DNA of 56,561 nt, taken from positions 1 to 56,561 of the forward strand of contig CAIXFN010000015.1 of assembly GCA_903918755.1 (NCBI GenBank), read 5' to 3'. Below are positions 1 to 56,561 of this stretch, piece by piece; position 1 is the first letter of the stretch, and the number at the start of each line of letters is the position of its first letter. Source of the DNA: an uncultured Pedosphaera sp. (GTDB lineage Bacteria > Verrucomicrobiota > Verrucomicrobiia > Limisphaerales > Pedosphaeraceae). A program made the position numbers and the translations under genes. The notes beneath the pieces are model-generated. The model worked only from the letters and a program-made list of their open reading frames with translations. It did no database searches and was not told the origin of the DNA.

Positions 1-43
1 CTTTCGCTACGCTCAAGCTTCCGCAAGGCCCGCAGGACTGGAA

Positions 44-104
44 GTGTTCGCCTTTGCTCGCACAGCAGTCCGGGTTTGATCGCACGGTGTTCGCCTTTGC
101 TTGC
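44..104. repeat. Short direct repeat at the left edge
   Basis: A 15-nt unit (gtgttcgcctttgct) occurs at 44-58 and again at 87-101, a 43-nt period, each followed by (c/t)gc. It lies downstream of the minus-strand gene ending at 156. Only two copies are visible because the window starts here. It may be a fragment of a dispersed intergenic repeat; no function can be assigned. Confidence 0.5.
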
Positions 105-155
105 CGCGCGACAGAAAAAAGATTCATAACGGCAGGCGCGGAAGGCGTGACTTTA

Positions 156-908
156 TCAGTAATGCGGCAGTCGCGTTCCGTGCAACGCCGCATCCACCAG
201 CGTTCCGGCGTACGCATTGGCCAAGCTGGCCGACGTAGCGAAGGTCATGCCGTGCCGCCACTTTTCCGGGGCTTCGGGATGGACCCCGCAAAGGATCACG
301 AAGCCCTTGCCCGAGGTTCCTTCCACAATGGCCGGCGTCCCATCCGGATACTTGCCCACCACGTCCCCCCAACCGGTGAACTGCGGACCATCTTCCCAGT
401 AGTGCTCGATCGCCGGCGCCCCCACCACGGTGATGGGCACCGCCGCCTTGTGAATGCCGCGATTCACCACCGCATAAAACCCCACCCGCACCCCGGACGT
501 CAGATTCAGGCTGTTGGTCGTCGTATTCCCCGCCAGCAACCCGCCCGCGCAGATCCCCAAAAAGTTCAAACCGCTTCCCACCGCATTATGAATATTCGTC
601 GCCGCGCCCGGCGTCAGGTGGTTGGCGACATTGAGGTAATTCCCGCCGGGAACGATCAACAGGCGGTAAGCCAGCAATTGGGCTTCGCTCATGCCATTCA
701 ACTGCGCGGAATCCGCCGTCGCGTAAGCATTCCGGCTAGTTTTTAAGACCGCCTCAACCGCCTTGACGTCATTGGGCGACGTTCCTGTGCCGTTAAACAG
801 CAGAATTGGGGGCACCTCGTTTGCGGCCTTGGACACACCGACTCCCAACGCCAGCCAGGCAAGACACGAAAAGAATTGGAGCGCTCGGGTATGCACGCGA
901 TGGAGCAA
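156..908 (-). CDS. Secreted class I glutamine amidotransferase-like protein (BPL_N type)
   Basis: 250 residues. Residues 1-28 form a signal peptide (hydrophobic stretch ending GVGVSKA), so the protein is exported. The rest resembles the GATase1-like domain found in the N-terminal part of eukaryotic biotin-protein ligases and in many secreted hypothetical proteins. A nucleophile elbow GICAGG places Cys120, and GVHPE places His210 and Glu212, giving a Cys-His-Glu triad; an LLIVPGGNY strand precedes it. The substrate is unknown: these proteins lack a partner synthase domain and may be peptidase-like rather than true amidotransferases. The start is TTG at 908, with AGG a few bases upstream; an in-frame GTG at 896 is an alternative and no ATG is available. 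It is divergent from the amidohydrolase gene at 1137, with a 228-nt shared promoter region. Confidence 0.7.
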   Translation of the reverse strand: MLHRVHTRALQFFSCLAWLALGVGVSKAANEVPPILLFNGTGTSPNDVKAVEAVLKTSRNAYATADSAQLNGMSEAQLLAYRLLIVPGGNYLNVANHLTPGAATNIHNAVGSGLNFLGICAGGLLAGNTTTNSLNLTSGVRVGFYAVVNRGIHKAAVPITVVGAPAIEHYWEDGPQFTGWGDVVGKYPDGTPAIVEGTSGKGFVILCGVHPEAPEKWRHGMTFATSASLANAYAGTLVDAALHGTRLPHY

Positions 909-1136
909 TGCCTAGTCGGTTTTCGGCCAAACGTGAATTTGGTCAGGCCGGACTTTGGTGGGCCGAGCGGGTTTCATGCTGGAGGAATCTAGACCCGTTC
1001 CGCCGGAACTGGCAAGCGCAGGATGGGACCGCAGACATGGCGGCGGCGGGAGGAGACATTGCCCAAGCTGCACGCTCCGCCTTGCGATCGGGCTTCCTTC
1101 GCAGTCGCGCTTGACGCGGCGGGTAAGCTCACGTCC

Positions 1137-2234
1137 ATGACATCCCCCTATTCCCGGCTGCTTGCCTGGGCAGGCATCGTGGCAATTTGGTCCTCGTTCG
1201 TGGTGGGCTCTGCGCCGGCGCAGACGGCTCCCGACCAGATCATGCTGAAGGATTACCGCCCGCATTCCATTTTCAAAATCCCCGAAACGCGCGTGGCCAA
1301 AGCCCGGTTCGCGGCGGTGGATGTCCATTCCCATGATTACGCGCGTGATGCCGCCGCGGTTGAGCGCTGGGTGCGAACCATGGACGAAGTCGGCTTGCAG
1401 GAGACCATCATACTTTCCGGCGCGACCGGCGCCAAATTTGCTGCCGCGATTGCGAAATATGGTAAACATCCCGGACGGTTCGCGGTTTGGTGCGGATTCG
1501 ATTTATCCGGCCAGCACGCGGCTGGATTTGGGCCGGAAGCCGTCGCGGAACTGGAACGTTGTCACCGGTTGGGGGCAACCGGAGTGGGAGAACTGAGCGA
1601 CAAAGGGCGTGGGCTGGGTGCCACCACCAATCAACTGGGCATGCACATCGATGATCCGCGGCTGGACCCTTTGCTGGAGAAGTGCGCCGAGTTGCGCCTG
1701 CCCGTCAACCTCCATGTGGGCGAAGACCAATGGATGTATGAACCGATGGACGCCAACAACGACGGTCTAATGAACGCGTGGAAATGGCGCGTAGTGCCAG
1801 GACCAGGTGTCCTCTCGCACGATGAAGTGGTTGATAGTCTGGAGCGGGCTGTCAAACGACATCCCAACACGCTGTTTGTCGCCTGCCACCTGGCCAATTG
1901 CTGTTCCGACCTCGGGCACCTGGGCGAGATGCTCGACCGGTATCCCAACCTTTATGCGGATATCGGTGCCAGATTTGCCGAACTTTCCCCCATCCCCCGC
2001 ACCGTCGCGAAATTTCTTAAGAATTACCAGGACCGGATCTTCTACGGAACGGACATGGATCCGGAACCGGAAATGTACCGGGTCACGTTTCGATTATTGG
2101 AGACCGAGGATGAGCACTTCTACCCAGCCTACTTCCAAAAATACCATTGGCCAATGCACGCCTGGGCACTTCCGCCGGAAGTCTTGGAGAAAATCTACCG
2201 CCAAAACGCCTTGAAAGTTCTGGGCGTGAAATGA
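1137..2234 (+). CDS. Secreted amidohydrolase-family (metal-dependent TIM-barrel) protein
   Basis: 365 residues from ATG 1137; the frame stays open upstream to 1023, but this ATG directly precedes a signal peptide (residues 1-29, ending SAPAQ), which decides the start. The mature part looks like the amidohydrolase_2 family: a VDVHSHDY metal motif (His64 and His66), HVGE on a central strand (near residue 191), ACHLAN (near residue 252), and a late YGTDMD strand near residue 310 in the place of the usual catalytic Asp. Family members hydrolyse or decarboxylate small ring or amide substrates; secretion suggests a periplasmic role, but the substrate cannot be read from sequence. It is transcribed divergently from the GATase-like gene. 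Hairpins, but no U-tract terminator, follow the gene. Confidence 0.75.
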   Translation: MTSPYSRLLAWAGIVAIWSSFVVGSAPAQTAPDQIMLKDYRPHSIFKIPETRVAKARFAAVDVHSHDYARDAAAVERWVRTMDEVGLQETIILSGATGAKFAAAIAKYGKHPGRFAVWCGFDLSGQHAAGFGPEAVAELERCHRLGATGVGELSDKGRGLGATTNQLGMHIDDPRLDPLLEKCAELRLPVNLHVGEDQWMYEPMDANNDGLMNAWKWRVVPGPGVLSHDEVVDSLERAVKRHPNTLFVACHLANCCSDLGHLGEMLDRYPNLYADIGARFAELSPIPRTVAKFLKNYQDRIFYGTDMDPEPEMYRVTFRLLETEDEHFYPAYFQKYHWPMHAWALPPEVLEKIYRQNALKVLGVK

Positions 2235-2533
2235 ATGCGCGGTGCAATGACTCAACCAATTCAAACGAGCTTGGGGATTTTTTTCATGGTTACCTACGGT
2301 AGGCTCTCGTGCCTCCCGCCAACCCCGGGCGGGAGGACACAACACCGTTGGTATTGCGGCATGGGAGTGCGGCTGGCGAGTTGAATGGATCGCACTTTCA
2401 GCACTTGGGGGAGCTCTGATGGAAGCGATTCTTGAGGCGTCCCTCGGGACGCTTTGCCCCAGGCTGGTTTCGCATCGGCCTTTGGCTCTGGGGGGGGCGG
2501 AGGAGTTGGTGAACGCACTTTTCCCAGCACCTC
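2235..2533. other. Intergenic region with two strong hairpins
   Basis: About 300 nt without a gene between the amidohydrolase and the sod terminator. It holds a 9-bp perfect stem at 2312-2336 (cctcccgcc / ggcgggagg, 7-nt loop) and a 7-bp stem at 2437-2452 (gcgtccc / gggacgc, 2-nt loop) followed by ttt. Either could help end transcription of the amidohydrolase gene. Open frames here are short and show no protein-like character. Confidence 0.5.
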
Positions 2534-2571
2534 AAATAAAAAGGGCGCGCGAGGTCTGACCTCGCGCGCCC
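2534..2571 (-). terminator. Rho-independent terminator of the superoxide dismutase gene
   Basis: Perfect 13-bp inverted repeat, gggcgcgcgaggt at 2543-2555 and acctcgcgcgccc at 2559-2571, with a 3-nt loop. Read on the minus strand it is followed by TTTTTATTT (complement of 2534-2542). It lies 25 nt after the stop of the minus-strand sod gene, so this is a classic intrinsic terminator. Confidence 0.92.
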
Positions 2572-2596
2572 GAAATGCTTGGGGATTTGGATCCGC

Positions 2597-3223
2597 TTAC
2601 TTGGCGGCGGCGTAGAGGCTGGCCACTTCGGCCCAGTTGACCACGCTCCAGAAGGCCTTCAAATAATCGGGCCGTTTGTTCTGGTACTTGAGGTAGTAGG
2701 CATGTTCCCAGACATCGACGGCCAGGATGGGTTTGCCTTCCACTCCGGCGATCGCTTTGCCCATGATCGGGCTGTCCTGATTGGCCGTGGAAACGACTTC
2801 CAATTTGCCCGCGTTCACCACCAGCCAGGCCCAGCCGCTGCCGAAGCGCGTGGTTCCGGCCGCTTCAAACTTTTCCTTGAAGGCATCAAAACTGCCAAAA
2901 GTGGCCGTGATGTCCGCCGCCAGCGCGCCCGTGGGTGCGCCGCCCGCTTTCGGAGCCAGCAACTTCCAGAACAGCGAATGATTGGCGTGACCGCCGCCGT
3001 TGTTACGCACCGCGCCGCGGATTTCCGCCGGCACCGCATCCAGGTTGCTGATCAGGGCTTCCACCGTCTTGGCTTCCAATTCCGGCTTGCCGGCGATGGC
3101 TTTGTTGACGTTGGTCACATACGCGTTGTGATGCCGGTCATGATGGATTTCCATCGTCAGGGCATCGATATAAGGTTCCAGCGCGTCTTTGGGATAGGGC
3201 AGCGGGGGGAGTTCGTAGGGCAT
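2597..3223 (-). CDS. sodA: Superoxide dismutase, Fe/Mn family
   Basis: 208 residues, the usual length of the family. It converts superoxide to oxygen and hydrogen peroxide using one Fe or Mn ion. The metal ligands are visible: His27 (MEIHHDRHH), His82 (GHANHSLFW), Asp170 and His174 in the signature DVWEHAYY. The GSGWAWL and NQDSPIM stretches are typical of the cytoplasmic enzyme, and there is no signal peptide. The NQDSP context favours Mn or a cambialistic enzyme, but metal choice cannot be settled by eye. The gene has its own terminator at 2534-2571. The upstream neighbour hisH ends 161 nt away on the same strand, so the gene is probably a single transcription unit. Confidence 0.93.
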
Positions 3224-3284
3224 AGTATTTCTTTACGTTAAAGTTTATTCAGGCCAATGATCCCAAAGGGGCATCATTGACGGG

Positions 3285-3301
3285 CACAACCTCGGGTTGT
3301 G
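3285..3301. other. Hairpin downstream of hisH
   Basis: A 7-bp perfect stem (cacaacc / ggttgtg) with loop tcg, in the 161-nt gap between the end of hisH and the start of sod. No U-tract follows on the minus strand, so it is not a typical terminator. The stem with a three-base loop resembles the REP-like hairpins near the right end of the window. Confidence 0.4.
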
Positions 3302-3384
3302 TCGGGCAACATAACGGACCATTTCGACCGGCACAAGGGCGTTTTTACTGGGGTAAACCCCCGATTCCCTCCCGTGGCAACGGC

Positions 3385-4008
3385 TCAGGCCGCCGCCGCC
3401 AGGGTCACGAAATTTTGGAGCAATTGCAGCCCCACCCGCTGGCTCTTTTCGGGATGGAACTGGGTCGCATAGACATTGTCCCGCCACACCGACGAGGCAA
3501 ACGGTTGGCCGTAAGTCGTGCGCGTGGCCACGATGCCCGGGTCCACCGGTTGGGGGAAAAAGCTGTGAACGAAATACACGTAACTCCCTTCCGGAATGCC
3601 GCGGTACAGCGGACAATCCGGCTGGACCATTTCGAGCTGGTTCCACCCGATCTGCGGAATCTTCAACCCCGGTGCCTCGGCAAAGCGAACCACGGACCCG
3701 TGAAACACCCCCATGCCCGCCGCGCAACTGTTGAACTCTTCGCTCCGGTCAAAGAGCGCCTGGTAACCAACACAGATCCCCAGGAACGGTCGCCCGGTCT
3801 GGATGAACCCGCGCGCCGCTTCCAGCATCTCCTGCTGTTGCAGGGCATGGAGGCAATCGTCAAAGGCCCCAACGCCGGGCAGCACCACCGCCCGGGCTCC
3901 CGCCAATTCCTCCGGCCGACGCACCACCCGCACGTCGGCCCCCACCTTGAGCAGCGCTTTTTGGGCGCTGCGCAGGTTGCCGGAACCGTAATCAATCAGG
4001 GCGATCAC
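3385..4008 (-). CDS. hisH: Imidazole glycerol phosphate synthase subunit HisH
   Basis: 207 residues. HisH is the glutaminase half of the HisHF complex of histidine biosynthesis, supplying ammonia to HisF. The class I GATase triad is present: Cys79 in LGICVGYQ, and His185 and Glu187 in QFHPEKS. The N-terminal VIALIDYGSGN and the PGVGAFDD loop are diagnostic. The start is GTG at 4008: the frame is open to 4131, but the family N-terminus begins exactly here and the GTG overlaps the tkt stop (GTGA, 4008-4005), implying translational coupling. No other his gene is in the window, so this hisH lies apart from any his operon unless hisF lies elsewhere. Confidence 0.92.
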   Translation of the reverse strand: MIALIDYGSGNLRSAQKALLKVGADVRVVRRPEELAGARAVVLPGVGAFDDCLHALQQQEMLEAARGFIQTGRPFLGICVGYQALFDRSEEFNSCAAGMGVFHGSVVRFAEAPGLKIPQIGWNQLEMVQPDCPLYRGIPEGSYVYFVHSFFPQPVDPGIVATRTTYGQPFASSVWRDNVYATQFHPEKSQRVGLQLLQNFVTLAAAA

Positions 4009-6071
4009 GCGCTGGTCGCTTTTTTCACCTGCGCCGTGGCTGCCGCCACCACGTTTTCCACGGTGAAGCCGAATTTTTTCTGCAGGTCCTTCATTGGGGC
4101 CGAGGCGCCAAACGTGGTCATGCCCACGCACTGGCCGTCGAGTCCCACGTACCGCTCCCAGCCCAGCGTGGCCGCTTGTTCCACCGCCACCCGCGCGGTG
4201 ATGTGCCGGGGCAAAACGGCTTCGCGATACGCCGCGTCCTGCCGCTCGAACAATTCCCAGGAGGGCAGGCTCACCACCCGGGCGTGGATGCCCTCTTTCG
4301 CCAGCGCCGTTTGGGCGTCCACGCAGAGCGACAGTTCCGTGCCAGTGCCCAGCAGGATCACGTCCGGTTTGCCATTCGCCGCCTCGGACAGCACATAGCC
4401 ACCCTTCGCCAACCCGGCTGCCGGGGCCAGTTTGGTGCGGTCCAGCGTGGGCATGGCCTGGCGGCTCAAAATGAGCAGCGCGGTTTCATGCTTTAATCCC
4501 GCCACCACCCGCCAGGCTTCGGCCACTTCATTGGCGTCGCCGGGCCGCAAAACCAACAGTCCGGGCACCGCGCGCAGCGATGCCAATTGCTCGATCGGCT
4601 GGTGCGTCGGACCATCTTCGCCCACGCCAATGGAGTCATGGGTGAACACATAAATGACCGGCAGTTCCATCATCGCCGCCAGGCGGATCGGGGTGCGGCC
4701 GTAGTCGCTGAAAATCAGGAAGCCCGCACCATAACCCCGCACTTTGGAAACGGACAGCCCGTTCAAGATCGCGCCCATGGCATGTTCCCGCACGCCAAAA
4801 TGGAGATTGCGACCGCCATATTGGCCGGCCGCAAAAACGCCGGCGCCTTCAAAGTTCAGCCAGGTCTTGGTGGACGGAGCCAAATCCGCCGCGCCGCCGA
4901 GCAACCAGGGATAGTGCTTGGCAATCGCATTCAGCACCAGGCCCGATGCCTCGCGTCCCGCCATGCCTTTCGGATCCGCCGGGAACACGGGGATTTCGCG
5001 ATCCCAACCGTCCGGCAATTCCCGCCGTTGCATCCGGTGGATCGTTTCCGCCGCGGCCGGTTCCGCTGCCTGGTATTTCACCGTCAGATCCGCCCAAGCC
5101 CGCCGCAACTGGCCACCGCGCGCGCCGATGCCCGCCTGAAAGTTTGCCGTCACTTCGGCAGGAACCAGGAACTTAGCCCCTTCCGGCCAACCGTAGTTGC
5201 GCTTCGCACCGGCGACTTCACTGTCGCCGAGCGGCTCGCCGTGCGCCGATTTTTTGCCCTGCTTCGTGGGTGCGCCATAACCAATATGGCTCTGCACGAT
5301 GATCAGCGTCGGGCGGTCGTTGGTTTCCCGAAAAGTCTGGAAGGCGGCCCGCACCGCCGGCAAATCGTTCGCATCCGCCACGTGCACCACGTGCCAGCCA
5401 TAGCTGAGAAACCGCGCCCCGACGTCCTCGGAAAATGCGATCGCCGTGCTGCCTTCGATGGTGATCTGGTTGCTGTCATAGATCCAGCACAGGTTGCCCA
5501 GCTTCAAATGCCCGGCCAGCGAGGCCGCCTCGCTGGAAATGCCTTCCATCATGCAGCCATCGCCCAACAGGGCATAGACATCATAATTAAAGAGCGGAAA
5601 ACCGGGACGGTTGAACTGCACCCCCTGCCAGGCGGCCGCCATGGCCATGCCCACACTCGCCGCGGCCCCCTGCCCCAGCGGACCGGTGGTGATCTCAACC
5701 CCGGTGGTCCAGCGATACTCGGGGTGACCCGGGCATTTGCTGTCCAATTGCCGGAAGCGCTTGAGATCGTCCAGCTTCACCGCCAGTTCACCCGTCAGCT
5801 CGTAGTGGTGATTGACTTCTTTGACCCCCGCGAGGTGCAGAATGGAATACAAAAGCGTGGAAGCGTGGCCCGCCGATAACACAAACCGGTCGCGGTTCGG
5901 CCAGATGGGGTCCGCCGGGTCATACCGCAAGAACTCCTGCCACAAAACATAGCCTACGGGCGCCATGCCCATGGGGGTTCCGGGATGCCCGGAGTTCGCC
6001 GCTTGCACGGCGTCCATGCACAAGGTCCGGATCGTGTTGATCGAAAGCTGGTCTAATTCAGTTTGATTCAT
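4005..6071 (-). CDS. tkt: Transketolase
   Basis: 688 residues, normal for the family. It is a thiamine-diphosphate enzyme of the pentose phosphate pathway that transfers two-carbon ketol units between sugar phosphates. Visible features are NSGHPGTPMG near the N-terminus, a ThDP motif starting LLGDGCMMEG, a central pyrimidine-binding domain with GVREHAMGA and DSIGVGEDGPTHQP, and a C-terminal domain ending VENVVAAATAQVKKATSA. The ATG at 6071 (MNQTELDQ) is preferred to the longer frame starting at 6125 because homologues begin here and AAGAAG lies about 10 nt upstream. Its stop overlaps the GTG start of hisH by one base pair step, so the two are cotranscribed. Confidence 0.95.
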   Translation of the reverse strand: MNQTELDQLSINTIRTLCMDAVQAANSGHPGTPMGMAPVGYVLWQEFLRYDPADPIWPNRDRFVLSAGHASTLLYSILHLAGVKEVNHHYELTGELAVKLDDLKRFRQLDSKCPGHPEYRWTTGVEITTGPLGQGAAASVGMAMAAAWQGVQFNRPGFPLFNYDVYALLGDGCMMEGISSEAASLAGHLKLGNLCWIYDSNQITIEGSTAIAFSEDVGARFLSYGWHVVHVADANDLPAVRAAFQTFRETNDRPTLIIVQSHIGYGAPTKQGKKSAHGEPLGDSEVAGAKRNYGWPEGAKFLVPAEVTANFQAGIGARGGQLRRAWADLTVKYQAAEPAAAETIHRMQRRELPDGWDREIPVFPADPKGMAGREASGLVLNAIAKHYPWLLGGAADLAPSTKTWLNFEGAGVFAAGQYGGRNLHFGVREHAMGAILNGLSVSKVRGYGAGFLIFSDYGRTPIRLAAMMELPVIYVFTHDSIGVGEDGPTHQPIEQLASLRAVPGLLVLRPGDANEVAEAWRVVAGLKHETALLILSRQAMPTLDRTKLAPAAGLAKGGYVLSEAANGKPDVILLGTGTELSLCVDAQTALAKEGIHARVVSLPSWELFERQDAAYREAVLPRHITARVAVEQAATLGWERYVGLDGQCVGMTTFGASAPMKDLQKKFGFTVENVVAAATAQVKKATSA

Positions 6072-6311
6072 CGTGGGCTTCTTTGTTGGGCGGTCGGATC
6101 CCGTGGCCAGCACAGCCACATTCACCCAGCGCCGATTCTTGCAACAGCCGTTTCCAGAATACTCCGCGAAACCCGCCCCGCCCGCAACCGAAAATTCCCG
6201 ACCGGTGCCCTGGTCATCGGATTGTCACACCCCGGCTAAATTGTCGCCGCCGGAGGCCCCTGCTCCACCGTCTTTCTTGCCTGCCGCCGCCCATTCGTTA
6301 TCTTGGCGGGG

Positions 6312-6617
6312 ATGACCGGCACTGATTGCATTACCGCTTTGAAAGCCTTGGGGGAAGTGAACCGCCTGCGCATCGTCCGGCTTTTGCTGGATGAAAAACT
6401 GGGCGTCAATCAGATTTCCACGCGGTTGGTCATGTCCCAATACAACACCTCGAAACACTTGCGCATCCTGAAGGAGGCCGGGTTGCTCGAAGTGGAAAAA
6501 GAAGGGCAGCAACGGCTCTACGCCGTGGTTCCCCGCTTGAAACAGCAACTCACCGACCATCAAAACGTGCTGGATCTGGGCTGCTGCACTTTCAATTTTG
6601 ACAAACTCCCCCAATGA
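6312..6617 (+). CDS. ArsR-family winged-helix transcriptional regulator
   Basis: 101 residues from ATG 6312; TTG at 6303 is an alternative start in the same frame. The whole protein is one ArsR/SmtB winged-helix domain: ALGEVNRLRIVRLLL, then LGVNQISTRLVMSQYNTSKHLRIL as recognition helix, then the wing GLLEVEKEGQQRLYAV. The C-terminus contains LGCCTF, a vicinal Cys pair that could bind thiophilic metal or sense redox state, but the usual metal-site motif ELCVCD of ArsR is absent, so the ligand is unknown. It is divergent from tkt (240-nt gap) and could regulate tkt-hisH or the secreted-protein gene downstream. A palindrome lies 53 nt after its stop. Confidence 0.8.
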   Translation: MTGTDCITALKALGEVNRLRIVRLLLDEKLGVNQISTRLVMSQYNTSKHLRILKEAGLLEVEKEGQQRLYAVVPRLKQQLTDHQNVLDLGCCTFNFDKLPQ

Positions 6618-6639
6618 CCGCCCGGACGCATATTTCGTT

Positions 6640-6690
6640 GCCGCCAAACCTTATCATATGTATGGTTGCGCATATATGCTTTCATGATCT
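6640..6690. promoter_or_regulatory. Palindromic AT-rich site, candidate ArsR operator
   Basis: A perfect 10-bp palindrome gcatatatgc at 6670-6679, with catatg about 14 nt to its left (6655-6660), stands out in a GC-rich region between the ArsR gene and the secreted-protein gene at 6849. ArsR/SmtB regulators often bind AT-rich imperfect inverted repeats. The link to this regulator is inference from position only. Confidence 0.3.
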
Positions 6691-6848
6691 AAACGCCCAA
6701 TTATCCTCCCCCCTGCGTTCCGGGTCTGCCAAAACGGAACGGAAAAGCCCTTGTTTGGCCACCCCGGCATTGGCAGACTCTCCCGGTGATTGTGGTAGTC
6801 CGCTATCCAATTGAATAAAACCTTGACCGTTCGCAATCAAAGCCCGCC

Positions 6849-8378
6849 ATGAACCAGCCCCCCATTTCTGCCCCCACTCGCACCAACTCGCCCATCTTCC
6901 GCCCCCCTGCGGCCTCCCGCCGATACCGCTCGTGGTGTTCCGTCGCCCTCGGTGGCGCCGCCCTGGCCATCGCCAGCCTTTCCCTTCCGGCCGCCACACT
7001 ATATATCCCCAATGCCTCCTTCGAATCGCCGGCCATCCCGCAATTCGGACCGGTGATCGATTCCTGGGTCAAGGCCCCGCAACCCGGCACTTTTGACCCC
7101 AATGTCTTCGGCTCGTGGGACAACCTCACCGGCCTGTTTGTGAATTTCCCCGGCACCCCCTACTCGATTGACAACGCCAGCGGCAACCAACTGGCGTTCC
7201 TGTTTTCCTACCCGCAAGTCGGTTTGAGCCAGACCCTGCCGGCCAAATTCCAGCCCAACAAGACCTACACGCTGACGGTGGGACTGACGACCAGCATTGT
7301 GGAACCGCTGACCCAGGGTGCCACCCTCGCCCTCCGCCTTGGTTACCTCGATGCCTCGACCAATCTCGTGACCGTGGCGGCCTCGACCGTCACGTATGAC
7401 ACCAACATTTTTAGCAACCCGACGCACTTGGTGGATATCCAGGTGGCGGTCACTAACGTGGCCCCGTCCGATGCCGCGGTCGGCCGGAACATCTCCCTCC
7501 AGTTCGAATCCACGGTTGACCCCCGGCTGCTGGGCGGAGTTTGGGATCTGGAAAATGTTCGCCTCACGGAAGCGGTTTACGTTCCCAATGCCTCATTCGA
7601 AGCCCCCGTCGTCCCCCAATTCGGCCCCGTGGTGGATGCCTGGACGAAGGCCCCGCAACCTCCCACCTTCGACCCCAATGTGTTCGGTTCCTGGGATAAT
7701 CTGGCCGGTCTGTTTGTGAATTTTCCCGGCACCCCCTATTCGATTGACAACGCCGCCGGCAACCAACTCGCCTTTCTCTTCTCCTACCCGCAGGTCGGCC
7801 TCTTCCAGGATCTGAATGCCCGTTTTGAACCCGGTGCCGCTTACACGCTCACGGCCGGCCTCACCACCAGCATTGTTGAACCGCTCACCCCGGGGGCCCA
7901 ACTGCTCCTCAGCCTGTATTACCGGGACGGGACCGGCAACCCGGTCACGCTTGGGGCCACGACGGTCACTTATTCCACCAATGTCTTCACCAACGCCACT
8001 CACCTCCTCGACTTCTCCGTATCAATTCCCGGCGTCAAACCGTCCGACCCCTGGGCCAGCCAGCCCATCGGCGTGCAGCTGATGTCCATTGTGGATCCCT
8101 TCCTGATCGGCGGTGTTTGGGATGTGGAAAATGTCCGGCTCGTCGATACCGTGGCCCCCGCGCTGGTAAACCCGGGCATCACCGCCGGCCAGTTCCAAGC
8201 CACGATTCGCAGTGAACCGGGCCTGCATTTCGAGGTCCTCGCCAGCACGGATCTCACCGCTTCGGTGACCAATTGGACCAGCGTCGGCACGGTGACCAAC
8301 ACCACCGGTGCCACCGTTTTCACGGATGCCTTGCGCGGTACGAGCCGCCATTTTTACACCGTGCGGACAGCGCCATAA
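6849..8378 (+). CDS. Secreted protein of two tandem HpiC1-like/beta-sandwich repeats
   Basis: 509 residues. A long n-region leads to a hydrophobic segment (residues 30-50, ending SLPAA), so the protein is probably exported. The body is an internal duplication: residues 53-239 and 245-431 share the order (I/V)[64 protein letters not shown] and GGVWD(L/V)ENVRL. This pattern of all-beta modules is common in secreted proteins of Verrucomicrobiota and resembles HpiC1-cyclase-like or carbohydrate-binding folds; no catalytic residues are obvious. The last 75 residues are a separate small beta domain ending HFYTVRTAP. The prepilin-like gene follows 58 nt later on the same strand, so the two are probably cotranscribed. 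Function is unknown. Confidence 0.75.
7005..8141 (+). repeat. Two tandem 561-nt coding repeats
   Basis: Copy 1 is at 7005-7565 and copy 2 at 7581-8141. Both encode 187 residues, separated by a 5-residue linker. Stretches remain identical in protein and partly in DNA (for example the segment coding [11 protein letters not shown]), while other parts differ, which points to an old in-frame duplication under selection rather than a recent copy. Confidence 0.85.
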
Positions 8379-8436
8379 GCCGGCGGCTTGCGACGCCGGA
8401 GGTTCCGGGTTACCGTCCTCCGACCGGTCGAATCGC

Positions 8437-9219
8437 ATGCACCCTCCATCACAGCGCCCCAGCGGCTTCACGCTCGTTGAGCTGTTGGTCGTGCTTGCCG
8501 TGATCGCGATCTTGTCCGCCCTGCTTCTTCCGGCCATGGCGGGCGCCCAGGCCAAGGCCCGCAAAACCGCCTGCCTTTCGAACCTGCGCCAACTGGGCAT
8601 CGCCATTCACAATTACGCTTCGGACGCCGAGGGTCGCATCCCCTACGGTCCCAAGGCGCCGCCTTTCAGCAATCCCTCGGATTTCTACCCCGCCACCGGG
8701 ACGGTCACGAGCCTGATTTCCCTGCAGGATGGCTCACCGGTCGGCTTGGGCCTTCTGCTCAAACAGTGCATCGCCACCCAACCAAAAGTCCTGTTTTGTC
8801 CCGGCAGTGATCAAACTATCGACGCCGACGCCGAATTGGCCAAGGTGGGGGTCCATCAAGCCCAATCGAGCTATTACTACCGCCATGCGGGAAATATCCA
8901 ATTGCATGACAATCCCGCCGATCCCCCCCCGGCGCACCTGCTCCTCGATAATCTCGGGGAAAACCGCAATGGCCTCCCCATCCGGGCGCTGGTCATGGAT
9001 ACCGAATATCTCGCCCCGGCCAATCTGGCTGTTTATGGCGTCAAGACCACCACCCATCACAGCCAGCAGTTTGCCGACATCCTTTTTTCCGACGGTCACG
9101 CCGTGTCCCGGCCCAATGCCGATGGCCGTTTCACCGTAAACGTGCTCGATTTCATGGAGATCCTCAACTCCTTCGACAAAATCCTGCGCACGCTCGAGAC
9201 CGCCGACACCCAACCCTGA
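8437..9219 (+). CDS. Prepilin-type protein with N-terminal methylation motif and H-X9-DG terminus
   Basis: 260 residues from ATG 8437. The N-terminus carries a type IV prepilin signal: [20 protein letters not shown], cleaved after the Gly and methylated on Phe by a prepilin peptidase. Then comes [20 protein letters not shown], the standard continuation in the large Verrucomicrobia/Planctomycetes DUF1559-like family, and near the C-terminus [16 protein letters not shown], matching the H-X9-DG signature. Such pseudopilin-like proteins are abundant in these phyla, and their individual roles (type II-like secretion or surface structures) are mostly unknown. It follows the tandem-repeat secreted protein by 58 nt and converges on the minus-strand gene ending at 9227. 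Confidence 0.85.
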
Positions 9220-9226
9220 CCGGACC

Positions 9227-9958
9227 TTACCGGCCCGGCTTCGGCGTGAGGATCAAGTTCCCGTCCTTCACTACCACACTCTCCAACCGGCGGATACCGG
9301 CCCCGTTCGTGGGATCATTGGCCAAACTTTGCGCCAAGTTCTGCGATTGGAGAAAGGGCAGGAACTCTTTCGGCAGGGATTTGCCCCGCGCTTCAAACGA
9401 TTCGAGGTTGGCCCACAGGATGCCATTGGTCAAAGCAATGTGTAAACTCGCCGAACCGTTGAGGTAGCGCCCTTTGAGATCGATCAGCGGGACTTGAACG
9501 TCATTGAGCGGCACGCTGACCTGCGCTTTGATGACATCCCCTTCAATCGTCAATCGCATCGGGTTGGCGGAACCATCCCCTTCCCGCGAACTGGCGATCC
9601 AATTATTCAAATCGGCACCGTTCAACACCAGCGGCGCGGCATTGCTGCCCGCATCCAGCGCCTGCATGAAACTCGTGATCCGTTTGTCCAGGGCTTCCCG
9701 CTCTTCCTTGCTGGGCTTGGCTTGCTCCAGCGCCAGGGGCTTGGTGTCCAGGATGTCGGTCACCAGAGAATGCGCTTCCTGACGCACATACCGGATGACG
9801 AGGAAGACCGCCAATCCCCCCATCAAAAAGAGCACCAGCAGAATGATGAGGCCCCACATCAGGCAACCGAGCCCTTTGCGTTTGGGCGGGGTGGGCGGCT
9901 GGGACGGGGTGGTGGGAACCGGAGTTTGGACTTCGTTCATAAGCGTTATAGTTTCCAT
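9227..9958 (-). CDS. Single-pass membrane protein of unknown function
   Basis: 243 residues, not recognised. A proline-rich cytoplasmic N-terminus (residues 10-26) leads to KRKGLGCL and one strong transmembrane helix at about 33-56. The remaining 185 residues are predicted outside: an alpha-helical stretch (about 60-105), then an alternating hydrophobic beta-type region with LTIEGDVIKAQVSVPL and VVVKDGNLILTPK. The start could be ATG 9958 (overlapping the carbonic anhydrase end by 13 nt) or ATG 9940; neither has a clear Shine-Dalgarno. It is the last gene of the NfeD-flotillin-carbonic anhydrase operon, which suggests, but does not show, a membrane-associated role. Confidence 0.65.
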   Translation of the reverse strand: METITLMNEVQTPVPTTPSQPPTPPKRKGLGCLMWGLIILLVLFLMGGLAVFLVIRYVRQEAHSLVTDILDTKPLALEQAKPSKEEREALDKRITSFMQALDAGSNAAPLVLNGADLNNWIASSREGDGSANPMRLTIEGDVIKAQVSVPLNDVQVPLIDLKGRYLNGSASLHIALTNGILWANLESFEARGKSLPKEFLPFLQSQNLAQSLANDPTNGAGIRRLESVVVKDGNLILTPKPGR

Positions 9959-10809
9959 TTGCGGACGTTGGGGGTCGGGCGTATCCGCGGGGGCAGCGGC
10001 AACCGCCCGGGAACCGGCGGCGGCGGCCGGATCGCCGCCGGGGCGGCCCCGGCGGCGGGAGTAGGTCCCAGCCGGGGCGGCACTTCCACGCGCGGAATTC
10101 CCTCACCGATCAAATCCCCCGTTCCGGCGCCGTACTCCCCGATTTTGCTCGTGGGAAATTTCATTTCGCCCAGTTGGAACCCGGCCATTCCAGAGAGTGC
10201 ACCGATCGCCTCCCCGTTGTCCTTCCCCAGGGAATCCGGTCGTCGGGCGGGTGCCTGCTCCAGGACCTGATAACCATTCACCACCCATTCCAATTGACCC
10301 GTGGCGATATCCACCATCAGGCCGTGAACGGGGATGCGCGGCCCGATCAGCGGACTGCCGCGTGTGATTTCCACCGCCTTGATTACATTCTGGCGTTCGC
10401 TGGCAAACAGTCCGAAAAAATCCAGCAGGTTTTCCGGCAAAGCCGCCCGTTCCACCCCCAAGGCCCGAAATGCCTCGGTCAGTTTCATGATGGAGGACTT
10501 GGCCACCAGGCAATCCGTGTGGCCAATGATGGCGATCTCCCGGCCATTCTTCACCGCACAGGCCAGCGCCAGCGACCGCATCGTGCTGCTCACCGGTCCG
10601 GTAATGATATTCCCGGCATTCCGCAGCCAGATGAACTGCTCCTTGGGCAACCCCAGCACACCGGGAAACAGGGCGTTCAACCGCGCATCAATGCACGTCA
10701 ACACCGCCACCGGCAGGGCGTCCGCAAACTCTGCCAGGTGCAACCCCGCCTCCGCGTCCCCGGCCAGCGCGCGCTGGTTGGCGTCGATGATGGCTTCGAA
10801 CAAGCGCAT
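9946..10809 (-). CDS. Beta-class carbonic anhydrase with proline-rich C-terminal tail
   Basis: 287 residues. Beta-carbonic anhydrases interconvert CO2 and bicarbonate at a zinc ion bound by two Cys and one His. The ligands are visible: the CIDAR motif supplies Cys and the Asp-Arg dyad (residues 38-42), and GHTDC supplies His and Cys (about 95-99); WLRNAGN lies between, as expected. The catalytic domain spans about residues 1-190. The last 50 residues are rich in Pro, Ala and Arg and are not part of the family core; they may be a flexible tether or a protein-contact region. The gene lies 5 nt after the PLDc_N-type gene and overlaps the next gene, so it is inside the flotillin operon. Confidence 0.85.
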   Translation of the reverse strand: MRLFEAIIDANQRALAGDAEAGLHLAEFADALPVAVLTCIDARLNALFPGVLGLPKEQFIWLRNAGNIITGPVSSTMRSLALACAVKNGREIAIIGHTDCLVAKSSIMKLTEAFRALGVERAALPENLLDFFGLFASERQNVIKAVEITRGSPLIGPRIPVHGLMVDIATGQLEWVVNGYQVLEQAPARRPDSLGKDNGEAIGALSGMAGFQLGEMKFPTSKIGEYGAGTGDLIGEGIPRVEVPPRLGPTPAAGAAPAAIRPPPPVPGRLPLPPRIRPTPNVRKWKL

Positions 10810-10814
10810 GCGTC

Positions 10815-11069
10815 TCAGCCCGGCGGCGACTGACCGACCGCTGGGCGGGGTTTCCGGCCGGCAAAAAAGTAGATCACCGCGCCCAGGAAATGCAGCAACG
10901 CAATCACCAGCACCCAGGCCACCTTTTCATTGCCCATGATCCGCTCGTCCTTGATACAGTCCACGAGCATCCAGATCCAGAATGCCGTGCACGCCAACCC
11001 CACCGGCACCAATATCAGGGCGAAAAGAATCAACACCAATTCCCCGCCGCCCACAAATGCTCCAATCAT
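10815..11069 (-). CDS. Small two-helix membrane protein, PLDc_N (cardiolipin synthase N-terminal) type
   Basis: 84 residues from ATG 11069, chosen over the longer frame because a good Shine-Dalgarno (GAAAGG) lies 6-10 nt upstream and the homologous fold starts here. It has two transmembrane helices around the signature FWIWMLVDCIKDE and a second helix ending GAVIYFFAGRK. This is the small PLDc_N domain that precedes the catalytic part of cardiolipin synthases, here free-standing, as in many genomes. A stand-alone role is not established; membrane lipid organisation is a guess supported by the flotillin neighbour. It is paralogous to the gene at 11105-11311. Confidence 0.75.
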   Translation of the reverse strand: MIGAFVGGGELVLILFALILVPVGLACTAFWIWMLVDCIKDERIMGNEKVAWVLVIALLHFLGAVIYFFAGRKPRPAVGQSPPG

Positions 11070-11104
11070 AATGCGCCTTTCACTTCTTCCGCTTTCCCGC
11101 CGTG

Positions 11105-11311
11105 CTACCGCCGCCGGCCCGCAACGAAATAGATCAGCGCGCCGAGGCAATGCAACAACACCACCACGAGAATCCACACGATTTTCTCGCCGGACTCCAG
11201 TCGCCGGTTGGTCGCGCAGTCCACGATCATCCAGATCCAGAATACGAACGCCGCGATTCCGATCACTAATCCAATCAAGCCTAACAACAATCCAATGGCA
11301 CCTGATATCAT
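11105..11311 (-). CDS. Small two-helix membrane protein, PLDc_N type (paralogue)
   Basis: 68 residues. Two membrane helices carry the same signature as the gene downstream: FWIWMIVDC, an acidic/basic loop (NRRLESGEK), then IVWILVVVLLHCLGALIYF and AGRRR. The start is supported by AGAGGA about 8 nt upstream. It lies 18 nt after the flotillin stop and 35 nt before its paralogue, so the pair arose by tandem duplication inside the operon. The positive-inside rule puts both termini outside or both inside, depending on the loop; this cannot be resolved by eye. Confidence 0.75.
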   Translation of the reverse strand: MISGAIGLLLGLIGLVIGIAAFVFWIWMIVDCATNRRLESGEKIVWILVVVLLHCLGALIYFVAGRRR

Positions 11312-11329
11312 GCTGATTCCTCTTGTATA

Positions 11330-12895
11330 TTATGTGGTCTTTTGGTCGTTTCCATCCGGCTCCATCGCCTGCTTCAAGGCCGGCACCTGGGCCAGTAATT
11401 TCTCGAATTTGATTCCCGTGAGGCTCTCGATCACCGGCGGCAACTGGCTGATGATTTGCGTCATGTCCCCGGTCAGCTTGCTCGCGCCGCCTCCCGGCCC
11501 ATTGCCGCTGTTGATGATCACCATCTTGTCCAGCTTCGCCAGCGGCTCGCTGATCTTCCCGGCCAGCTCGGGCAGGATGCGCACAATCATTTCAATAACC
11601 GCCGCCTCGTTGTACTGCTTAAAGGCATCGGACTTCAACCGCATGGCCTCGGCTGTCGCTGATCCTTGCGCCTCGATGATCGCCGCTTCCGCGAGCCCGC
11701 GCGCCTTGTTCGCGTCCGCCTCGGCCATACCCGTGGCCTTGGCCACATCCGCGTTCGCAAAACCCGTCGCCTTCGCCACATCCGCGTTGGCAAACCCGGT
11801 CGCCTTCGTCGCCGCCGCCGACCCCGCCGCCTCGGTTTCCAGTTGGAACTTCTTGGCGTTGGCCAACGTTTCCACGCGGTAGCGCTCGGCGTCCGCGGGC
11901 TTTTGCACCATCGCCTCCAACTCGCGCTGCTTGCGCAAGATTTCCTGTTGCTGGAGTTCGATCTGCTTTTGCTTCTCCACGATGCTGACCTGGACCTCCT
12001 CCGCCTTCACCAGTTGCCCGGTCTTGTACTTCTGCAAATCATACGCCAGGTCCGCCTCCGCCTTCCGCTGATTGACCACCGCCTGGTATTGCGCCACGTT
12101 CGATTGGTAATCCCGCTGCGCTTCCGCAATCTTGCTATCCGCCTGAAATTTCGCCTCCTGCCCGGCCTGCGTCGCTTGCGACGACCGGATCATCGCGTCC
12201 CGGTCCGCCTCCGCCTGGGCGATCTGCGCATCCCGCTTCACCTGCGCGATCCGCGGTTTACCCAACGCCTCCAAATACCCCTGACCATCCCGGATGTCGC
12301 GAATCGTGAAGCTCACGATCGAGAGGCCCATGTTCGCCATGTCCCCCGCCGCCACCTCCTGCACCTTGGAGGCAAACGCGTCCCGATTCTGGTAAATATC
12401 CTCCACCGTCATCGTCCCCAGGATCGCCCGCAAATGACCTTCCAGCGTTTGCGTGGCCACGTTCTTGATTTCGTCCACCGACTTGCTCAAAAACTGTTCC
12501 GCCGCCGTCGCCACCGAAACATCATCCCCTTTCACTTTCACCTGCGCCACCCCGTCCACCTTCACCGGCACGCCTTTGCTGGTGTAAACTTCCGGCGTCT
12601 GCACGTCGATGGTCAGCAACTCCAGCGACAGGACATCCACTTTTTCAATCACCGGATAAACGAACGTCCCCCCGCCCTTCACGATCCGGAAGCCGCGGAT
12701 GCGGGTCATCCCGTCCGGATCCACGTAGCTGTGCTTCTTGCCCGAAACAATGAGCACCTGGTTGGGGCCGACTTTCGTGTACCGGCTGAAAAACGTGACC
12801 GCGAGGAGGAAAAAGATGATGCCCAAGGCCGCCGGTACGATAATCACCAGTCCCGGCCACTCCGCAAGCATGGGTGAGAGAGTTGTCATATTCAT
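11330..12895 (-). CDS. Flotillin-like SPFH/band-7 membrane scaffold protein
   Basis: 521 residues, typical of bacterial flotillins (YuaG/FloT type), which form scaffolds of functional membrane microdomains. An N-terminal membrane helix (about 14-37) leads to the SPFH domain (about 40-215: KVGPNQVLIVSGKK, VKVDGVAQVKVKG, ILGTMTVEDIYQNRD). A long coiled coil rich in Ala, Glu, Gln and Lys follows (about 216-430), with the EA-rich repeats characteristic of flotillin, and a C-terminal domain with GNGPGGGASKL. Three near-identical 11-residue repeats sit at about 364-396. The NfeD-like gene directly upstream is the usual partner. Confidence 0.92.
   Translation of the reverse strand: MNMTTLSPMLAEWPGLVIIVPAALGIIFFLLAVTFFSRYTKVGPNQVLIVSGKKHSYVDPDGMTRIRGFRIVKGGGTFVYPVIEKVDVLSLELLTIDVQTPEVYTSKGVPVKVDGVAQVKVKGDDVSVATAAEQFLSKSVDEIKNVATQTLEGHLRAILGTMTVEDIYQNRDAFASKVQEVAAGDMANMGLSIVSFTIRDIRDGQGYLEALGKPRIAQVKRDAQIAQAEADRDAMIRSSQATQAGQEAKFQADSKIAEAQRDYQSNVAQYQAVVNQRKAEADLAYDLQKYKTGQLVKAEEVQVSIVEKQKQIELQQQEILRKQRELEAMVQKPADAERYRVETLANAKKFQLETEAAGSAAATKATGFANADVAKATGFANADVAKATGMAEADANKARGLAEAAIIEAQGSATAEAMRLKSDAFKQYNEAAVIEMIVRILPELAGKISEPLAKLDKMVIINSGNGPGGGASKLTGDMTQIISQLPPVIESLTGIKFEKLLAQVPALKQAMEPDGNDQKTT
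11708..11806 (-). repeat. Three 33-nt coding repeats in the flotillin coiled coil
   Basis: Encodes KATGFANADVA twice and then the variant KATGMAEADAN, an 11-residue period consistent with a hendecad coiled coil. The first two copies are nearly identical in DNA, so copy number could vary by slippage. Confidence 0.8.
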
Positions 12896-12922
12896 TCCAT
12901 TGTTTGATTTTACCCGCCGATT

Positions 12923-13483
12923 TTAACCGCGTGCCACGTAAAACTGCGACCCGACGATCCGCACGATCCGCACCTGCGTGCCCGCCGTCAGGGACAGCCC
13001 TTGCGCTTCCCGGGCGGGCGCCGTGTAACGCGAACCACCGGTCACGTATGCGATTTCCCCCACCCCGTCCGCCGGAATCGGGGAAATAATGTCCGCCTCC
13101 GCCCCGAGCAACTCGCTCACCTTGGATTCGCTGGAGCTTTGGGTGTGGGAAAAAACCTGCCGCATCAGCCAGAGAATGACGGTCGCCCCGAGCACCGCGC
13201 CCGCCAACGCCAGGGGCGCGCTCAAATACGGGGATTGCGTGCCGGGAAATTCGTGGAAAATCAGCCCCAAACCGCCGAAAACCGTGACAAAAGAAGTGAT
13301 CACCGTGGGACTCAACGCGGAAACCCCGGGCATATCACTGCCGTTATCCCCCGCCTCGGCATGCCCGCCGCTACCCCCCACATGCCCATCATGTCCCCCG
13401 CCAAAGAGGTGTCCGAAAAACGTGGACAACAATGTGAACACCAGTCCCACCACCAAACACCCGAGATAGATTTGAAAGTCCAT
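12923..13483 (-). CDS. NfeD-like membrane protein, partner of flotillin
   Basis: 186 residues from ATG 13483. It begins MDFQIYLGCLVVGLVFTLLS, a first membrane helix, then a Gly/His-rich loop (GGGHDGHVGGSGGH) and two further membrane helices (about 65-115). The C-terminal soluble part (about 125-186) is a small OB-fold-type beta domain, ISPIPADGVGEIAY to QVRIVRIVGSQFYV, as in YuaF and short NfeD proteins. The family is almost always encoded next to flotillins and is thought to organise membrane domains with them. The His-rich loop could bind metal but is not a family motif. It is the first gene of the operon, 27 nt before flotillin. Confidence 0.85.
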   Translation of the reverse strand: MDFQIYLGCLVVGLVFTLLSTFFGHLFGGGHDGHVGGSGGHAEAGDNGSDMPGVSALSPTVITSFVTVFGGLGLIFHEFPGTQSPYLSAPLALAGAVLGATVILWLMRQVFSHTQSSSESKVSELLGAEADIISPIPADGVGEIAYVTGGSRYTAPAREAQGLSLTAGTQVRIVRIVGSQFYVARG

Positions 13484-13811
13484 AACGCCGGTCCGGTCGG
13501 TTCTTGCTTGCTTGCCCCGATACTCCGCCAATTCCCCACCCCCGACAAGCCAATTAACCGGCCTGCTTCGCCTGCGGAAACCCTACCCCATAGGCGATGC
13601 GCTCGCATTTACAATTCCCCAGACCGTTTATAACCCCGCTGGACCACTTCCCGGCAACTCCTCCGCCTGCCAGGCAGGCAATCCGCCCCGCCGACGCCCC
13701 GAATCCGGCTTCGGAACCCACCGAAAAATTGCCTGCTCATTTCCTTGCCACGCCCGTCCGGTTGGCGTAATGTTCTCGTCACAAAACGCTTCGCGTTTCG
13801 TCCGACAGGTC

Positions 13812-13886
<75 letters not shown>

Positions 13887-13889
13887 CTC

Positions 13890-14012
13890 AAAACCCCAAT
13901 AAAACCCAATAGCATCAAGCCTTTGGTGCATTTCGTCTCCTCTCCATGAAATAGCGAACAAAAGGCAGCAATGGGTATCAATTTGGGGTTTTTGGTCAAC
14001 TGCGGTCAACTG
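13890..14012. repeat. Inverted and direct repeats just downstream of the tRNA
   Basis: A 10-bp inverted repeat pairs aaaaccccaa (13890-13899) with ttggggtttt (13983-13992), 83 nt apart, starting 3 nt after the tRNA CCA. It is followed at once by a direct repeat ggtcaactg at 13994-14002 and 14004-14012. This arrangement beside a tRNA would fit an integration-site remnant, though no second copy of the tRNA 3-prime end was found in the window. Confidence 0.45.
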
Positions 14013-14660
14013 ACAATCCCGCTCGGAATGGTGCCGATTTCCCCTTGGCTGGCAAAATAATTTGAGGGTCCCGCCCCGGTTTTCCCCGCTTTGCGCCCAC
14101 CGGTTGACCGGCCGTCTGCCCATCCATCCCCAACCGTCCGGCATTGGGTCCGGGTTCACCCGTGGCACCTTGGAACCGTTGGACCGTTCAACCGCCGCGC
14201 AAACTTCACCCGGCCCTGCTCGATGGTTCCCGGCTCGGTGGGAATCCGGGCAACGGGTCCAACCGCCGGCGCTTCCGGGTCATGGGGCGCCTCGGGTTGC
14301 TCTGGCGCCATCGGTCAAGGTCGAGCCGCTCCCGCTTCCCCACGATGGTCACCCGGTCTTGCCGTCCGTTTACTGGTCACGGAACCACCCCGCCAATCCT
14401 TGCCGGCGTCTCGTTCGCGCTTCGTGCTGTTGGTGGTCGTGCTGTTGGTGCCTTTATACGCTGGCCACGTCGCCCGGTGGTTGCTCCACGATGCCCGCCA
14501 TGGTCGCGCAATGGCCGGCAGGCCAGTTCATGCCATCGGAGCGCATGAAATCCCCCAAGCGGTTCCCATTGCCCCCACGCCCGGGTTCACTGGCGACGAT
14601 GCCGCCAATTTTTGGGCATTGCGGCCCCATACCGATCGACGGTTGGCCATCCTGAGTCAC
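14013..14660. other. GC-rich tract without a supported gene
   Basis: About 650 nt of GC-rich sequence, open in several overlapping plus-strand frames (up to 209 codons), none with protein-like composition, a ribosome-binding site or a recognisable motif; one has a hydrophobic run near 14425-14480. A good terminator closes it at 14661-14692, so something may be transcribed across it on the plus strand: a relic gene or a non-coding RNA. Confidence 0.4.
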
Positions 14661-14692
14661 GGCCCGGCAGGAAAACCTTGCCGGCCTTTTTT
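14661..14692 (+). terminator. Rho-independent terminator
   Basis: A stem of ggcccggcagg and ccttgccggcc with a bulge, closed by loop aaaa, and followed by six T. It reads on the plus strand, ahead of the small zinc-ribbon gene at 14749, and so ends transcription coming from the tRNA side. Confidence 0.75.
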
Positions 14693-14748
14693 GTTGCATA
14701 ATCGCGCAGCCGGGCCTTAATGATCTCTCAAAGACAGGAAAAGAGTTT

Positions 14749-15108
14749 ATGAACGCCAATTGCAATTGTCGGCACTGCAACAATCCAATCGAATTCGATC
14801 AAATCCAAGCTGGTTGTAACGCTCCTTGCCCCCATTGCGGATTGGAAACGGTCTTGTTTGTTCCAAGTGCCACGCCAAAGTGGTCGGCAACTCCCTCCAA
14901 ACAGAAAACCAGACAGTCCACTCGTTCGAAAGCCTTGGCTTGTTGTGCGGCTATCATGGGAATCGTCATCGGATGCTGGATTTATCAATCAAGGGTAGGA
15001 CTTTTGACCGACTCATTGACCGGCCTGTCAGTAGCGGATTATACTCCTAAATACATTCCGAAACATCTGCAAGCCAACCCCGGGGCGAGCACAAATCAGA
15101 ATCAATGA
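14749..15108 (+). CDS. Small zinc-ribbon membrane protein, hypothetical
   Basis: 119 residues, family not recognised. The first 35 residues hold a Cys-rich zinc-ribbon pattern (CNCRHCNN and, 17 residues later, CNAPCPHCG), a metal-binding knuckle pair. A basic linker with Ser, Lys and Arg follows, then one membrane helix at about 64-80 (CCAAIMGIVIGCWIY), with the C-terminal 40 residues on the far side. ATG 14749 is backed by a purine-rich Shine-Dalgarno (AGGAAAAGAG). The next gene starts 24 nt later, so the two form a pair. Zinc-ribbon proteins with one membrane helix are common and poorly characterised. Confidence 0.65.
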   Translation: MNANCNCRHCNNPIEFDQIQAGCNAPCPHCGLETVLFVPSATPKWSATPSKQKTRQSTRSKALACCAAIMGIVIGCWIYQSRVGLLTDSLTGLSVADYTPKYIPKHLQANPGASTNQNQ

Positions 15109-15132
15109 AACCATAAGTCAAAGCAAGCCTTC

Positions 15133-15480
15133 GTGACACAACCAAAAACAGTCCTTACAAAAGTGCTGCTGGATGTAACGGCGAATGCAGCGCTCTTTTT
15201 GATCGCCACGTTTGTCATCATCAAAATTGCCTCGTGGTCAAGGGGAATGGGTCTATTCCTCGCATGGATCGAAGCAATTTGCGCTCTCCTTCAGTCCCTC
15301 ATCGTAATTTCCCTCATCACTTCAGGAATCGGCGTCCGGGTAATGATCGCCCTTGGAAAATTCAAACGCCAAAGCGATGAAACCGAGTTAACATTGGCAA
15401 GCTTGTTGCGTGTGGCTGAGCTTGCAATCTGGATTGGGTGTTTGATTGCCCTCTACAGATTTTTTTATGGCTCTAATTAA
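15133..15480 (+). CDS. Small integral membrane protein, hypothetical
   Basis: 115 residues, start codon GTG. Three or four hydrophobic helices can be placed: about 13-30, 37-52, 55-72 and 92-110, with a polar segment KFKRQSDETE near 76-85. No family is recognised. It lies 24 nt after the zinc-ribbon gene and is followed by a terminator at 15521-15553, so the two-gene unit 14749-15553 is self-contained between terminators. Base composition is lower in GC than in the flanking chromosome. Confidence 0.6.
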   Translation: MTQPKTVLTKVLLDVTANAALFLIATFVIIKIASWSRGMGLFLAWIEAICALLQSLIVISLITSGIGVRVMIALGKFKRQSDETELTLASLLRVAELAIWIGCLIALYRFFYGSN

Positions 15481-15520
15481 TTCGGTCGCTCACTTCACTT
15501 GCGGCGCACAAGTTCCCGAC

Positions 15521-15553
15521 GGCACGGCGAGGGAAACTCTGCCGGGCCTTTTT
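15521..15553 (+). terminator. Rho-independent terminator
   Basis: Stem cggcgag (15525-15531) with ctc-t-gccg (15537-15544), loop ggaaa, extended by ggc/gcc, then five T (15549-15553). It ends the two-gene unit 14749-15480. Confidence 0.75.
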
Positions 15554-15661
15554 CGCAATCTGACTCGAACCGCGAATCGCTCAAATCATGATAAGAGCGA
15601 AGCGAGTCATTGACGGCAATTTAAACGAGACAAATCAAGTGTTTTTCCGCACCCTTACCCA

Positions 15662-16702
15662 ATGAGTATTGCAAAATGTCCGATCTGCGAATCGCCAGCA
15701 ATAGATTACGAACTATCACCCGATATCGGCAGCTTTAATTGCAGTCGTTGCGGACCATTCAACATCACGCCCAAGGGTAATCATCTACTGGCAAAGGTCC
15801 GCGCAAATCCCGAAATCATTGGAAATATTTCAGGTTACATTTTCGCACACCTAGGCATAGTCGTTGACGAGGAAAAAGCAACTTTTCTATTGAGCTTGCG
15901 CAGTCTATCCATTTCAGAAAAAGCAAATCTCCTATTTCAATTCATAACCAAACGGCACCCGAAAATCGGCGCGACTTTTTACCCGCCAGATTTCGCAGTC
16001 GAATCCGCCATTACTCAAATCAACATTGCTGGATCAGTTGGAACACGCGAGAAATTCTATTCTGATGGATTGGCGCTGACTGGAAGACCAGACGAATTCT
16101 ACGCAAATTGTGATAAAAATCTTAAGTGGTTGTCTTGCGCATCAATAAGCGACGGACCGGAATTGAAGTTCATTGTCAGAAAAATATTAATTGAGGAAAG
16201 ACGATATCTTGAAGTAGCTGGGCAAGATCGTCAGTTATCCATTACTCCTAAAGGATGGGATTATCTATCCAATAACCGTGACAACGCATCTCAAAGTACA
16301 ACCGCCTTCGTGGCAATGTGGTTCCACAATAAAATGGATCATATTTACAACAATGCCATTTACCAAAGTATAAGTGATGCTGGATTTACGCCATCACGAA
16401 TTGACGGGGTGCACCACAACAACAGGATTGATGACGAGATCAAGGTCCGCATTAAAGAATGCAAATTTTTAGTAGCTGATTTTACAGGGTGGCGTGGCGG
16501 GGTATATTTCGAGGCGGGATTTGCGCTTGGATTAGGAAAGCCCGTAATATGGACCGTCAAGAAGACCTACCTCAGAAATATCCACTTTGATGTCAGACAA
16601 TACGCCTTTATAACCTGGACGGAAAACGATCTGCCGGCATTTAGGAAGCAATTGCTAGATCGAATCAAATTGACGATTGGCAAAGGTCCAAAAGCGCTTT
16701 GA
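15662..16702 (+). CDS. Zinc-ribbon protein with TIR / nucleoside 2-deoxyribosyltransferase-like C-terminal domain; candidate defence effector
   Basis: 346 residues, clearly more AT-rich than the surrounding chromosome, which suggests transfer. Residues 1-32 form a zinc ribbon (Cys6, Cys9, Cys27, Cys30: CPIC and CSRC). Residues 35-205 are a mixed region of unknown fold, with a repeated short motif (ITPKGNHLL and ITPKGWDYL). Residues 213-325 look like a Rossmann-like TIR/2-deoxyribosyltransferase-type domain: TTAFVAMWF first strand, RIDDEI (Asp257, Asp258, Glu259), CKFLVADFTG (Asp273) and YFEAGFALGLGKPVIW with Glu284 in the catalytic-Glu position. Domains of this kind cleave the N-glycosidic bond of nucleosides or NAD and often act as immune effectors. 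No Shine-Dalgarno precedes ATG 15662. The defence role is inference. Confidence 0.65.
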   Translation: MSIAKCPICESPAIDYELSPDIGSFNCSRCGPFNITPKGNHLLAKVRANPEIIGNISGYIFAHLGIVVDEEKATFLLSLRSLSISEKANLLFQFITKRHPKIGATFYPPDFAVESAITQINIAGSVGTREKFYSDGLALTGRPDEFYANCDKNLKWLSCASISDGPELKFIVRKILIEERRYLEVAGQDRQLSITPKGWDYLSNNRDNASQSTTAFVAMWFHNKMDHIYNNAIYQSISDAGFTPSRIDGVHHNNRIDDEIKVRIKECKFLVADFTGWRGGVYFEAGFALGLGKPVIWTVKKTYLRNIHFDVRQYAFITWTENDLPAFRKQLLDRIKLTIGKGPKAL

Positions 16703-16796
16703 GCCAAAAAGCCCGGGAAGTTGGCAAAAAACAAGCTTTACAAAAGCAAATTCACTGGTGATTTTTAATGTCGCTGTGAGCAAAACTCGGCCCCGT

Positions 16797-16836
16797 GCCG
16801 TGAGAACCCTTGGGTTCCTATACTCACGGCTTTTTG
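16797..16836 (+). terminator. Rho-independent terminator
   Basis: Stem gccgtgag (16797-16804) with ctcacggc (16823-16830), an inner small stem (aaccc/gggtt) and then five T. It lies 95 nt after the stop of the AT-rich zinc-ribbon/TIR-like gene and reads on the plus strand. Confidence 0.8.
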
Positions 16837-17229
16837 TTTTCCGCCGGATGGTCGAAAGCGATCTCCACCCCCAAAACTTTGCGAGCGGGTTCGTTCTCCG
16901 CGACCCGGTCGCTGTCCATGGGCAACGGGGCCAGGGTCCCAGTCAGGTTCCGCACCCTCGCCGTCGGGTCGCCCCGTTCGCCCACGCGGAGGGCGGCCAA
17001 GTCGTTCTGGCGATCCGGGCTGAAGCGATCGGCGCAACGCGGCGCCGGATCGGGCTTTTTCCAGCACCACTGAGGCGGACAGGACCGGTCATTCCGGTGC
17101 TGCCCGATGGATGGGTTCGCAAGCCGCTGTTGCACAATTTGTCGACTACCGAAAACGAGCTGGTTATGCATTAGCGGAAGGTGGAAACCCTCTATCGCGA
17201 AAGCACTCTCCGAAAGAGCTCCGCCGCAC
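16837..17229. other. Intergenic tract, possible gene relic
   Basis: About 390 nt between the terminator and the end of the minus-strand gene at 17230. GC content returns to the chromosomal level. Frames of 60-115 codons are open on both strands with no start signal or recognisable domain, so no gene is called. The abrupt composition change from the AT-rich gene before it suggests a junction between sequences of different origin. Confidence 0.35.
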
Positions 17230-17964
17230 TCAAACTATTTGGTCGTAGATTCTCTCGAAAGTTGCATACAGGTTTTCATAACCTGCCCATTCGAGATAGC
17301 TTGGGTGCGTAATCTCCAGGACTTTTTGGCTTCCCAGACCTGCCTGAATTTGCCATTTCCGGGCGAGTTGTAGGTTGGGCCCAAGCACCCCCAGTGCATG
17401 GATGGATCGAAAGGCGTCCTCGCCGCAAATGAAAATGAGATCAGGCGCAATTGCGTCTATCTGTTCACGAAGCGCTTCCTTGTTGCGAAGGGCATGGTCG
17501 CGCACCTCAGCAGAGTTCAACTTCGTGACGTCTGGTCTGGAAGCCTTTTTCACATTAACCCAGGCAATCTTAGCGAGCGCATCTTGCAATGTCTGGACAT
17601 TCTCAGGACTCAAGTTGAGCAAACGCGGAAAGGCATTCCATTCCTCATGACTGACTTTGGAGCCGCGCTCAAGGGATCGCTGTAAAAGGTAAAGGACAAT
17701 TGCAAATCTCTGAACTGTTGGCACGCCCTTGCCGAGGCCCAGCACGTCATCTTTCCCCTGGTCCTGAATGTCAGTAACTCCTGATTTGTCGTACCCATAG
17801 GACTCGGCAAGAATGCAAAGAATGCGATAGCTTTGTTTTGCATAAACCTCTGGGCAAATGATCCCGTCATCAATGAATCCTTCCGTGTACGGGTCATGTG
17901 TTGCTTTGAGCAAATCGGTGATACGATTCTTTGCTTTGCGGTAATTTTCCAGGTCAAAGTTCAT
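17230..17964 (-). CDS. Hypothetical protein with uracil-DNA glycosylase-like features
   Basis: 244 residues, no exact family recognised. The N-terminal half has an acidic/aromatic loop (DDGIICPEVYAKQSYRIL), an amphipathic helical middle and VSHEEWNAFPRL. The C-terminal half resembles the UDG-like superfamily: an AWVNVKK strand (about 134-140), a helix ending APDLIFICGEDAF (about 173-185) and the late motif EITHPSYLEW (about 218-227), where UDGs place the HPS loop. The catalytic Asp/Asn motif cannot be fixed by eye. UDG-like proteins without repair activity occur in defence islands. It is divergent from an unusual 310-nt region upstream. Codon use is intermediate in GC. The functional call is tentative. 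Confidence 0.45.
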   Translation of the reverse strand: MNFDLENYRKAKNRITDLLKATHDPYTEGFIDDGIICPEVYAKQSYRILCILAESYGYDKSGVTDIQDQGKDDVLGLGKGVPTVQRFAIVLYLLQRSLERGSKVSHEEWNAFPRLLNLSPENVQTLQDALAKIAWVNVKKASRPDVTKLNSAEVRDHALRNKEALREQIDAIAPDLIFICGEDAFRSIHALGVLGPNLQLARKWQIQAGLGSQKVLEITHPSYLEWAGYENLYATFERIYDQIV

Positions 17965-18276
17965 CGGGGTAGTTAATTTATTGTAAAAGTGCTGAAATAG
18001 CTGCGCGAGAGCAACTCAAAAAGTCGCGCTCGAAGGGAAAGCTGCAGCACCCCCCGTGCTCTCTCCCGCTGACTGCCGCAGGCGCGACGAAGGAGCATAG
18101 TGCCCTTTCTGCCGCTCTGCGCGCCCGGTGGCATTCGCGAGCCCGAAGGGATGACTTGCAACCGGCATTTTCGCGTGCCTGTGGGTTCCGTCGTGCGCGC
18201 TGAGCACGAAGCCAAACCATTCGCACCACTCAACATCAGGAAGGCATGAAAACCACCGGTAACCCGCCGTATGCTC
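17965..18276. other. Unexplained 310-nt region, open in all three minus-strand frames
   Basis: Between the start of the UDG-like gene and the end of the MBL-fusion gene. All three minus-strand frames are open for 60-87 codons (to about 18236), yet none encodes a plausible protein (Arg/Ser/Cys-rich, low complexity). There is a 6-bp hairpin tcgtgc...gcacga at 18192-18210 and other short stems, and an AT-rich 30-nt tract (17965-17995) directly before the UDG-like start that could hold its promoter. A structured non-coding RNA or an accessory-element end is possible; tmRNA and RNase P RNA hallmarks are absent. Confidence 0.35.
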
Positions 18277-20106
18277 CTAACCCCGCCGCGCGTCGGCGTT
18301 GAGTTCCTGTTCCACTAACCGGGCGAGGTCCGCCATCCGTTGCAGGCTGCTCTCGGGAAACTGCCGGGGCCGCATGTCCACCAGGCACAGGGTGCCCAGG
18401 CAACTGCCGTTGGCGTGGAACACGGGAAAACCCGCGTAAAACCGGATGCGGGGTTCTCCCGCCACCAGCGGATTGTCCGCAAACCGCTCATCCAAAAAGG
18501 TGTCGGGCACGATCAACGGCTCGCGGTTGGCGACGGCATGGGCGCAAAAGGAAAGCTCGCGGGAAGTTTCCCGCGGGCCTGTCGCGGGACAGGACTTGAA
18601 CCATTGCCGATGCTCGTCCACCAGGGACACCAAAGCCAGCGGCACGCCCGCAAACGCCGCCGCCACCCGGGTAATCCGGTCGAATCGCTCCTCGAGCGGG
18701 GTGTCCAGGATGGCCAGTTCCCGCAGCGCGGCCAGCCGCGTGTCCTCATCCTCCGGCCGCGTGGCCGGAACCCAGCGACACGCGGACCGCATGATCCACG
18801 CCTCGATCTGGGCTTCCGCATATTGGGTGGTAAACGGGAAAATCAACCAGCGGGTCACGCCCGCCGCCCGCCCCTCGGAGACGCGTTCCCGGGCCGCCAC
18901 CACCACGATGGGGAGAGTTTGAAATCGCTGATCAGAGTTTGCTCGCAAGGTCCGGCAGATTTCCAAACCGTCAATTCTCCCCGGCAGGTCTTCCAACAGC
19001 AGCAGTGCTGGCGGCTCGGTCTCCGCCTGCCGCAAAATGGCGGCCCCCTCGGCCAAATGAATTGTCCGCACCCCGGCGGAGCGCGCGGCTTCCGCCAGCA
19101 CCAACGACCATTTGGCATCCGCCACCCCCAGGATGATCACGGAATCTTTAATGGCCGGGGCGGCGGCAAAAATGGCGGTGGCTTCGGCGTGGGCAAAATC
19201 GGCTTTGGCCGGGCCGGAGACCGCTAGCGCCAACTCCTGGCCGTCCGCTGCGGAGAAAACTTCCATTCCCGAACCCTGCTGCCGCAACGCCAGCCGGGCG
19301 GCCGCCTGGAGCCCATCAAGTTCGTCATCCGTCCGACCGGGATCATGATGCGACAGAGCCAACCGCTTGACCCCGGCGAGTTGGGCCATTTCCAGGACAT
19401 ATTCCACGGGACTATGGCCCCAGCCTTTGCGGCTGGCGGCATACTCCCGGTCAGTGAACTGGGCGTCATGAATCACCAGATCGGCCCCGGCCAGGAACTC
19501 GCTGTGCCGCAGGTCCAATTCGTGCACCGGCGATTGCGGTCCTGCTGGTCGCGCATATGGTTCATGGTCACAGGCATAAACCACGCGGGTGGCCCCCATC
19601 TCCAGGCGGTAGCCCAGCGTGAGCGCCGGGTGATTCAGATAGCGGGTGGTGATCCGAATATCGTCGATTTCAAATTCCCCCTCCAGCAGGTCATGAAAAC
19701 GGATGCTGGCGCCCATTTGCTCCAGGTTAACGGGAAAATAAGTGTGCTCCATTTGGCCCGCCAGTGCGTCCCGCAACGATCCCCCGAGCCCGTGCGGGCC
19801 GTAGATGTCCCAATGCCCGCCCGGAACAAACAGCGGGGCAAAAAACGGGAATCCCTGGATGTGGTCCCAGTGGGTGTGGCTGATCAGAATGGTCCCCCGC
19901 AAGGGCCCTTTGGCCTCCGCCAGGAGGGTTTGGCCGAGTTCATGCGCCCCCGTGCCGCAATCAATAATGACCAGCGCCCCACCCGGCGACGTCACTTGCA
20001 CGCACGATGTATTGCCACCGTAGCGCAGGGTCTTTCGCCCCGGTTTGGCGAGCGAACCCCGGGTTCCCCAAAAACGGACTTTTGCTTCAGAATTCATGGG
20101 CTGCAT
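18277..20106 (-). CDS. MBL-fold hydrolase fused to a pseudo-receiver and a GAF domain
   Basis: 609 residues in three parts. Residues 7-295: metallo-beta-lactamase fold of the RNase Z/PhnP-like type, with the GTRGS start, SHTHWDHIQG (His77, His79, Asp81, His82), NHP (His159), YACDHEP (Asp180) and LSHHDP (His253), so two metals should bind; such domains often hydrolyse phosphodiesters or cyclic nucleotides. Residues 320-440: a receiver-like domain in which Glu372 stands in the phospho-Asp place (LLLLEDLPG...DGLEICR) and the usual KPF is FPF, so it is probably not phosphorylated. Residues 455-605: a GAF domain starting RLAALRELAILDTPLEERFD with SFCAHAV and GTLCLVD, the sensor type common in diguanylate cyclases. 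It looks like a ligand-gated metallohydrolase; the substrate is unknown. ATG 20097 is an alternative start. Confidence 0.8.
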   Translation of the reverse strand: MQPMNSEAKVRFWGTRGSLAKPGRKTLRYGGNTSCVQVTSPGGALVIIDCGTGAHELGQTLLAEAKGPLRGTILISHTHWDHIQGFPFFAPLFVPGGHWDIYGPHGLGGSLRDALAGQMEHTYFPVNLEQMGASIRFHDLLEGEFEIDDIRITTRYLNHPALTLGYRLEMGATRVVYACDHEPYARPAGPQSPVHELDLRHSEFLAGADLVIHDAQFTDREYAASRKGWGHSPVEYVLEMAQLAGVKRLALSHHDPGRTDDELDGLQAAARLALRQQGSGMEVFSAADGQELALAVSGPAKADFAHAEATAIFAAAPAIKDSVIILGVADAKWSLVLAEAARSAGVRTIHLAEGAAILRQAETEPPALLLLEDLPGRIDGLEICRTLRANSDQRFQTLPIVVVAARERVSEGRAAGVTRWLIFPFTTQYAEAQIEAWIMRSACRWVPATRPEDEDTRLAALRELAILDTPLEERFDRITRVAAAFAGVPLALVSLVDEHRQWFKSCPATGPRETSRELSFCAHAVANREPLIVPDTFLDERFADNPLVAGEPRIRFYAGFPVFHANGSCLGTLCLVDMRPRQFPESSLQRMADLARLVEQELNADARRG

Positions 20107-20269
20107 CCGCTGTTTTGGTCAATCTGGCGCAGATTGACTGCCCGCCAATGCGCTTCGGGGTCACCGGCTGGGCTGCGGGAAATTAAAGTCTACAGGCCTC
20201 CCCCCTGTCCAGATAAACTTGTTGGGGGAAAAACCGGTGCCCCGGACCGGGCGCGACTCCCCGGGTTGG

Positions 20270-21334
20270 TCATTTCTTATACTTAATCTGGTCGCGCAGG
20301 ATGGCGATGGTCTGCGGGGGGGCATCCGGGGAGGCGCCCGCAGGAATGATCTGCAGTTGCAGCACGGTGTTGGGGGCGCCGCGGATCATCTGCACGGTAT
20401 CCGCCAGGCTCGCGCCGTGCGCATCGACGAATCGATTGTCCCCTTGGGCAATGCCAATGATCCGATCGCCGGGGTGCAATTGGCCGCTGAGATCCGCCGG
20501 GGTCCCCGTCATCACTTGGTTCACCACCGGGTAGCCATCCTCCATCCGCAGGGCCGCCCCGATGCCCACGGGGGCGACGCCCCGGATGGCCTGCAACGCT
20601 GCGTCGCGTTGCCCGGGATCGGGGAGTTGCTCGGCATATTGCAACGAGGCGGCGGTGTCCCGTGTCGCCCAGTCCTCGAAAATTTCCCCCGTGAGTTTGG
20701 CGCGATTGGTCGGGGCGACTTGCTCCATCATCGCGAACGCGGCGGCGGGATCGGCATTGACCACTTCCGCCGCGATGTGCCGCAGCAGCATATCGTGCGG
20801 TTCCCCGGCCCCGGTGAGTTGCTCCGCCCAAAGCAACGCGAGCGCCGGATCCTTGGCGAGTTCCCTGCCGATGCCGGCTTCCAGCCCGTACTGGGCGATG
20901 TCCCGGGCCCGGTCCTGCGGCGAACGCAATTCCCCGCCGGTCCATTCCGTGGCCAGGGTCATCAGCGCCGCCTCCCGTTCGACGTCATCCTTGATTTCCC
21001 GGGCCGCCAGGATCGCCGTCAAACGTTTGCCGGCGGCGAGGGCGTGGAAGCGCTCGCGAATTTCGGCCAGACGCCCGGCTTTGTTGGTCGCTGCGACCAT
21101 GCCCGCGGAAGGTGCTGGAAGACCGCTGGGACTGGCTTTGACCGCCAGCAAAACCGGGGCGGAGGCCCGGTTGGGCAGGGTCGAATTACCGCCTGCGCTT
21201 GGGGCTCCGATCCCGGGAAGCACGACCGGCGACAATGCACTGTCGGGCGGATGAACCGGCGAATGGCTTGTCCGAATCAGGAACCAAGCCAGCGTCGCAC
21301 CCAGGATTAAAATGATGAACCGGTTGATTTTCAT
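20270..21334 (-). CDS. Membrane-anchored or secreted protein with C-terminal PDZ domain
   Basis: 354 residues from ATG 21334. An N-terminal membrane helix or uncleaved signal (residues 4-20, INRFIILILGATLAWFLI) is followed by a Pro/Ser-rich linker and then a helical region (about 85-255) rich in Ala and Glu, reading like weakly conserved HEAT/TPR-type helices (DDVEREAALMTLATEW, DPALALLWAEQL, DPAAAFAMMEQV, DTAASLQYAEQL). The C-terminus (about 265-345) is a PDZ domain: GYPVVNQVMTGTPADLSGQLHPGDRI. No protease residues are visible, so this is a scaffolding or regulatory partner rather than an enzyme. It lies 163 nt upstream of the MBL-fusion gene on the same strand; joint expression is possible. 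Confidence 0.65.
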   Translation of the reverse strand: MKINRFIILILGATLAWFLIRTSHSPVHPPDSALSPVVLPGIGAPSAGGNSTLPNRASAPVLLAVKASPSGLPAPSAGMVAATNKAGRLAEIRERFHALAAGKRLTAILAAREIKDDVEREAALMTLATEWTGGELRSPQDRARDIAQYGLEAGIGRELAKDPALALLWAEQLTGAGEPHDMLLRHIAAEVVNADPAAAFAMMEQVAPTNRAKLTGEIFEDWATRDTAASLQYAEQLPDPGQRDAALQAIRGVAPVGIGAALRMEDGYPVVNQVMTGTPADLSGQLHPGDRIIGIAQGDNRFVDAHGASLADTVQMIRGAPNTVLQLQIIPAGASPDAPPQTIAILRDQIKYKK

Positions 21335-21515
21335 GGCGCCAGTCCGACGGGGATGGCGGTCTCCCCGGCGCCGACCAGCAGGATGCAAACGAGCGCTTGC
21401 GGCCTGCTGATTCAACTATTCGAACCATCGCGATTTTACCGCCGGAAAGCAAGCCGATGGTGGCCCCGCCATGGGGCGCAAGGTCCCTTCTTTAATCGGC
21501 GCGCCGTCCGCGTGA

Positions 21516-21902
21516 TTAATCCGGCGGCGACTTTCGAGAATTCAAAAAAGTTTTAAACGCGGAACAACCGAACAACATGGGATAGTCTCGTTGCATCGCC
21601 GCCAAGGGCACTTTCCCCCACAGCAAATTTACCCACCGGTTCGGAAACTCCCGGCATTGCCGCGGCTTGACCTTTTGGATGACACACGAATTGCCCGCCA
21701 GGAAAACGCAGGATTGGTCATCCATTTCATTCAACGCCAACCCGCGGCGATCCTTCCGCAGCCGGGTGTGGGCTTCGATGAAGTCCTCCTCCTTCAAGTG
21801 CAAAAATGCCGCAATGCTCGCGACCTCCTCCGGCTCCAGCCGCACTTCACCCGGATGACGGCAGCAAGCACCGCATCGTTCGCATTGCAGTTCAAATTCC
21901 AT
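21516..21902 (-). CDS. YkgJ-family cysteine-cluster protein
   Basis: 128 residues. The YkgJ/CxxCxxCC family is predicted to bind zinc or an iron-sulfur cluster; its role is unclear. Visible ligands: Cys7, Cys10, Cys13 and Cys14 (QCERCGACC), then Cys65, Cys73 and Cys83 (SCVFL, CVIQKVKPRQCREFP), the usual pattern. The ATG at 21902 follows the stop of the HigA-like antitoxin with no intervening base, so it is translated from the same message. Such joining to a toxin-antitoxin locus is probably accidental. Confidence 0.8.
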   Translation of the reverse strand: MEFELQCERCGACCRHPGEVRLEPEEVASIAAFLHLKEEDFIEAHTRLRKDRRGLALNEMDDQSCVFLAGNSCVIQKVKPRQCREFPNRWVNLLWGKVPLAAMQRDYPMLFGCSAFKTFLNSRKSPPD

Positions 21903-22205
21903 TCAGGCGGGTTCCAAATCGAGCCGGACTTTGCAGCCCAAAACGCGGGCAGCTTTGCCCAAGGTATGAAGAGTCAGGGAGGGGTTGGATTCGTCCAACA
22001 GACGGTCCACGGCCGCGCGGCTCGTATTCATCCGCACCGCCATATCCGCTTTGGTCAGCGAGCTTTCCGCCAGCAGTCGCTTTAGCTGCAGACTGACCGC
22101 CTGCTTGAGCGCCCGGGTCTCCACTTCCGCGAGCAGTCCGCGCTCATCCAGGAAATCCCGGAAATCACCACCACGATGTTTGAGTTTGGCATTATTCATA
22201 ATCAC
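21903..22205 (-). CDS. higA: HigA-like antitoxin, XRE-family HTH
   Basis: 100 residues. Helix-turn-helix DNA-binding protein of the HigA type: LLAESSLTKADMAVRMNTSRAAVDRLLDE covers the HTH, followed by LTLHTLGKAARVLGCKV, typical of antitoxins that pair with HigB-like RNases. It overlaps the toxin gene by 14 nt, in the toxin-first order seen in higBA operons. It would normally bind its promoter and neutralise the toxin. Because the toxin carries a premature stop, the antitoxin may be an orphan kept for regulation, for defence against related toxins or by lack of time to decay. Gene name by similarity only. Confidence 0.8.
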   Translation of the reverse strand: MIMNNAKLKHRGGDFRDFLDERGLLAEVETRALKQAVSLQLKRLLAESSLTKADMAVRMNTSRAAVDRLLDESNPSLTLHTLGKAARVLGCKVRLDLEPA

Positions 22206-22545
22206 TTAAATATTGAGCCTTTCGCTTCCGGGCCAACGCCAGTTCATTTTCGGGCGTCTTCTGCTGCTGCTTGATAAACCCATGCAGGAGGACAATTTCT
22301 TGGGCCTCCAGCATGAACAGCGTGCGGGCAATCTGGTTCAGCAGCCGGGAGCGAACCTCCCAAATCCCGTCTCCCAAATGGCCCACCAATGGTTTTCCCA
22401 CCGGCCAGGCGTATTACACCGTCAAAATATCCGCGCCCACCATTCGACAATCTTCTCGCGGTAATTCCTTGAGCCATTCCCGCACTGGTTCGTTCACTGT
22501 CTCCGTGCGGAAAAACACAACTCGCAACGGTCGCTCGCTCTTCAT
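22192..22545 (-). pseudogene. higB: HigB-like toxin gene interrupted by one in-frame stop
   Basis: Read from ATG 22545 the frame encodes the typical start of a HigB/phage Gp49-like toxin (LRVVFFRTET, EPVREWLKELPREDCR), then at codon 44 meets TAA (22416-22414). The same frame continues YAWPVGKPLVGHLGDGIWEV, SRLLNQIARTLFMLEA and HGFIKQQQKTPENE, the standard remainder of the family, to a stop at 22192. No frameshift is needed; family members usually have Gln here (CAA or CAG), so a single C-to-T change explains it. HigB toxins are ribosome-dependent mRNA endonucleases. The rest of the sequence is intact, so the mutation is recent or an assembly error. A GTG at 22401 could start a truncated 69-residue product lacking the N-terminal strand. 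Confidence 0.85.
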
Positions 22546-22712
22546 CCTGAGATGAACGTATCAAAAATGATACATGGAGCAAGCTGAAATAACTGCAGAG
22601 CGGTAAAGGCCTCATGAAGGAGTCAAAATATAGTAATTACATGCAAAAAGGACGATCCCGGTCCCAGCCTCCCAGTCTTGACGCCCGGGACGCCATCCCC
22701 GAGCATGCCGCC

Positions 22713-23939
22713 ATGAAAGCCTTGTCCCTTCCCCTGGCATTTTTGACGCTTTTTGTGGCCGGTCCCCTTCTCGCCGTCGAACCACCCGCGGCCACGCCCC
22801 CGCGTTTTGTCCAGGACACCTTCGGGATCGGTTTCTGGGTGGCACCTCAGACAGATGAGAATCTGGATGCCCGTTATGCCGAAATCGCCGCCGCCAACTT
22901 CACTTTCGTGATCGGGCTGTGCGGGGCCGGCTCCCCTGCCCCCGTGGCCACCCAGTTGGCGCTCTGCGCCAAACATGGCCTCAAAGCCCTGATCCCGGCA
23001 AATGACACGCCCCCGGACCAACTCCCCGACGCGCCTGCGCTTTGGGGCTACACCTTGGTGGATGAGCCGAATACGAGCCAGTTCCCGGACCTCGGCCGAA
23101 AGGTGGCCGCTCTGCGCCAGGCCCGTTCAGGCAAGCTGGCCTACATCAATCTATTTCCCAATTACGCCTCCGCCGAACAAATGGGCGTTCCCACCTACGC
23201 GGAATATGTGTCCCGCTTCGTGACCCAGGCCCGACCGGATGTGTTGAGCATGGATCATTACCCGATCTTCCGACCGGACCGCGACGGCCGGGACGGCTAT
23301 TGTCGCAATCTCGAAGTCATGCGCCGCTCTGCCTTGGAGGCCGGCATTCCCTTCTGGAACTTTTTCAACACCATGCCCTACGGCCCGCACACGGATCCCA
23401 CCGAAGCCCAGTTGCGTTGGCAGATTTTCACCTCCCTCGCGCACGGCGCCAAAGGGGTGATGTATTTCTGCTACTGGACTCCGCGGGGTGATGAGTTCCC
23501 CAAAGGTGGCGCCATCCTCACCGCGGACGGACGCCGCACCCGCCATTACGAGGAGGCCAAACGAATCAACGCCGGTTTGAAGAATCTGGGCCCCACCCAG
23601 ATGCAGTTGACCGGTCTGGGCGTCCGGCGAGTTTCCCCCAAAGGCACCCCGTCCGACGCCCTCGCGGGCAGCCCGATCCGCACTCTTAGTGAAGGCGATT
23701 ATCTCATAGGTGTACTCCGCAATACCGACGGACGTCGTGCCGTGTGGCTCTGCAATTACGACATCACCTACAGTGCGTGGCCCACCGTCACGTTCGACGC
23801 CGAACCCGGCCAGGTGCTGGAAGTCAGTCCCAAAACCGGCCGCGCCGAACGGGTGATCGACGACAGCCCGGATCTCCCCGGTTTGCAAATCTCCCTCGAT
23901 GCAGGCGAAGGCCGGCTATTTCTGTTGCCAGCCAAGTAG
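22713..23939 (+). CDS. Secreted glycoside hydrolase-like TIM-barrel protein
   Basis: 408 residues from ATG 22713, chosen because a clear signal peptide starts here (MKALSLPLAFLTLFVAGPLLA, roughly residues 1-21). The body reads like a GH-A clan or GH42/GH5-like barrel: FGIGFWVAP, a strand-ending GYTLVDEPN whose Glu is in the acid/base place, DVLSMDHYPIF, then WNFFNTMPYG and AKGVMYFCYW, with a small beta domain at the C-terminus (from about 310). The second catalytic Glu is not certain. Similar proteins of Verrucomicrobiota are annotated as hypothetical glycosidases. The gene sits between two minus-strand toxin-antitoxin loci and has no neighbour on its own strand. Confidence 0.65.
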   Translation: MKALSLPLAFLTLFVAGPLLAVEPPAATPPRFVQDTFGIGFWVAPQTDENLDARYAEIAAANFTFVIGLCGAGSPAPVATQLALCAKHGLKALIPANDTPPDQLPDAPALWGYTLVDEPNTSQFPDLGRKVAALRQARSGKLAYINLFPNYASAEQMGVPTYAEYVSRFVTQARPDVLSMDHYPIFRPDRDGRDGYCRNLEVMRRSALEAGIPFWNFFNTMPYGPHTDPTEAQLRWQIFTSLAHGAKGVMYFCYWTPRGDEFPKGGAILTADGRRTRHYEEAKRINAGLKNLGPTQMQLTGLGVRRVSPKGTPSDALAGSPIRTLSEGDYLIGVLRNTDGRRAVWLCNYDITYSAWPTVTFDAEPGQVLEVSPKTGRAERVIDDSPDLPGLQISLDAGEGRLFLLPAK

Positions 23940-24007
23940 GACCGCTGCTTGCCCGCTCGTTCTCTCGGGCTACTTGTCACGCTAAAGTTTAACAAGGGGC
24001 GGCGGGT

Positions 24008-24409
24008 TCATTTAAGGAGGAGATTGCAACCTGCCTGTTCAAAATGATGATCCGCCGTCAGCACATCAAGCAAACCGCGTTCGCGCATTACCAATATGGA
24101 ACTGCAGTCAGTCAGTGTCCAACCCTTGTCGGCATATTGGTGGTACAAGTCCAGGGAATGATCGAACAATTCACGGGAAGCCGGCACCACTTCGCAAGCC
24201 GCCGACTGGCGCAAATGGGTAACAAAGGCACGAACACGCGAACGACATTCGGACGCGGCCAAGGCGTCAGCGACCTCCATCAGCACCCAATCCGTGGTCA
24301 GGAGGGCGGCACGCAACTCGCGCGAGAAGGACACCACCCTTTGGTGATGCTGGTCGCGCGCATTTAGCCGCGCCACGAAATAAAAGGCATCGGCGAAGAC
24401 AATCCTCAT
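24008..24409 (-). CDS. vapC: VapC-like toxin, PIN domain ribonuclease
   Basis: 133 residues. A PIN-domain RNase whose acidic active site is complete: Asp7 (VFADAFYF), Glu45 (LMEVADAL), Asp101 (TLTDCSSI) and Asp120 (TADHHF) would bind Mg or Mn. Family members cut specific tRNAs or rRNA when not bound by their antitoxin. Its ATG overlaps the stop of the upstream antitoxin gene (ATGA, 24409-24406), the usual coupling of these modules. The gene name is assigned by class only. Confidence 0.85.
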   Translation of the reverse strand: MRIVFADAFYFVARLNARDQHHQRVVSFSRELRAALLTTDWVLMEVADALAASECRSRVRAFVTHLRQSAACEVVPASRELFDHSLDLYHQYADKGWTLTDCSSILVMRERGLLDVLTADHHFEQAGCNLLLK

Positions 24410-24618
24410 GAACGCCGATGGCCGTGTAAATGCTGGTCCAAATTGGCGGCCAAATCGGAGGGAAGGTCAGTTGCCATCCCGTCGAAGTCCTGCAAGGTTT
24501 CCCAAAGGGTCGGCGGTTGTTCGGCCACAGCCTCGATGCGCACAACCGTGCCGGATGGCCAAGGCACATCGGCCGGCAGCACGATCTTTCCCTGCTCGAC
24601 GGTGGCGGTAATGCTCAT
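24406..24618 (-). CDS. vapB: VapB-like antitoxin
   Basis: 70 residues from ATG 24618 (MSITATVEQGKI); an upstream in-frame extension to 24654 is less likely. The N-terminal half, ATVEQGKIVLPADVPWPSGTVVRIEAV, is the AbrB-like/DUF104-type beta motif seen in antitoxins of PIN toxins, and the C-terminus DLPSDLAANLDQHLHGHRR is the toxin-wrapping tail typical of these partners. It is the promoter-proximal gene of the module and should both repress the operon and block VapC. Confidence 0.8.
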   Translation of the reverse strand: MSITATVEQGKIVLPADVPWPSGTVVRIEAVAEQPPTLWETLQDFDGMATDLPSDLAANLDQHLHGHRRS

Positions 24619-24760
24619 GGCAGCCAGTATAGCCCCGGTCCGCGCATCCGGCAATGGCCAGATTTAGCATGAAGATCGTTACCCAATTTGGGTTCAGGCT
24701 GATCAAAACAAAATTTCGATCCCCCCTCGCGGCGCGAATTCTCTAAATCGCCCCGCACGG

Positions 24761-27700
24761 CTACGGCGGCAGAATCTGGAGTGAGTAAAATACCGGTCCG
24801 GCGGAGTTGCCCGGCGTGTTGGTGATCGCAAAACTGCCATCTGCATTAAAGAAATTGGTGTCCACCCGGCTCCACTGCGCCAAGGGCTGGGCCAGGTTCG
24901 TCGTGCTGAGCAGCACAAAGCCCGCCCCGCCCACGCCCCCGGTCCCTTGTAAGACCAGCGCATTGCCCAACTGGCTCCCCGAGGCAAACACCGGGGCGGC
25001 CAGGCTCACGACGGCGAGCGTTCCATTGGTCCGGAGGGAATTGGTGTTCCAAGCCAATCCGGTGGGCAGCGACGGCAGCGTGATGCTGCTGAAATAAGTG
25101 GCGCCGGCCGGGGTCGAAAAGAGTTTGCAGGTGTCGCCGCCCGCCAGCGCGCGAGTCCCGCCGTTGGTCACCAACAGCGTGCCGCCGTATTGCCAGGTGC
25201 CGGTGACCGCCAGAAAATCATTGGTCAAACCGCTGGCGGTCCGCCCGATCTTCATCACAGTCTGGCCCGCGAGGTTCAGGGAGTTACTGATGATCAATCG
25301 GCCAAATCCGCCATCCCCGGGGGCAATCGTCCCCCCCGCCTGAACGCTGGTCGCCCCGCGCACCACCCCCACTCCGGACAATCGGGCGGTACTACGGATG
25401 GTCACGGTTCCCGTTCCGGTGGTGCCATCCACGCGCAGATCACCGGTGTTAACCGTCGTGGTGCCGGTATAACTGTTCGTTCCCGCCAGCACCAGCGTCC
25501 CGGTGCCGGCCTTCACCAGGTTTCCGGTGTTCGTGACGACCCCGGCCAGCGTCAGGGTATTCGCCAACGTGTCGAACGTCCCCGTTTGGCCGGCGCCGAT
25601 CCCGATCGGGTTGCCCAGCGTGGTCGTCACCGCCGCCTGCACTGTCCCGGACGCCACAAAACTCAGCGGGCCGCTGCCCAGCGGAGTCTGCGGGGAAGCC
25701 AACTGTAATGTGCCGGCATTGAGCAGAGTGGGAACCGAATAAGTGTTGGTCGCAGCCAGACGCAAGGAGCCGGTCCCGTATTTGTAGAGTGAATTATTGC
25801 CGCCCACGATCGGTCCGTTCACCACCAGGTCGCCGCTCGCGGTTTTGCTTCCCGTCTCCGTGTTGATACGTATGCCATAGCCCCCGCCCAGGTTGATGCT
25901 CACATTCGTGGCAATGGCGGAACCCGACGCCGCCGCCCGCACCATCAGGTTGTCGCCATTGATGTCAAATCCCTGCAATTGGGCGTTTGGCCCGGAACCA
26001 TAACCGGTGATGGCGGTCGGCGCATTGCTGAGGGTGATGTTCTGTTCGCTCAGGATAGTGCCCGCCGCCACGGCCAACCCGTGACCGGAAGTGGTGGAGT
26101 CGCCATAAATCACGATGCCCTTGGTGTAATTGGGACTGGTGTTGTAGCCATGACGCAACCGCCCATTCGCGCCAATCACGTAACCAATCTGGGTGGCGGG
26201 CGGACCCGTTTGCATCTCCAGGCTGCCGGCATTCACCACCACGGTGGCGTTGAGATTGGGATTCGCGTTGCTGAGCACCAGGGCTCCGCCGCCCGCCTTG
26301 GTCAGCGCGGTCGCCGCCAGGGGACTCGTGATGCTGGCATTGCCATTCACCGTAATGGTGGAGGGAGCGGAAAAGTTGATCCCCCCCGAGCCGCCAATAA
26401 TATAACTCCCCCCGCCAGCAGCGTTCAAAACCAGGCTTTTCGGCGCGACCGGGGACGAAATATTCACCACACAATTGGTCGGCGAATTCACCCCGATGGC
26501 CGCCAGATTGCCATCCGCCCAATAGGTTGCCCCGGCGGCGCTCCACCAGTTGTAACTGGTATTGTCCCAACTTCCACTGCCATCCTGCGCCCCGCCCGCC
26601 CTGGACCCGGCGTCCCACGCCAGCGCGCCTGCGGTATTGGGTGTGGTGGCGCAAACACTCGTACTCGCTCCGGAAACCGCCACCTGGTTCGTCGCCACCA
26701 CCGTGTAGCAATAGGTCGTGCCCGGGGTCAGTCCAAAGTCCGCAAACCCCGTGGCGGCAACCGCCGCGATCGGAACGCCATTCCGGTTGACCACGTAGCC
26801 GGCGGCTGATGTAGCGGCTGACCAGCTGATGTTTACAAGATTTCCCGCCAGCGGTGTCACCACCACATTCTGGGGCACCGCGGGCGGGTTCAGCAGCGCG
26901 AAGTTCACCGGATCCGCCTCCACCACCCAACCGTTGTCATAGAACAACCGTGCGAAAACCGTGTAGTTGCCGGTAGTGAGATTGGTCAGGGTGACAGAAT
27001 ATGGCGAACCGGTGGCCACCCCGGCCAGTATTCCCTGGCTGAAAAACTGCACCTGTTGCACCGTGTGCCCGCCCGCGGCCGAAATCGTCGCACTCACCGG
27101 GACATCCGAGGGTGACGCGAACCCGCCGCCGTTCGCGGGTGAAGTGATGCCGATCAACGGTGGATTCGCCAATTGCACGATCTGTCCCGGCGAGAGCGCC
27201 AATCCCGGATACAGGCAGACCTCATCCAATCCCCCGCTCATGTCCCGGCTGGAGCTGGTGGGGTCCTGCCCCAGATAACTGGAACCGTCGAACGCCTGCA
27301 CTGGGTTTGCCACATTATTGGTCGCCCCGGACAGCGCGCCGTTGGCGTATTGGTAGATCCGTGTGCGAGTTGGCTCCACCACCAGGGCCACGAATGCCCA
27401 TTGACTATCGGGGGGCACCAGGCCGGAATTAAAATTGTATGTGCTGGCCGAGTCGTTCCAGGTGTAGCGCAGTTCATTCGCCGTGCCAAACGTCAGTCCC
27501 GCCACGGTCGCGTTCGCCCGGTTGAAAAAGACTCCCGCGAAGGGGTTCTGGTCCCCCGTCCGGCGGATCCAGGCGGTGATCGTCAGCGTATTGGTGTTCA
27601 GGTTGAGCGGCGGCATGACTACATTCGCGCTCGCCCCATCCAAATTCATCGAATATCCCGACTGGGTCGTCGCTCCTGGTTTCCCCAGCGTCACGTTGTT

Positions 27701-30085
27701 ATAGCTGCCATTAAAACCGCCCCGCGAATCCACGGCCACCGCACCCGCCGTTTCATCCAGTTTCCATTCGGCTAACGCCGGTGGCAAAGCCGCGACCGTG
27801 CCAGACACCGTCACCGAGTCAAAGACCGCCGTATTCAGCAAACTTTGGGAACCACCGCTGATCATCAACCCGGCGCTCACCCCGGCCTCCACCGGCATCG
27901 CTACCGTCCCCAGGGTGGTCCAGGCAACCCCGTCCGGTGAGGCGGCCCCAATAAAACTGTTTCCCACCCGGCTCAACCGCAACCATCCGGGCAGGCCCTG
28001 CACGGACAGGGAGGCCACACTGGACGGAATCGAATTGCCCGCAAGGCGGCCACTAAGCACCACGGCGGCCCGGGCGCGATCATACGTCAACGAAACCATC
28101 CGGGCTCCCGCCGCGGCCGAATTGCGCGCAATCAGCCCGGCCTGGGCGTCCGCACTCCCACCCGCGCTCCCCGTCAACCGCGCGGTGAGCGCGAAATCGC
28201 CCGCCAGCGATTGCACCAAATCAAATAGGGCATCGTTCGTCTTCCCCAACCCGGTCCCACTTCCAATCAAGGTAACCACTCCCGCCGCCATTCCCGCCGC
28301 TCCGCTCCCCGGCACCGGTCCGAGATCTCCGGCCATCCACGGCGCCGGGACCGCGATTGGACCGGGCGAACCGGCTAGAATCGTGCCCCCCACCAGCCCC
28401 AACCCGAAAGCATTCGTTCCCCTCACCCGGTAGTAATACGGCCTCAATGGCTGCACTGCGTTGTCCTGATAGGACAGGGTCCCCGCGAGCGTCGTCGCCA
28501 GGCTCACAAAATTCGTGCCATCACTCGAGCGTTGCACCACGTAACCCGTCTCCGTCTCCCCCAGCGCACTCCATTGCAAGGTCATCTGGTTCGAACGGAT
28601 CAGCGTAAACCTCAGCCCACCAACCCCCGCCAGGGGCGTGCCCGCCGTGGTGATATAGAAAGGCGCCGAAGGATTGCCATTGGCCGCCACTACCAGGGGA
28701 AAAGTCCCGGCCAACAGACCGGGCGGCAGGGTCAGGTCGGTTGTCACCAGCTTCGTTCCGGTCATCGGCCCGGTATCGCTCCAATTGAAGGTCCGGCAAA
28801 ACAAAGTCCGCCCCGCGGCGTTGGTCAACCAGGCAATCGGGTAATCCGAAGCCATCTGCGCGTCGTCGCCATATCCCGCCCCCTCGGAAATGCCGTTGAA
28901 CAACCGACCCGTGAGATGCAGCGATCCGTCGATGTTGGTGGAAACCGAATTGATCACCGGCCTCCCGACCGCCAGGGGCGGACTGCCCGGCTTGTAAACG
29001 TAAAGCTGACTGCTGCCGCTCGACAGCAGCACGGTGCCATCCGGCAGATCCAACATCGTCAACCCATCCGTCGCCGGATTGAAGGAAGTTCCCCCGGTCG
29101 GACTGCCCACCAGCGTAAACGCATCCGCCTGGTAATCGTATTCGTAAAAATAGGTGGGCCCCGTGTACCCGGTGTCCACGTTGAACGCCGCCAGCACGAG
29201 GCCGTTGGCCATCATCGCGGCCGGGGCATCCACCGCGCCCAGGTTGTTCGGAATATCGGCCCCGGCCCGCCAAAGGCCCGGACTGGTGTTTCCGGAGGGG
29301 ATATAAATGGCCGTGTGATTGGTCGCCCCGAGAAAGATTACGTTCCCGTTGGGCAGCAAAAATCCCGCCCCCAATTCACCACCGTAGCCATAGACCTCGA
29401 TTGGCAAGGTGGCATCCGCCACCCATTGGTTCAACGCCGGAATGTAACGCTCCGAATTGATCCCGAACGGATCAACGGTCAGAATACTCCCATCGGCTAA
29501 CTTGACCCAGGTCGCTTCATCCTGACCTCCCAGGCAAGTGGGCCCGTTGCTCCAGGTATTATTTGCGACATTGTAGATCAGCGTGTTCGCCCCTGAGTAA
29601 ACCGGGCAGACCATCACATTCCCATCCGGCAGCAACTCCGAAATCGCATCAATGAAATTGGCCCCGGAATCCGGCGCGTAAGTCCAGGCATTGGCCAGCG
29701 GGTCGTATACTTCAGCTGTGGTCGCGCCGGTCCCGTATTCCCCGCCGGCCACGAACACCCGTCCATCGCGCAGCACTTGCGTGGCCATGAACCGCCGCGT
29801 GTCATGCATGGGGGCAATCGTGCTCCAGGTGCCATTGACATAACCGCCATGAAGATCCGGCGACAATCGATACCAAGTCGCGCTGCCTCCGTTCTGGCAC
29901 AGCACCGTCCCGTCCGTGAGCAGGGTCATGAACTGCGGATTCCCGGGGGCCTGGTTCACCAGCGCCGACCACGTGCCCGCCCCCCGAGTCACCCCCGCCA
30001 CACCCAAGCTCAATAGTGCGATCACCGAGAATGTCCAAAGCTTCCCCAACCGCCGGCCCCCAATCAGTCCTTCCAAGTTTACCAT
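24761..30085 (-). CDS. Giant secreted multidomain protein: kelch-type propeller, FN3, LamG-like, autotransporter-type beta-strand repeats
   Basis: 1774 residues. Residues 1-37 hold a signal peptide (VIALLSLGVAGVTRG). Then, in order and approximate: a kelch-like propeller (40-380: MTLLTDGTVLCQNGG, TRRFMATQVLRDGRVFVAGG, LLPDGNVMVCP) like the galactose oxidase N-terminus; a linker beta domain (395-500); FN3 (505-590); a concanavalin-like domain (610-780); a second LamG-like domain (800-985: EWKLDETAGAVAVDSRGG, LTITAWIRR, GLDEVCLYPG); an Ig-like domain (1010-1090) and FN3 (1095-1170); then the autotransporter-associated beta-strand type (1180-1700: VKAGTGTLVLAGTNSYTGTT, GGTIAPGD). No C-terminal translocator barrel and no PEP-CTERM sorting tail were seen; it ends FYSLQILPP. 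It is probably a surface or extracellular polysaccharide-binding adhesin. It stands alone between divergent and convergent neighbours. Confidence 0.8.
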   Translation of the reverse strand: MVNLEGLIGGRRLGKLWTFSVIALLSLGVAGVTRGAGTWSALVNQAPGNPQFMTLLTDGTVLCQNGGSATWYRLSPDLHGGYVNGTWSTIAPMHDTRRFMATQVLRDGRVFVAGGEYGTGATTAEVYDPLANAWTYAPDSGANFIDAISELLPDGNVMVCPVYSGANTLIYNVANNTWSNGPTCLGGQDEATWVKLADGSILTVDPFGINSERYIPALNQWVADATLPIEVYGYGGELGAGFLLPNGNVIFLGATNHTAIYIPSGNTSPGLWRAGADIPNNLGAVDAPAAMMANGLVLAAFNVDTGYTGPTYFYEYDYQADAFTLVGSPTGGTSFNPATDGLTMLDLPDGTVLLSSGSSQLYVYKPGSPPLAVGRPVINSVSTNIDGSLHLTGRLFNGISEGAGYGDDAQMASDYPIAWLTNAAGRTLFCRTFNWSDTGPMTGTKLVTTDLTLPPGLLAGTFPLVVAANGNPSAPFYITTAGTPLAGVGGLRFTLIRSNQMTLQWSALGETETGYVVQRSSDGTNFVSLATTLAGTLSYQDNAVQPLRPYYYRVRGTNAFGLGLVGGTILAGSPGPIAVPAPWMAGDLGPVPGSGAAGMAAGVVTLIGSGTGLGKTNDALFDLVQSLAGDFALTARLTGSAGGSADAQAGLIARNSAAAGARMVSLTYDRARAAVVLSGRLAGNSIPSSVASLSVQGLPGWLRLSRVGNSFIGAASPDGVAWTTLGTVAMPVEAGVSAGLMISGGSQSLLNTAVFDSVTVSGTVAALPPALAEWKLDETAGAVAVDSRGGFNGSYNNVTLGKPGATTQSGYSMNLDGASANVVMPPLNLNTNTLTITAWIRRTGDQNPFAGVFFNRANATVAGLTFGTANELRYTWNDSASTYNFNSGLVPPDSQWAFVALVVEPTRTRIYQYANGALSGATNNVANPVQAFDGSSYLGQDPTSSSRDMSGGLDEVCLYPGLALSPGQIVQLANPPLIGITSPANGGGFASPSDVPVSATISAAGGHTVQQVQFFSQGILAGVATGSPYSVTLTNLTTGNYTVFARLFYDNGWVVEADPVNFALLNPPAVPQNVVVTPLAGNLVNISWSAATSAAGYVVNRNGVPIAAVAATGFADFGLTPGTTYCYTVVATNQVAVSGASTSVCATTPNTAGALAWDAGSRAGGAQDGSGSWDNTSYNWWSAAGATYWADGNLAAIGVNSPTNCVVNISSPVAPKSLVLNAAGGGSYIIGGSGGINFSAPSTITVNGNASITSPLAATALTKAGGGALVLSNANPNLNATVVVNAGSLEMQTGPPATQIGYVIGANGRLRHGYNTSPNYTKGIVIYGDSTTSGHGLAVAAGTILSEQNITLSNAPTAITGYGSGPNAQLQGFDINGDNLMVRAAASGSAIATNVSINLGGGYGIRINTETGSKTASGDLVVNGPIVGGNNSLYKYGTGSLRLAATNTYSVPTLLNAGTLQLASPQTPLGSGPLSFVASGTVQAAVTTTLGNPIGIGAGQTGTFDTLANTLTLAGVVTNTGNLVKAGTGTLVLAGTNSYTGTTTVNTGDLRVDGTTGTGTVTIRSTARLSGVGVVRGATSVQAGGTIAPGDGGFGRLIISNSLNLAGQTVMKIGRTASGLTNDFLAVTGTWQYGGTLLVTNGGTRALAGGDTCKLFSTPAGATYFSSITLPSLPTGLAWNTNSLRTNGTLAVVSLAAPVFASGSQLGNALVLQGTGGVGGAGFVLLSTTNLAQPLAQWSRVDTNFFNADGSFAITNTPGNSAGPVFYSLQILPP

Positions 30086-30218
30086 TCCCCGACCTTAGCC
30101 TGCCCACTCCCTCCTGTCCAAACTGAAACCCGACCGCCCGTCACCCGCCTCCCCGCCCCGGTCATTCCCCCTCCCTTTTCGCATTGCCTCCCCGCCGCTA
30201 ACTGCCAACAATCGGCCC

Positions 30219-31700
30219 ATGACATCCGCCCCGCCGTTTGACCTGAAAGCCCGGGCCCGCCAGGCCATGTTTGAGCTCGGTTTCCAACCCGACCTTCCGC
30301 CCGAAGCCCTGCGCGAAGCCCAAACCGCCGCCCGCGCCACTTTCGACTCATCCGCTCCGCCTCCTTCCGGCACTCCGCCGCCCGTGGATTTGCGCTCGCT
30401 CCTCTGGTCCTCCATTGATAACAACGATTCCCGCGACCTCGACCAAATCGAATACGCCGAAACCCTGCCGGACGGCGCGGTCCGCCTGCTCGTGGGCATC
30501 GCGGACGTCGATTCCCTGGCGCCCCGCGATTCCGCTATCGACCGCCATGCCGCCTTCAACACCACCACGGTGTATACCGGCGTCAGCATTTTCCCCATGT
30601 TGCCCGCAGATTTGTCCATCGATCGCACGTCCCTCCTGGACGGGTGCGACCGCCGGGTCATGGTCGTGGAATTGCGCATTCCCCACTCCGGCGCCGTGGA
30701 TTGCCATTCGGTTTACCCGGCGTGGGTCCGGAACCGGGCCAAACTCGCCTACCCCTCCGTCGGCGATTGGCTGGAAGGCCGCGGTCCGATTCCCCCTGCC
30801 ATTGCCGCCGTGCCGGGCATGGAGGCCCAAATCCGGCTTCAGCACGAGACTTCCCTGCGCCTGCGTCAGGTGCGCAAGGACCACGGCGCCCTGACCTTTG
30901 CCTCCCTGGAAGCCCGACCGGTGGTTGAAAATGGTGAAGTGAAGGACCTCGTGGTGGCCCGGCACAATCCCGCCATGGACATCATCGAGAGCTTCATGGT
31001 TGCCGCCAACGTCGCCATGGCCCGGCATTTGAAAGACCGCCAGCGCCTTTCCATCCGCCGCGTCGTGCGCACCCCGAAACGCTGGGAACGCATCGTCGAA
31101 CTGGCCGCCAACTTGGATTTCAAACTGCCCGTCGATCCCCAACCCAAACCCTTGCAGGAATTCCTGGACGCCCAGCAGCGCGCCAATCCCGCCCATTTCC
31201 CCGATCTCTCCCTGGCGGTGGTCAAACTCCTGGGCCCCGGCGAATACATCGTCGAAGCCCCCGGCCGCGAACTGGAAGGTCATTTCGGCCTGGCCGTCCA
31301 GGATTACACCCACTCCACCGCCCCGAACCGCCGCTACGCCGACCTCATCACCCAGCGCCTGCTCAAGGCCGTTGTGGCCGGCGCGCCGGAACCCTATGAC
31401 GAACCCGCCCTGGCTGTGATCGCCGCCCGCTGCAGCGAGCGCGAAAAAGCCGCGAGCAAGGTCGAACGGCTCATGCGCAAAGTCATCGCCTGCGTGATCC
31501 TTAGTTCCCGGATTGGCGAGACCTTCGACGGATTCATTACCGGCTGCTCCCCCAAGGGCACCTACGTTCGTCTCCAAACCTTTCCCGCCGAGGGCATGCT
31601 CCTCAAGGGGACCCGCGGCGTGGACGTCGGCGACCTGGTCCGCGTCCGCCTCGTCTCGATGGACATCGCCCGCGGTTTCATCAACTTCGACCGGGTCTGA
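30219..31700 (+). CDS. RNase II-family 3-prime to 5-prime exoribonuclease (RNB + S1, short form)
   Basis: 493 residues, shorter than RNase R because the N-terminal cold-shock domains are absent. Residues about 60-390 are the RNB catalytic domain: SIDNNDSRDLDQ carries Asp67, Asp73 and Asp75 of the active site, with Gln76 where RNase II has its fourth Asp; QDYTHSTAPNRRYADLITQR is the family signature. A C-terminal S1 domain (about 415-493, FDGFITGCSPKGTYVRL) binds RNA. The family degrades single-stranded RNA in the cytoplasm. The start ATG 30219 begins a protein-like sequence (MTSAPPFDLKARARQ). It is divergent from the giant secreted gene. Confidence 0.85.
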   Translation: MTSAPPFDLKARARQAMFELGFQPDLPPEALREAQTAARATFDSSAPPPSGTPPPVDLRSLLWSSIDNNDSRDLDQIEYAETLPDGAVRLLVGIADVDSLAPRDSAIDRHAAFNTTTVYTGVSIFPMLPADLSIDRTSLLDGCDRRVMVVELRIPHSGAVDCHSVYPAWVRNRAKLAYPSVGDWLEGRGPIPPAIAAVPGMEAQIRLQHETSLRLRQVRKDHGALTFASLEARPVVENGEVKDLVVARHNPAMDIIESFMVAANVAMARHLKDRQRLSIRRVVRTPKRWERIVELAANLDFKLPVDPQPKPLQEFLDAQQRANPAHFPDLSLAVVKLLGPGEYIVEAPGRELEGHFGLAVQDYTHSTAPNRRYADLITQRLLKAVVAGAPEPYDEPALAVIAARCSEREKAASKVERLMRKVIACVILSSRIGETFDGFITGCSPKGTYVRLQTFPAEGMLLKGTRGVDVGDLVRVRLVSMDIARGFINFDRV

Positions 31701-31809
31701 ATCCGGCGTCGGCGTGGGTTGGGTTGGGCCGCCACGCCAGCACTCAGCCCTTCCCCGCCCGCGCATTCGTCTCGACAAATCATCCGTTTCTGGCACCCTC
31801 ATCGGGCTT

Positions 31810-32721
31810 ATGAACACGCCATCGATTACCCCCATTCCTTTCCACCTCCGTCGCCTCGCCCTCGCGGCCAGTGCGGCTGTGCTCACCTTGACCACCACCC
31901 TGGCACCCGCTCAGGACAACTTCAGCAAGGTCGAAATCAAAGTCACCAAAGTGGCGGGCAGCGTCTATATGCTGGAAGGTTCCGGCGGCAACATTGCCGT
32001 CTCCGTTGGCGACGACGGGGTCCTGATGGTGGACGATGAATTCGCCCCCCTGGCCCCCAAAATCAAGGCCGCCATCAAGGGACTCAGCGGCAAGCCCATC
32101 AAATTCGTCCTCAACACCCATTTCCATGGCGACCACTCCGGTGGCAATCCGGAGTTCGGCCGCGACGCCGTCATCGTGGCCCATGACAATGTCCACCAGC
32201 GCCTCAAAGCCGGCACCGACGGCAAGGCGCCGCTCCCGGAATCGCTGCCGGTCATTTCCTTTAATGACACCGCGACCGTTCACCTCAATGGCGAGGACAT
32301 TCGCGCCATCCATTTTCCCCACGGTCATACTGACGGCGACAGCGTCATTTATTTTCCGAAATCCAACGTGGTCCACCTGGGGGACGATTTCGTCACTTAT
32401 GGTTTCCCCTTTGTTGACACCGGCAGCGGCGGCAGCATCAGCGGCATGATTGCCGGCCTGGAAAAGGCCCTGGCCATGCTGCCCCCGGACGTCCGGGTGA
32501 TCCCCGGCCACGGCCCCATATCCACCCCGGACGACGTCCGCAAATTCATCGCCATGATGAAGGATACCCGCACCCTCGTGGCCAACGCCCTCCAGGCCGG
32601 CCAATCCGCCGAGGACATGAAAAAAGCCAACGTGCTGGCCAAATACGCGGACCTGGGCAAGGGTTTCATCAAGACGGATGCGTGGATCGAGCAACTCTGC
32701 GCGGATGTGAAAAACAAGTAA
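31810..32721 (+). CDS. Secreted MBL-fold metallohydrolase
   Basis: 303 residues from ATG 31810; the frame continues upstream inside the RNase gene, but a signal peptide begins at this Met (about 1-35, ending LAPAQ). Zinc ligands of the metallo-beta-lactamase fold are present: NTHFHGDHSGG gives His104, His106, Asp108 and His109, GHTDGD gives His173, HLGDD gives Asp192, and PGHGP gives His234. The sequence resembles the large class of periplasmic MBL proteins related to SoxH/quinoprotein relay hydrolases and subclass-like lactamases; substrate not known, and a lactamase role is not claimed. It lies 109 nt after the RNase gene and 219 nt before the UspA gene, on the same strand. Confidence 0.8.
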   Translation: MNTPSITPIPFHLRRLALAASAAVLTLTTTLAPAQDNFSKVEIKVTKVAGSVYMLEGSGGNIAVSVGDDGVLMVDDEFAPLAPKIKAAIKGLSGKPIKFVLNTHFHGDHSGGNPEFGRDAVIVAHDNVHQRLKAGTDGKAPLPESLPVISFNDTATVHLNGEDIRAIHFPHGHTDGDSVIYFPKSNVVHLGDDFVTYGFPFVDTGSGGSISGMIAGLEKALAMLPPDVRVIPGHGPISTPDDVRKFIAMMKDTRTLVANALQAGQSAEDMKKANVLAKYADLGKGFIKTDAWIEQLCADVKNK

Positions 32722-32940
32722 TCAGCCCGTGCGCGGCTCGCCGGCCCCGTTCCGGCTCCACCGCGACGACATCCGGCTGCCTGTTCTCCAGACGGCCGAC
32801 CGGCACCCGCGCCAGCCGCCTGGTTACCGGCTCCGCCCTCTGGCCAAGCCAAGAACCGGTCGGCCTTGAACAATCCCCGCTTGATGACAAAAGCCAAAAG
32901 TGGGGTAAGGTGCATTGAAAGCATTAAAGAAAGGCCAACC

Positions 32941-33531
32941 ATGAAAATCAAACGTGCGTCCAAACCCGGTCGCGTCTCGGTGGAATTGGGTCGTCAGGAT
33001 ACCCAGTTATTGGCCGCGGCGGCCGCGGTCACCCCGTCGCCGTCCCCTTTCCTACTCAAGAAGATTCTCGTGCCCATTGATTTTTCGGCCTGTTCCCGCA
33101 AGGCGCTGCAATACGCCCTCCCGATGGCCCGCCAATTCGGCGCGGAATTGGTTCTGCTGCATGTCGTCCCGCCAACCTATTATTCCACCGATCTGAGTTT
33201 CACCTCCCCGGTGTTTCCGGAGGATGAAGTGCGCGATTTCACTGCCCAAAAACTCGCCGCCCTCACCGTGGCGGAAATTGGGGATCAGGTTCCGGCGAAA
33301 TCCATGGTCCGGATCGGTCAACCCGTCCATGAAATCATTGAAACGGCCCGGGAACTCAAAGTGGATTTGATCGTCGTTTCCACCCATGGCAATACCGGCC
33401 TCAAGCATCTCCTGCTGGGCAGTGTGGCGGAAAACGTCGTGCGGCATGCCCCCTGTCCGGTGCTGGTCGTGCGGGAGCACGAGCATGAATTCCTGTCCCG
33501 GACAACCGCCCGGAAAACCGCCGGGTCGTGA
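32941..33531 (+). CDS. Universal stress protein, UspA family
   Basis: 196 residues from ATG 32941, which has a good Shine-Dalgarno (AAAGG, 6 nt away); in-frame ATGs upstream are weaker. After a basic 35-residue N-terminal extension, the Usp domain begins KKILVPIDFSACSRKALQYA (about residues 40-60), and ends with the ATP-binding signature STHGNTGLKHLLLGS and NVVRHAPCPVLVV (about 145-180), so nucleotide binding is expected. Usp proteins support survival under starvation or oxidative stress. There is a strong hairpin 40 nt after its stop. Confidence 0.88.
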   Translation: MKIKRASKPGRVSVELGRQDTQLLAAAAAVTPSPSPFLLKKILVPIDFSACSRKALQYALPMARQFGAELVLLHVVPPTYYSTDLSFTSPVFPEDEVRDFTAQKLAALTVAEIGDQVPAKSMVRIGQPVHEIIETARELKVDLIVVSTHGNTGLKHLLLGSVAENVVRHAPCPVLVVREHEHEFLSRTTARKTAGS

Positions 33532-33570
33532 GGCCCGCTCGCCCGCCCGGCGCATTTTCCTTTTGCCGCG

Positions 33571-33596
33571 GCGGATTCTCTGGCAAGAGAATCCGC
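33571..33596 (+). promoter_or_regulatory. Perfect 11-bp hairpin directly before the TMTC-like start
   Basis: gcggattctct (33571-33581) pairs perfectly with agagaatccgc (33586-33596), loop ggca. Only four bases separate it from ATG 33601, and the AAGAGA that could serve as Shine-Dalgarno is inside the 3-prime arm. No U-tract follows, so this is not a terminator; it should block ribosome access unless opened. The regulatory role is inferred from position. Confidence 0.55.
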
Positions 33597-33600
33597 TGAA

Positions 33601-36105
33601 ATGAACCGGACTGATGAAAAACGCACGCTTCGCCTGCTCCGCCTGGGCCTGATTCTGGGCACCTTGGCGGTGTACTTCCGGTCTTTCGCGAATGATTTCG
33701 TCAGCTACGACGATCTCGATTACGTCGTCCGCAATCACCATATTCGGGGCGGCTTGTCGTTGGAAGGCATTGTCTGGGCCTTTACGAGTGGTTATGCCGC
33801 CAACTGGCATCCCCTCACCTGGCTTTCCCACATGCTGGATTGCCAGCTTTTCGGCCTGGAACCGCTGGGCCACCACCTGACCAGCCTCCTGCTGCATATC
33901 GCCGGCACGGTGGCCCTGTTCGAAGCCTTGCGCCGCCTGACGGGGGCGCTGTGGCGACCCGCCCTCGTCGCCGCCCTTTTTGCCTGGCACCCGGTGCATG
34001 TCGAATCCGTCGCCTGGATCGCCGAGCGCAAGGACGTGCTGAGCGCACTCTTCGCCTTCCTCGCCTTGGGGAGCTACGCGAAATATGTCACCCAGGCGGC
34101 GGGCAGCCCGGAGGCTAAATCGCTCTTCCGCTGGTGTTTGTTCTGGTTTTTCCTCGGCCTGCTGTCCAAACCCATGGTGGTCACGTTGCCCTGCCTGCTC
34201 CTGCTGCTGGACTATTGGCCGCTCTGCCGCATTGCGGATCCCGCCCTGAGTCTCCCCTACCCGGGCGGGCTGCGACCCACCCCCGCCCTGCCGCTCGGGC
34301 AATTGCTGCGCGAAAAAATCCCCTTCTTCCTGCTCACGCTTGGGTCCAGCACCGTCACCTTTCTCGTCCAACGCTCCGGTGGAGCCGTCGCGACCGTCCA
34401 CGCCCTGTCCCTCCCGGAACGCCTGGCCAATGTGGTGGTGGCCTACGGCCGATATCTTGCCAAACTCGTCTGGCCCACCCGCCTCGCGGTGTTTTACCCC
34501 ATGGTACGGCCAATTCCATTTTGGGAAATTGCCGCCTCAGTGCTCGCGTTGCTCGCCCTCACCGGGCTCGTGCTCCAGTTGCGCCGCCAGCGCCCCTACC
34601 TGGTCCCGGGCTGGTGCTGGTTCCTGGGCACCCTCGTTCCGGTCATCGGTCTGGTTCAGGTGGGCGGGCAATCCATCGCCGACCGCTATACTTATATCCC
34701 CGCCGTCGGGCTCTTCCTCATGCTGGCGTGGGGGCTGGGTGATCTGGTGGCCTGGCGTCCCCTTTGGCAGCCGGCGGTTCGCGCGACTGTGGCCGCCGGA
34801 TTGTTTGCCTGCATCGCGCTCACGTGGATGCAGACGGGCTATTGGTGGAGCACCATCACCTTGTTCCGCCATACCCGGGCCGTGACCCCACCGAATTTCG
34901 TCGCCGAGATCAACCTCGCCATCACCTACACTGAACGCCTGGATTTGACCAACGCGGTCACCTGCCTGGAGGCCGCCGGCCGCATTGAAACCAACTCGGC
35001 CGATGTGTTCGCCAGCTTCGCCCGGGTTTATACGCTCCAAGGCCAAACCGACCGCGCCATCCAATTCTACCAACGCGCCCTGACCGCCAACCCGGCATTT
35101 GTCGATGCCCATTACAATCTGGGCAACCTCCTCGCCGCCCGGGATCAACTCACCGCGGCCACCAATCATTATCAACTCGCCTTGAACGGCAATCCGGAAC
35201 AATCGGACGTCCACTACAAACTCGGCCTTGCCCTCCAGCGCCTCGGCGATACCTCCTCCGCCGCCACTCATTTCAAGGCCGCGCTCCACTACAATCCGGA
35301 ATTCGCCGAAGCCCACGACCAATTGGCGGGTGCCTGGATACGCCTGGGTGTGCCGGAAGCCGCCGAACTCCATTACCGTGAAGCTATTCGCATCCGGCCG
35401 GATTACGCCCACGCCCATCTGAAACTCGGTTACCTCCTGGCCCGGTCCAACAAGTTCCCCGAGGCCAAATTGCACCTCGCGGAAGCCACCCGCCTGGAAC
35501 CCACCAATGCCATCGCCCATTTCAATCTGGCGGGGGTGTATGCCGCCGAGGGCGATCTCGAACCCGCCCGGATCGCGTTGGTCGAGGCCGCCCGGCTGGA
35601 TCCCACCGACCCCGAGACTCAGGTCCGCCTCGCTGCCGTCCTCGCCCGCGAAGGCCACACCGACCAATCCCTGGAAATCAGCCGCAAAGCGGCCGGCCTT
35701 TTGATTCAGCAGGGGCGCTACGAGGATGCCGTCCGCTCTCTGCGCGAAGCCGTGAAGTCCCGGCCCGACGCCCCCGAAATCCTCGCGAATCTCGCGTGGC
35801 TGCTGGCCACCAGTCCCGAAGCCAGGGCACGTAATGGCGCCGAAGCCGTGGCGCTGGCGGAAAAGGTTTGCCAATTGGGTGGCCGCACCGACCCCCGGCT
35901 GCTTTCCCCGCTGGATGCCGCCTATGCTGAAGCCGGACGTTTTCCGGATGCCATCAAAGCGGTCGGGGAAACCATCGCCGCCGCCACGGCCACAAAGCAG
36001 GACGCCATCGTTCAGGCCGCCACCAAGCGACTGGCCTTGTACCAGGCCGGCATTCCGTTCCACCTCAACCCGCCCGCCGCGCCCACGGTAAAACCGAAGA
36101 ACTGA
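33601..36105 (+). CDS. TMTC-like membrane protein: GT-C-type N-terminus with C-terminal TPR repeats
   Basis: 834 residues. The first 400 hold about ten membrane helices with the family signatures SYDDLDYVVRNHHI, NWHPLTWLSHMLDC, AWHPVHVESVAWIAERKDVLSALF and, near residue 355, RYTYIPAVGLFLMLAWGLGD, which match the DUF1736/TMTC group of O-mannosyltransferase-like GT-C proteins. From about 430 to 770 come TPR repeats, for example AEAHDQLAGAWIRLGVPEAA and AHAHLKLGYLLARSNKFPEA. Members are widespread in Verrucomicrobiota and Planctomycetes; a glycosyltransferase role is inferred, with lipid-linked sugar donors likely. The stop TGA abuts that of nadE (TGATCA). A strong hairpin covers the translation start. 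Confidence 0.75.
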   Translation: MNRTDEKRTLRLLRLGLILGTLAVYFRSFANDFVSYDDLDYVVRNHHIRGGLSLEGIVWAFTSGYAANWHPLTWLSHMLDCQLFGLEPLGHHLTSLLLHIAGTVALFEALRRLTGALWRPALVAALFAWHPVHVESVAWIAERKDVLSALFAFLALGSYAKYVTQAAGSPEAKSLFRWCLFWFFLGLLSKPMVVTLPCLLLLLDYWPLCRIADPALSLPYPGGLRPTPALPLGQLLREKIPFFLLTLGSSTVTFLVQRSGGAVATVHALSLPERLANVVVAYGRYLAKLVWPTRLAVFYPMVRPIPFWEIAASVLALLALTGLVLQLRRQRPYLVPGWCWFLGTLVPVIGLVQVGGQSIADRYTYIPAVGLFLMLAWGLGDLVAWRPLWQPAVRATVAAGLFACIALTWMQTGYWWSTITLFRHTRAVTPPNFVAEINLAITYTERLDLTNAVTCLEAAGRIETNSADVFASFARVYTLQGQTDRAIQFYQRALTANPAFVDAHYNLGNLLAARDQLTAATNHYQLALNGNPEQSDVHYKLGLALQRLGDTSSAATHFKAALHYNPEFAEAHDQLAGAWIRLGVPEAAELHYREAIRIRPDYAHAHLKLGYLLARSNKFPEAKLHLAEATRLEPTNAIAHFNLAGVYAAEGDLEPARIALVEAARLDPTDPETQVRLAAVLAREGHTDQSLEISRKAAGLLIQQGRYEDAVRSLREAVKSRPDAPEILANLAWLLATSPEARARNGAEAVALAEKVCQLGGRTDPRLLSPLDAAYAEAGRFPDAIKAVGETIAAATATKQDAIVQAATKRLALYQAGIPFHLNPPAAPTVKPKN

Positions 36106-37746
36106 TCAACTGCCCCGGTATTTCTGCGCGATGGGAATGCGGCGGCCGACCCCAAAGGCTTTGCTGGTCACCTTCAGGCCGGGCGCGGCTTGCCGACGTT
36201 TGTATTCGTTAAAGTCAATCAACCGGATCACCCGCCGGGCATCCGCTTCCGTCACCCCGCTGGCGACAATTTCCGCGAACGATTTCAGTTGCACCACGTA
36301 GGCATCCAAAATCGCGTCCAGCACTTCGTATGGCGGCAGTGAATCCTGGTCGGTCTGGTTCGGCCGCAGTTCCGCCGAGGGTGCTTTTGTGATCGAGGCC
36401 GCGGGAATGATTTCCCGCTCTCGGTTGATCCACCGGGCCAGCCGGTAGACCATGGTCTTGGGCACATCGCTGATCACCGCGAGCCCGCCGCACATGTCAC
36501 CGTAAAGGGTGCAATATCCCACCGCCAACTCGCTCTTGTTGCCGGTGGTCAGCAGCAGGGAGCCAAACTTATTCGAGAGCGCCATCAGCATCACGCCGCG
36601 CAGTCGGGCCTGGATGTTCTCTTCCGTGGTGTCCTCCGCCCGCCCCGCAAATACGGTCGCCAATTGCGCCTTCACCGCCTCAAACGGAGGCTGGATGGGC
36701 ATCACGTCGTATTGAATCCCCAGTCGCTCCGCCAGCGCCTGCGCATCCGCCAGGCTGCCCGGGGAGGAGTATTGCGAAGGCAGGGCCACGCCCCGCACAT
36801 TTTCCCGGCCGAGCGCCTCCGCCGCCAGGTAACCCACCAGCGCCGAATCAATCCCTCCGCTCAGGCCAAGCACCGCCGCCCGGAACCCGCATTTGTGGAG
36901 GTAATCCCGCAATCCCAGTACCAGCGCGTCGTGCACCAATTCCTCGTCCGGCGCTTTCACCGTCGGCACGGGCTCGGTGGCTTCCGTGTCCACCACCAGA
37001 AAATCCTCGGCGAACATGCGCCCGCGCGCCACCAGTTCCCCCGCCGCATTGAAGACCAGGCTCCCGCCGTCAAAGACCAGCTCATCGTTGCCCCCCACCT
37101 GGTTGCAAAACACCACCGGTCGCTTCGCCTTCAGCGCCAGGCTCCGCAGCATTTCGTGCCGGGTGTTTTCCTTGCTCAGATGCCAGGGGGATGCCGAAAT
37201 ATTGAACAGGATCTGCGCCCCCGCTGCCGCCAATTCCATCGGCGGATTCCGCCGGTAGCGCCGCTCCGGCCAGAAATCCTCGTCGTTCCAAATATCCTCG
37301 CAAATGGTCAGCCCGATTTTATGCCCCGCGAACTCCACCGGCGTATTCTCCTGGGCGGGCTCGAAATAACGGTCCTCGTCGAAGACGTCATACGTGGGGA
37401 GCAGGGACTTCGTCCGCACCGCGGCCACCCGCCCTCCCCGCAGCAGCGCCACGCCATTGCTCACCTCCCGACCCGGCTGGTTCACCGGTCCGGACACAAA
37501 CCCCACCAGCATACCCGTGTCGCTGTTCGTGCTGGCCGCCAGCCGCTCCAACACCGCCAGGTTTTCCGCCACAAAACTCCGCTTCAACAGCAGGTCCCGC
37601 GGCGGATAGCCGGTGATCGTCAGCTCCGGAAAAACCACCAGCGCCACCCCCGCCGCCACCCCGCGCGCGTAGGCCTCGCGAATGCGGGCCTCGTTCCCCG
37701 CCAGATCGCCCACCGTGGTGTTGATCTGCGCTAGTGCTAACTTCAT
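36106..37746 (-). CDS. nadE: Glutamine-dependent NAD+ synthetase
   Basis: 546 residues, normal for the two-domain form. It makes NAD+ from deamido-NAD with ammonia released from glutamine. Residues 1-250 are a nitrilase-like glutaminase (VVFPELTITGYPPRDLL with Glu41, and LTICEDIW with the nucleophilic Cys); residues 265-546 are the synthetase, with the ATP-pyrophosphatase P-loop GLSGGIDSALVG. The C-terminal region has the expected KTMVYRLARW and DQDSLPPYEVLD stretches. It overlaps the DUF192 gene upstream (ATGA, 37746-37743), ending the six-gene operon that starts at 42050. Confidence 0.95.
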   Translation of the reverse strand: MKLALAQINTTVGDLAGNEARIREAYARGVAAGVALVVFPELTITGYPPRDLLLKRSFVAENLAVLERLAASTNSDTGMLVGFVSGPVNQPGREVSNGVALLRGGRVAAVRTKSLLPTYDVFDEDRYFEPAQENTPVEFAGHKIGLTICEDIWNDEDFWPERRYRRNPPMELAAAGAQILFNISASPWHLSKENTRHEMLRSLALKAKRPVVFCNQVGGNDELVFDGGSLVFNAAGELVARGRMFAEDFLVVDTEATEPVPTVKAPDEELVHDALVLGLRDYLHKCGFRAAVLGLSGGIDSALVGYLAAEALGRENVRGVALPSQYSSPGSLADAQALAERLGIQYDVMPIQPPFEAVKAQLATVFAGRAEDTTEENIQARLRGVMLMALSNKFGSLLLTTGNKSELAVGYCTLYGDMCGGLAVISDVPKTMVYRLARWINREREIIPAASITKAPSAELRPNQTDQDSLPPYEVLDAILDAYVVQLKSFAEIVASGVTEADARRVIRLIDFNEYKRRQAAPGLKVTSKAFGVGRRIPIAQKYRGS

Positions 37747-38318
37747 GGTTGCTTGGGCAGAAAAACCTTCCGCAACGGGCCGAATTCCGTGCTCACCACC
37801 GTGCCCGGGGTAATATTGTTCCGCTTGAACCAGCCTTGCGTGGTCTCCAAAACATATTGCACATTCGCCGACACCGATTCCACCGAGTTGGTGTTGAACG
37901 GTTCCAAGTCGTAAATCTCCAGGATCGCGCCATTCGGATCAATGTAGGCCAGCGAGAGCGGCAGCCGCGTGTTCATCATCCAAAACGCCTTGCGCTCCGG
38001 GTACACCGAGGGAAACAACATCGCCTCCTCCTCCGCCATGTTGGTGCGAAACATCATGCCGGTCTGCTGTTGGAAACCGCTGAGCGCGAGCTCGGTCACC
38101 AGGCTCTTCGGCCCCACCCAGAGCTTCATGGTTTGCAAGCGCGGATTCGGTTGCGTGGGGATCCGCGGATCCACGGGTGCCGCTACCGCGGCGGCGGCCG
38201 CACCATTGGACGGGGCGGCTCCCGTCCCGGTCGGCGGCACGGAACTGGCCGGCGGTTGGCATCCCGCCCATCCCAGCATGGCCGCCGTCAGCACCCCGAA
38301 CGCGCAAAATCGTTTCAT
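37743..38318 (-). CDS. DUF192-family lipoprotein
   Basis: 191 residues from ATG 38318. Residues 1-20 carry a lipobox (LGWAGC), so the protein should be lipid-anchored after cleavage before Cys. A low-complexity Ala/Pro linker leads to the DUF192 domain (about 65-190): LWVGPKSLVTELALS, GMMFRTNM, the core MMNTRLPLSLAYID and an AILEIYDLEP region. DUF192 proteins are small beta-barrel-like proteins found in archaea and bacteria, function unknown. The stop overlaps the nadE start (ATGA). Confidence 0.8.
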   Translation of the reverse strand: MKRFCAFGVLTAAMLGWAGCQPPASSVPPTGTGAAPSNGAAAAAVAAPVDPRIPTQPNPRLQTMKLWVGPKSLVTELALSGFQQQTGMMFRTNMAEEEAMLFPSVYPERKAFWMMNTRLPLSLAYIDPNGAILEIYDLEPFNTNSVESVSANVQYVLETTQGWFKRNNITPGTVVSTEFGPLRKVFLPKQP

Positions 38319-38349
38319 CGATTCACACTGCGCCAAACCACCCCTGTTT

Positions 38350-39618
38350 TCAACTGCAATTCAAACCGATCGCCTTCAGGTATTGCGCCTCAGGAAAGGT
38401 CGCCGGGTGGTCCGGCGCATGCCCCGCCGTGAAAAGCTCGGTCACCGCCCGGCCACTCCGGACCACCGCCCGCCGCACGGCACCGTAAAATTCTTCCGCG
38501 CTGACATGCGCGGAACAGGAGGCCGAAACCAGCGTGCCGCCCGGCCGGAGCCGTCGCAGCCCCAGGGCGGTCAGCTTCTCATAAGCCTGCACCGCCCCCG
38601 CCCGTTCGGTTTCCCGCTTGGCCAGTGAAGGAGGATCCAAAATCACCAGGTCAAAGGCCGGCGTCGCCCCGGCCGCCAGCCACTCAAAAACATCCGCCTG
38701 GATCGCCTCGCGTGGACAACCCGCCACCGCCGCATTCCCGGCATTCAATTGGAAGTTCCGGTCTCCCGCCGCCAGCGCGTGCGCGCTGATATCCAGATCC
38801 GTAACCTGCCGCGCCCCGCCCCGGGCGGCATAGAGCGAAAAACCGCCGGAAAAACTGAACGCATTCAACACGGCCCGCCCCGCGGCCAGCCCTTCCACCC
38901 GCCGCCGGTTCTCCCGTTGATCCAGGAAAAATCCGGTTTTTTGCCCACGCAAAACATCCGCTTCCAGCCGCAAACCCGTCTCGCAAAAAACCACTCCTTC
39001 CCCCGTCGTGGACCCGCTCAAGACCTGGCCCTCCGTCAGGTGAAACCGTTCGCGGGCCCGTTCCTGGATGTTCCGGCTCAGCCGCAACACCAGGCGCTCT
39101 GACCCCACGACTTCCGCCAGCAATTCCCGCAGTTCGTTCAGCCGCGGCAGCCAGACTCCCGAATAAAGTTTCAGGACCAGGGTGTCGGCGTAACGATCCA
39201 GCACCAGCCCCGGCCAGCCATCGCTCTCGCCGTTCACCAGCCGGTACCCCGTGGTGCCGGCATCAAACAGCCCCGCGCGCCGTGCCACCGCGTCCGCCAA
39301 CCGCGCCCGCCACCAGGCCCGGTCCACCGTGGTGGGCTTGCCCGCATGCAGCAAACGCACCCGGATTGGCGATTCCGCGTCATACAACCCCACCGCCAGG
39401 AATTTGTCCTGCCGATCGTAAATGATGGCCAATTCCCCCGTCTCCGCCGCGCGATTTTGCTCCTTCACACTGTCGGCAAACAACCAGGGATGGCCGCCCC
39501 GCACAATGGTCTCCGCGGTCGCCGTAATCCGCATCCGCAGGCGCGCGGGGGCGCTTCCCCCCGGCCCCGCGGGTGGAACCGGCTGGATGGAAACTCGGGG
39601 CTGCTTTGGCTTGGTCAT
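38350..39618 (-). CDS. Class I SAM-dependent rRNA methyltransferase, RlmI-like
   Basis: 422 residues from ATG 39618, the family start; the frame is open far upstream, but only as a shadow of the next gene. A PUA-like N-terminal domain (about 28-110, with [11 protein letters not shown]) leads to a linker and a Rossmann-fold methyltransferase (about 210-420: [30 protein letters not shown] with the SAM-binding glycines, and the catalytic ILDPPSLAK motif). RlmI methylates C5 of a cytosine in 23S rRNA. The start overlaps the stop of the 2Fe-2S gene (ATGA), indicating coupled translation. Confidence 0.88.
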
Positions 39619-40031
39619 TGCGGACAGTCTAATGCCCCGCCCGTCACCCCGCCATCCCCCGTTTCGCCTCCGGCCCGGATGGCCAGCACGAATTCCCGCA
39701 CGGGCCGGCCCCCGATCAGGTGCTCCTGAATGATGCGCTCGAGCACCGCCGGCGTGCCGGAGTGGTACCAGACACCTTCGGGGTAAACCACCGCGATCGG
39801 CCCCTGCAAACAAACGCGGAGGCAATTGGCCTTGGTGCGGTGAACCGTGCGTTCCGGCCCGGCCAACCCCAGTTCCTTCAACCGTCGCTTGAGAAAATCC
39901 CAGGCTTCCAAGCCGGCGGCCCGGGGCGCGCATTTTGCCTCCGTCGGGTCTGCGCACAGGAAGATATGCCGACGCCCCTGCACCAGGTGGAGCGACTCCA
40001 CCATCACTTGTAAGTCCGTTGCTGTACTCAT
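39615..40031 (-). CDS. Thioredoxin-like [2Fe-2S] ferredoxin
   Basis: 138 residues. The fold matches the thioredoxin-like ferredoxins (NuoE-type small proteins): four Cys at 26, 34, 70 and 74 ([11 protein letters not shown] and ANCLRVC), spaced for one [2Fe-2S] cluster, followed by [13 protein letters not shown]. It should carry electrons in the cytoplasm; the partner is not identified. It overlaps both its neighbours by ATGA (40031-40028 and 39618-39615). The last 25 residues are low in complexity and not part of the fold. Confidence 0.85.
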
Positions 40032-41095
40032 TGGTTACTGCTTTCCGGCAAAAATAGCGCCGCCAGATCTTTCGCCACCTCGGCCAGCGGTTCCTCATTG
40101 CGATTGGTCAGGAGAATGAGGGTCAGGCCCGCGGCCGGAAACCGCTCAATCCGCGTGGTGAAACCGATGGTGTTGCCACTGTGCCACACCTTGCGCCAAC
40201 CGCGTTCCGCGCTCAAATACCAACCACAACCGTATTCCACCCCGCCGGCGTGCTTCGTCTGCTCCCCCGACGCCAAAGCCGTCGCCCGGAAATCACTGCC
40301 CAGCAGGCCGCCGCGCTCCCACGACCGGCTCCACCGCGCCAGGTCGCGGCACGAGGAATAAATCCCCCCATCCCCCAATACCGCACTGGTCACACTCTGA
40401 TCCGTCCGCTCAATTTCACCTGCCGCCCCGACGCTGTAGCCGAAAGCCCGTCGGGGAACCGTGCTGATTCCCGGCTCGTACGCCACCGTTCCGCTCATGC
40501 CCAGGGGACCAAAAATATTGTGTTGGAGAAATCGCCCGAATGTCGCCCCGGAAACCCGCTGCACCAGCAAGGCCAGGAAGGCATAAGCGGTGTTGCTATA
40601 ACGAAATTGCGTCCCCGGCGGAAAATAAGTGGTGCCCTCCCGCTGCAGGATTTGCACCACATTCAAATCAAATACGGGCAAGGTGGTTCCCGCCGGAATC
40701 AGGTCCTCGTAATCCCGCAATCCGGAGGTGTGGTGTAGCAAATGCCGCACCCGGATTTCCCGGCCCCATGCCGGCAACTCCGTAAAATATTCCGCCAAAG
40801 TATCCTCCAGCCGCAGTTGCCCCCGCTCCGCGAGGAGGAGCACCGCCATGGCCGTGAATTGTTTGGTCACCGAAGCCAGGCGAAAATTCGTTTCCAGCGT
40901 GATCCCGATCCCCTGTTCCCAGTCCGCCCTGCCCTGGCTCCAGCCCAGCACTTCCTCATCGCCTTGCAGCACCAGGACGCTCGCTCCGGGGGCGTCCGCC
41001 CGACCCCACTGGTTTTGCAAACGACGAACCGCCTGGTCCACCCGGTCCGATCTCCCACCATTCTGCTCGTTGGCTGGCATCATGCGCAGGCCCAT
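40028..41095 (-). CDS. Serine hydrolase, class C beta-lactamase / D-alanyl-D-alanine peptidase family
   Basis: 355 residues. The penicillin-recognising motifs are all present: SVTK (Ser75, Lys78), YSN (Tyr166-Asn168) and a late WHSG in place of KTG (about 305). Family members act on D-amino-acid peptides, esters or beta-lactams; the HSG variant is common in esterase and peptidase members, so antibiotic resistance should not be inferred. There is no signal peptide, so it is probably cytoplasmic. Its 3-prime end overlaps the 2Fe-2S gene by ATGA, and the EamA transporter gene is 34 nt upstream. Confidence 0.85.
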
Positions 41096-41129
41096 GTTGG
41101 CCTTCCGGTCCCGCTGGTCAAGCGCCGGT

Positions 41130-42050
41130 TCATTTGTGCAAGGCCAGCCCGATCGCCCCCGTCACCGCGATAATCCCGCCTAGGATTGCTCGCCGGGATA
41201 CCCGTTCGTGATCGAGCCAGCGCGTCATCGGCATCGCCATCAGCGGGGTCATGGCCACGATCGGCAGCACAATTCCCGTCCGCGTTGTTTGAAAAGCCCA
41301 TTGGTAAAAAGACACCCCGATTGTCTGCCCGGCCAGACTGTTCGCGAGGATCCAGGGCCAGGCCCGCCGCCATTTCTCCCCCTCCGGCAGCGTCGCCGCC
41401 CCGCTGGAGCGCGTTACGTGATCAAATACCGACCGCCATTTCACTAGCAACAAGCCGATGCCAGCGATAATCACGCCGCCAATCAGTCTCTGGAATGCCG
41501 CCGTGCCCCCATCCAGGCTTGCCCCCTCCTGCCCCAGCGTCTGGTAGGCCTTGCGGCTGAGCACCGCGCCAAACGCCCCGCCGAGCGCCCCCAGAATCCC
41601 GAACACCACCCCGGGCACGAACTGTCGCCGGGGGATGTGCAAATGCTCCCCCGGTGCGAGCGATACGCCGATCCCCGCCAGGATCACCACCGCCCAGAAA
41701 ATCTCCGCCGGACTCAGCCGCGCACCCAGCCACCACCATTCAATTGCGGCCGCAAACGGCGCAGTGAGGCATTGCACCAGCAGAATCGTCAACCGCGGTC
41801 CGATCCGCGTCAGCGCCTGAAACAGTCCAATATCCCCGAACCCGATCCCGATGATGCCGCTGAGAAAAAAGGTGGGAAAGGCCGGACTGGCCAACCCCTG
41901 GCCCCAGCTGAACGCCCAGATCGCCAGGAAAACCGCCGCCAGGGCCAGGCGCCAAAAATTCGCCTCCATCCCGCCCACCAATTTGGCCGAACGGCTGGCG
42001 CAGACGACGGAAAACGAAAAGCAAATCGTGGTCAGGATGGCGGGAAGCAT
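41130..42050 (-). CDS. EamA/DMT-family transporter
   Basis: 306 residues with ten predicted membrane helices in two EamA halves (about 1-145 and 150-306): the first has GMEANFWRLALAAVFLAIW and SPAEIFWAVVILAGIGVSLAPGE, the second GTAAFQRLIGGVIIAGIG and ILGGIIAVTGAIGLALHK. The family exports metabolites or takes up small solutes; the substrate cannot be deduced. It is the first gene of the operon running to nadE and is divergent from the LRR protein gene, with 270 nt between them. Confidence 0.88.
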   Translation of the reverse strand: MLPAILTTICFSFSVVCASRSAKLVGGMEANFWRLALAAVFLAIWAFSWGQGLASPAFPTFFLSGIIGIGFGDIGLFQALTRIGPRLTILLVQCLTAPFAAAIEWWWLGARLSPAEIFWAVVILAGIGVSLAPGEHLHIPRRQFVPGVVFGILGALGGAFGAVLSRKAYQTLGQEGASLDGGTAAFQRLIGGVIIAGIGLLLVKWRSVFDHVTRSSGAATLPEGEKWRRAWPWILANSLAGQTIGVSFYQWAFQTTRTGIVLPIVAMTPLMAMPMTRWLDHERVSRRAILGGIIAVTGAIGLALHK

Positions 42051-42320
42051 GAAATAGGGGGGAAGCGCCGCCGCCTTACCGCTCGAGGCGGGCTGTGTCC
42101 GTTGGGCAATTTGGATTCTTCATTTCATATTGCGGCCCGGAAGATAGGCTGGTGGACCATGCTTATCAAGCGCGGCGGCACCCGCCGGCAAACTTGACTT
42201 TTGGCCGCCGCCGGTTCACTCTGGCCCCCATAAAATAAATCGCTTAAGGAGTGCTGGCATTCGCTTGGTCTTGCCTGGCGTATCCCTCGGACCACCCTTT
42301 CCCGACCACCCAAACTTATT

Positions 42321-43925
42321 ATGCGCATGCACCGCCTGGCTTTAATTCTGTTGGGATTCCTGTTGCTGGCCCTCGCTCCTTCCGTCCGCGCCCAGTTCAC
42401 TTTCACGTCCGATGGCGCTACCGTCACGATTACCGGCACCATCTGGTCATTCGCGGGCCCGGTCTTGGTCGTCCCACCCACCGTCTCCGTCTCCGGAGCC
42501 GATCTCCCGGTAACCAAAATCGGCGACGGGGCTTTTGGGTACAACACGAATCTCTATAGTATCTCGCTGCCGAACGGAGTCACGACGATCAGCAGCGGCG
42601 CTTTCCAAAGCTGCAGCCATCTAACCAACGTGGACATCCCGCCCAGCCTCACCACCATCGGTGAGAGCGCCTTCTGGAATTGCTATAATTTGGGAAAAGT
42701 AGATTTCCCCGCGGGTCTCACCACCATCGGCGACAAGGCCTTCCAATCCAGCGGGCTGGCCAGTCTCTTAATCCCCTCAAGTGTGGTCAACTTCGGAATC
42801 AATGCCTTTGAATCATGCAATTCACTCACCAATTTGGTCCTCTCGGATGGGCTGGCAGCGATTGGGGATAATGCCTTTGCCGCGAGCAGTCTTGGCACCG
42901 TGTTCATTCCGGCCAGCGTGGCAGTCATTGGGGATCAGGCCTTCTCCCGTAGCTACACCCTGACCGCGATTAATGTTGCCCCTGGGAACCCCTCTTACAC
43001 CAGCATCGATGGGGTCCTGTTCAACCATAGCCTCGCCTCGCTCATGCTGTGTCCCGCCGCCAAGAGTCCGACTCCCGGCCGCTACACCGTTCCGCCCGGG
43101 ACCACCACTCTGGCCAACGCGGCCTTTTATGCCTGTAATTTCACCAATATCGACCTGCCCGACGGCCTCGCGGCCATTGGCTACGCGGCGTTCCTCGGAA
43201 CGCCGCTCACCTCCTTGAAATTGCCCGCCAGCCTCCGGATAATTTATTCCGGGGTCTTCGCCTCTTCCACTCTGACCAGTCTCACGATTCCTGAAGGGGT
43301 GACCAACATCGGCGGCGGGGCCTTTGCAAATTGCCTGCAGCTGACCAATGTCGTCCTGCCCGAAAGCCTGACCAGCCTCGGGGGTTACGCTTTTTACGGC
43401 AGTGCCATCACTACGATCACCTTTCCCCCCGGTCTGCCCGGCATTCCCGACGGATGCTTCCTCGAATGCGCCAAATTGCGGGCGATCACGAATTCCAACC
43501 GGATCGCGGTAATCGGCGGGGACGCGTTTGCGCAATGTGGTAGATTAACGGCGGTTTATTTCGCGGGGAATGCGCCGTCGGCGGCCGCCGGCGAATTTTT
43601 CCAGGGCGATAGCGCCACGGTTTATTACCTTCCCGGAACCACCGGCTGGGCTTCGACTTACCATGGCCTGAACACCGTGCCGTGGTACCTGCCAACCCCG
43701 CAATTCGTGAACGTAACCCCCGGATTTGGCAACCGGGCCGGCCAGTTGGGGATAACGGTTTCCTGGGCGACCAATCTTTCGGTGGCCGTCGATGCCACCC
43801 CGGATCTCGCCCATCCCGCCTGGCAACCGCTGTTCACCAACGCCCTGGTGAACGGTTCCTTCCGCTTCTTCAACGCATTCGGATCCGCCCCGGGCGGCCG
43901 TTTTTACCGAATGCGCATTCCGTGA
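42321..43925 (+). CDS. Secreted BspA-like leucine-rich repeat (LRR_5) protein
   Basis: 534 residues; signal peptide at about 1-24 (LALILLGFLLLALAPSVRAQ). From residue 60 to about 450 come LRR_5/BspA-like repeats of about 23 residues, for example GDGAFGYNTNLYSISLPNGV, GESAFWNCYNLGKVDFP and GGGAFANCLQLTNVVLPESL, each with the alternating A-F and L-P pattern. The C-terminal 80 residues are a small beta domain (TPGFGNRAGQLGITVSW). Such proteins are surface-binding or recognition modules in many secreted families of this phylum. Two starts are possible (42321 or 42327); both precede the same signal. Confidence 0.85.
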   Translation: MRMHRLALILLGFLLLALAPSVRAQFTFTSDGATVTITGTIWSFAGPVLVVPPTVSVSGADLPVTKIGDGAFGYNTNLYSISLPNGVTTISSGAFQSCSHLTNVDIPPSLTTIGESAFWNCYNLGKVDFPAGLTTIGDKAFQSSGLASLLIPSSVVNFGINAFESCNSLTNLVLSDGLAAIGDNAFAASSLGTVFIPASVAVIGDQAFSRSYTLTAINVAPGNPSYTSIDGVLFNHSLASLMLCPAAKSPTPGRYTVPPGTTTLANAAFYACNFTNIDLPDGLAAIGYAAFLGTPLTSLKLPASLRIIYSGVFASSTLTSLTIPEGVTNIGGGAFANCLQLTNVVLPESLTSLGGYAFYGSAITTITFPPGLPGIPDGCFLECAKLRAITNSNRIAVIGGDAFAQCGRLTAVYFAGNAPSAAAGEFFQGDSATVYYLPGTTGWASTYHGLNTVPWYLPTPQFVNVTPGFGNRAGQLGITVSWATNLSVAVDATPDLAHPAWQPLFTNALVNGSFRFFNAFGSAPGGRFYRMRIP

Positions 43926-44070
43926 TTAGGCCTTTTCCCGCCGCGCGCGGGATCACGCATCCTGGCATTGCGGAGTTGCATTTGCGCGGTTCTCCCGCAA
44001 AATGGCTCCGCAGTTTCCGCGCGGGGCCACCATGACCGGGGCCTCCCTCGGGGCCTGTGAAAAAATCGAC

Positions 44071-45411
44071 ATGTCAACCACGGCCACCACCGCCGCCCCC
44101 GCGGCGCGCCATTCGCATCTCAAGGATCTCGACTATTCCGTCGTGCAGCAGTGCATGCATTGCGGCCTTTGCCTGCCCACGTGCCCGACCTACGATGCCA
44201 CCAAACTCGAGCGCAACAGCCCCCGCGGCCGGATTTCCCTGATGCGGGCCATTGCCGACGACCGTCTGGAACCCACGGCGGCCTTCGCCGAGGAAATGTA
44301 TTTTTGCCTGGGTTGTCTCGCCTGTATGACGGCCTGTCCTGCGGGTGTCAATTACGCCGAACTCTTCGAGCACGCCCGCGCCGAGGCCGAGGCCAGTGGC
44401 GTCTTGCAATCCGCCCGTCGCGGCGCCATTCGCGGCTTCACCCTCCGCTGGCTTTTCATGGAGCCCCACCGGCTCCTCCTCTTCGGATTTGGCCTGCGCC
44501 TTTACCAGCAATTGGGACTCGAAAACGCGGTGCGTCAGAGCGGCGTGCTCCGCCTCCTGCCCCGCCGCCTGCGCGAACTGGAAGCCATGACCCCGCCCGT
44601 GCAGGCCCGGTTCTCCGCCGAGTTGATCGCCCCGCTCACGCCTTCCCGGACTCCGCGCCGTTACCGCGTTGCGGTCCTTACCGGTTGCGCCCAAGACCTG
44701 ATTTTCAGTGATGTGAACCGCGACACCGTGGAAGTGCTCGCCCGCAACGGTTGCGAGGTGGTCACCCCGCCCGCCCAATACTGCTGCGGCTCGCTCCACG
44801 CGCACAACGGTGAATGGGAACTCGCCCAGCAACTCGCCCGCAAACAATTGGAGCAGTTCCCGCCGGACCAGTTCGACGCCATCATCACCAACGCCGCCGG
44901 CTGCGGCTCGCACCTCAAGCATTACGCCAAACTGCTGGCGGATGATCCGGCCTACCTCGCGCGCGCCCACGAATGGGATGCCAAGGTCAAGGACATCCAC
45001 GAGTGGCTGGCCCACATTGGGATTGTCCCACCCCCGGCTGCCGGGGCTCCCTCGCAGTCCGTCACCTACCACGAAGCCTGCCATCTTTGCCATGGCCAGA
45101 AAATCACCGCCCAACCGCGCCAGGTCCTCCGCGCCATCCCCGGCCTGCGCCTGGTCGAACTCTTTGAAAGCACCTGGTGCTGCGGCAGCGCCGGCATTTA
45201 CAACCTGATCCAACCCAAAATGGCCACCGAACTCCTGGATCGCAAATTGGATCATATCCAGACGACCCAGGCCACCGTGGTGGCCACCGGCAATCCCGGC
45301 TGCCTCCTCCAATTGATCAACGGCGCCCGCCGCCGCGGGCTGGAGTTGCGCGTGGCGCATCCCGTCACCTTGCTGGCCGAGGCCTATCGGCGCACGGAAA
45401 TTCCGGGTTGA
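44071..45411 (+). CDS. glcF: (Fe-S)-binding protein, glycolate oxidase GlcF type
   Basis: 446 residues from ATG 44071. Two [4Fe-4S] motifs near the N-terminus (CMHCGLCLPTCP and CLGCLACMTACP) are followed by two CCG domains, with the QYCCGSLHAHNGEW motif (about 235) and TWCCGSAG with upstream YHEACHLCHGQK (about 335-375). This is the iron-sulfur subunit of glycolate dehydrogenase and related lactate-oxidising complexes, which passes electrons to quinones. Normally it pairs with FAD subunits GlcD/GlcE; none is in the window, so it may act with unlinked partners or in another complex. The symbol is by closest resemblance. Confidence 0.85.
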   Translation: MSTTATTAAPAARHSHLKDLDYSVVQQCMHCGLCLPTCPTYDATKLERNSPRGRISLMRAIADDRLEPTAAFAEEMYFCLGCLACMTACPAGVNYAELFEHARAEAEASGVLQSARRGAIRGFTLRWLFMEPHRLLLFGFGLRLYQQLGLENAVRQSGVLRLLPRRLRELEAMTPPVQARFSAELIAPLTPSRTPRRYRVAVLTGCAQDLIFSDVNRDTVEVLARNGCEVVTPPAQYCCGSLHAHNGEWELAQQLARKQLEQFPPDQFDAIITNAAGCGSHLKHYAKLLADDPAYLARAHEWDAKVKDIHEWLAHIGIVPPPAAGAPSQSVTYHEACHLCHGQKITAQPRQVLRAIPGLRLVELFESTWCCGSAGIYNLIQPKMATELLDRKLDHIQTTQATVVATGNPGCLLQLINGARRRGLELRVAHPVTLLAEAYRRTEIPG

Positions 45412-45452
45412 TTGCTCCCCGCCCCTCCGCTGGCGCTGGTCACCACCTCCTT

Positions 45453-46079
45453 ATGAATCCCTCCTCCATTCTGGTTCGCCGGGCCACGGTGGACGATTTA
45501 GCCGCCCTGATCAGCCTGTGGCGGGGCATGAATTACGATGCCTTGGAACTCGAAAAGCATCTCACGGATTTCCAGGTCATCCCGGCCCTGGACGGCAGCC
45601 TCGCCGGCGCCATCGCCCTTCAGTTCTCCGGCCAGCAGGGCCGCGTGCATAGCGAGGCTTTCAGTGATTTTACCTTTGCCGACGGCATGCGTCAGCAATT
45701 CTGGGAGCGCTTGCAAATCGTGGCGGTCAACCACGGCTTGACCCGGCTGTGGACAGTGGAATCGGCCCCCTTTTGGCGGCACATCGGCTTCAACGTCCCG
45801 CACGAAGATGACTGGCAAAAACTCCCCGAAGCCTGGCGCCCGCTCGCCCCGGACTGGCTCACCTTCCGCCTCAAGGCCGAGGAAGTTTTTGACGCTCCCG
45901 TGGAGGCGGAATTTCTCGCGGCTCGGGAAGCGGACCGCGCGCGGACGGAACGCGCTTTGCGCCGCACCGCTTTGCTCAATCAATACGCCACCGCGGTGGG
46001 CGTCATCCTCGCTCTCCTCATCATGACGGCGCTCGCCTACATCTGGTCCCATCGGCACCAACTGCCGCCCGCGCCGTAA
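45453..46079 (+). CDS. GNAT-like acetyltransferase with C-terminal membrane helix
   Basis: 208 residues from ATG 45453, where the GNAT sequence begins (ILVRRATVDDLAALISLW, the usual first strand and helix). The domain spans about 1-150, with the acetyl-CoA region less clear than usual (EAFSDFTFADGMRQQFWERL). The C-terminus has a single membrane helix at about 178-195 (YATAVGVILALLIMTALAYIW), so the enzyme should be anchored to the cytoplasmic membrane with its active site inside. Substrate unknown. It lies 41 nt after glcF and converges on lipA, whose stop is 11 nt away. Confidence 0.6.
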   Translation: MNPSSILVRRATVDDLAALISLWRGMNYDALELEKHLTDFQVIPALDGSLAGAIALQFSGQQGRVHSEAFSDFTFADGMRQQFWERLQIVAVNHGLTRLWTVESAPFWRHIGFNVPHEDDWQKLPEAWRPLAPDWLTFRLKAEEVFDAPVEAEFLAAREADRARTERALRRTALLNQYATAVGVILALLIMTALAYIWSHRHQLPPAP

Positions 46080-46090
46080 TCCGGTTCCCG

Positions 46091-46975
46091 TTACTTCGCC
46101 GTCCCGGCGTTGAACTCATCCGCGTGGTAGGAGCTCCGCACCATCGGCCCGCTGGCCACGTGCACAAACCCCAATCCCTCCGCGTACTCCTTGTGCTCCG
46201 CGAATTGCTCCGGGGTCACAAACTCCACCACCGGCAGGTGCTGCAGCGTCGGCTGCAAATACTGGCCCAGCGTCAGAATGTCACAGCCCACCGACCGCAA
46301 ATCGAACAGCGCCGCCCGGAGTTCTTCCGCCGTCTCCCCCAATCCGAGCATCAACCCGGATTTGGTGTGCAGGTTCGTACCGGCCCGGCGTTTCACCTTG
46401 CCCAACACGCTGAGCGAGCGATCGTAGGTGGCCCGTGAACGTACCGACGGCGTCAATCGCCGCACGGTTTCCAGATTGTGGTTGAACACCGCCGGCCGGG
46501 CGGAGAGCACGCAATCGATGGCTTCGTCCTTGTCCAGGAAATCGGGGGTCAACACCTCGATCACCGTGCCCGGATTCAGCGCCCGCACCGCTTCGATGGT
46601 TTGACGGAAATGCTCCGCCCCCCCGTCCGCCAGGTCATCCCGCGCCACCGCGGTGATCACCACATGCTTCAAACCCAGCCGCCGCGTGGCTTCCGCCACC
46701 CGCCGGGGTTCATCCGCCTCCAGGGCCAGCGGCTTGGCCGTCGAGACTGCGCAAAAACCACAGGCCCGGGTGCAGCGGTCCCCGGCAATCATGAAGGTCG
46801 CGGTGGCCCGGCTCCAGCATTCCCAGTGGTTTGGGCAGCGCGCGCTCTCGCACACGGTATGCAAATTCAATTCGTCCAGCAGACCCCGCGTCCGCGCAAA
46901 ACTTTCGGTGCGCGGCAACTTGATCCGCAGCCACTCGGGCAGGCGCGGTCGGGGGGCGGTCAGGGTGTTACTCAT
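46091..46975 (-). CDS. lipA: Lipoyl synthase
   Basis: 294 residues from ATG 46975; the family starts MSNTLTAPRPRLPEWLR. A radical-SAM enzyme that inserts two sulfurs into octanoyl chains to make lipoate. The auxiliary cluster Cys are in CESARCPNHWEC, and the radical-SAM CxxxCxxC is in CTRACGFC, in the expected order. A GLGE motif follows in the core, and the C-terminal SSYHADEF is typical. It would supply the lipoyl group of GcvH, encoded 1 kb upstream. The ATG overlaps the stop of the glutaredoxin gene (ATGA), so the two proteins are made together. Confidence 0.95.
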   Translation of the reverse strand: MSNTLTAPRPRLPEWLRIKLPRTESFARTRGLLDELNLHTVCESARCPNHWECWSRATATFMIAGDRCTRACGFCAVSTAKPLALEADEPRRVAEATRRLGLKHVVITAVARDDLADGGAEHFRQTIEAVRALNPGTVIEVLTPDFLDKDEAIDCVLSARPAVFNHNLETVRRLTPSVRSRATYDRSLSVLGKVKRRAGTNLHTKSGLMLGLGETAEELRAALFDLRSVGCDILTLGQYLQPTLQHLPVVEFVTPEQFAEHKEYAEGLGFVHVASGPMVRSSYHADEFNAGTAK

Positions 46976-47229
46976 TTTTGTTCGCGTTCCAATTGCTGCC
47001 AGAACTCCGCCAATTCTTCGGGACCGAAATCCGCCAGGATCTTTCCATCCACGTCGATGACCGGCGCCAGATCTTGATCGGATAGCCGCACCATTTCGTC
47101 GTAGGCCGCCCCGTCGGCGATCACATCCAGGACTTCGTATTCCACGCCCCGGGCGTCCAGCCACCGGATGGCTTTGTGGCACCAGCCACAATACGGTTTG
47201 ATGAAAAGACGGACTTTACTTGCGTTCAC
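46972..47229 (-). CDS. Glutaredoxin-like protein, CGWC active site
   Basis: 85 residues, typical for glutaredoxin. KPYCGWCHKAIRWLD gives the active-site CxxC (Cys14 and Cys17) at the start of the first helix, and APVIDVDGKILADF holds the cis-Pro region. This is a dithiol-type motif, not the CGFS of Fe-S-carrier monothiol glutaredoxins. It may reduce disulfides or act in Fe-S traffic. It is coupled to lipA by ATGA overlap, and LipA consumes its auxiliary cluster during turnover; the pairing suggests a supporting role, but this is inference. Confidence 0.85.
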   Translation of the reverse strand: MNASKVRLFIKPYCGWCHKAIRWLDARGVEYEVLDVIADGAAYDEMVRLSDQDLAPVIDVDGKILADFGPEELAEFWQQLEREQK

Positions 47230-47313
47230 TTGTTTATTCTGACCGAACTTGGGGTGGAATACAAATGCAAGCTGCCGACCAACCGACCTGCCGTGGCTTC
47301 GCGCCCGCGAGCC

Positions 47314-47937
47314 TCAATGCTGCGTCAGCTTTTGGAGCATTTCGGCCAGATCTTTGTACGCCTCGTGGAAGGCGGCCGCGTTCACGTCATCCATCGCCAC
47401 CGGGCCGAGCGCGGCGATGAGCGTCAGCCGGTTTTCGATCAACGGCAAATCCGCCAGCGTCGGGTTTTTCGGGTCGGACAAACCGTCTTCGTTCAAATCT
47501 TCAATCAGGTTCTGCCGCACCTCTTCCGGCAGCGAACTGTCATTGATCGCCATCAACCAGACCTGCTCCGCCGCGCTGTCCGCCCCCACCATTTCGAGTG
47601 CCCGACGTCCCACGGCCGCTTTGACTTCCACTTCGGAAAGCGGCGCTGTCGGCGTTTCGGGGGCGCTGGCCACCCGCGGGTTGTCCGCCTTGGTCGCCGT
47701 GGGTTCCGGCAAGGCCGCGCGCTCCGCCGTCGGGGAATATTTCAGTCCTTCGGAATCGGGCCGTGAGGCCGGCAGAGTGGACGTTGGCACGGTCGTCACC
47801 ACCTCCCACCGGGCTATCGGCGTGGCTGCTATTCCCGACGGTGCCTTCGGAGCGGGGTTAAGCGGATAATGCTGCATCCAAATCATCACCACCCAACCTA
47901 CCACCAGCAGGACGGTGAGATTCGTTTTCGCTTTCAT
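47314..47937 (-). CDS. Hypothetical protein with N-terminal membrane anchor
   Basis: 207 residues from ATG 47937, not recognised. One hydrophobic helix or uncleaved signal (residues 6-21, NLTVLLVVGWVVMIWM) precedes a Pro/Ala/Thr-rich linker (about 30-95) and a mostly helical domain (about 100-207) with EVEVKAAVGRRALEMVGADS and LPEEVRQNLIEDLNEDGLSD; the last of these resembles an EF-hand-like acidic loop, but the pattern is not strict. It lies between gcvH and the glutaredoxin gene on the same strand, 84 nt from the latter, so it may be cotranscribed. Confidence 0.5.
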   Translation of the reverse strand: MKAKTNLTVLLVVGWVVMIWMQHYPLNPAPKAPSGIAATPIARWEVVTTVPTSTLPASRPDSEGLKYSPTAERAALPEPTATKADNPRVASAPETPTAPLSEVEVKAAVGRRALEMVGADSAAEQVWLMAINDSSLPEEVRQNLIEDLNEDGLSDPKNPTLADLPLIENRLTLIAALGPVAMDDVNAAAFHEAYKDLAEMLQKLTQH

Positions 47938-48031
47938 CAGTTGGCCGGGATATGGACACCGAATCGGCCGGGCAAATTCCTCTCCCCCCATCCCGATCAC
48001 CGTTCCGCCGCCGCGGCCGCGCACGCTGGGC

Positions 48032-48421
48032 TCAATGCCCGGCGATTAACGCCTCGTATTCATCCGGATCCAGCAAATCGTCCCCCTCGTGACCGCCGGG
48101 AGTCAGTTTGACCTGGAAGATCCAGCCCTTGCCGTATGGATCGGTGTTCACCAATCCCGGGTCGCCATCCAATTCCTTGTTCACCGCAATAATCTCACCC
48201 GAAACCGGGGAATAAATTTCGCTGGCCGTTTTCACGGACTCCACCACTGCGCAACTCTCTTGTGCGGCCACCGGCTGTTTCACTTCCGGCAATTCCACAA
48301 AAACCACTTCGGTCAGTTCATGTTGCGCGTGGTCGGTGATGCCTACGGTGGCAATGTCATTCACGATGCGCACCCATTCGTGCGAGTCGGCGTACTTCAG
48401 ATCGGACGGGATGTTGGCCAT
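48032..48421 (-). CDS. gcvH: Glycine cleavage system H protein
   Basis: 129 residues, the usual length. It carries the lipoyl arm that shuttles the aminomethyl group between the P, T and L proteins. The lipoylated Lys is Lys64 in VVESVKTASEIYSPVSG, and the N-terminal SHEWV and ITDHAQHELTEVVFVELP segments are diagnostic. It lies 31 nt after gcvT on the same strand. The gcvP gene is not in the window. Confidence 0.96.
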   Translation of the reverse strand: MANIPSDLKYADSHEWVRIVNDIATVGITDHAQHELTEVVFVELPEVKQPVAAQESCAVVESVKTASEIYSPVSGEIIAVNKELDGDPGLVNTDPYGKGWIFQVKLTPGGHEGDDLLDPDEYEALIAGH

Positions 48422-48452
48422 GGGATAATTGAATCAGGGCGGGTTGGATTGG

Positions 48453-49595
48453 TCAAACTGCTTTCTTGAAAATTGGTTTTGCCACAATCACGGCCGGGGC
48501 CATTTTCCCCCGGATTTCAATCGCAATCGGCGTGCCCGCTTTCGCGCTGGCCGCCGGCACGTAGCCCATGCCAATGCCGGTGTTCAGGGATGGACTTTGC
48601 GTGCCGCTCACGACTTCACCAATCGCCGCGGCCTCCGTCCCCACACTCCAGATGGCATAATGCGGGCGCGGCGGGGCGGAGCGTTCCGTCATTTTGAAGG
48701 CCACGCACTTGCGCGCCGGACCGGCAGCCTTCTGCGCCGCCAGCGGGGCGCGACCAACAAATTCCCCCTTGTCCAGGGCGACAAAGAACCCCACCCCGGC
48801 CTCGATGGGCGTGGTCTGCTCGTCCAATTCATGGCCATACAGCGGGTAGCACACTTCCGTCCGCAGGGTATCGCGCGCGCCCAATCCCGCCGGTTGCAGG
48901 CAATGGGGGTGCCCCGCCGCCATGATCCGCGTCCAGATCTCCACGATGAGCGACGCCGGCGCCACCACCTCAAATCCATCCTCGCCAGTGTAACCCGTGC
49001 GCGCCACCCAAATCGGCTGCCCGGCGTAGGTGTAGCGAGCGACCTGGTTCTTCTTCAAATCCGTGACCCGTTCCACCGCGGTGCCGCCGCTCGCACTCCC
49101 CGGAAAACACTCCGCCGCAATCGCGGCCGCCCGCGGTCCCTGCAAAGCGACCGCCCCGGTCTCCTCGGAAATGTTTTTCAAAACCACCCCCGCTTTGCCG
49201 GCAAAAAGGCCCAACCGCGCTTCCAGCCAGGCCACATCCTCCGCGATCCGCGAAGCGTTGATGATCAGTAGATATTCCTCCGCCGCCAGGCAATAAGCGT
49301 ACAGGTCATCGATCACCCCTCCCCGTTCATTGCACATCAGGGTGTACTGACCCAGTCCCGGTGCCAGCTTGCGAATATCATTGGTGAGGGTCTGGTTCAA
49401 AAACTCCGCCGCCCCGGGACCTGTCACCAGCACCTCCCCCATGTGGCAGATGTCGAACAGGCCCGCGTGCTTGCGCACGACCAGATGTTCATCGGTAATG
49501 CTCGTGTATTGGACCGGCATTTCCCAGCCGCCAAATTCCACCAGCTTCCCGCCCGACTTTTGATGCCACTCGAATAGGGGTGTCCGCTTCAACAT
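48453..49595 (-). CDS. gcvT: Aminomethyltransferase, glycine cleavage T protein
   Basis: 380 residues from ATG 49595 (MLKRTPLFEWHQK); an upstream TTG at 49607 is less likely. It transfers the one-carbon unit from the lipoyl arm of GcvH to tetrahydrofolate, releasing ammonia. Family signatures: GGKLVEFGGWEMPVQY near the N-terminus, GEVLVTGPGAAEFLNQTLTND in the folate-binding region, TGYTGEDGFEV in the middle, and a C-terminal barrel with GEVVSGTQSPSLNTGIGMGY. It is the first gene of the gcvT-gcvH unit, with a structured leader at 49652-49693. Confidence 0.95.
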   Translation of the reverse strand: MLKRTPLFEWHQKSGGKLVEFGGWEMPVQYTSITDEHLVVRKHAGLFDICHMGEVLVTGPGAAEFLNQTLTNDIRKLAPGLGQYTLMCNERGGVIDDLYAYCLAAEEYLLIINASRIAEDVAWLEARLGLFAGKAGVVLKNISEETGAVALQGPRAAAIAAECFPGSASGGTAVERVTDLKKNQVARYTYAGQPIWVARTGYTGEDGFEVVAPASLIVEIWTRIMAAGHPHCLQPAGLGARDTLRTEVCYPLYGHELDEQTTPIEAGVGFFVALDKGEFVGRAPLAAQKAAGPARKCVAFKMTERSAPPRPHYAIWSVGTEAAAIGEVVSGTQSPSLNTGIGMGYVPAASAKAGTPIAIEIRGKMAPAVIVAKPIFKKAV

Positions 49596-49651
49596 AATCG
49601 GGGGCAAGTTTCACCCACCCCGGGCGGATGCGCAATCAGGAAATGAATTTT

Positions 49652-49693
49652 CCCGCCGGTTCGTGATGTGAAATACCACATCGCGCCAGCGGG
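49652..49693 (-). promoter_or_regulatory. Extended hairpin in the gcvT leader
   Basis: An inverted repeat about 57 nt upstream of ATG 49595: on the minus strand the outer arms cccgctgg and ccggcggg pair (one G-U), and the inner arms gatgtg and cacatc pair around a 6-nt loop gtattt. No U-tract follows. Conserved sequences of the known glycine riboswitch were not found. It could be a protein or ligand-binding leader; role unknown. Confidence 0.45.
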
Positions 49694-49742
49694 CTCCCCC
49701 GACCCGGTAAATTAGATCCGTCCCGGCGCTCGCCGGCAAAAC

Positions 49743-50459
49743 TCAACCCCACTTTTCCAGCAGCATCTGCGTCTTAGGGATCCCCAACTCCTTCACCACC
49801 AGGTCATGCGTGTTTTCCACCAGGGCATTCGGCCCGCAGGCATAAAACACCGTGTTCGCCACGTCGCCAATCTGGCTCCGCACCCAGTCCGCATCGATCC
49901 GTCCGCGCCGACCCGGCCAGGGATCTTCCGCGCCCAAACGCGTGCATGTGACATGGAATTTGAAATTGGGATTCTCCTGTTCCAATTGGCGGAACTCGGC
50001 ATTAAAAATGATGTCGGCAGTCGTCCGCACGCTGTAAAGAATCGTGATCCGCGTGGCCAGCTTCCGACGGGTCGCGTCGCGCACGAAGCCGCGGAACGGC
50101 GTCACCCCGGACCCCCCGGCGATGCAAACCAGATGCTTGTCCGGTTCCAACACCGGCAGAAACTTGCCCGCCGGCGGCAGCACCCCCAGTTTATCCCCCG
50201 CTTTCGCCCAATCCACGATCCGCGTGCCCATCTTGCCATCGCGCTTCACTGTCACCTCAAAGAAGCCCTGGTCCATGGCGCAGGAAGACAGCGAGTACGC
50301 GCGCTTGTACCCCGGCGTGTCCGGCCAGTAAACCGTGATGAACTGCCCCGTCTTGAAATCAACGGTGTAGCCCTCCGGCCAGGCCAGTTTGAGCGTCTTC
50401 GTGTCCGGCAACTCCATCGTCACCGTGTCAATCGCCATTTCGGCTATGATTTTCGCCAT
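49743..50459 (-). CDS. FAD/NAD(P)-binding oxidoreductase, ferredoxin reductase-like
   Basis: 238 residues from ATG 50459. A flavin reductase of the ferredoxin-NADP reductase superfamily without its own Fe-S domain: FAD site RAYSLSS (about 63-69), PAGKF loop, NAD(P) site GGSGVTPFRG (about 110-120) and the late YACGPNAL. The N-terminus KLAWPEGYTVDFKTGQFITV is the FAD-binding barrel. It would pass electrons between NAD(P)H and an unidentified partner such as an oxygenase or ferredoxin. It sits between gcvT and the permease gene, with a 109-nt gap to the permease. Confidence 0.85.
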   Translation of the reverse strand: MAKIIAEMAIDTVTMELPDTKTLKLAWPEGYTVDFKTGQFITVYWPDTPGYKRAYSLSSCAMDQGFFEVTVKRDGKMGTRIVDWAKAGDKLGVLPPAGKFLPVLEPDKHLVCIAGGSGVTPFRGFVRDATRRKLATRITILYSVRTTADIIFNAEFRQLEQENPNFKFHVTCTRLGAEDPWPGRRGRIDADWVRSQIGDVANTVFYACGPNALVENTHDLVVKELGIPKTQMLLEKWG

Positions 50460-50568
50460 AGTGTTTGGTAAAATTCGGAGCGCGATACTACCGGGGCACC
50501 CGCAAACCTGTAAAGCCTCCAAAGCGGATTTTTGCCCCGACCATGGCAAATTCTGGCCAGCACCCCAT

Positions 50569-51975
50569 CTAAATCTCCCCTCGCTCCTCCGCCGTCCCCA
50601 CCCGCCCGGGCCAGAATTGATAAACCACGGCCCCCAATGCCAGAATTCCCAACCCGATTCCGGTGTCCTGCCAGGAATGCAGGATGCCGTTCACCGCCAC
50701 CCCGGCGCAGGCCAGCACAAAGACAATCGTCGTGTAGGGATGCCAGGGCACCCGCACCAGCTTGCCCTCCGCCGCTTCCCCGCCCGCGCGCCGGGTCCGG
50801 GCCCGGAAAATCAATAGCGAGGCGCCGGTCAAGCCGAAGAAAATGACATCAATCGGCACCACGTAATTCAAGATCTGGTCATACCGGCCGCCCAGCGCAA
50901 TCACCACCGCCCAGATCCCCTGCAAAATGATCGCCACCACCGGGGCCTGGCTCACCGGATGCAACCGGCCCACCGCCGAGAAAAACACCCCGTCCCGCGC
51001 CATGGCATAATAGACCCGCGGCGCGGTGAGCACGCTTTGACTTAACAAGCCCACCGTGGAAACCGCCACTCCCAGCGCGATGAGCCGTGCTCCCTTCTCC
51101 CCCATCGCCAGCCGCATGACCTCCGTGGCGGGGGTCTTCGTGGCTGCCAATCCTTCCACCCCGAGCGCCCGCAAACACACGTAAGTGACGGCCAGATACA
51201 GCGCCACCACGCCCACAACACCAATGAGCAATCCGCGCGGCAAATCGCGTTTCGGATTGCGCATTTCCCCGGTTACAAAACTGGCTGTCTGCCATCCTCC
51301 GTATGCAAAAATCACCGGCACCATTGACGCTGCCAATCCGGCCATCCCTCCCGACTCGCCCAATCCCGTCGCCACCGCGGGCCGGGCGCTGGCCGGGGTC
51401 ACGAGGATCCAACCCGCTCCGATCAGAAAAGCCAGCGCCACGAGCTTGGTCACCATGAGGGCACTTTGCAAATTGCTCCCCGCCCGCACGCCGAAACAAT
51501 TGATCAAGGTCAGCACCCCCAGGGTAATCGCCGCCAGCGTTTGATCGGAAAGTCCGCTCCCGGAAAATTCCCGGAAATACCGGCCGAAAATCATCGCCGC
51601 CCCCGCCATCCCCCCCGTCTGGATCACGAGCAGCAGGGTCCAGCCATAAAGGAAGGCCACGATGGGATGATAGGCATCCCGCAGATAGGCATATTGTCCG
51701 CCCACCCGGGGCCGGAGCACGGCCAGTTCGGCGTACACAAACGCCCCGATCAACGCGATGATTCCCCCGATCACCCAGGCCGCCAGGGTCAACCCCGGCG
51801 TCTTCACCAACCGGGCCACCTCCGCCGGGTTCACAAAAATTCCGCCGCCGATGATCCCGCCCATCACAATCATCGTGGCATCGAAAGCACCCAACCGGCG
51901 GGCCAGGGTGGGTTCGCCGCCGGAATTGTTTGGTAGGGATGCTTTACTGGTCATGCTGGCCTGCTGGGGCGTCAT
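50569..51975 (-). CDS. APC-family amino acid permease
   Basis: 468 residues from ATG 51975; ATG 51954 is also possible. It has about twelve membrane helices with the APC signatures LGAFDATMIVMGGIIGGGIFVNP in helix 1, EVMRLAMGEKGARL near helix 7/8 and RNPKRDLPRGLLIG in a cytoplasmic loop. The family imports or exchanges amino acids or amines with protons or by antiport. The substrate is not clear; the GGIFVNP motif is close to the yeast/LAT-type amino acid antiporters. Its stop lies 20 nt from the oxidoreductase reading region. Confidence 0.85.
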   Translation of the reverse strand: MTPQQASMTSKASLPNNSGGEPTLARRLGAFDATMIVMGGIIGGGIFVNPAEVARLVKTPGLTLAAWVIGGIIALIGAFVYAELAVLRPRVGGQYAYLRDAYHPIVAFLYGWTLLLVIQTGGMAGAAMIFGRYFREFSGSGLSDQTLAAITLGVLTLINCFGVRAGSNLQSALMVTKLVALAFLIGAGWILVTPASARPAVATGLGESGGMAGLAASMVPVIFAYGGWQTASFVTGEMRNPKRDLPRGLLIGVVGVVALYLAVTYVCLRALGVEGLAATKTPATEVMRLAMGEKGARLIALGVAVSTVGLLSQSVLTAPRVYYAMARDGVFFSAVGRLHPVSQAPVVAIILQGIWAVVIALGGRYDQILNYVVPIDVIFFGLTGASLLIFRARTRRAGGEAAEGKLVRVPWHPYTTIVFVLACAGVAVNGILHSWQDTGIGLGILALGAVVYQFWPGRVGTAEERGEI

Positions 51976-52011
51976 CGTGTTGGACCCACCCCGGAAAGGC
52001 AAGCCCCGAGC

Positions 52012-52626
52012 TCAGCAATTCTTGTATTTCCAATTCCGCGACTTCCCCTCCGTAAGCCACTCCAGCATGGTCGCCAGTCGTTTGCCCCGCGTTGCCTCCG
52101 TCTTGGCCTCCGTGATCCACTCCACATACTCCTTCTTGTGGCTGTAGGGAAACGCCGCAAAAGTCTCGCCCGCCTTCGGATTTGCTTTTAACGCGGTCAA
52201 AATAATCTCCGGCACCGCCAACTCCTTCGGTTCCTTGGCCCGCGGCTTCGGCGCCTTTTTCACGCCCGCTTCATTCAACCGCATCGCCTCTTTTAGGTAA
52301 CCGATGATCACCTTGTCCGGCGGCAGGTCCGCGCGCGATAAAATCCGGCCAAAATGTCCCATCGATTCCTTGGCCGCCGCCGCCGCGGTCTTATCATCGC
52401 CGAAAATCAAATCCCCCTTCCAAAACCCAAAGGAGCAATGCGCCTTGAATCCCGCCATATTGCACATCATGCCATGATACAAAAAGTTCGGGAAGCTCCA
52501 CTTCCAGGCTTCCTCCACCTCCGGACAGGCCTTATGCACCAACGCGCGCAAATGCGTGAGAATGGGCTTGGCGAACTCGGCCGATTGTTCGATGTAGGCG
52601 TCCACGCGGGGATGTTTCGTACCCAT
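52012..52626 (-). CDS. DUF1801 / YdeI-OmpD-associated family protein
   Basis: 204 residues. Residues 8-110 are the DUF1801 (YdhG-like) fold: YIEQSAEFAKPILTHLRALV, HKACPEVEEAWKWSFPNFLYHG, and CSFGFWKGDLIF. The C-terminal part (about 135-204) with FPYSHKKEYVEWITEAKTEATRGKRL is the OmpD-associated/YdeI segment. Such two-part proteins are common, small and cytoplasmic; their molecular function is unknown. Gene spacing to the permease (36 nt) suggests cotranscription. Confidence 0.85.
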   Translation of the reverse strand: MGTKHPRVDAYIEQSAEFAKPILTHLRALVHKACPEVEEAWKWSFPNFLYHGMMCNMAGFKAHCSFGFWKGDLIFGDDKTAAAAAKESMGHFGRILSRADLPPDKVIIGYLKEAMRLNEAGVKKAPKPRAKEPKELAVPEIILTALKANPKAGETFAAFPYSHKKEYVEWITEAKTEATRGKRLATMLEWLTEGKSRNWKYKNC

Positions 52627-52737
52627 AGTATTAGGGAAAAACGCTAATCAAATTATTTTCCCTGTCGAGCGAATTCCGACTCTCCCCCTCCCCGTTGCGC
52701 CTTGAATACGCCCCCCCCGAGAACCGCCGTTGTCGAT

Positions 52738-52752
52738 GGGGGGATTCCCCCC
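52738..52752. other. Hairpin upstream of the ice-binding protein
   Basis: gggggg (52738-52743), att, cccccc (52747-52752): a perfect 6-bp G/C stem with a 3-nt loop. It lies 36 nt before the ATG of the DUF3494 gene, in its presumed leader. Function unknown. Confidence 0.45.
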
Positions 52753-52788
52753 GGGTAGGCAAATCTCCGCCAGCCATTAGCTTATTCC

Positions 52789-53760
52789 ATGTGCAGCAAT
52801 CAACCTAATTATCGACCCGTCCTTCTCGCCTTGCTCGTTTTGAGTTCACTCCCCTCCGCCCGGGCCGCTGGACCAACTCCCGTAAACCTCGGCTCCGCCG
52901 TCCACTTCACCATCCTCGCCGGGGCCGCCGTGACCACCACCGGCGGCGGCGTCATCAACGGTGATGTCGGCGCCAGCCCCATCACCGGCGCGGCCATTCT
53001 TCTCACCCAGGCCCAGGTGAACGGCACCATCTACTGTGTGGACGCCGCCGGTCCGGCCGGCTCGGTCATTGCCCCCGCCCTCCTGACGACCGCCATGGGT
53101 GATCTGACCGCCGCCATCAACGATGCCGCCGGGCGCTCGCCGACACCCTCTGGTTCGTTCCTGAATCCCGGGGCCGGCAATCTGGCCGGTTTGACCCTGG
53201 TTCCCGGACTCTACAAGTTCACCGGCACCGCCTTGCTCACCGGCTCGGATGTCACCCTTTCCGGCGGTCCGGACGATGTCTGGATCTTCCAAATCGCCAG
53301 TGATCTGGAGGTGGGCGACCACGTGCATGTCGTTCTCGCTGGCGGGGCCCAGGCCCGCAATATCTTCTGGCAGGTCACCACCTCCGCCACCATTGGCACC
53401 TTTTCCTCCTTCAAAGGCACCATCCTGGCGAATCAGGCCATCACCATGAACACCACCAGCGCCATGGACGGCCGGGCTTTGGCTTTCACCGCGGGAGTCA
53501 CTTTCAATGGCAACGTCGGCGGCACGCCCACTCCCGCTGCTCCCTTCTTTACGAGCATTACCCGCCCGACCGGCCATTCCACCATCCTGGTGCTGAACAC
53601 CACGGCCTACTTCCCCATCACCCTCCAATCCAGTCCGGCGCTCATGCCCGCCGTGTGGACCACAGTGGTCACCACCACCCCGGTGGCCACTCCATGGACC
53701 TATACGAATCAAAATTCCTCCGCCGCGCAGCTCTTTTACCGGGCTTTTATTAAGCACTAA
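52789..53760 (+). CDS. DUF3494-family ice-binding protein
   Basis: 323 residues. Signal peptide at about 1-26 (LLALLVLSSLPSARA). Residues 30-245 show the family pattern of the ice-binding beta-helix: VNLGSAVHFTILAGAAVTTT, GGVINGDVGASP, DLTAAINDAAGR, LAGLTLVPGLYKFTGTALL, DVWIFQIASDLEVGD, ARNIFWQVTTSATIG and FKGTILANQAITMNTTSAMDGRALA. These proteins bind ice and protect cells or inhibit recrystallisation in cold or frozen habitats, though many non-ice-binding homologues exist. The C-terminus is a short Thr/Pro-rich beta tail. The protein is secreted, so it would act outside or on the surface. REP-like repeats follow it. Confidence 0.85.
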   Translation: MCSNQPNYRPVLLALLVLSSLPSARAAGPTPVNLGSAVHFTILAGAAVTTTGGGVINGDVGASPITGAAILLTQAQVNGTIYCVDAAGPAGSVIAPALLTTAMGDLTAAINDAAGRSPTPSGSFLNPGAGNLAGLTLVPGLYKFTGTALLTGSDVTLSGGPDDVWIFQIASDLEVGDHVHVVLAGGAQARNIFWQVTTSATIGTFSSFKGTILANQAITMNTTSAMDGRALAFTAGVTFNGNVGGTPTPAAPFFTSITRPTGHSTILVLNTTAYFPITLQSSPALMPAVWTTVVTTTPVATPWTYTNQNSSAAQLFYRAFIKH

Positions 53761-53800
53761 CCGGAGCTGAGTAGTACGCCATTCAGCAATTCGCAACGCA

Positions 53801-53856
53801 GCCCTCTTCTCCCTCTCCGCTCATTCCGAATGGCAGAGGAGTTGGGGGGAGGTGGT
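53801..53856. repeat. REP-like repeat, copy 1
   Basis: Starts ccctcttctccctctccg, has the palindromic core ctccg(c)tcattc / gaatggcagag, and ends gttggggggaggtgg. Copies 2 and 3 are at 54022-54075 and 56072-56127, sharing the order ctcttctccct, catt(c/a)gaatggcgga and gttggggag.gtgg. Confidence 0.75.
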
Positions 53857-53886
53857 TCCATCAACCGGCAGGGCTGTGGTTGCTTC

Positions 53887-53965
53887 CGAAGCCCCGCTCG
53901 GGGCGGCATGTCTATAGCCCGTGACCCGTCAATAACAACAAGCTCCGTCAGGAGCGACATAAAGA
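53887..53965. repeat. Paired REP-type hairpins with (g)gcat / gacat tails
   Basis: Hairpin A: gccccg (53891-53896) with cggggc (53899-53904), loop ct, followed by ggcatgtctatag. Hairpin B: gctcc (53942-53946) with ggagc (53951-53955), loop gtca, followed by gacataaag. Both place a stem before a g(g)cat-type tail, the layout of REP elements mobilised by RAYT transposases. No RAYT gene is in the window. Confidence 0.6.
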
Positions 53966-54021
53966 CTCAGGCCTCCTTCCCGCTCTGGAAATGGCTTGGC
54001 CCCTATCGAAGCCCCACCAGC

Positions 54022-54075
54022 AATCTTCTCCCTCTCCGTCATTCCGAATGGCGGAGGGGTTGGGGAGCGGTGGTA
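54022..54075. repeat. REP-like repeat, copy 2
   Basis: Nearly identical to copy 1: caatcttctccctctccgtc, attccgaatggcggagg core, ggttggggagcggtgg end. The core ccctctccg.cattc / gaatggcggaggg is an imperfect palindrome able to fold. Confidence 0.75.
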
Positions 54076-54168
54076 ACACCAAACTCCCCCTCCCGCTAAA
54101 ATTTAAGGCGCTGGATCAGGCATCCGGAAGCTGGACAATCGGGTGGCTTCCGGTCCACCCTGCTCGCC

Positions 54169-55986
54169 ATGCGCAAATGCATGCCCCTTATCCTCGCCCT
54201 CGGTCTGCCACTCCTCCCCAGCCATCCATTGCAGGCTGCGAATCCGGTCGATTTTCTCCCGCCTGCGCCGCCCTGGCACGGTGCCAGTGAATCGCTCATC
54301 GTCCCGACCAACCATCCCTGGATCACCCCGGCCGAAAAAATGGGCCTGCTCGACACGCCGAATTACGCCGACACCATCGCCTACCTGCAAAAACTGGTCG
54401 CGGCCTCCCCGCAACTCAAACTGCACGCCTTCGGCCAGACCGCCCAGGGCCGGGTCCTGTATGCTGTCATTGCCACGAAGGAGGGCGCTGCCGATCCCGC
54501 CGCCCTCGTCGCCAACGGTCGCCCCACTGTCCTCGCCCAGGCCGGCATCCATTCCGGGGAAATCGATGGCAAAGACGCCGGACTCATGCTCCTCCGCGAT
54601 CTCGCCCAGGGCGGCAAATCGGCCCTGCTGGACCACGCCAATTTCCTCTTCGTCCCCATTTTTAATGCCGACGGCCATGAGCGCAGTTCCGTCTATAATC
54701 GCCCCAACCAACGCGGCCCCGTCCACCAGGGCTGGCGCACCACCGCCCAGAATCTGAATCTCAACCGCGACTACGTCAAAGCCGACGCCCCCGAAATGCG
54801 CGCGATGATCAGCCTGATCAACGCCGCCAATCCGGTGCTCTACTTTGATCTCCATGTCACCGATGGCATGGACTACGCCTATGACATCACCTACGGCTAC
54901 CCGGGCTTTGATGGCGAATTCGCCTGGTCCCCGCAGATCGCGACCTGGCTGGAACACACCCTCCGCCCCTCCGTGGATGGCGCGCTCAAGCAAAACGGCC
55001 ACATCCCCGGCGGTTTGGTGAACGAGGCCCGCAGCCGTGATCTGACCCAGGGCCTGATGGGTGGCCACATCGGCCCGCGCTACTCCACCGGCTTCGGCGA
55101 CCTCCGCCACCTGCCCACCATCCTCGTTGAAAACCATTCGCTAAAACCCTACCCGCAACGCGTTCTCGGGGATTACATCCTGCTCGAAGCCGCCCTGCGC
55201 ACCGTCGGCGATCACGCCATTCCCCTGCGCGCGGCCATCGCCGCCGATTGCGCCGCCCGCCCCGCCACCATCCCCATGAACTGGGGCGTCCCTGGAGGCC
55301 CCACCAACCACGTCGATTTCCTTGGCATCGCGCACGAAGAATACCTTTCCCCGACTTCCGGTAAGCCCGAAGTCCGCTGGCTGGGCAAACCGAAACTCTA
55401 CCCCCAGATCCCCGTTTTCGGCGACCGCCCCGCCCTGCAACTCGTTCGCCCGAAAGCCTACTACGTCCCCGTCACCAAACCCGAAGTCATTCAGCGCCTG
55501 CGCCTCCAAGGCATCCGGCTCGAAACCCTCACCGCCGACCGCACCATCGAGGTGGACATGTATCGCCTGGCCAACGTCAAACCCTCCGCCGAACCGTTCG
55601 AAAGCCACTATCTCCTCAGCGCGCAGGCTAAAATCGAACACCACAGCGAAACCTTCCCCGCCGGCTCCGTCCGGGTCACCACCGACCAACCCCTCGGCGA
55701 TTTCGCGGTTGTCGTCTTGGAACCCGAGAGCAACGACTCCTTCTTCGCCTGGGGATTCTTCAACGAAATCCTCCAGCGCACCGAGTACATGGAAAACTAC
55801 GCCATCGCCCCGATGGCCGAAAAAATGCTGGCCGAAGACCCCGCCCTCCAAACCGAATTCACCGCCAAGCTGAAATCGGACCCCGCCTTCGCCGCCAGCT
55901 CCGCCGCCCGCCTCCAGTGGTTCTACGACCGCAGCCCCTTCTCCGACCAACGCTATCTCCTGTACCCCATCGGCATCGAACGTTGA
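54169..55986 (+). CDS. Secreted M14-family zinc carboxypeptidase
   Basis: 605 residues. Signal peptide at about 1-23 (PLILALGLPLLPSHPLQA). M14 metallopeptidases remove residues from peptide C-termini or split amide bonds using one zinc. Ligands and binding residues are visible: AGIHSGEIDGKDAG gives His128 and Glu131, NLNLNRDYVKADAPE gives the substrate Arg200, and LYFDLHVTDG gives His229. A later ILVENHSLKPY (about 320) has the Glu in the place of the general base. The last 270 residues are a beta domain with YVPVTKPEVIQRLRLQGIRL. The protein should act in the periplasm or outside. It starts 200 nt after a REP cluster and is followed by more repeats. Confidence 0.85.
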   Translation: MRKCMPLILALGLPLLPSHPLQAANPVDFLPPAPPWHGASESLIVPTNHPWITPAEKMGLLDTPNYADTIAYLQKLVAASPQLKLHAFGQTAQGRVLYAVIATKEGAADPAALVANGRPTVLAQAGIHSGEIDGKDAGLMLLRDLAQGGKSALLDHANFLFVPIFNADGHERSSVYNRPNQRGPVHQGWRTTAQNLNLNRDYVKADAPEMRAMISLINAANPVLYFDLHVTDGMDYAYDITYGYPGFDGEFAWSPQIATWLEHTLRPSVDGALKQNGHIPGGLVNEARSRDLTQGLMGGHIGPRYSTGFGDLRHLPTILVENHSLKPYPQRVLGDYILLEAALRTVGDHAIPLRAAIAADCAARPATIPMNWGVPGGPTNHVDFLGIAHEEYLSPTSGKPEVRWLGKPKLYPQIPVFGDRPALQLVRPKAYYVPVTKPEVIQRLRLQGIRLETLTADRTIEVDMYRLANVKPSAEPFESHYLLSAQAKIEHHSETFPAGSVRVTTDQPLGDFAVVVLEPESNDSFFAWGFFNEILQRTEYMENYAIAPMAEKMLAEDPALQTEFTAKLKSDPAFAASSAARLQWFYDRSPFSDQRYLLYPIGIER

Positions 55987-56055
55987 TCACGGGTCCCGCC
56001 TCGCCTGCATCCCCGAATCAACAAATCCGGACTCACCTGCAAGCTCCCCATTCCC

Positions 56056-56127
56056 GAGCGCCAAAGGCGCGCCCTCTTCTCCCTCGCTGCCATTCAGAAT
56101 GGCGGAGAGGGTTGGGGAGAAGTGGGG
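56056..56127. repeat. REP-like repeat, copy 3, with short hairpin
   Basis: A short hairpin gcgcc-aaa-ggcgc (56058-56070) is followed by copy 3 of the ctcttctccct repeat (56072-56127), with core cattcagaatggcggag and end gttggggagaagtgg. The stem with an aaa loop recurs at 56396-56412. Confidence 0.7.
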
Positions 56128-56436
56128 CAATTGATCTTCAACGCGTGTTAAAATTAATCAGCCAGGATCAGAAGTCCTGAATCGGGGCAAAGCGTCCCTC
56201 GCGTCGCCCCAGGACCCCATCCCCTCAATCCCCCCCAGCGCTGAAAGTGTGAACTAACTAAATCGCCAACTCCAAATGTCCAACCACCAACCCGGCTGTA
56301 AAATCACGGTATCCACCCGCCAAAATCTTCACCACTTCGCAAGCCGCCGCCGGAGGCTCCCATACCGCCCCAACATTACCCGGTTACCATCTCCCCAACA
56401 CCAAAGGTGTTGCGCCCCCCAGCCCAGCAACGGTGT
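56128..56436. other. Intergenic region flanking the IS-like end
   Basis: About 310 nt without a gene, downstream of the M14 gene and of the transposase stop. It holds a 7-bp hairpin caacacc-aaa-ggtgttg at 56396-56412, the same layout as at 56058-56070. If the transposase is IS110-like, the element end should lie in this stretch, but no boundary or target duplication can be seen. Confidence 0.4.
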
Positions 56437-56561
56437 TTATTTGGCAACGGTTTTTTTTACTTTTTTCGATTTTTTCTCTTTTTCATCGAGGGGCTGGGCA
56501 GCGAGTTTTTTCAATTCACTGTTCATGTGAATGAGAAATTTGCGCATGAGCGCTGTCAGCA
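56437..56561 (-). CDS. C-terminus of a probable IS110-family transposase (cut by the window edge)
   Basis: The last 41 codons are visible on the minus strand, ending TAA at 56439-56437; the rest lies beyond 56561. The sequence LTALMRKFLIHMNSELKKL matches the C-terminal helix typical of IS110/IS116/IS902 transposases, which carry an (A/V)LMRKLL(I/V)xLNxxL pattern, followed by a Lys-rich tail (KEKKSKKVKKTVAK). IS110 elements use a DEDD-type recombinase guided by a bridge RNA. It is partial, so completeness and activity are unknown. Confidence 0.6.
   Translation of the reverse strand, partial: LTALMRKFLIHMNSELKKLAAQPLDEKEKKSKKVKKTVAK

Follow-up and report, generated by a model that had tools for sequence, protein, structure and literature searches.

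A metallo-β-lactamase-fold hydrolase joined to a pseudo-receiver and a GAF domain in an uncultured Pedosphaera: a possible ligand-tuned phosphodiesterase

Introduction

What controls a hydrolase whose attached receiver domain has lost the residues of phosphorylation, and what might such an enzyme cleave? A gene of an uncultured Pedosphaera sp. (Verrucomicrobiota) raises this question. We analyzed it within contig CAIXFN010000015.1, the whole 56,561-nucleotide stretch of which is called the window below. The original prediction, made from the letters alone, described a metallo-β-lactamase (MBL) hydrolase, a receiver-like segment with Glu at the phosphorylation site, and a GAF domain.

Results

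A three-part protein found in many phyla

The open reading frame at 18277..20106 (minus strand, as for all features of this gene; 609 amino acids) is a real gene, and its coordinates match the original prediction exactly. An MBL-fold hydrolase domain spans residues 9-294 (19225..20082), with a Pfam match to Lactamase_B_2 (PF12706) at residues 46-254 (E = 6e-17; 62.2 bits against a cut-off of 27). A pseudo-receiver at residues 322-442 (18781..19143) was recognized with AlphaFold and Foldseek; the Pfam match to Response_reg at residues 337-411 scored 21.1 bits, below the cut-off of 30.2. A GAF domain with its leading helix occupies residues 454-602 (18301..18747; PF01590 at residues 471-602, E = 2e-19, 71 bits against a cut-off of 22.4). 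The full-length AlphaFold model, built from 28 sequences including the query, had a mean pLDDT of 79.6 and a pTM of 0.51, making the single domains credible and their mutual arrangement not. The three parts predicted for this one reading frame were thus recovered by Pfam, AlphaFold and Foldseek.

Relatives were collected by scanning genomes with six peptide patterns of the query (three from the MBL domain, one from the receiver, two from the GAF domain) and taking the best 80 loci. This search favors the residues in HTHWDHIQ, GQMEHTYF and IHDAQFTD, and also proteins of the GAF type; H159, D180, H231 and H254 fall in none of the six patterns. Alignment of the query with 27 of the best 80 loci (alignment A1), all of the MBL-receiver-GAF layout, brought together proteins that their record titles assign to Verrucomicrobiota, Pseudomonadota, Actinomycetota, Nitrospirota, Rokuibacteriota, Myxococcota, Chlamydiota and others. 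Since the same architecture occurs in many bacterial phyla, we conclude that the protein is a real and widespread combination of known parts. Our literature searches, which covered titles and abstract openings of open-licence papers, found no description of it.

Pfam placed Lactamase_B_2 in every row of a 53-row alignment, Response_reg in 38 rows, GAF in 28, and cNMP-binding and GGDEF domains in 10 each. Absent from this alignment are fragments and split frames (L031, L043, L044, L060, L065, L075 and L076), L068, in which the BLAST match stops before the receiver, and other relatives matching short of the receiver. An 84-row tree of the MBL domain omits L031, L043, L044, L065, L075 and L076. 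Ten further relatives were picked mostly for long frames. Six of them had a receiver above the Pfam cut-off on the N-terminal side of the MBL domain, L091 had an AhpC/TSA domain there, and L068 was of the cNMP-GGDEF type. With Response_reg in 38 of the 53 rows and N-terminal receivers in six of the ten, receivers are recurrent partners of this type of MBL domain.

The MBL domain is likely a small-phosphodiester hydrolase

HxHxDH plus a His, an Asp and a His are the metal ligands of the MBL superfamily. The query has HTHWDH at residues 77-82 (19861..19878), H159 (19630-19632), D180 (19567-19569) and H254 (19345-19347), which we take, from knowledge of the family, to have these roles. All seven residues (H77, H79, D81, H82, H159, D180 and H254) were invariant in 53 of 53 aligned relatives, partly as an effect of the pattern-based search, and the ligands are intact as predicted.

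The segment SHTHWDH (residues 76-82) fits the motif of atypical class-II phosphodiesterases, [T/S]HXHXDH, in which X tends to be hydrophobic, small or very small (PMC9293780); the Trp of the query is hydrophobic and not small. Rv1339, YhfI and CpdA are termed atypical class-II phosphodiesterases, near RNase Z and perhaps derived from it (PMC9293780). YhfI prefers cAMP and cGMP, and Apyc1 has a broad range of cyclic mononucleotide substrates (PMC9117128). When the model was compared with known structures by VIA-align, the top match to the MBL domain was RNase Z (2cbn, Z = 25.1), with YhfI (6kns) at 24.1 and PhnP at 20.2. In the PDB sequence search of the domain, RNase Z was the best match and PhnP and ELAC1 also appeared. 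From its sequence and fold neighbors, the domain is likely a small-phosphodiester hydrolase. A cyclic nucleotide, as the original prediction had suggested, is a plausible substrate by the same neighbors and the motif.

The receiver fold is kept and its phosphorylation residues are lost

Because MBL and GAF matches filled the structural list of the full-length model and no receiver rows appeared, we folded residues 316-446 separately, using an alignment of 42 of the 53 receiver segments. The isolated segment formed a (βα)5 fold (pLDDT 92.3, pTM 0.87). Among the 50 Foldseek matches listed, nearly all were response-regulator receivers in the PDB, for example 3t6k (TM 0.83) and DivK (TM 0.86; both target-normalized). 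The fold prediction proposed for residues 320-440 thus returned a receiver.

None of the canonical residues (DD, D, T/S, K) is present in the query receiver. Val328-Ala329 (19120..19125) stand at the position of the acidic pair, Glu372 (GAA; 18991..18993) at that of the phosphorylated Asp, Ala404 (18895..18897) at that of the conserved Thr or Ser, and Phe423 (18838..18840) at that of the conserved Lys, as read from the alignment and the codons. Glu372 is the final residue of β3 in the model, where the phosphorylated Asp sits, and shares its alignment column with the phosphorylated Asp of canonical relatives. F423-P424-F425 occupies the K-P-F position, and Pro424 is invariant across the 53 rows. 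The original prediction was right about Glu372 and about FPF in place of KPF; it had overlooked the loss of the acidic pair and the Thr, and five residues are gone, not two. A pseudo-receiver is defined as lacking any one of the five conserved residues (PMC12632262). The query domain, with a predicted receiver fold and 0 of 5 residues, is one, and it also fits the definition of an aspartate-less receiver in the same source (PMC12632262).

Loss of the receiver chemistry was associated with added C-terminal domains. All five residues were retained in 0 of 28 proteins of the GAF type, 12 of 15 MBL-receiver proteins without GAF, and 0 of 10 MBL-receiver-cNMP-binding-GGDEF proteins. The loss needs no GAF domain, since three MBL-receiver rows without one (L045, L053 and L073) are degenerate. 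The GAF-type rows formed one group in the 84-row MBL tree (support 99/92) and in the 53-row tree (97/86), adjoined by six MBL-receiver rows of which three (L046, L047 and L056) are canonical. The GGDEF-type rows formed a separate branch (100/100 in the 84-row tree). On the 53 rows, with trees rooted at midpoints, the canonical or pseudo label required four changes, three of these being forced by well-supported branches. We infer that the canonical receiver is the ancestral state, since regain of five residues is unlikely.

The GGDEF-type chain, in which a putative phosphodiesterase and a cyclase stand together, was seen in 11 proteins counting L068 (L061, L063, L064, L066, L068-L072, L074 and L077). 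One Rokubacterial genome (G411) encodes both a GAF-type protein (L037) and a cNMP-GGDEF-type protein (L069), which makes it a natural setting for comparing the two.

The receiver was the least conserved part of the GAF-type proteins. In this group the MBL and GAF domains averaged 59.2% and 53.7% pairwise identity, and the receiver 27.7%. The 12 canonical MBL-receiver proteins had 58.3% (MBL) and 45.5% (receiver), and the GGDEF type 71.1% and 48.3%. The best conserved helix of the pseudo-receiver was α5 (residues 427-442; 18781..18828), our proposed link to the GAF domain. Identity in this helix was 46% among GAF-type proteins, 48% among the canonical ones and 79% in the GGDEF type (ten aligned), and the four other receiver helices measured in the GAF group had 13-25%. 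Since the receiver is at 27.7% overall but α5 is at 46% and Pro424 is invariant, this pattern of sequence conservation fits a receiver that was maintained for its shape and its coupling role rather than to transfer phosphate.

Glu372 varies among GAF-type proteins

Column 372 held Glu in 15, Asp in 7, Gly in 2, Ala in 2, Gln in 1 and Thr in 1 of the 28 GAF-type proteins. An acid was thus present in 22 of 28, while the first position of the acidic pair was acidic in 0 and the second in 1 of 28. Retention of an acid here suggests some residual preference at a site that may not be fully free to vary. Among fragments outside the 53-row alignment, L031, L043 and L044 have Glu and L065 has Asp, and Glu is shared by the query and its Verrucomicrobial relatives L018, L019 and L025 (L025 being truncated by the end of its contig). 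The state of the column required 13 changes on the best tree of the 53 rows; well-supported branches alone force fewer changes. Of the two findings that the original prediction had named as speaking against it, one was absent, residue 372 being equivalent to the phosphorylated Asp, and the other, homologs with Asp at that site, was present.

The GAF domain resembles that of Dcsbis

The predicted intact GAF domain was confirmed by the PF01590 match. It superimposed on the GAF domain of Dcsbis (4zmu) with 42% identity and an rmsd of 1.3 Å over 164 residues (Z = 26.7). The Dcsbis domain is described as dimerizing, as not binding cAMP or cGMP, and as having no known ligand (PMC4937426). Three further proteins encoded in the host genome have similar GAF segments (42-47% identity); two (L002 and L003) combine them with histidine-kinase domains and the third (L004) has PAS domains (696 of its 911-residue frame covered). 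Its presence alongside such domains indicates a widely reused input module.

Plasmid records matching the whole protein numbered 2237, 1675 of them from Klebsiella, and 0 covered 80% of the protein. With the MBL domain alone the number fell to 241, mostly from Rhizobium and Sinorhizobium, from which we infer that the Klebsiella matches are probably to the GAF domain only. The one phage match covered residues 454-603, again only GAF. Mobile carriage of the whole protein was therefore set aside.

Class III cyclase matches and a lack of GGDEF matches in the host genome

The genome (7.19 Mb, 96.9% complete) gave five class III cyclase matches above cut-off and 18 cNMP-binding matches, 17 of them above cut-off and several within one protein. 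A profile search detected no GGDEF domain in this 96.9% complete genome; the control was positive in 8 of 14. Five cyclases and no GGDEF domain favor a cyclic mononucleotide over c-di-GMP, as a correlation. We set c-di-GMP aside as substrate for this host, on the basis of the missing GGDEF match, but not for the family at large, as 23 of 26 other genomes with GAF-type proteins have GGDEF domains. The three without a match are those of the nearest relatives, L018 and L019, and of L034, and these genomes may be incomplete. As a correlation, this speaks against c-di-GMP in the branch to which the query belongs. The genome also has 11 PF12706 stretches including the query (7 above cut-off), and with ten others, six of them above cut-off, the query need not be the main phosphodiesterase.

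Each of the 26 further genomes searched that encode a GAF-type protein gave a class III cyclase match. So did 46 of the 47 genomes from which other MBL relatives came (G411, in this set, encodes a GAF-type protein as well) and 64 of 145 genomes in a phylum sample that included the host. Co-occurrence is therefore too unspecific to serve as proof of a substrate, and the Fisher test (26/26 versus 63/144, p = 7e-9) was left unused because genome size and lineage differ. The MBL family is tied to signaling by its fusions, to cNMP-binding and GGDEF domains in 10 of 53 rows (and L068) or to an N-terminal receiver in six of ten further relatives.

Distribution and neighborhood

Seven other genomes of the host's taxonomic family had no relative at E ≤ 1e-50. 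Of 387 genomes of the phylum, 8 matched at E ≤ 1e-60; apart from the query's own genome, the remaining 7 matched over the MBL part only. Such scattered occurrence suggests that the gene was transferred horizontally or often lost. One record, L028, is labelled 'Halobacteria archaeon'; its protein falls among those of Ectothiorhodospiraceae (branch 0.13) and its genome has 23 GGDEF matches, making the contig or bin label doubtful.

When open reading frames from 31 GAF-type loci, many of them with short flanks, were clustered together with those from part of the window, no conserved neighbor gene that would point to a pathway emerged, which given the short flanks is a weak negative. The large clusters were the gene itself and overlapping frames, as judged from coordinates, and one group of long frames recurred in three loci (L038, L041 and L065). 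A terminator-like hairpin lies at 20250-20234 (minus strand) between the upstream PDZ gene and the MBL-receiver-GAF gene, and no sigma-70-like promoter was found; both are weak evidence. PADLOC gave no match for the protein.

Other features of the window are noted for orientation. Positions 15001-18000 have a low GC content (0.485, versus 0.59-0.64 in neighboring 3-kb windows) and include a TIR-like protein (15662-16702, plus strand; PADLOC TIR effector E = 4e-11, Nuc_deoxyrib_tr below cut-off) and a uracil-DNA-glycosylase-superfamily protein (17230-17964, minus strand; Pfam). The stretch was possibly acquired and is perhaps defense-related. A PIN-domain protein (24008-24654, minus strand) and an overlapping upstream frame of 82 amino acids without a Pfam match look like a VapBC-type toxin-antitoxin pair. 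A Cro/C1-type HTH gene (21516-22205, minus strand) adjoins a gene for a putative metal-chelating protein with CxxCxxCC, and a row of frames at 9946-13531 (minus strand) has carbonic-anhydrase-like, PLDc_N, flotillin (Band_7/Flot) and weakly NfeD-like members. A second, marginal PF12706 stretch lies at 32083-32334 (plus strand; 28.4 bits against a cut-off of 27, in a 407-residue open frame), and an Ice-binding-like protein at 52789-53760 (plus strand; PF11999, E = 6e-54).

Discussion

The explanation that we find best, which we put at slightly short of an even chance, sees in the protein a stand-alone phosphodiesterase of the MBL fold, with its own C-terminal GAF domain tuning the activity through the pseudo-receiver. 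An ancestral MBL-receiver protein under phosphorylation control would have acquired a C-terminal GAF domain. The receiver would then have lost its phospho-chemistry and persisted as a folded coupling piece, with α5, running toward the GAF domain, chiefly retained as the coupling element. The GAF domain would probably dimerize and bind a small ligand that is neither cAMP nor cGMP; through the pseudo-receiver it would alter the MBL domain. The likeliest substrate would be a cyclic mononucleotide (cAMP or cGMP) or a similar small phosphodiester. This explanation is favored by the canonical receivers in 0 of 28 GAF-type versus 12 of 15 MBL-receiver proteins and by near-equal divergence of the MBL domains in the two groups (59.2% and 58.3% identity) beside receivers at 27.7% versus 45.5%. 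It is weakened by the about equal closeness of RNase Z and YhfI in structure (Z = 25.1 and 24.1) and by an RNase Z profile scoring above the cyclic-nucleotide one (64.9 versus 35 bits).

The same nearness to RNase Z, which led the structural MBL matches, the NCBIfam scores and the PDB sequence matches of the domain, gives weight to an alternative in which the MBL domain serves as a nuclease, or acts on some phosphodiester (an RNA end, a 2',3'-cyclic phosphate or a cyclic ribose phosphate) other than a cyclic nucleotide second messenger; the PhnP match (Z = 20.2) points the same way. However, all such NCBIfam profiles fell far below cut-off (RNase Z, TIGR02651, 64.9 bits against 292.95), as did that of the cyclic nucleotide-degrading phosphodiesterases (NF041851, 35 bits against 400), and the sensor and signaling domains fused in relatives are more in keeping with a signaling enzyme than with a nuclease of housekeeping function. 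We consider this alternative an appreciable possibility, though not the one we would choose.

Two other alternatives were weighed. In one, Glu372 mimics the phosphorylated Asp and holds the receiver, and so the hydrolase, constitutively active, much as the original prediction had it in speaking of an active-like lock. Glu is at the correct position, an acid is retained in 22 of 28 proteins despite loss of the acidic pair, Glu recurs in the query, L018, L019, L025 and the fragments L031 and L043, and in many response regulators Glu can mimic the phosphorylated residue (PMC12632262). But such mimicry perhaps works via the Thr and Lys, and these are replaced here by Ala and Phe; Glu is the most frequent replacement in Asp-less receivers, and its phosphomimetic role has been disproved in some instances (PMC12632262). 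The column is Asp in 7 and non-acidic in 6 of 28 and needs 13 changes of state on the best tree, and the residue at K+2 is Phe, which shifts CheY toward inactive forms (PMC12632262). The lock is thus unsupported and very improbable in our view; Glu372 looks like one outcome in a receiver that lost phospho-control. In the other alternative, the pseudo-receiver and GAF domain merely hold a dimer of a constitutive enzyme. The weak conservation of the pseudo-receiver would allow this, as would a related GAF domain that dimerizes and has no known ligand (PMC4937426), but GAF identity of 53.7% versus 59.2% for MBL is more than a scaffold seems to need, an indirect comparison to be read with two of the six search patterns lying in the GAF domain. 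We think a pure scaffold unlikely.

Returning to a GAF-tuned phosphodiesterase, we compared the query with known systems. YhfI of Bacillus subtilis, Rv1339, CpdA of Corynebacterium glutamicum and Apyc1 are single-domain enzymes not known to carry a receiver or GAF domain. The query shares with them the MBL fold (YhfI, Z = 24.1) and [T/S]HXHXDH (PMC9293780). It differs in its low score with the NCBIfam phosphodiesterase profile (35 of 400 bits), and its activity is a prediction. With RNase Z (2cbn, 1y44), it shares the fold (Z about 25) but reaches 64.9 of 292.95 bits with TIGR02651 and has a receiver and a GAF domain, neither of which RNase Z is known to carry. Like Asp-less and pseudo-receivers (PMC4395418, PMC12632262), in which Glu is the commonest replacement (PMC12632262), it has a receiver fold without the phosphorylated Asp; it differs in having lost all five residues and in placing the domain between MBL and GAF domains. 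The main texts of these two sources do not contain the terms 'lactamase' or 'GAF'. The GAF domain is shared with Dcsbis (PA2771; 4zmu), whose output is a GGDEF domain, whereas its partner in the query is the MBL domain. In animal PDE2 and PDE10, a GAF sensor governs a cyclic nucleotide phosphodiesterase whose catalytic domain is unrelated to MBL, a logic like that proposed for the query; by comparison, the nearest GAF domain to that of the query, from Dcsbis, does not bind cAMP or cGMP (PMC4937426).

A broader proposal, which we offer as speculation and regard as rather unlikely in full, is that MBL-receiver phosphodiesterases exchanged phosphorylation for ligand control at least twice, by gain of a GAF domain and by gain of a cNMP-binding and GGDEF tail, each time losing the receiver chemistry, and that the GAF group is a widespread, undescribed set of GAF-controlled cyclic mononucleotide phosphodiesterases. 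If true, these proteins would be a bacterial counterpart, in logic, of the animal GAF-phosphodiesterases. One set of relatives pairs the MBL output with a canonical receiver, and two others pair the same output with a sensor-linked pseudo-receiver, so that working and defunct receivers can be compared directly next to one type of enzyme in one family. If the substrate is a cyclic nucleotide, the query would be a ligand-regulated phosphodiesterase in a bacterium that possesses class III cyclases and in which no c-di-GMP synthase was detected.
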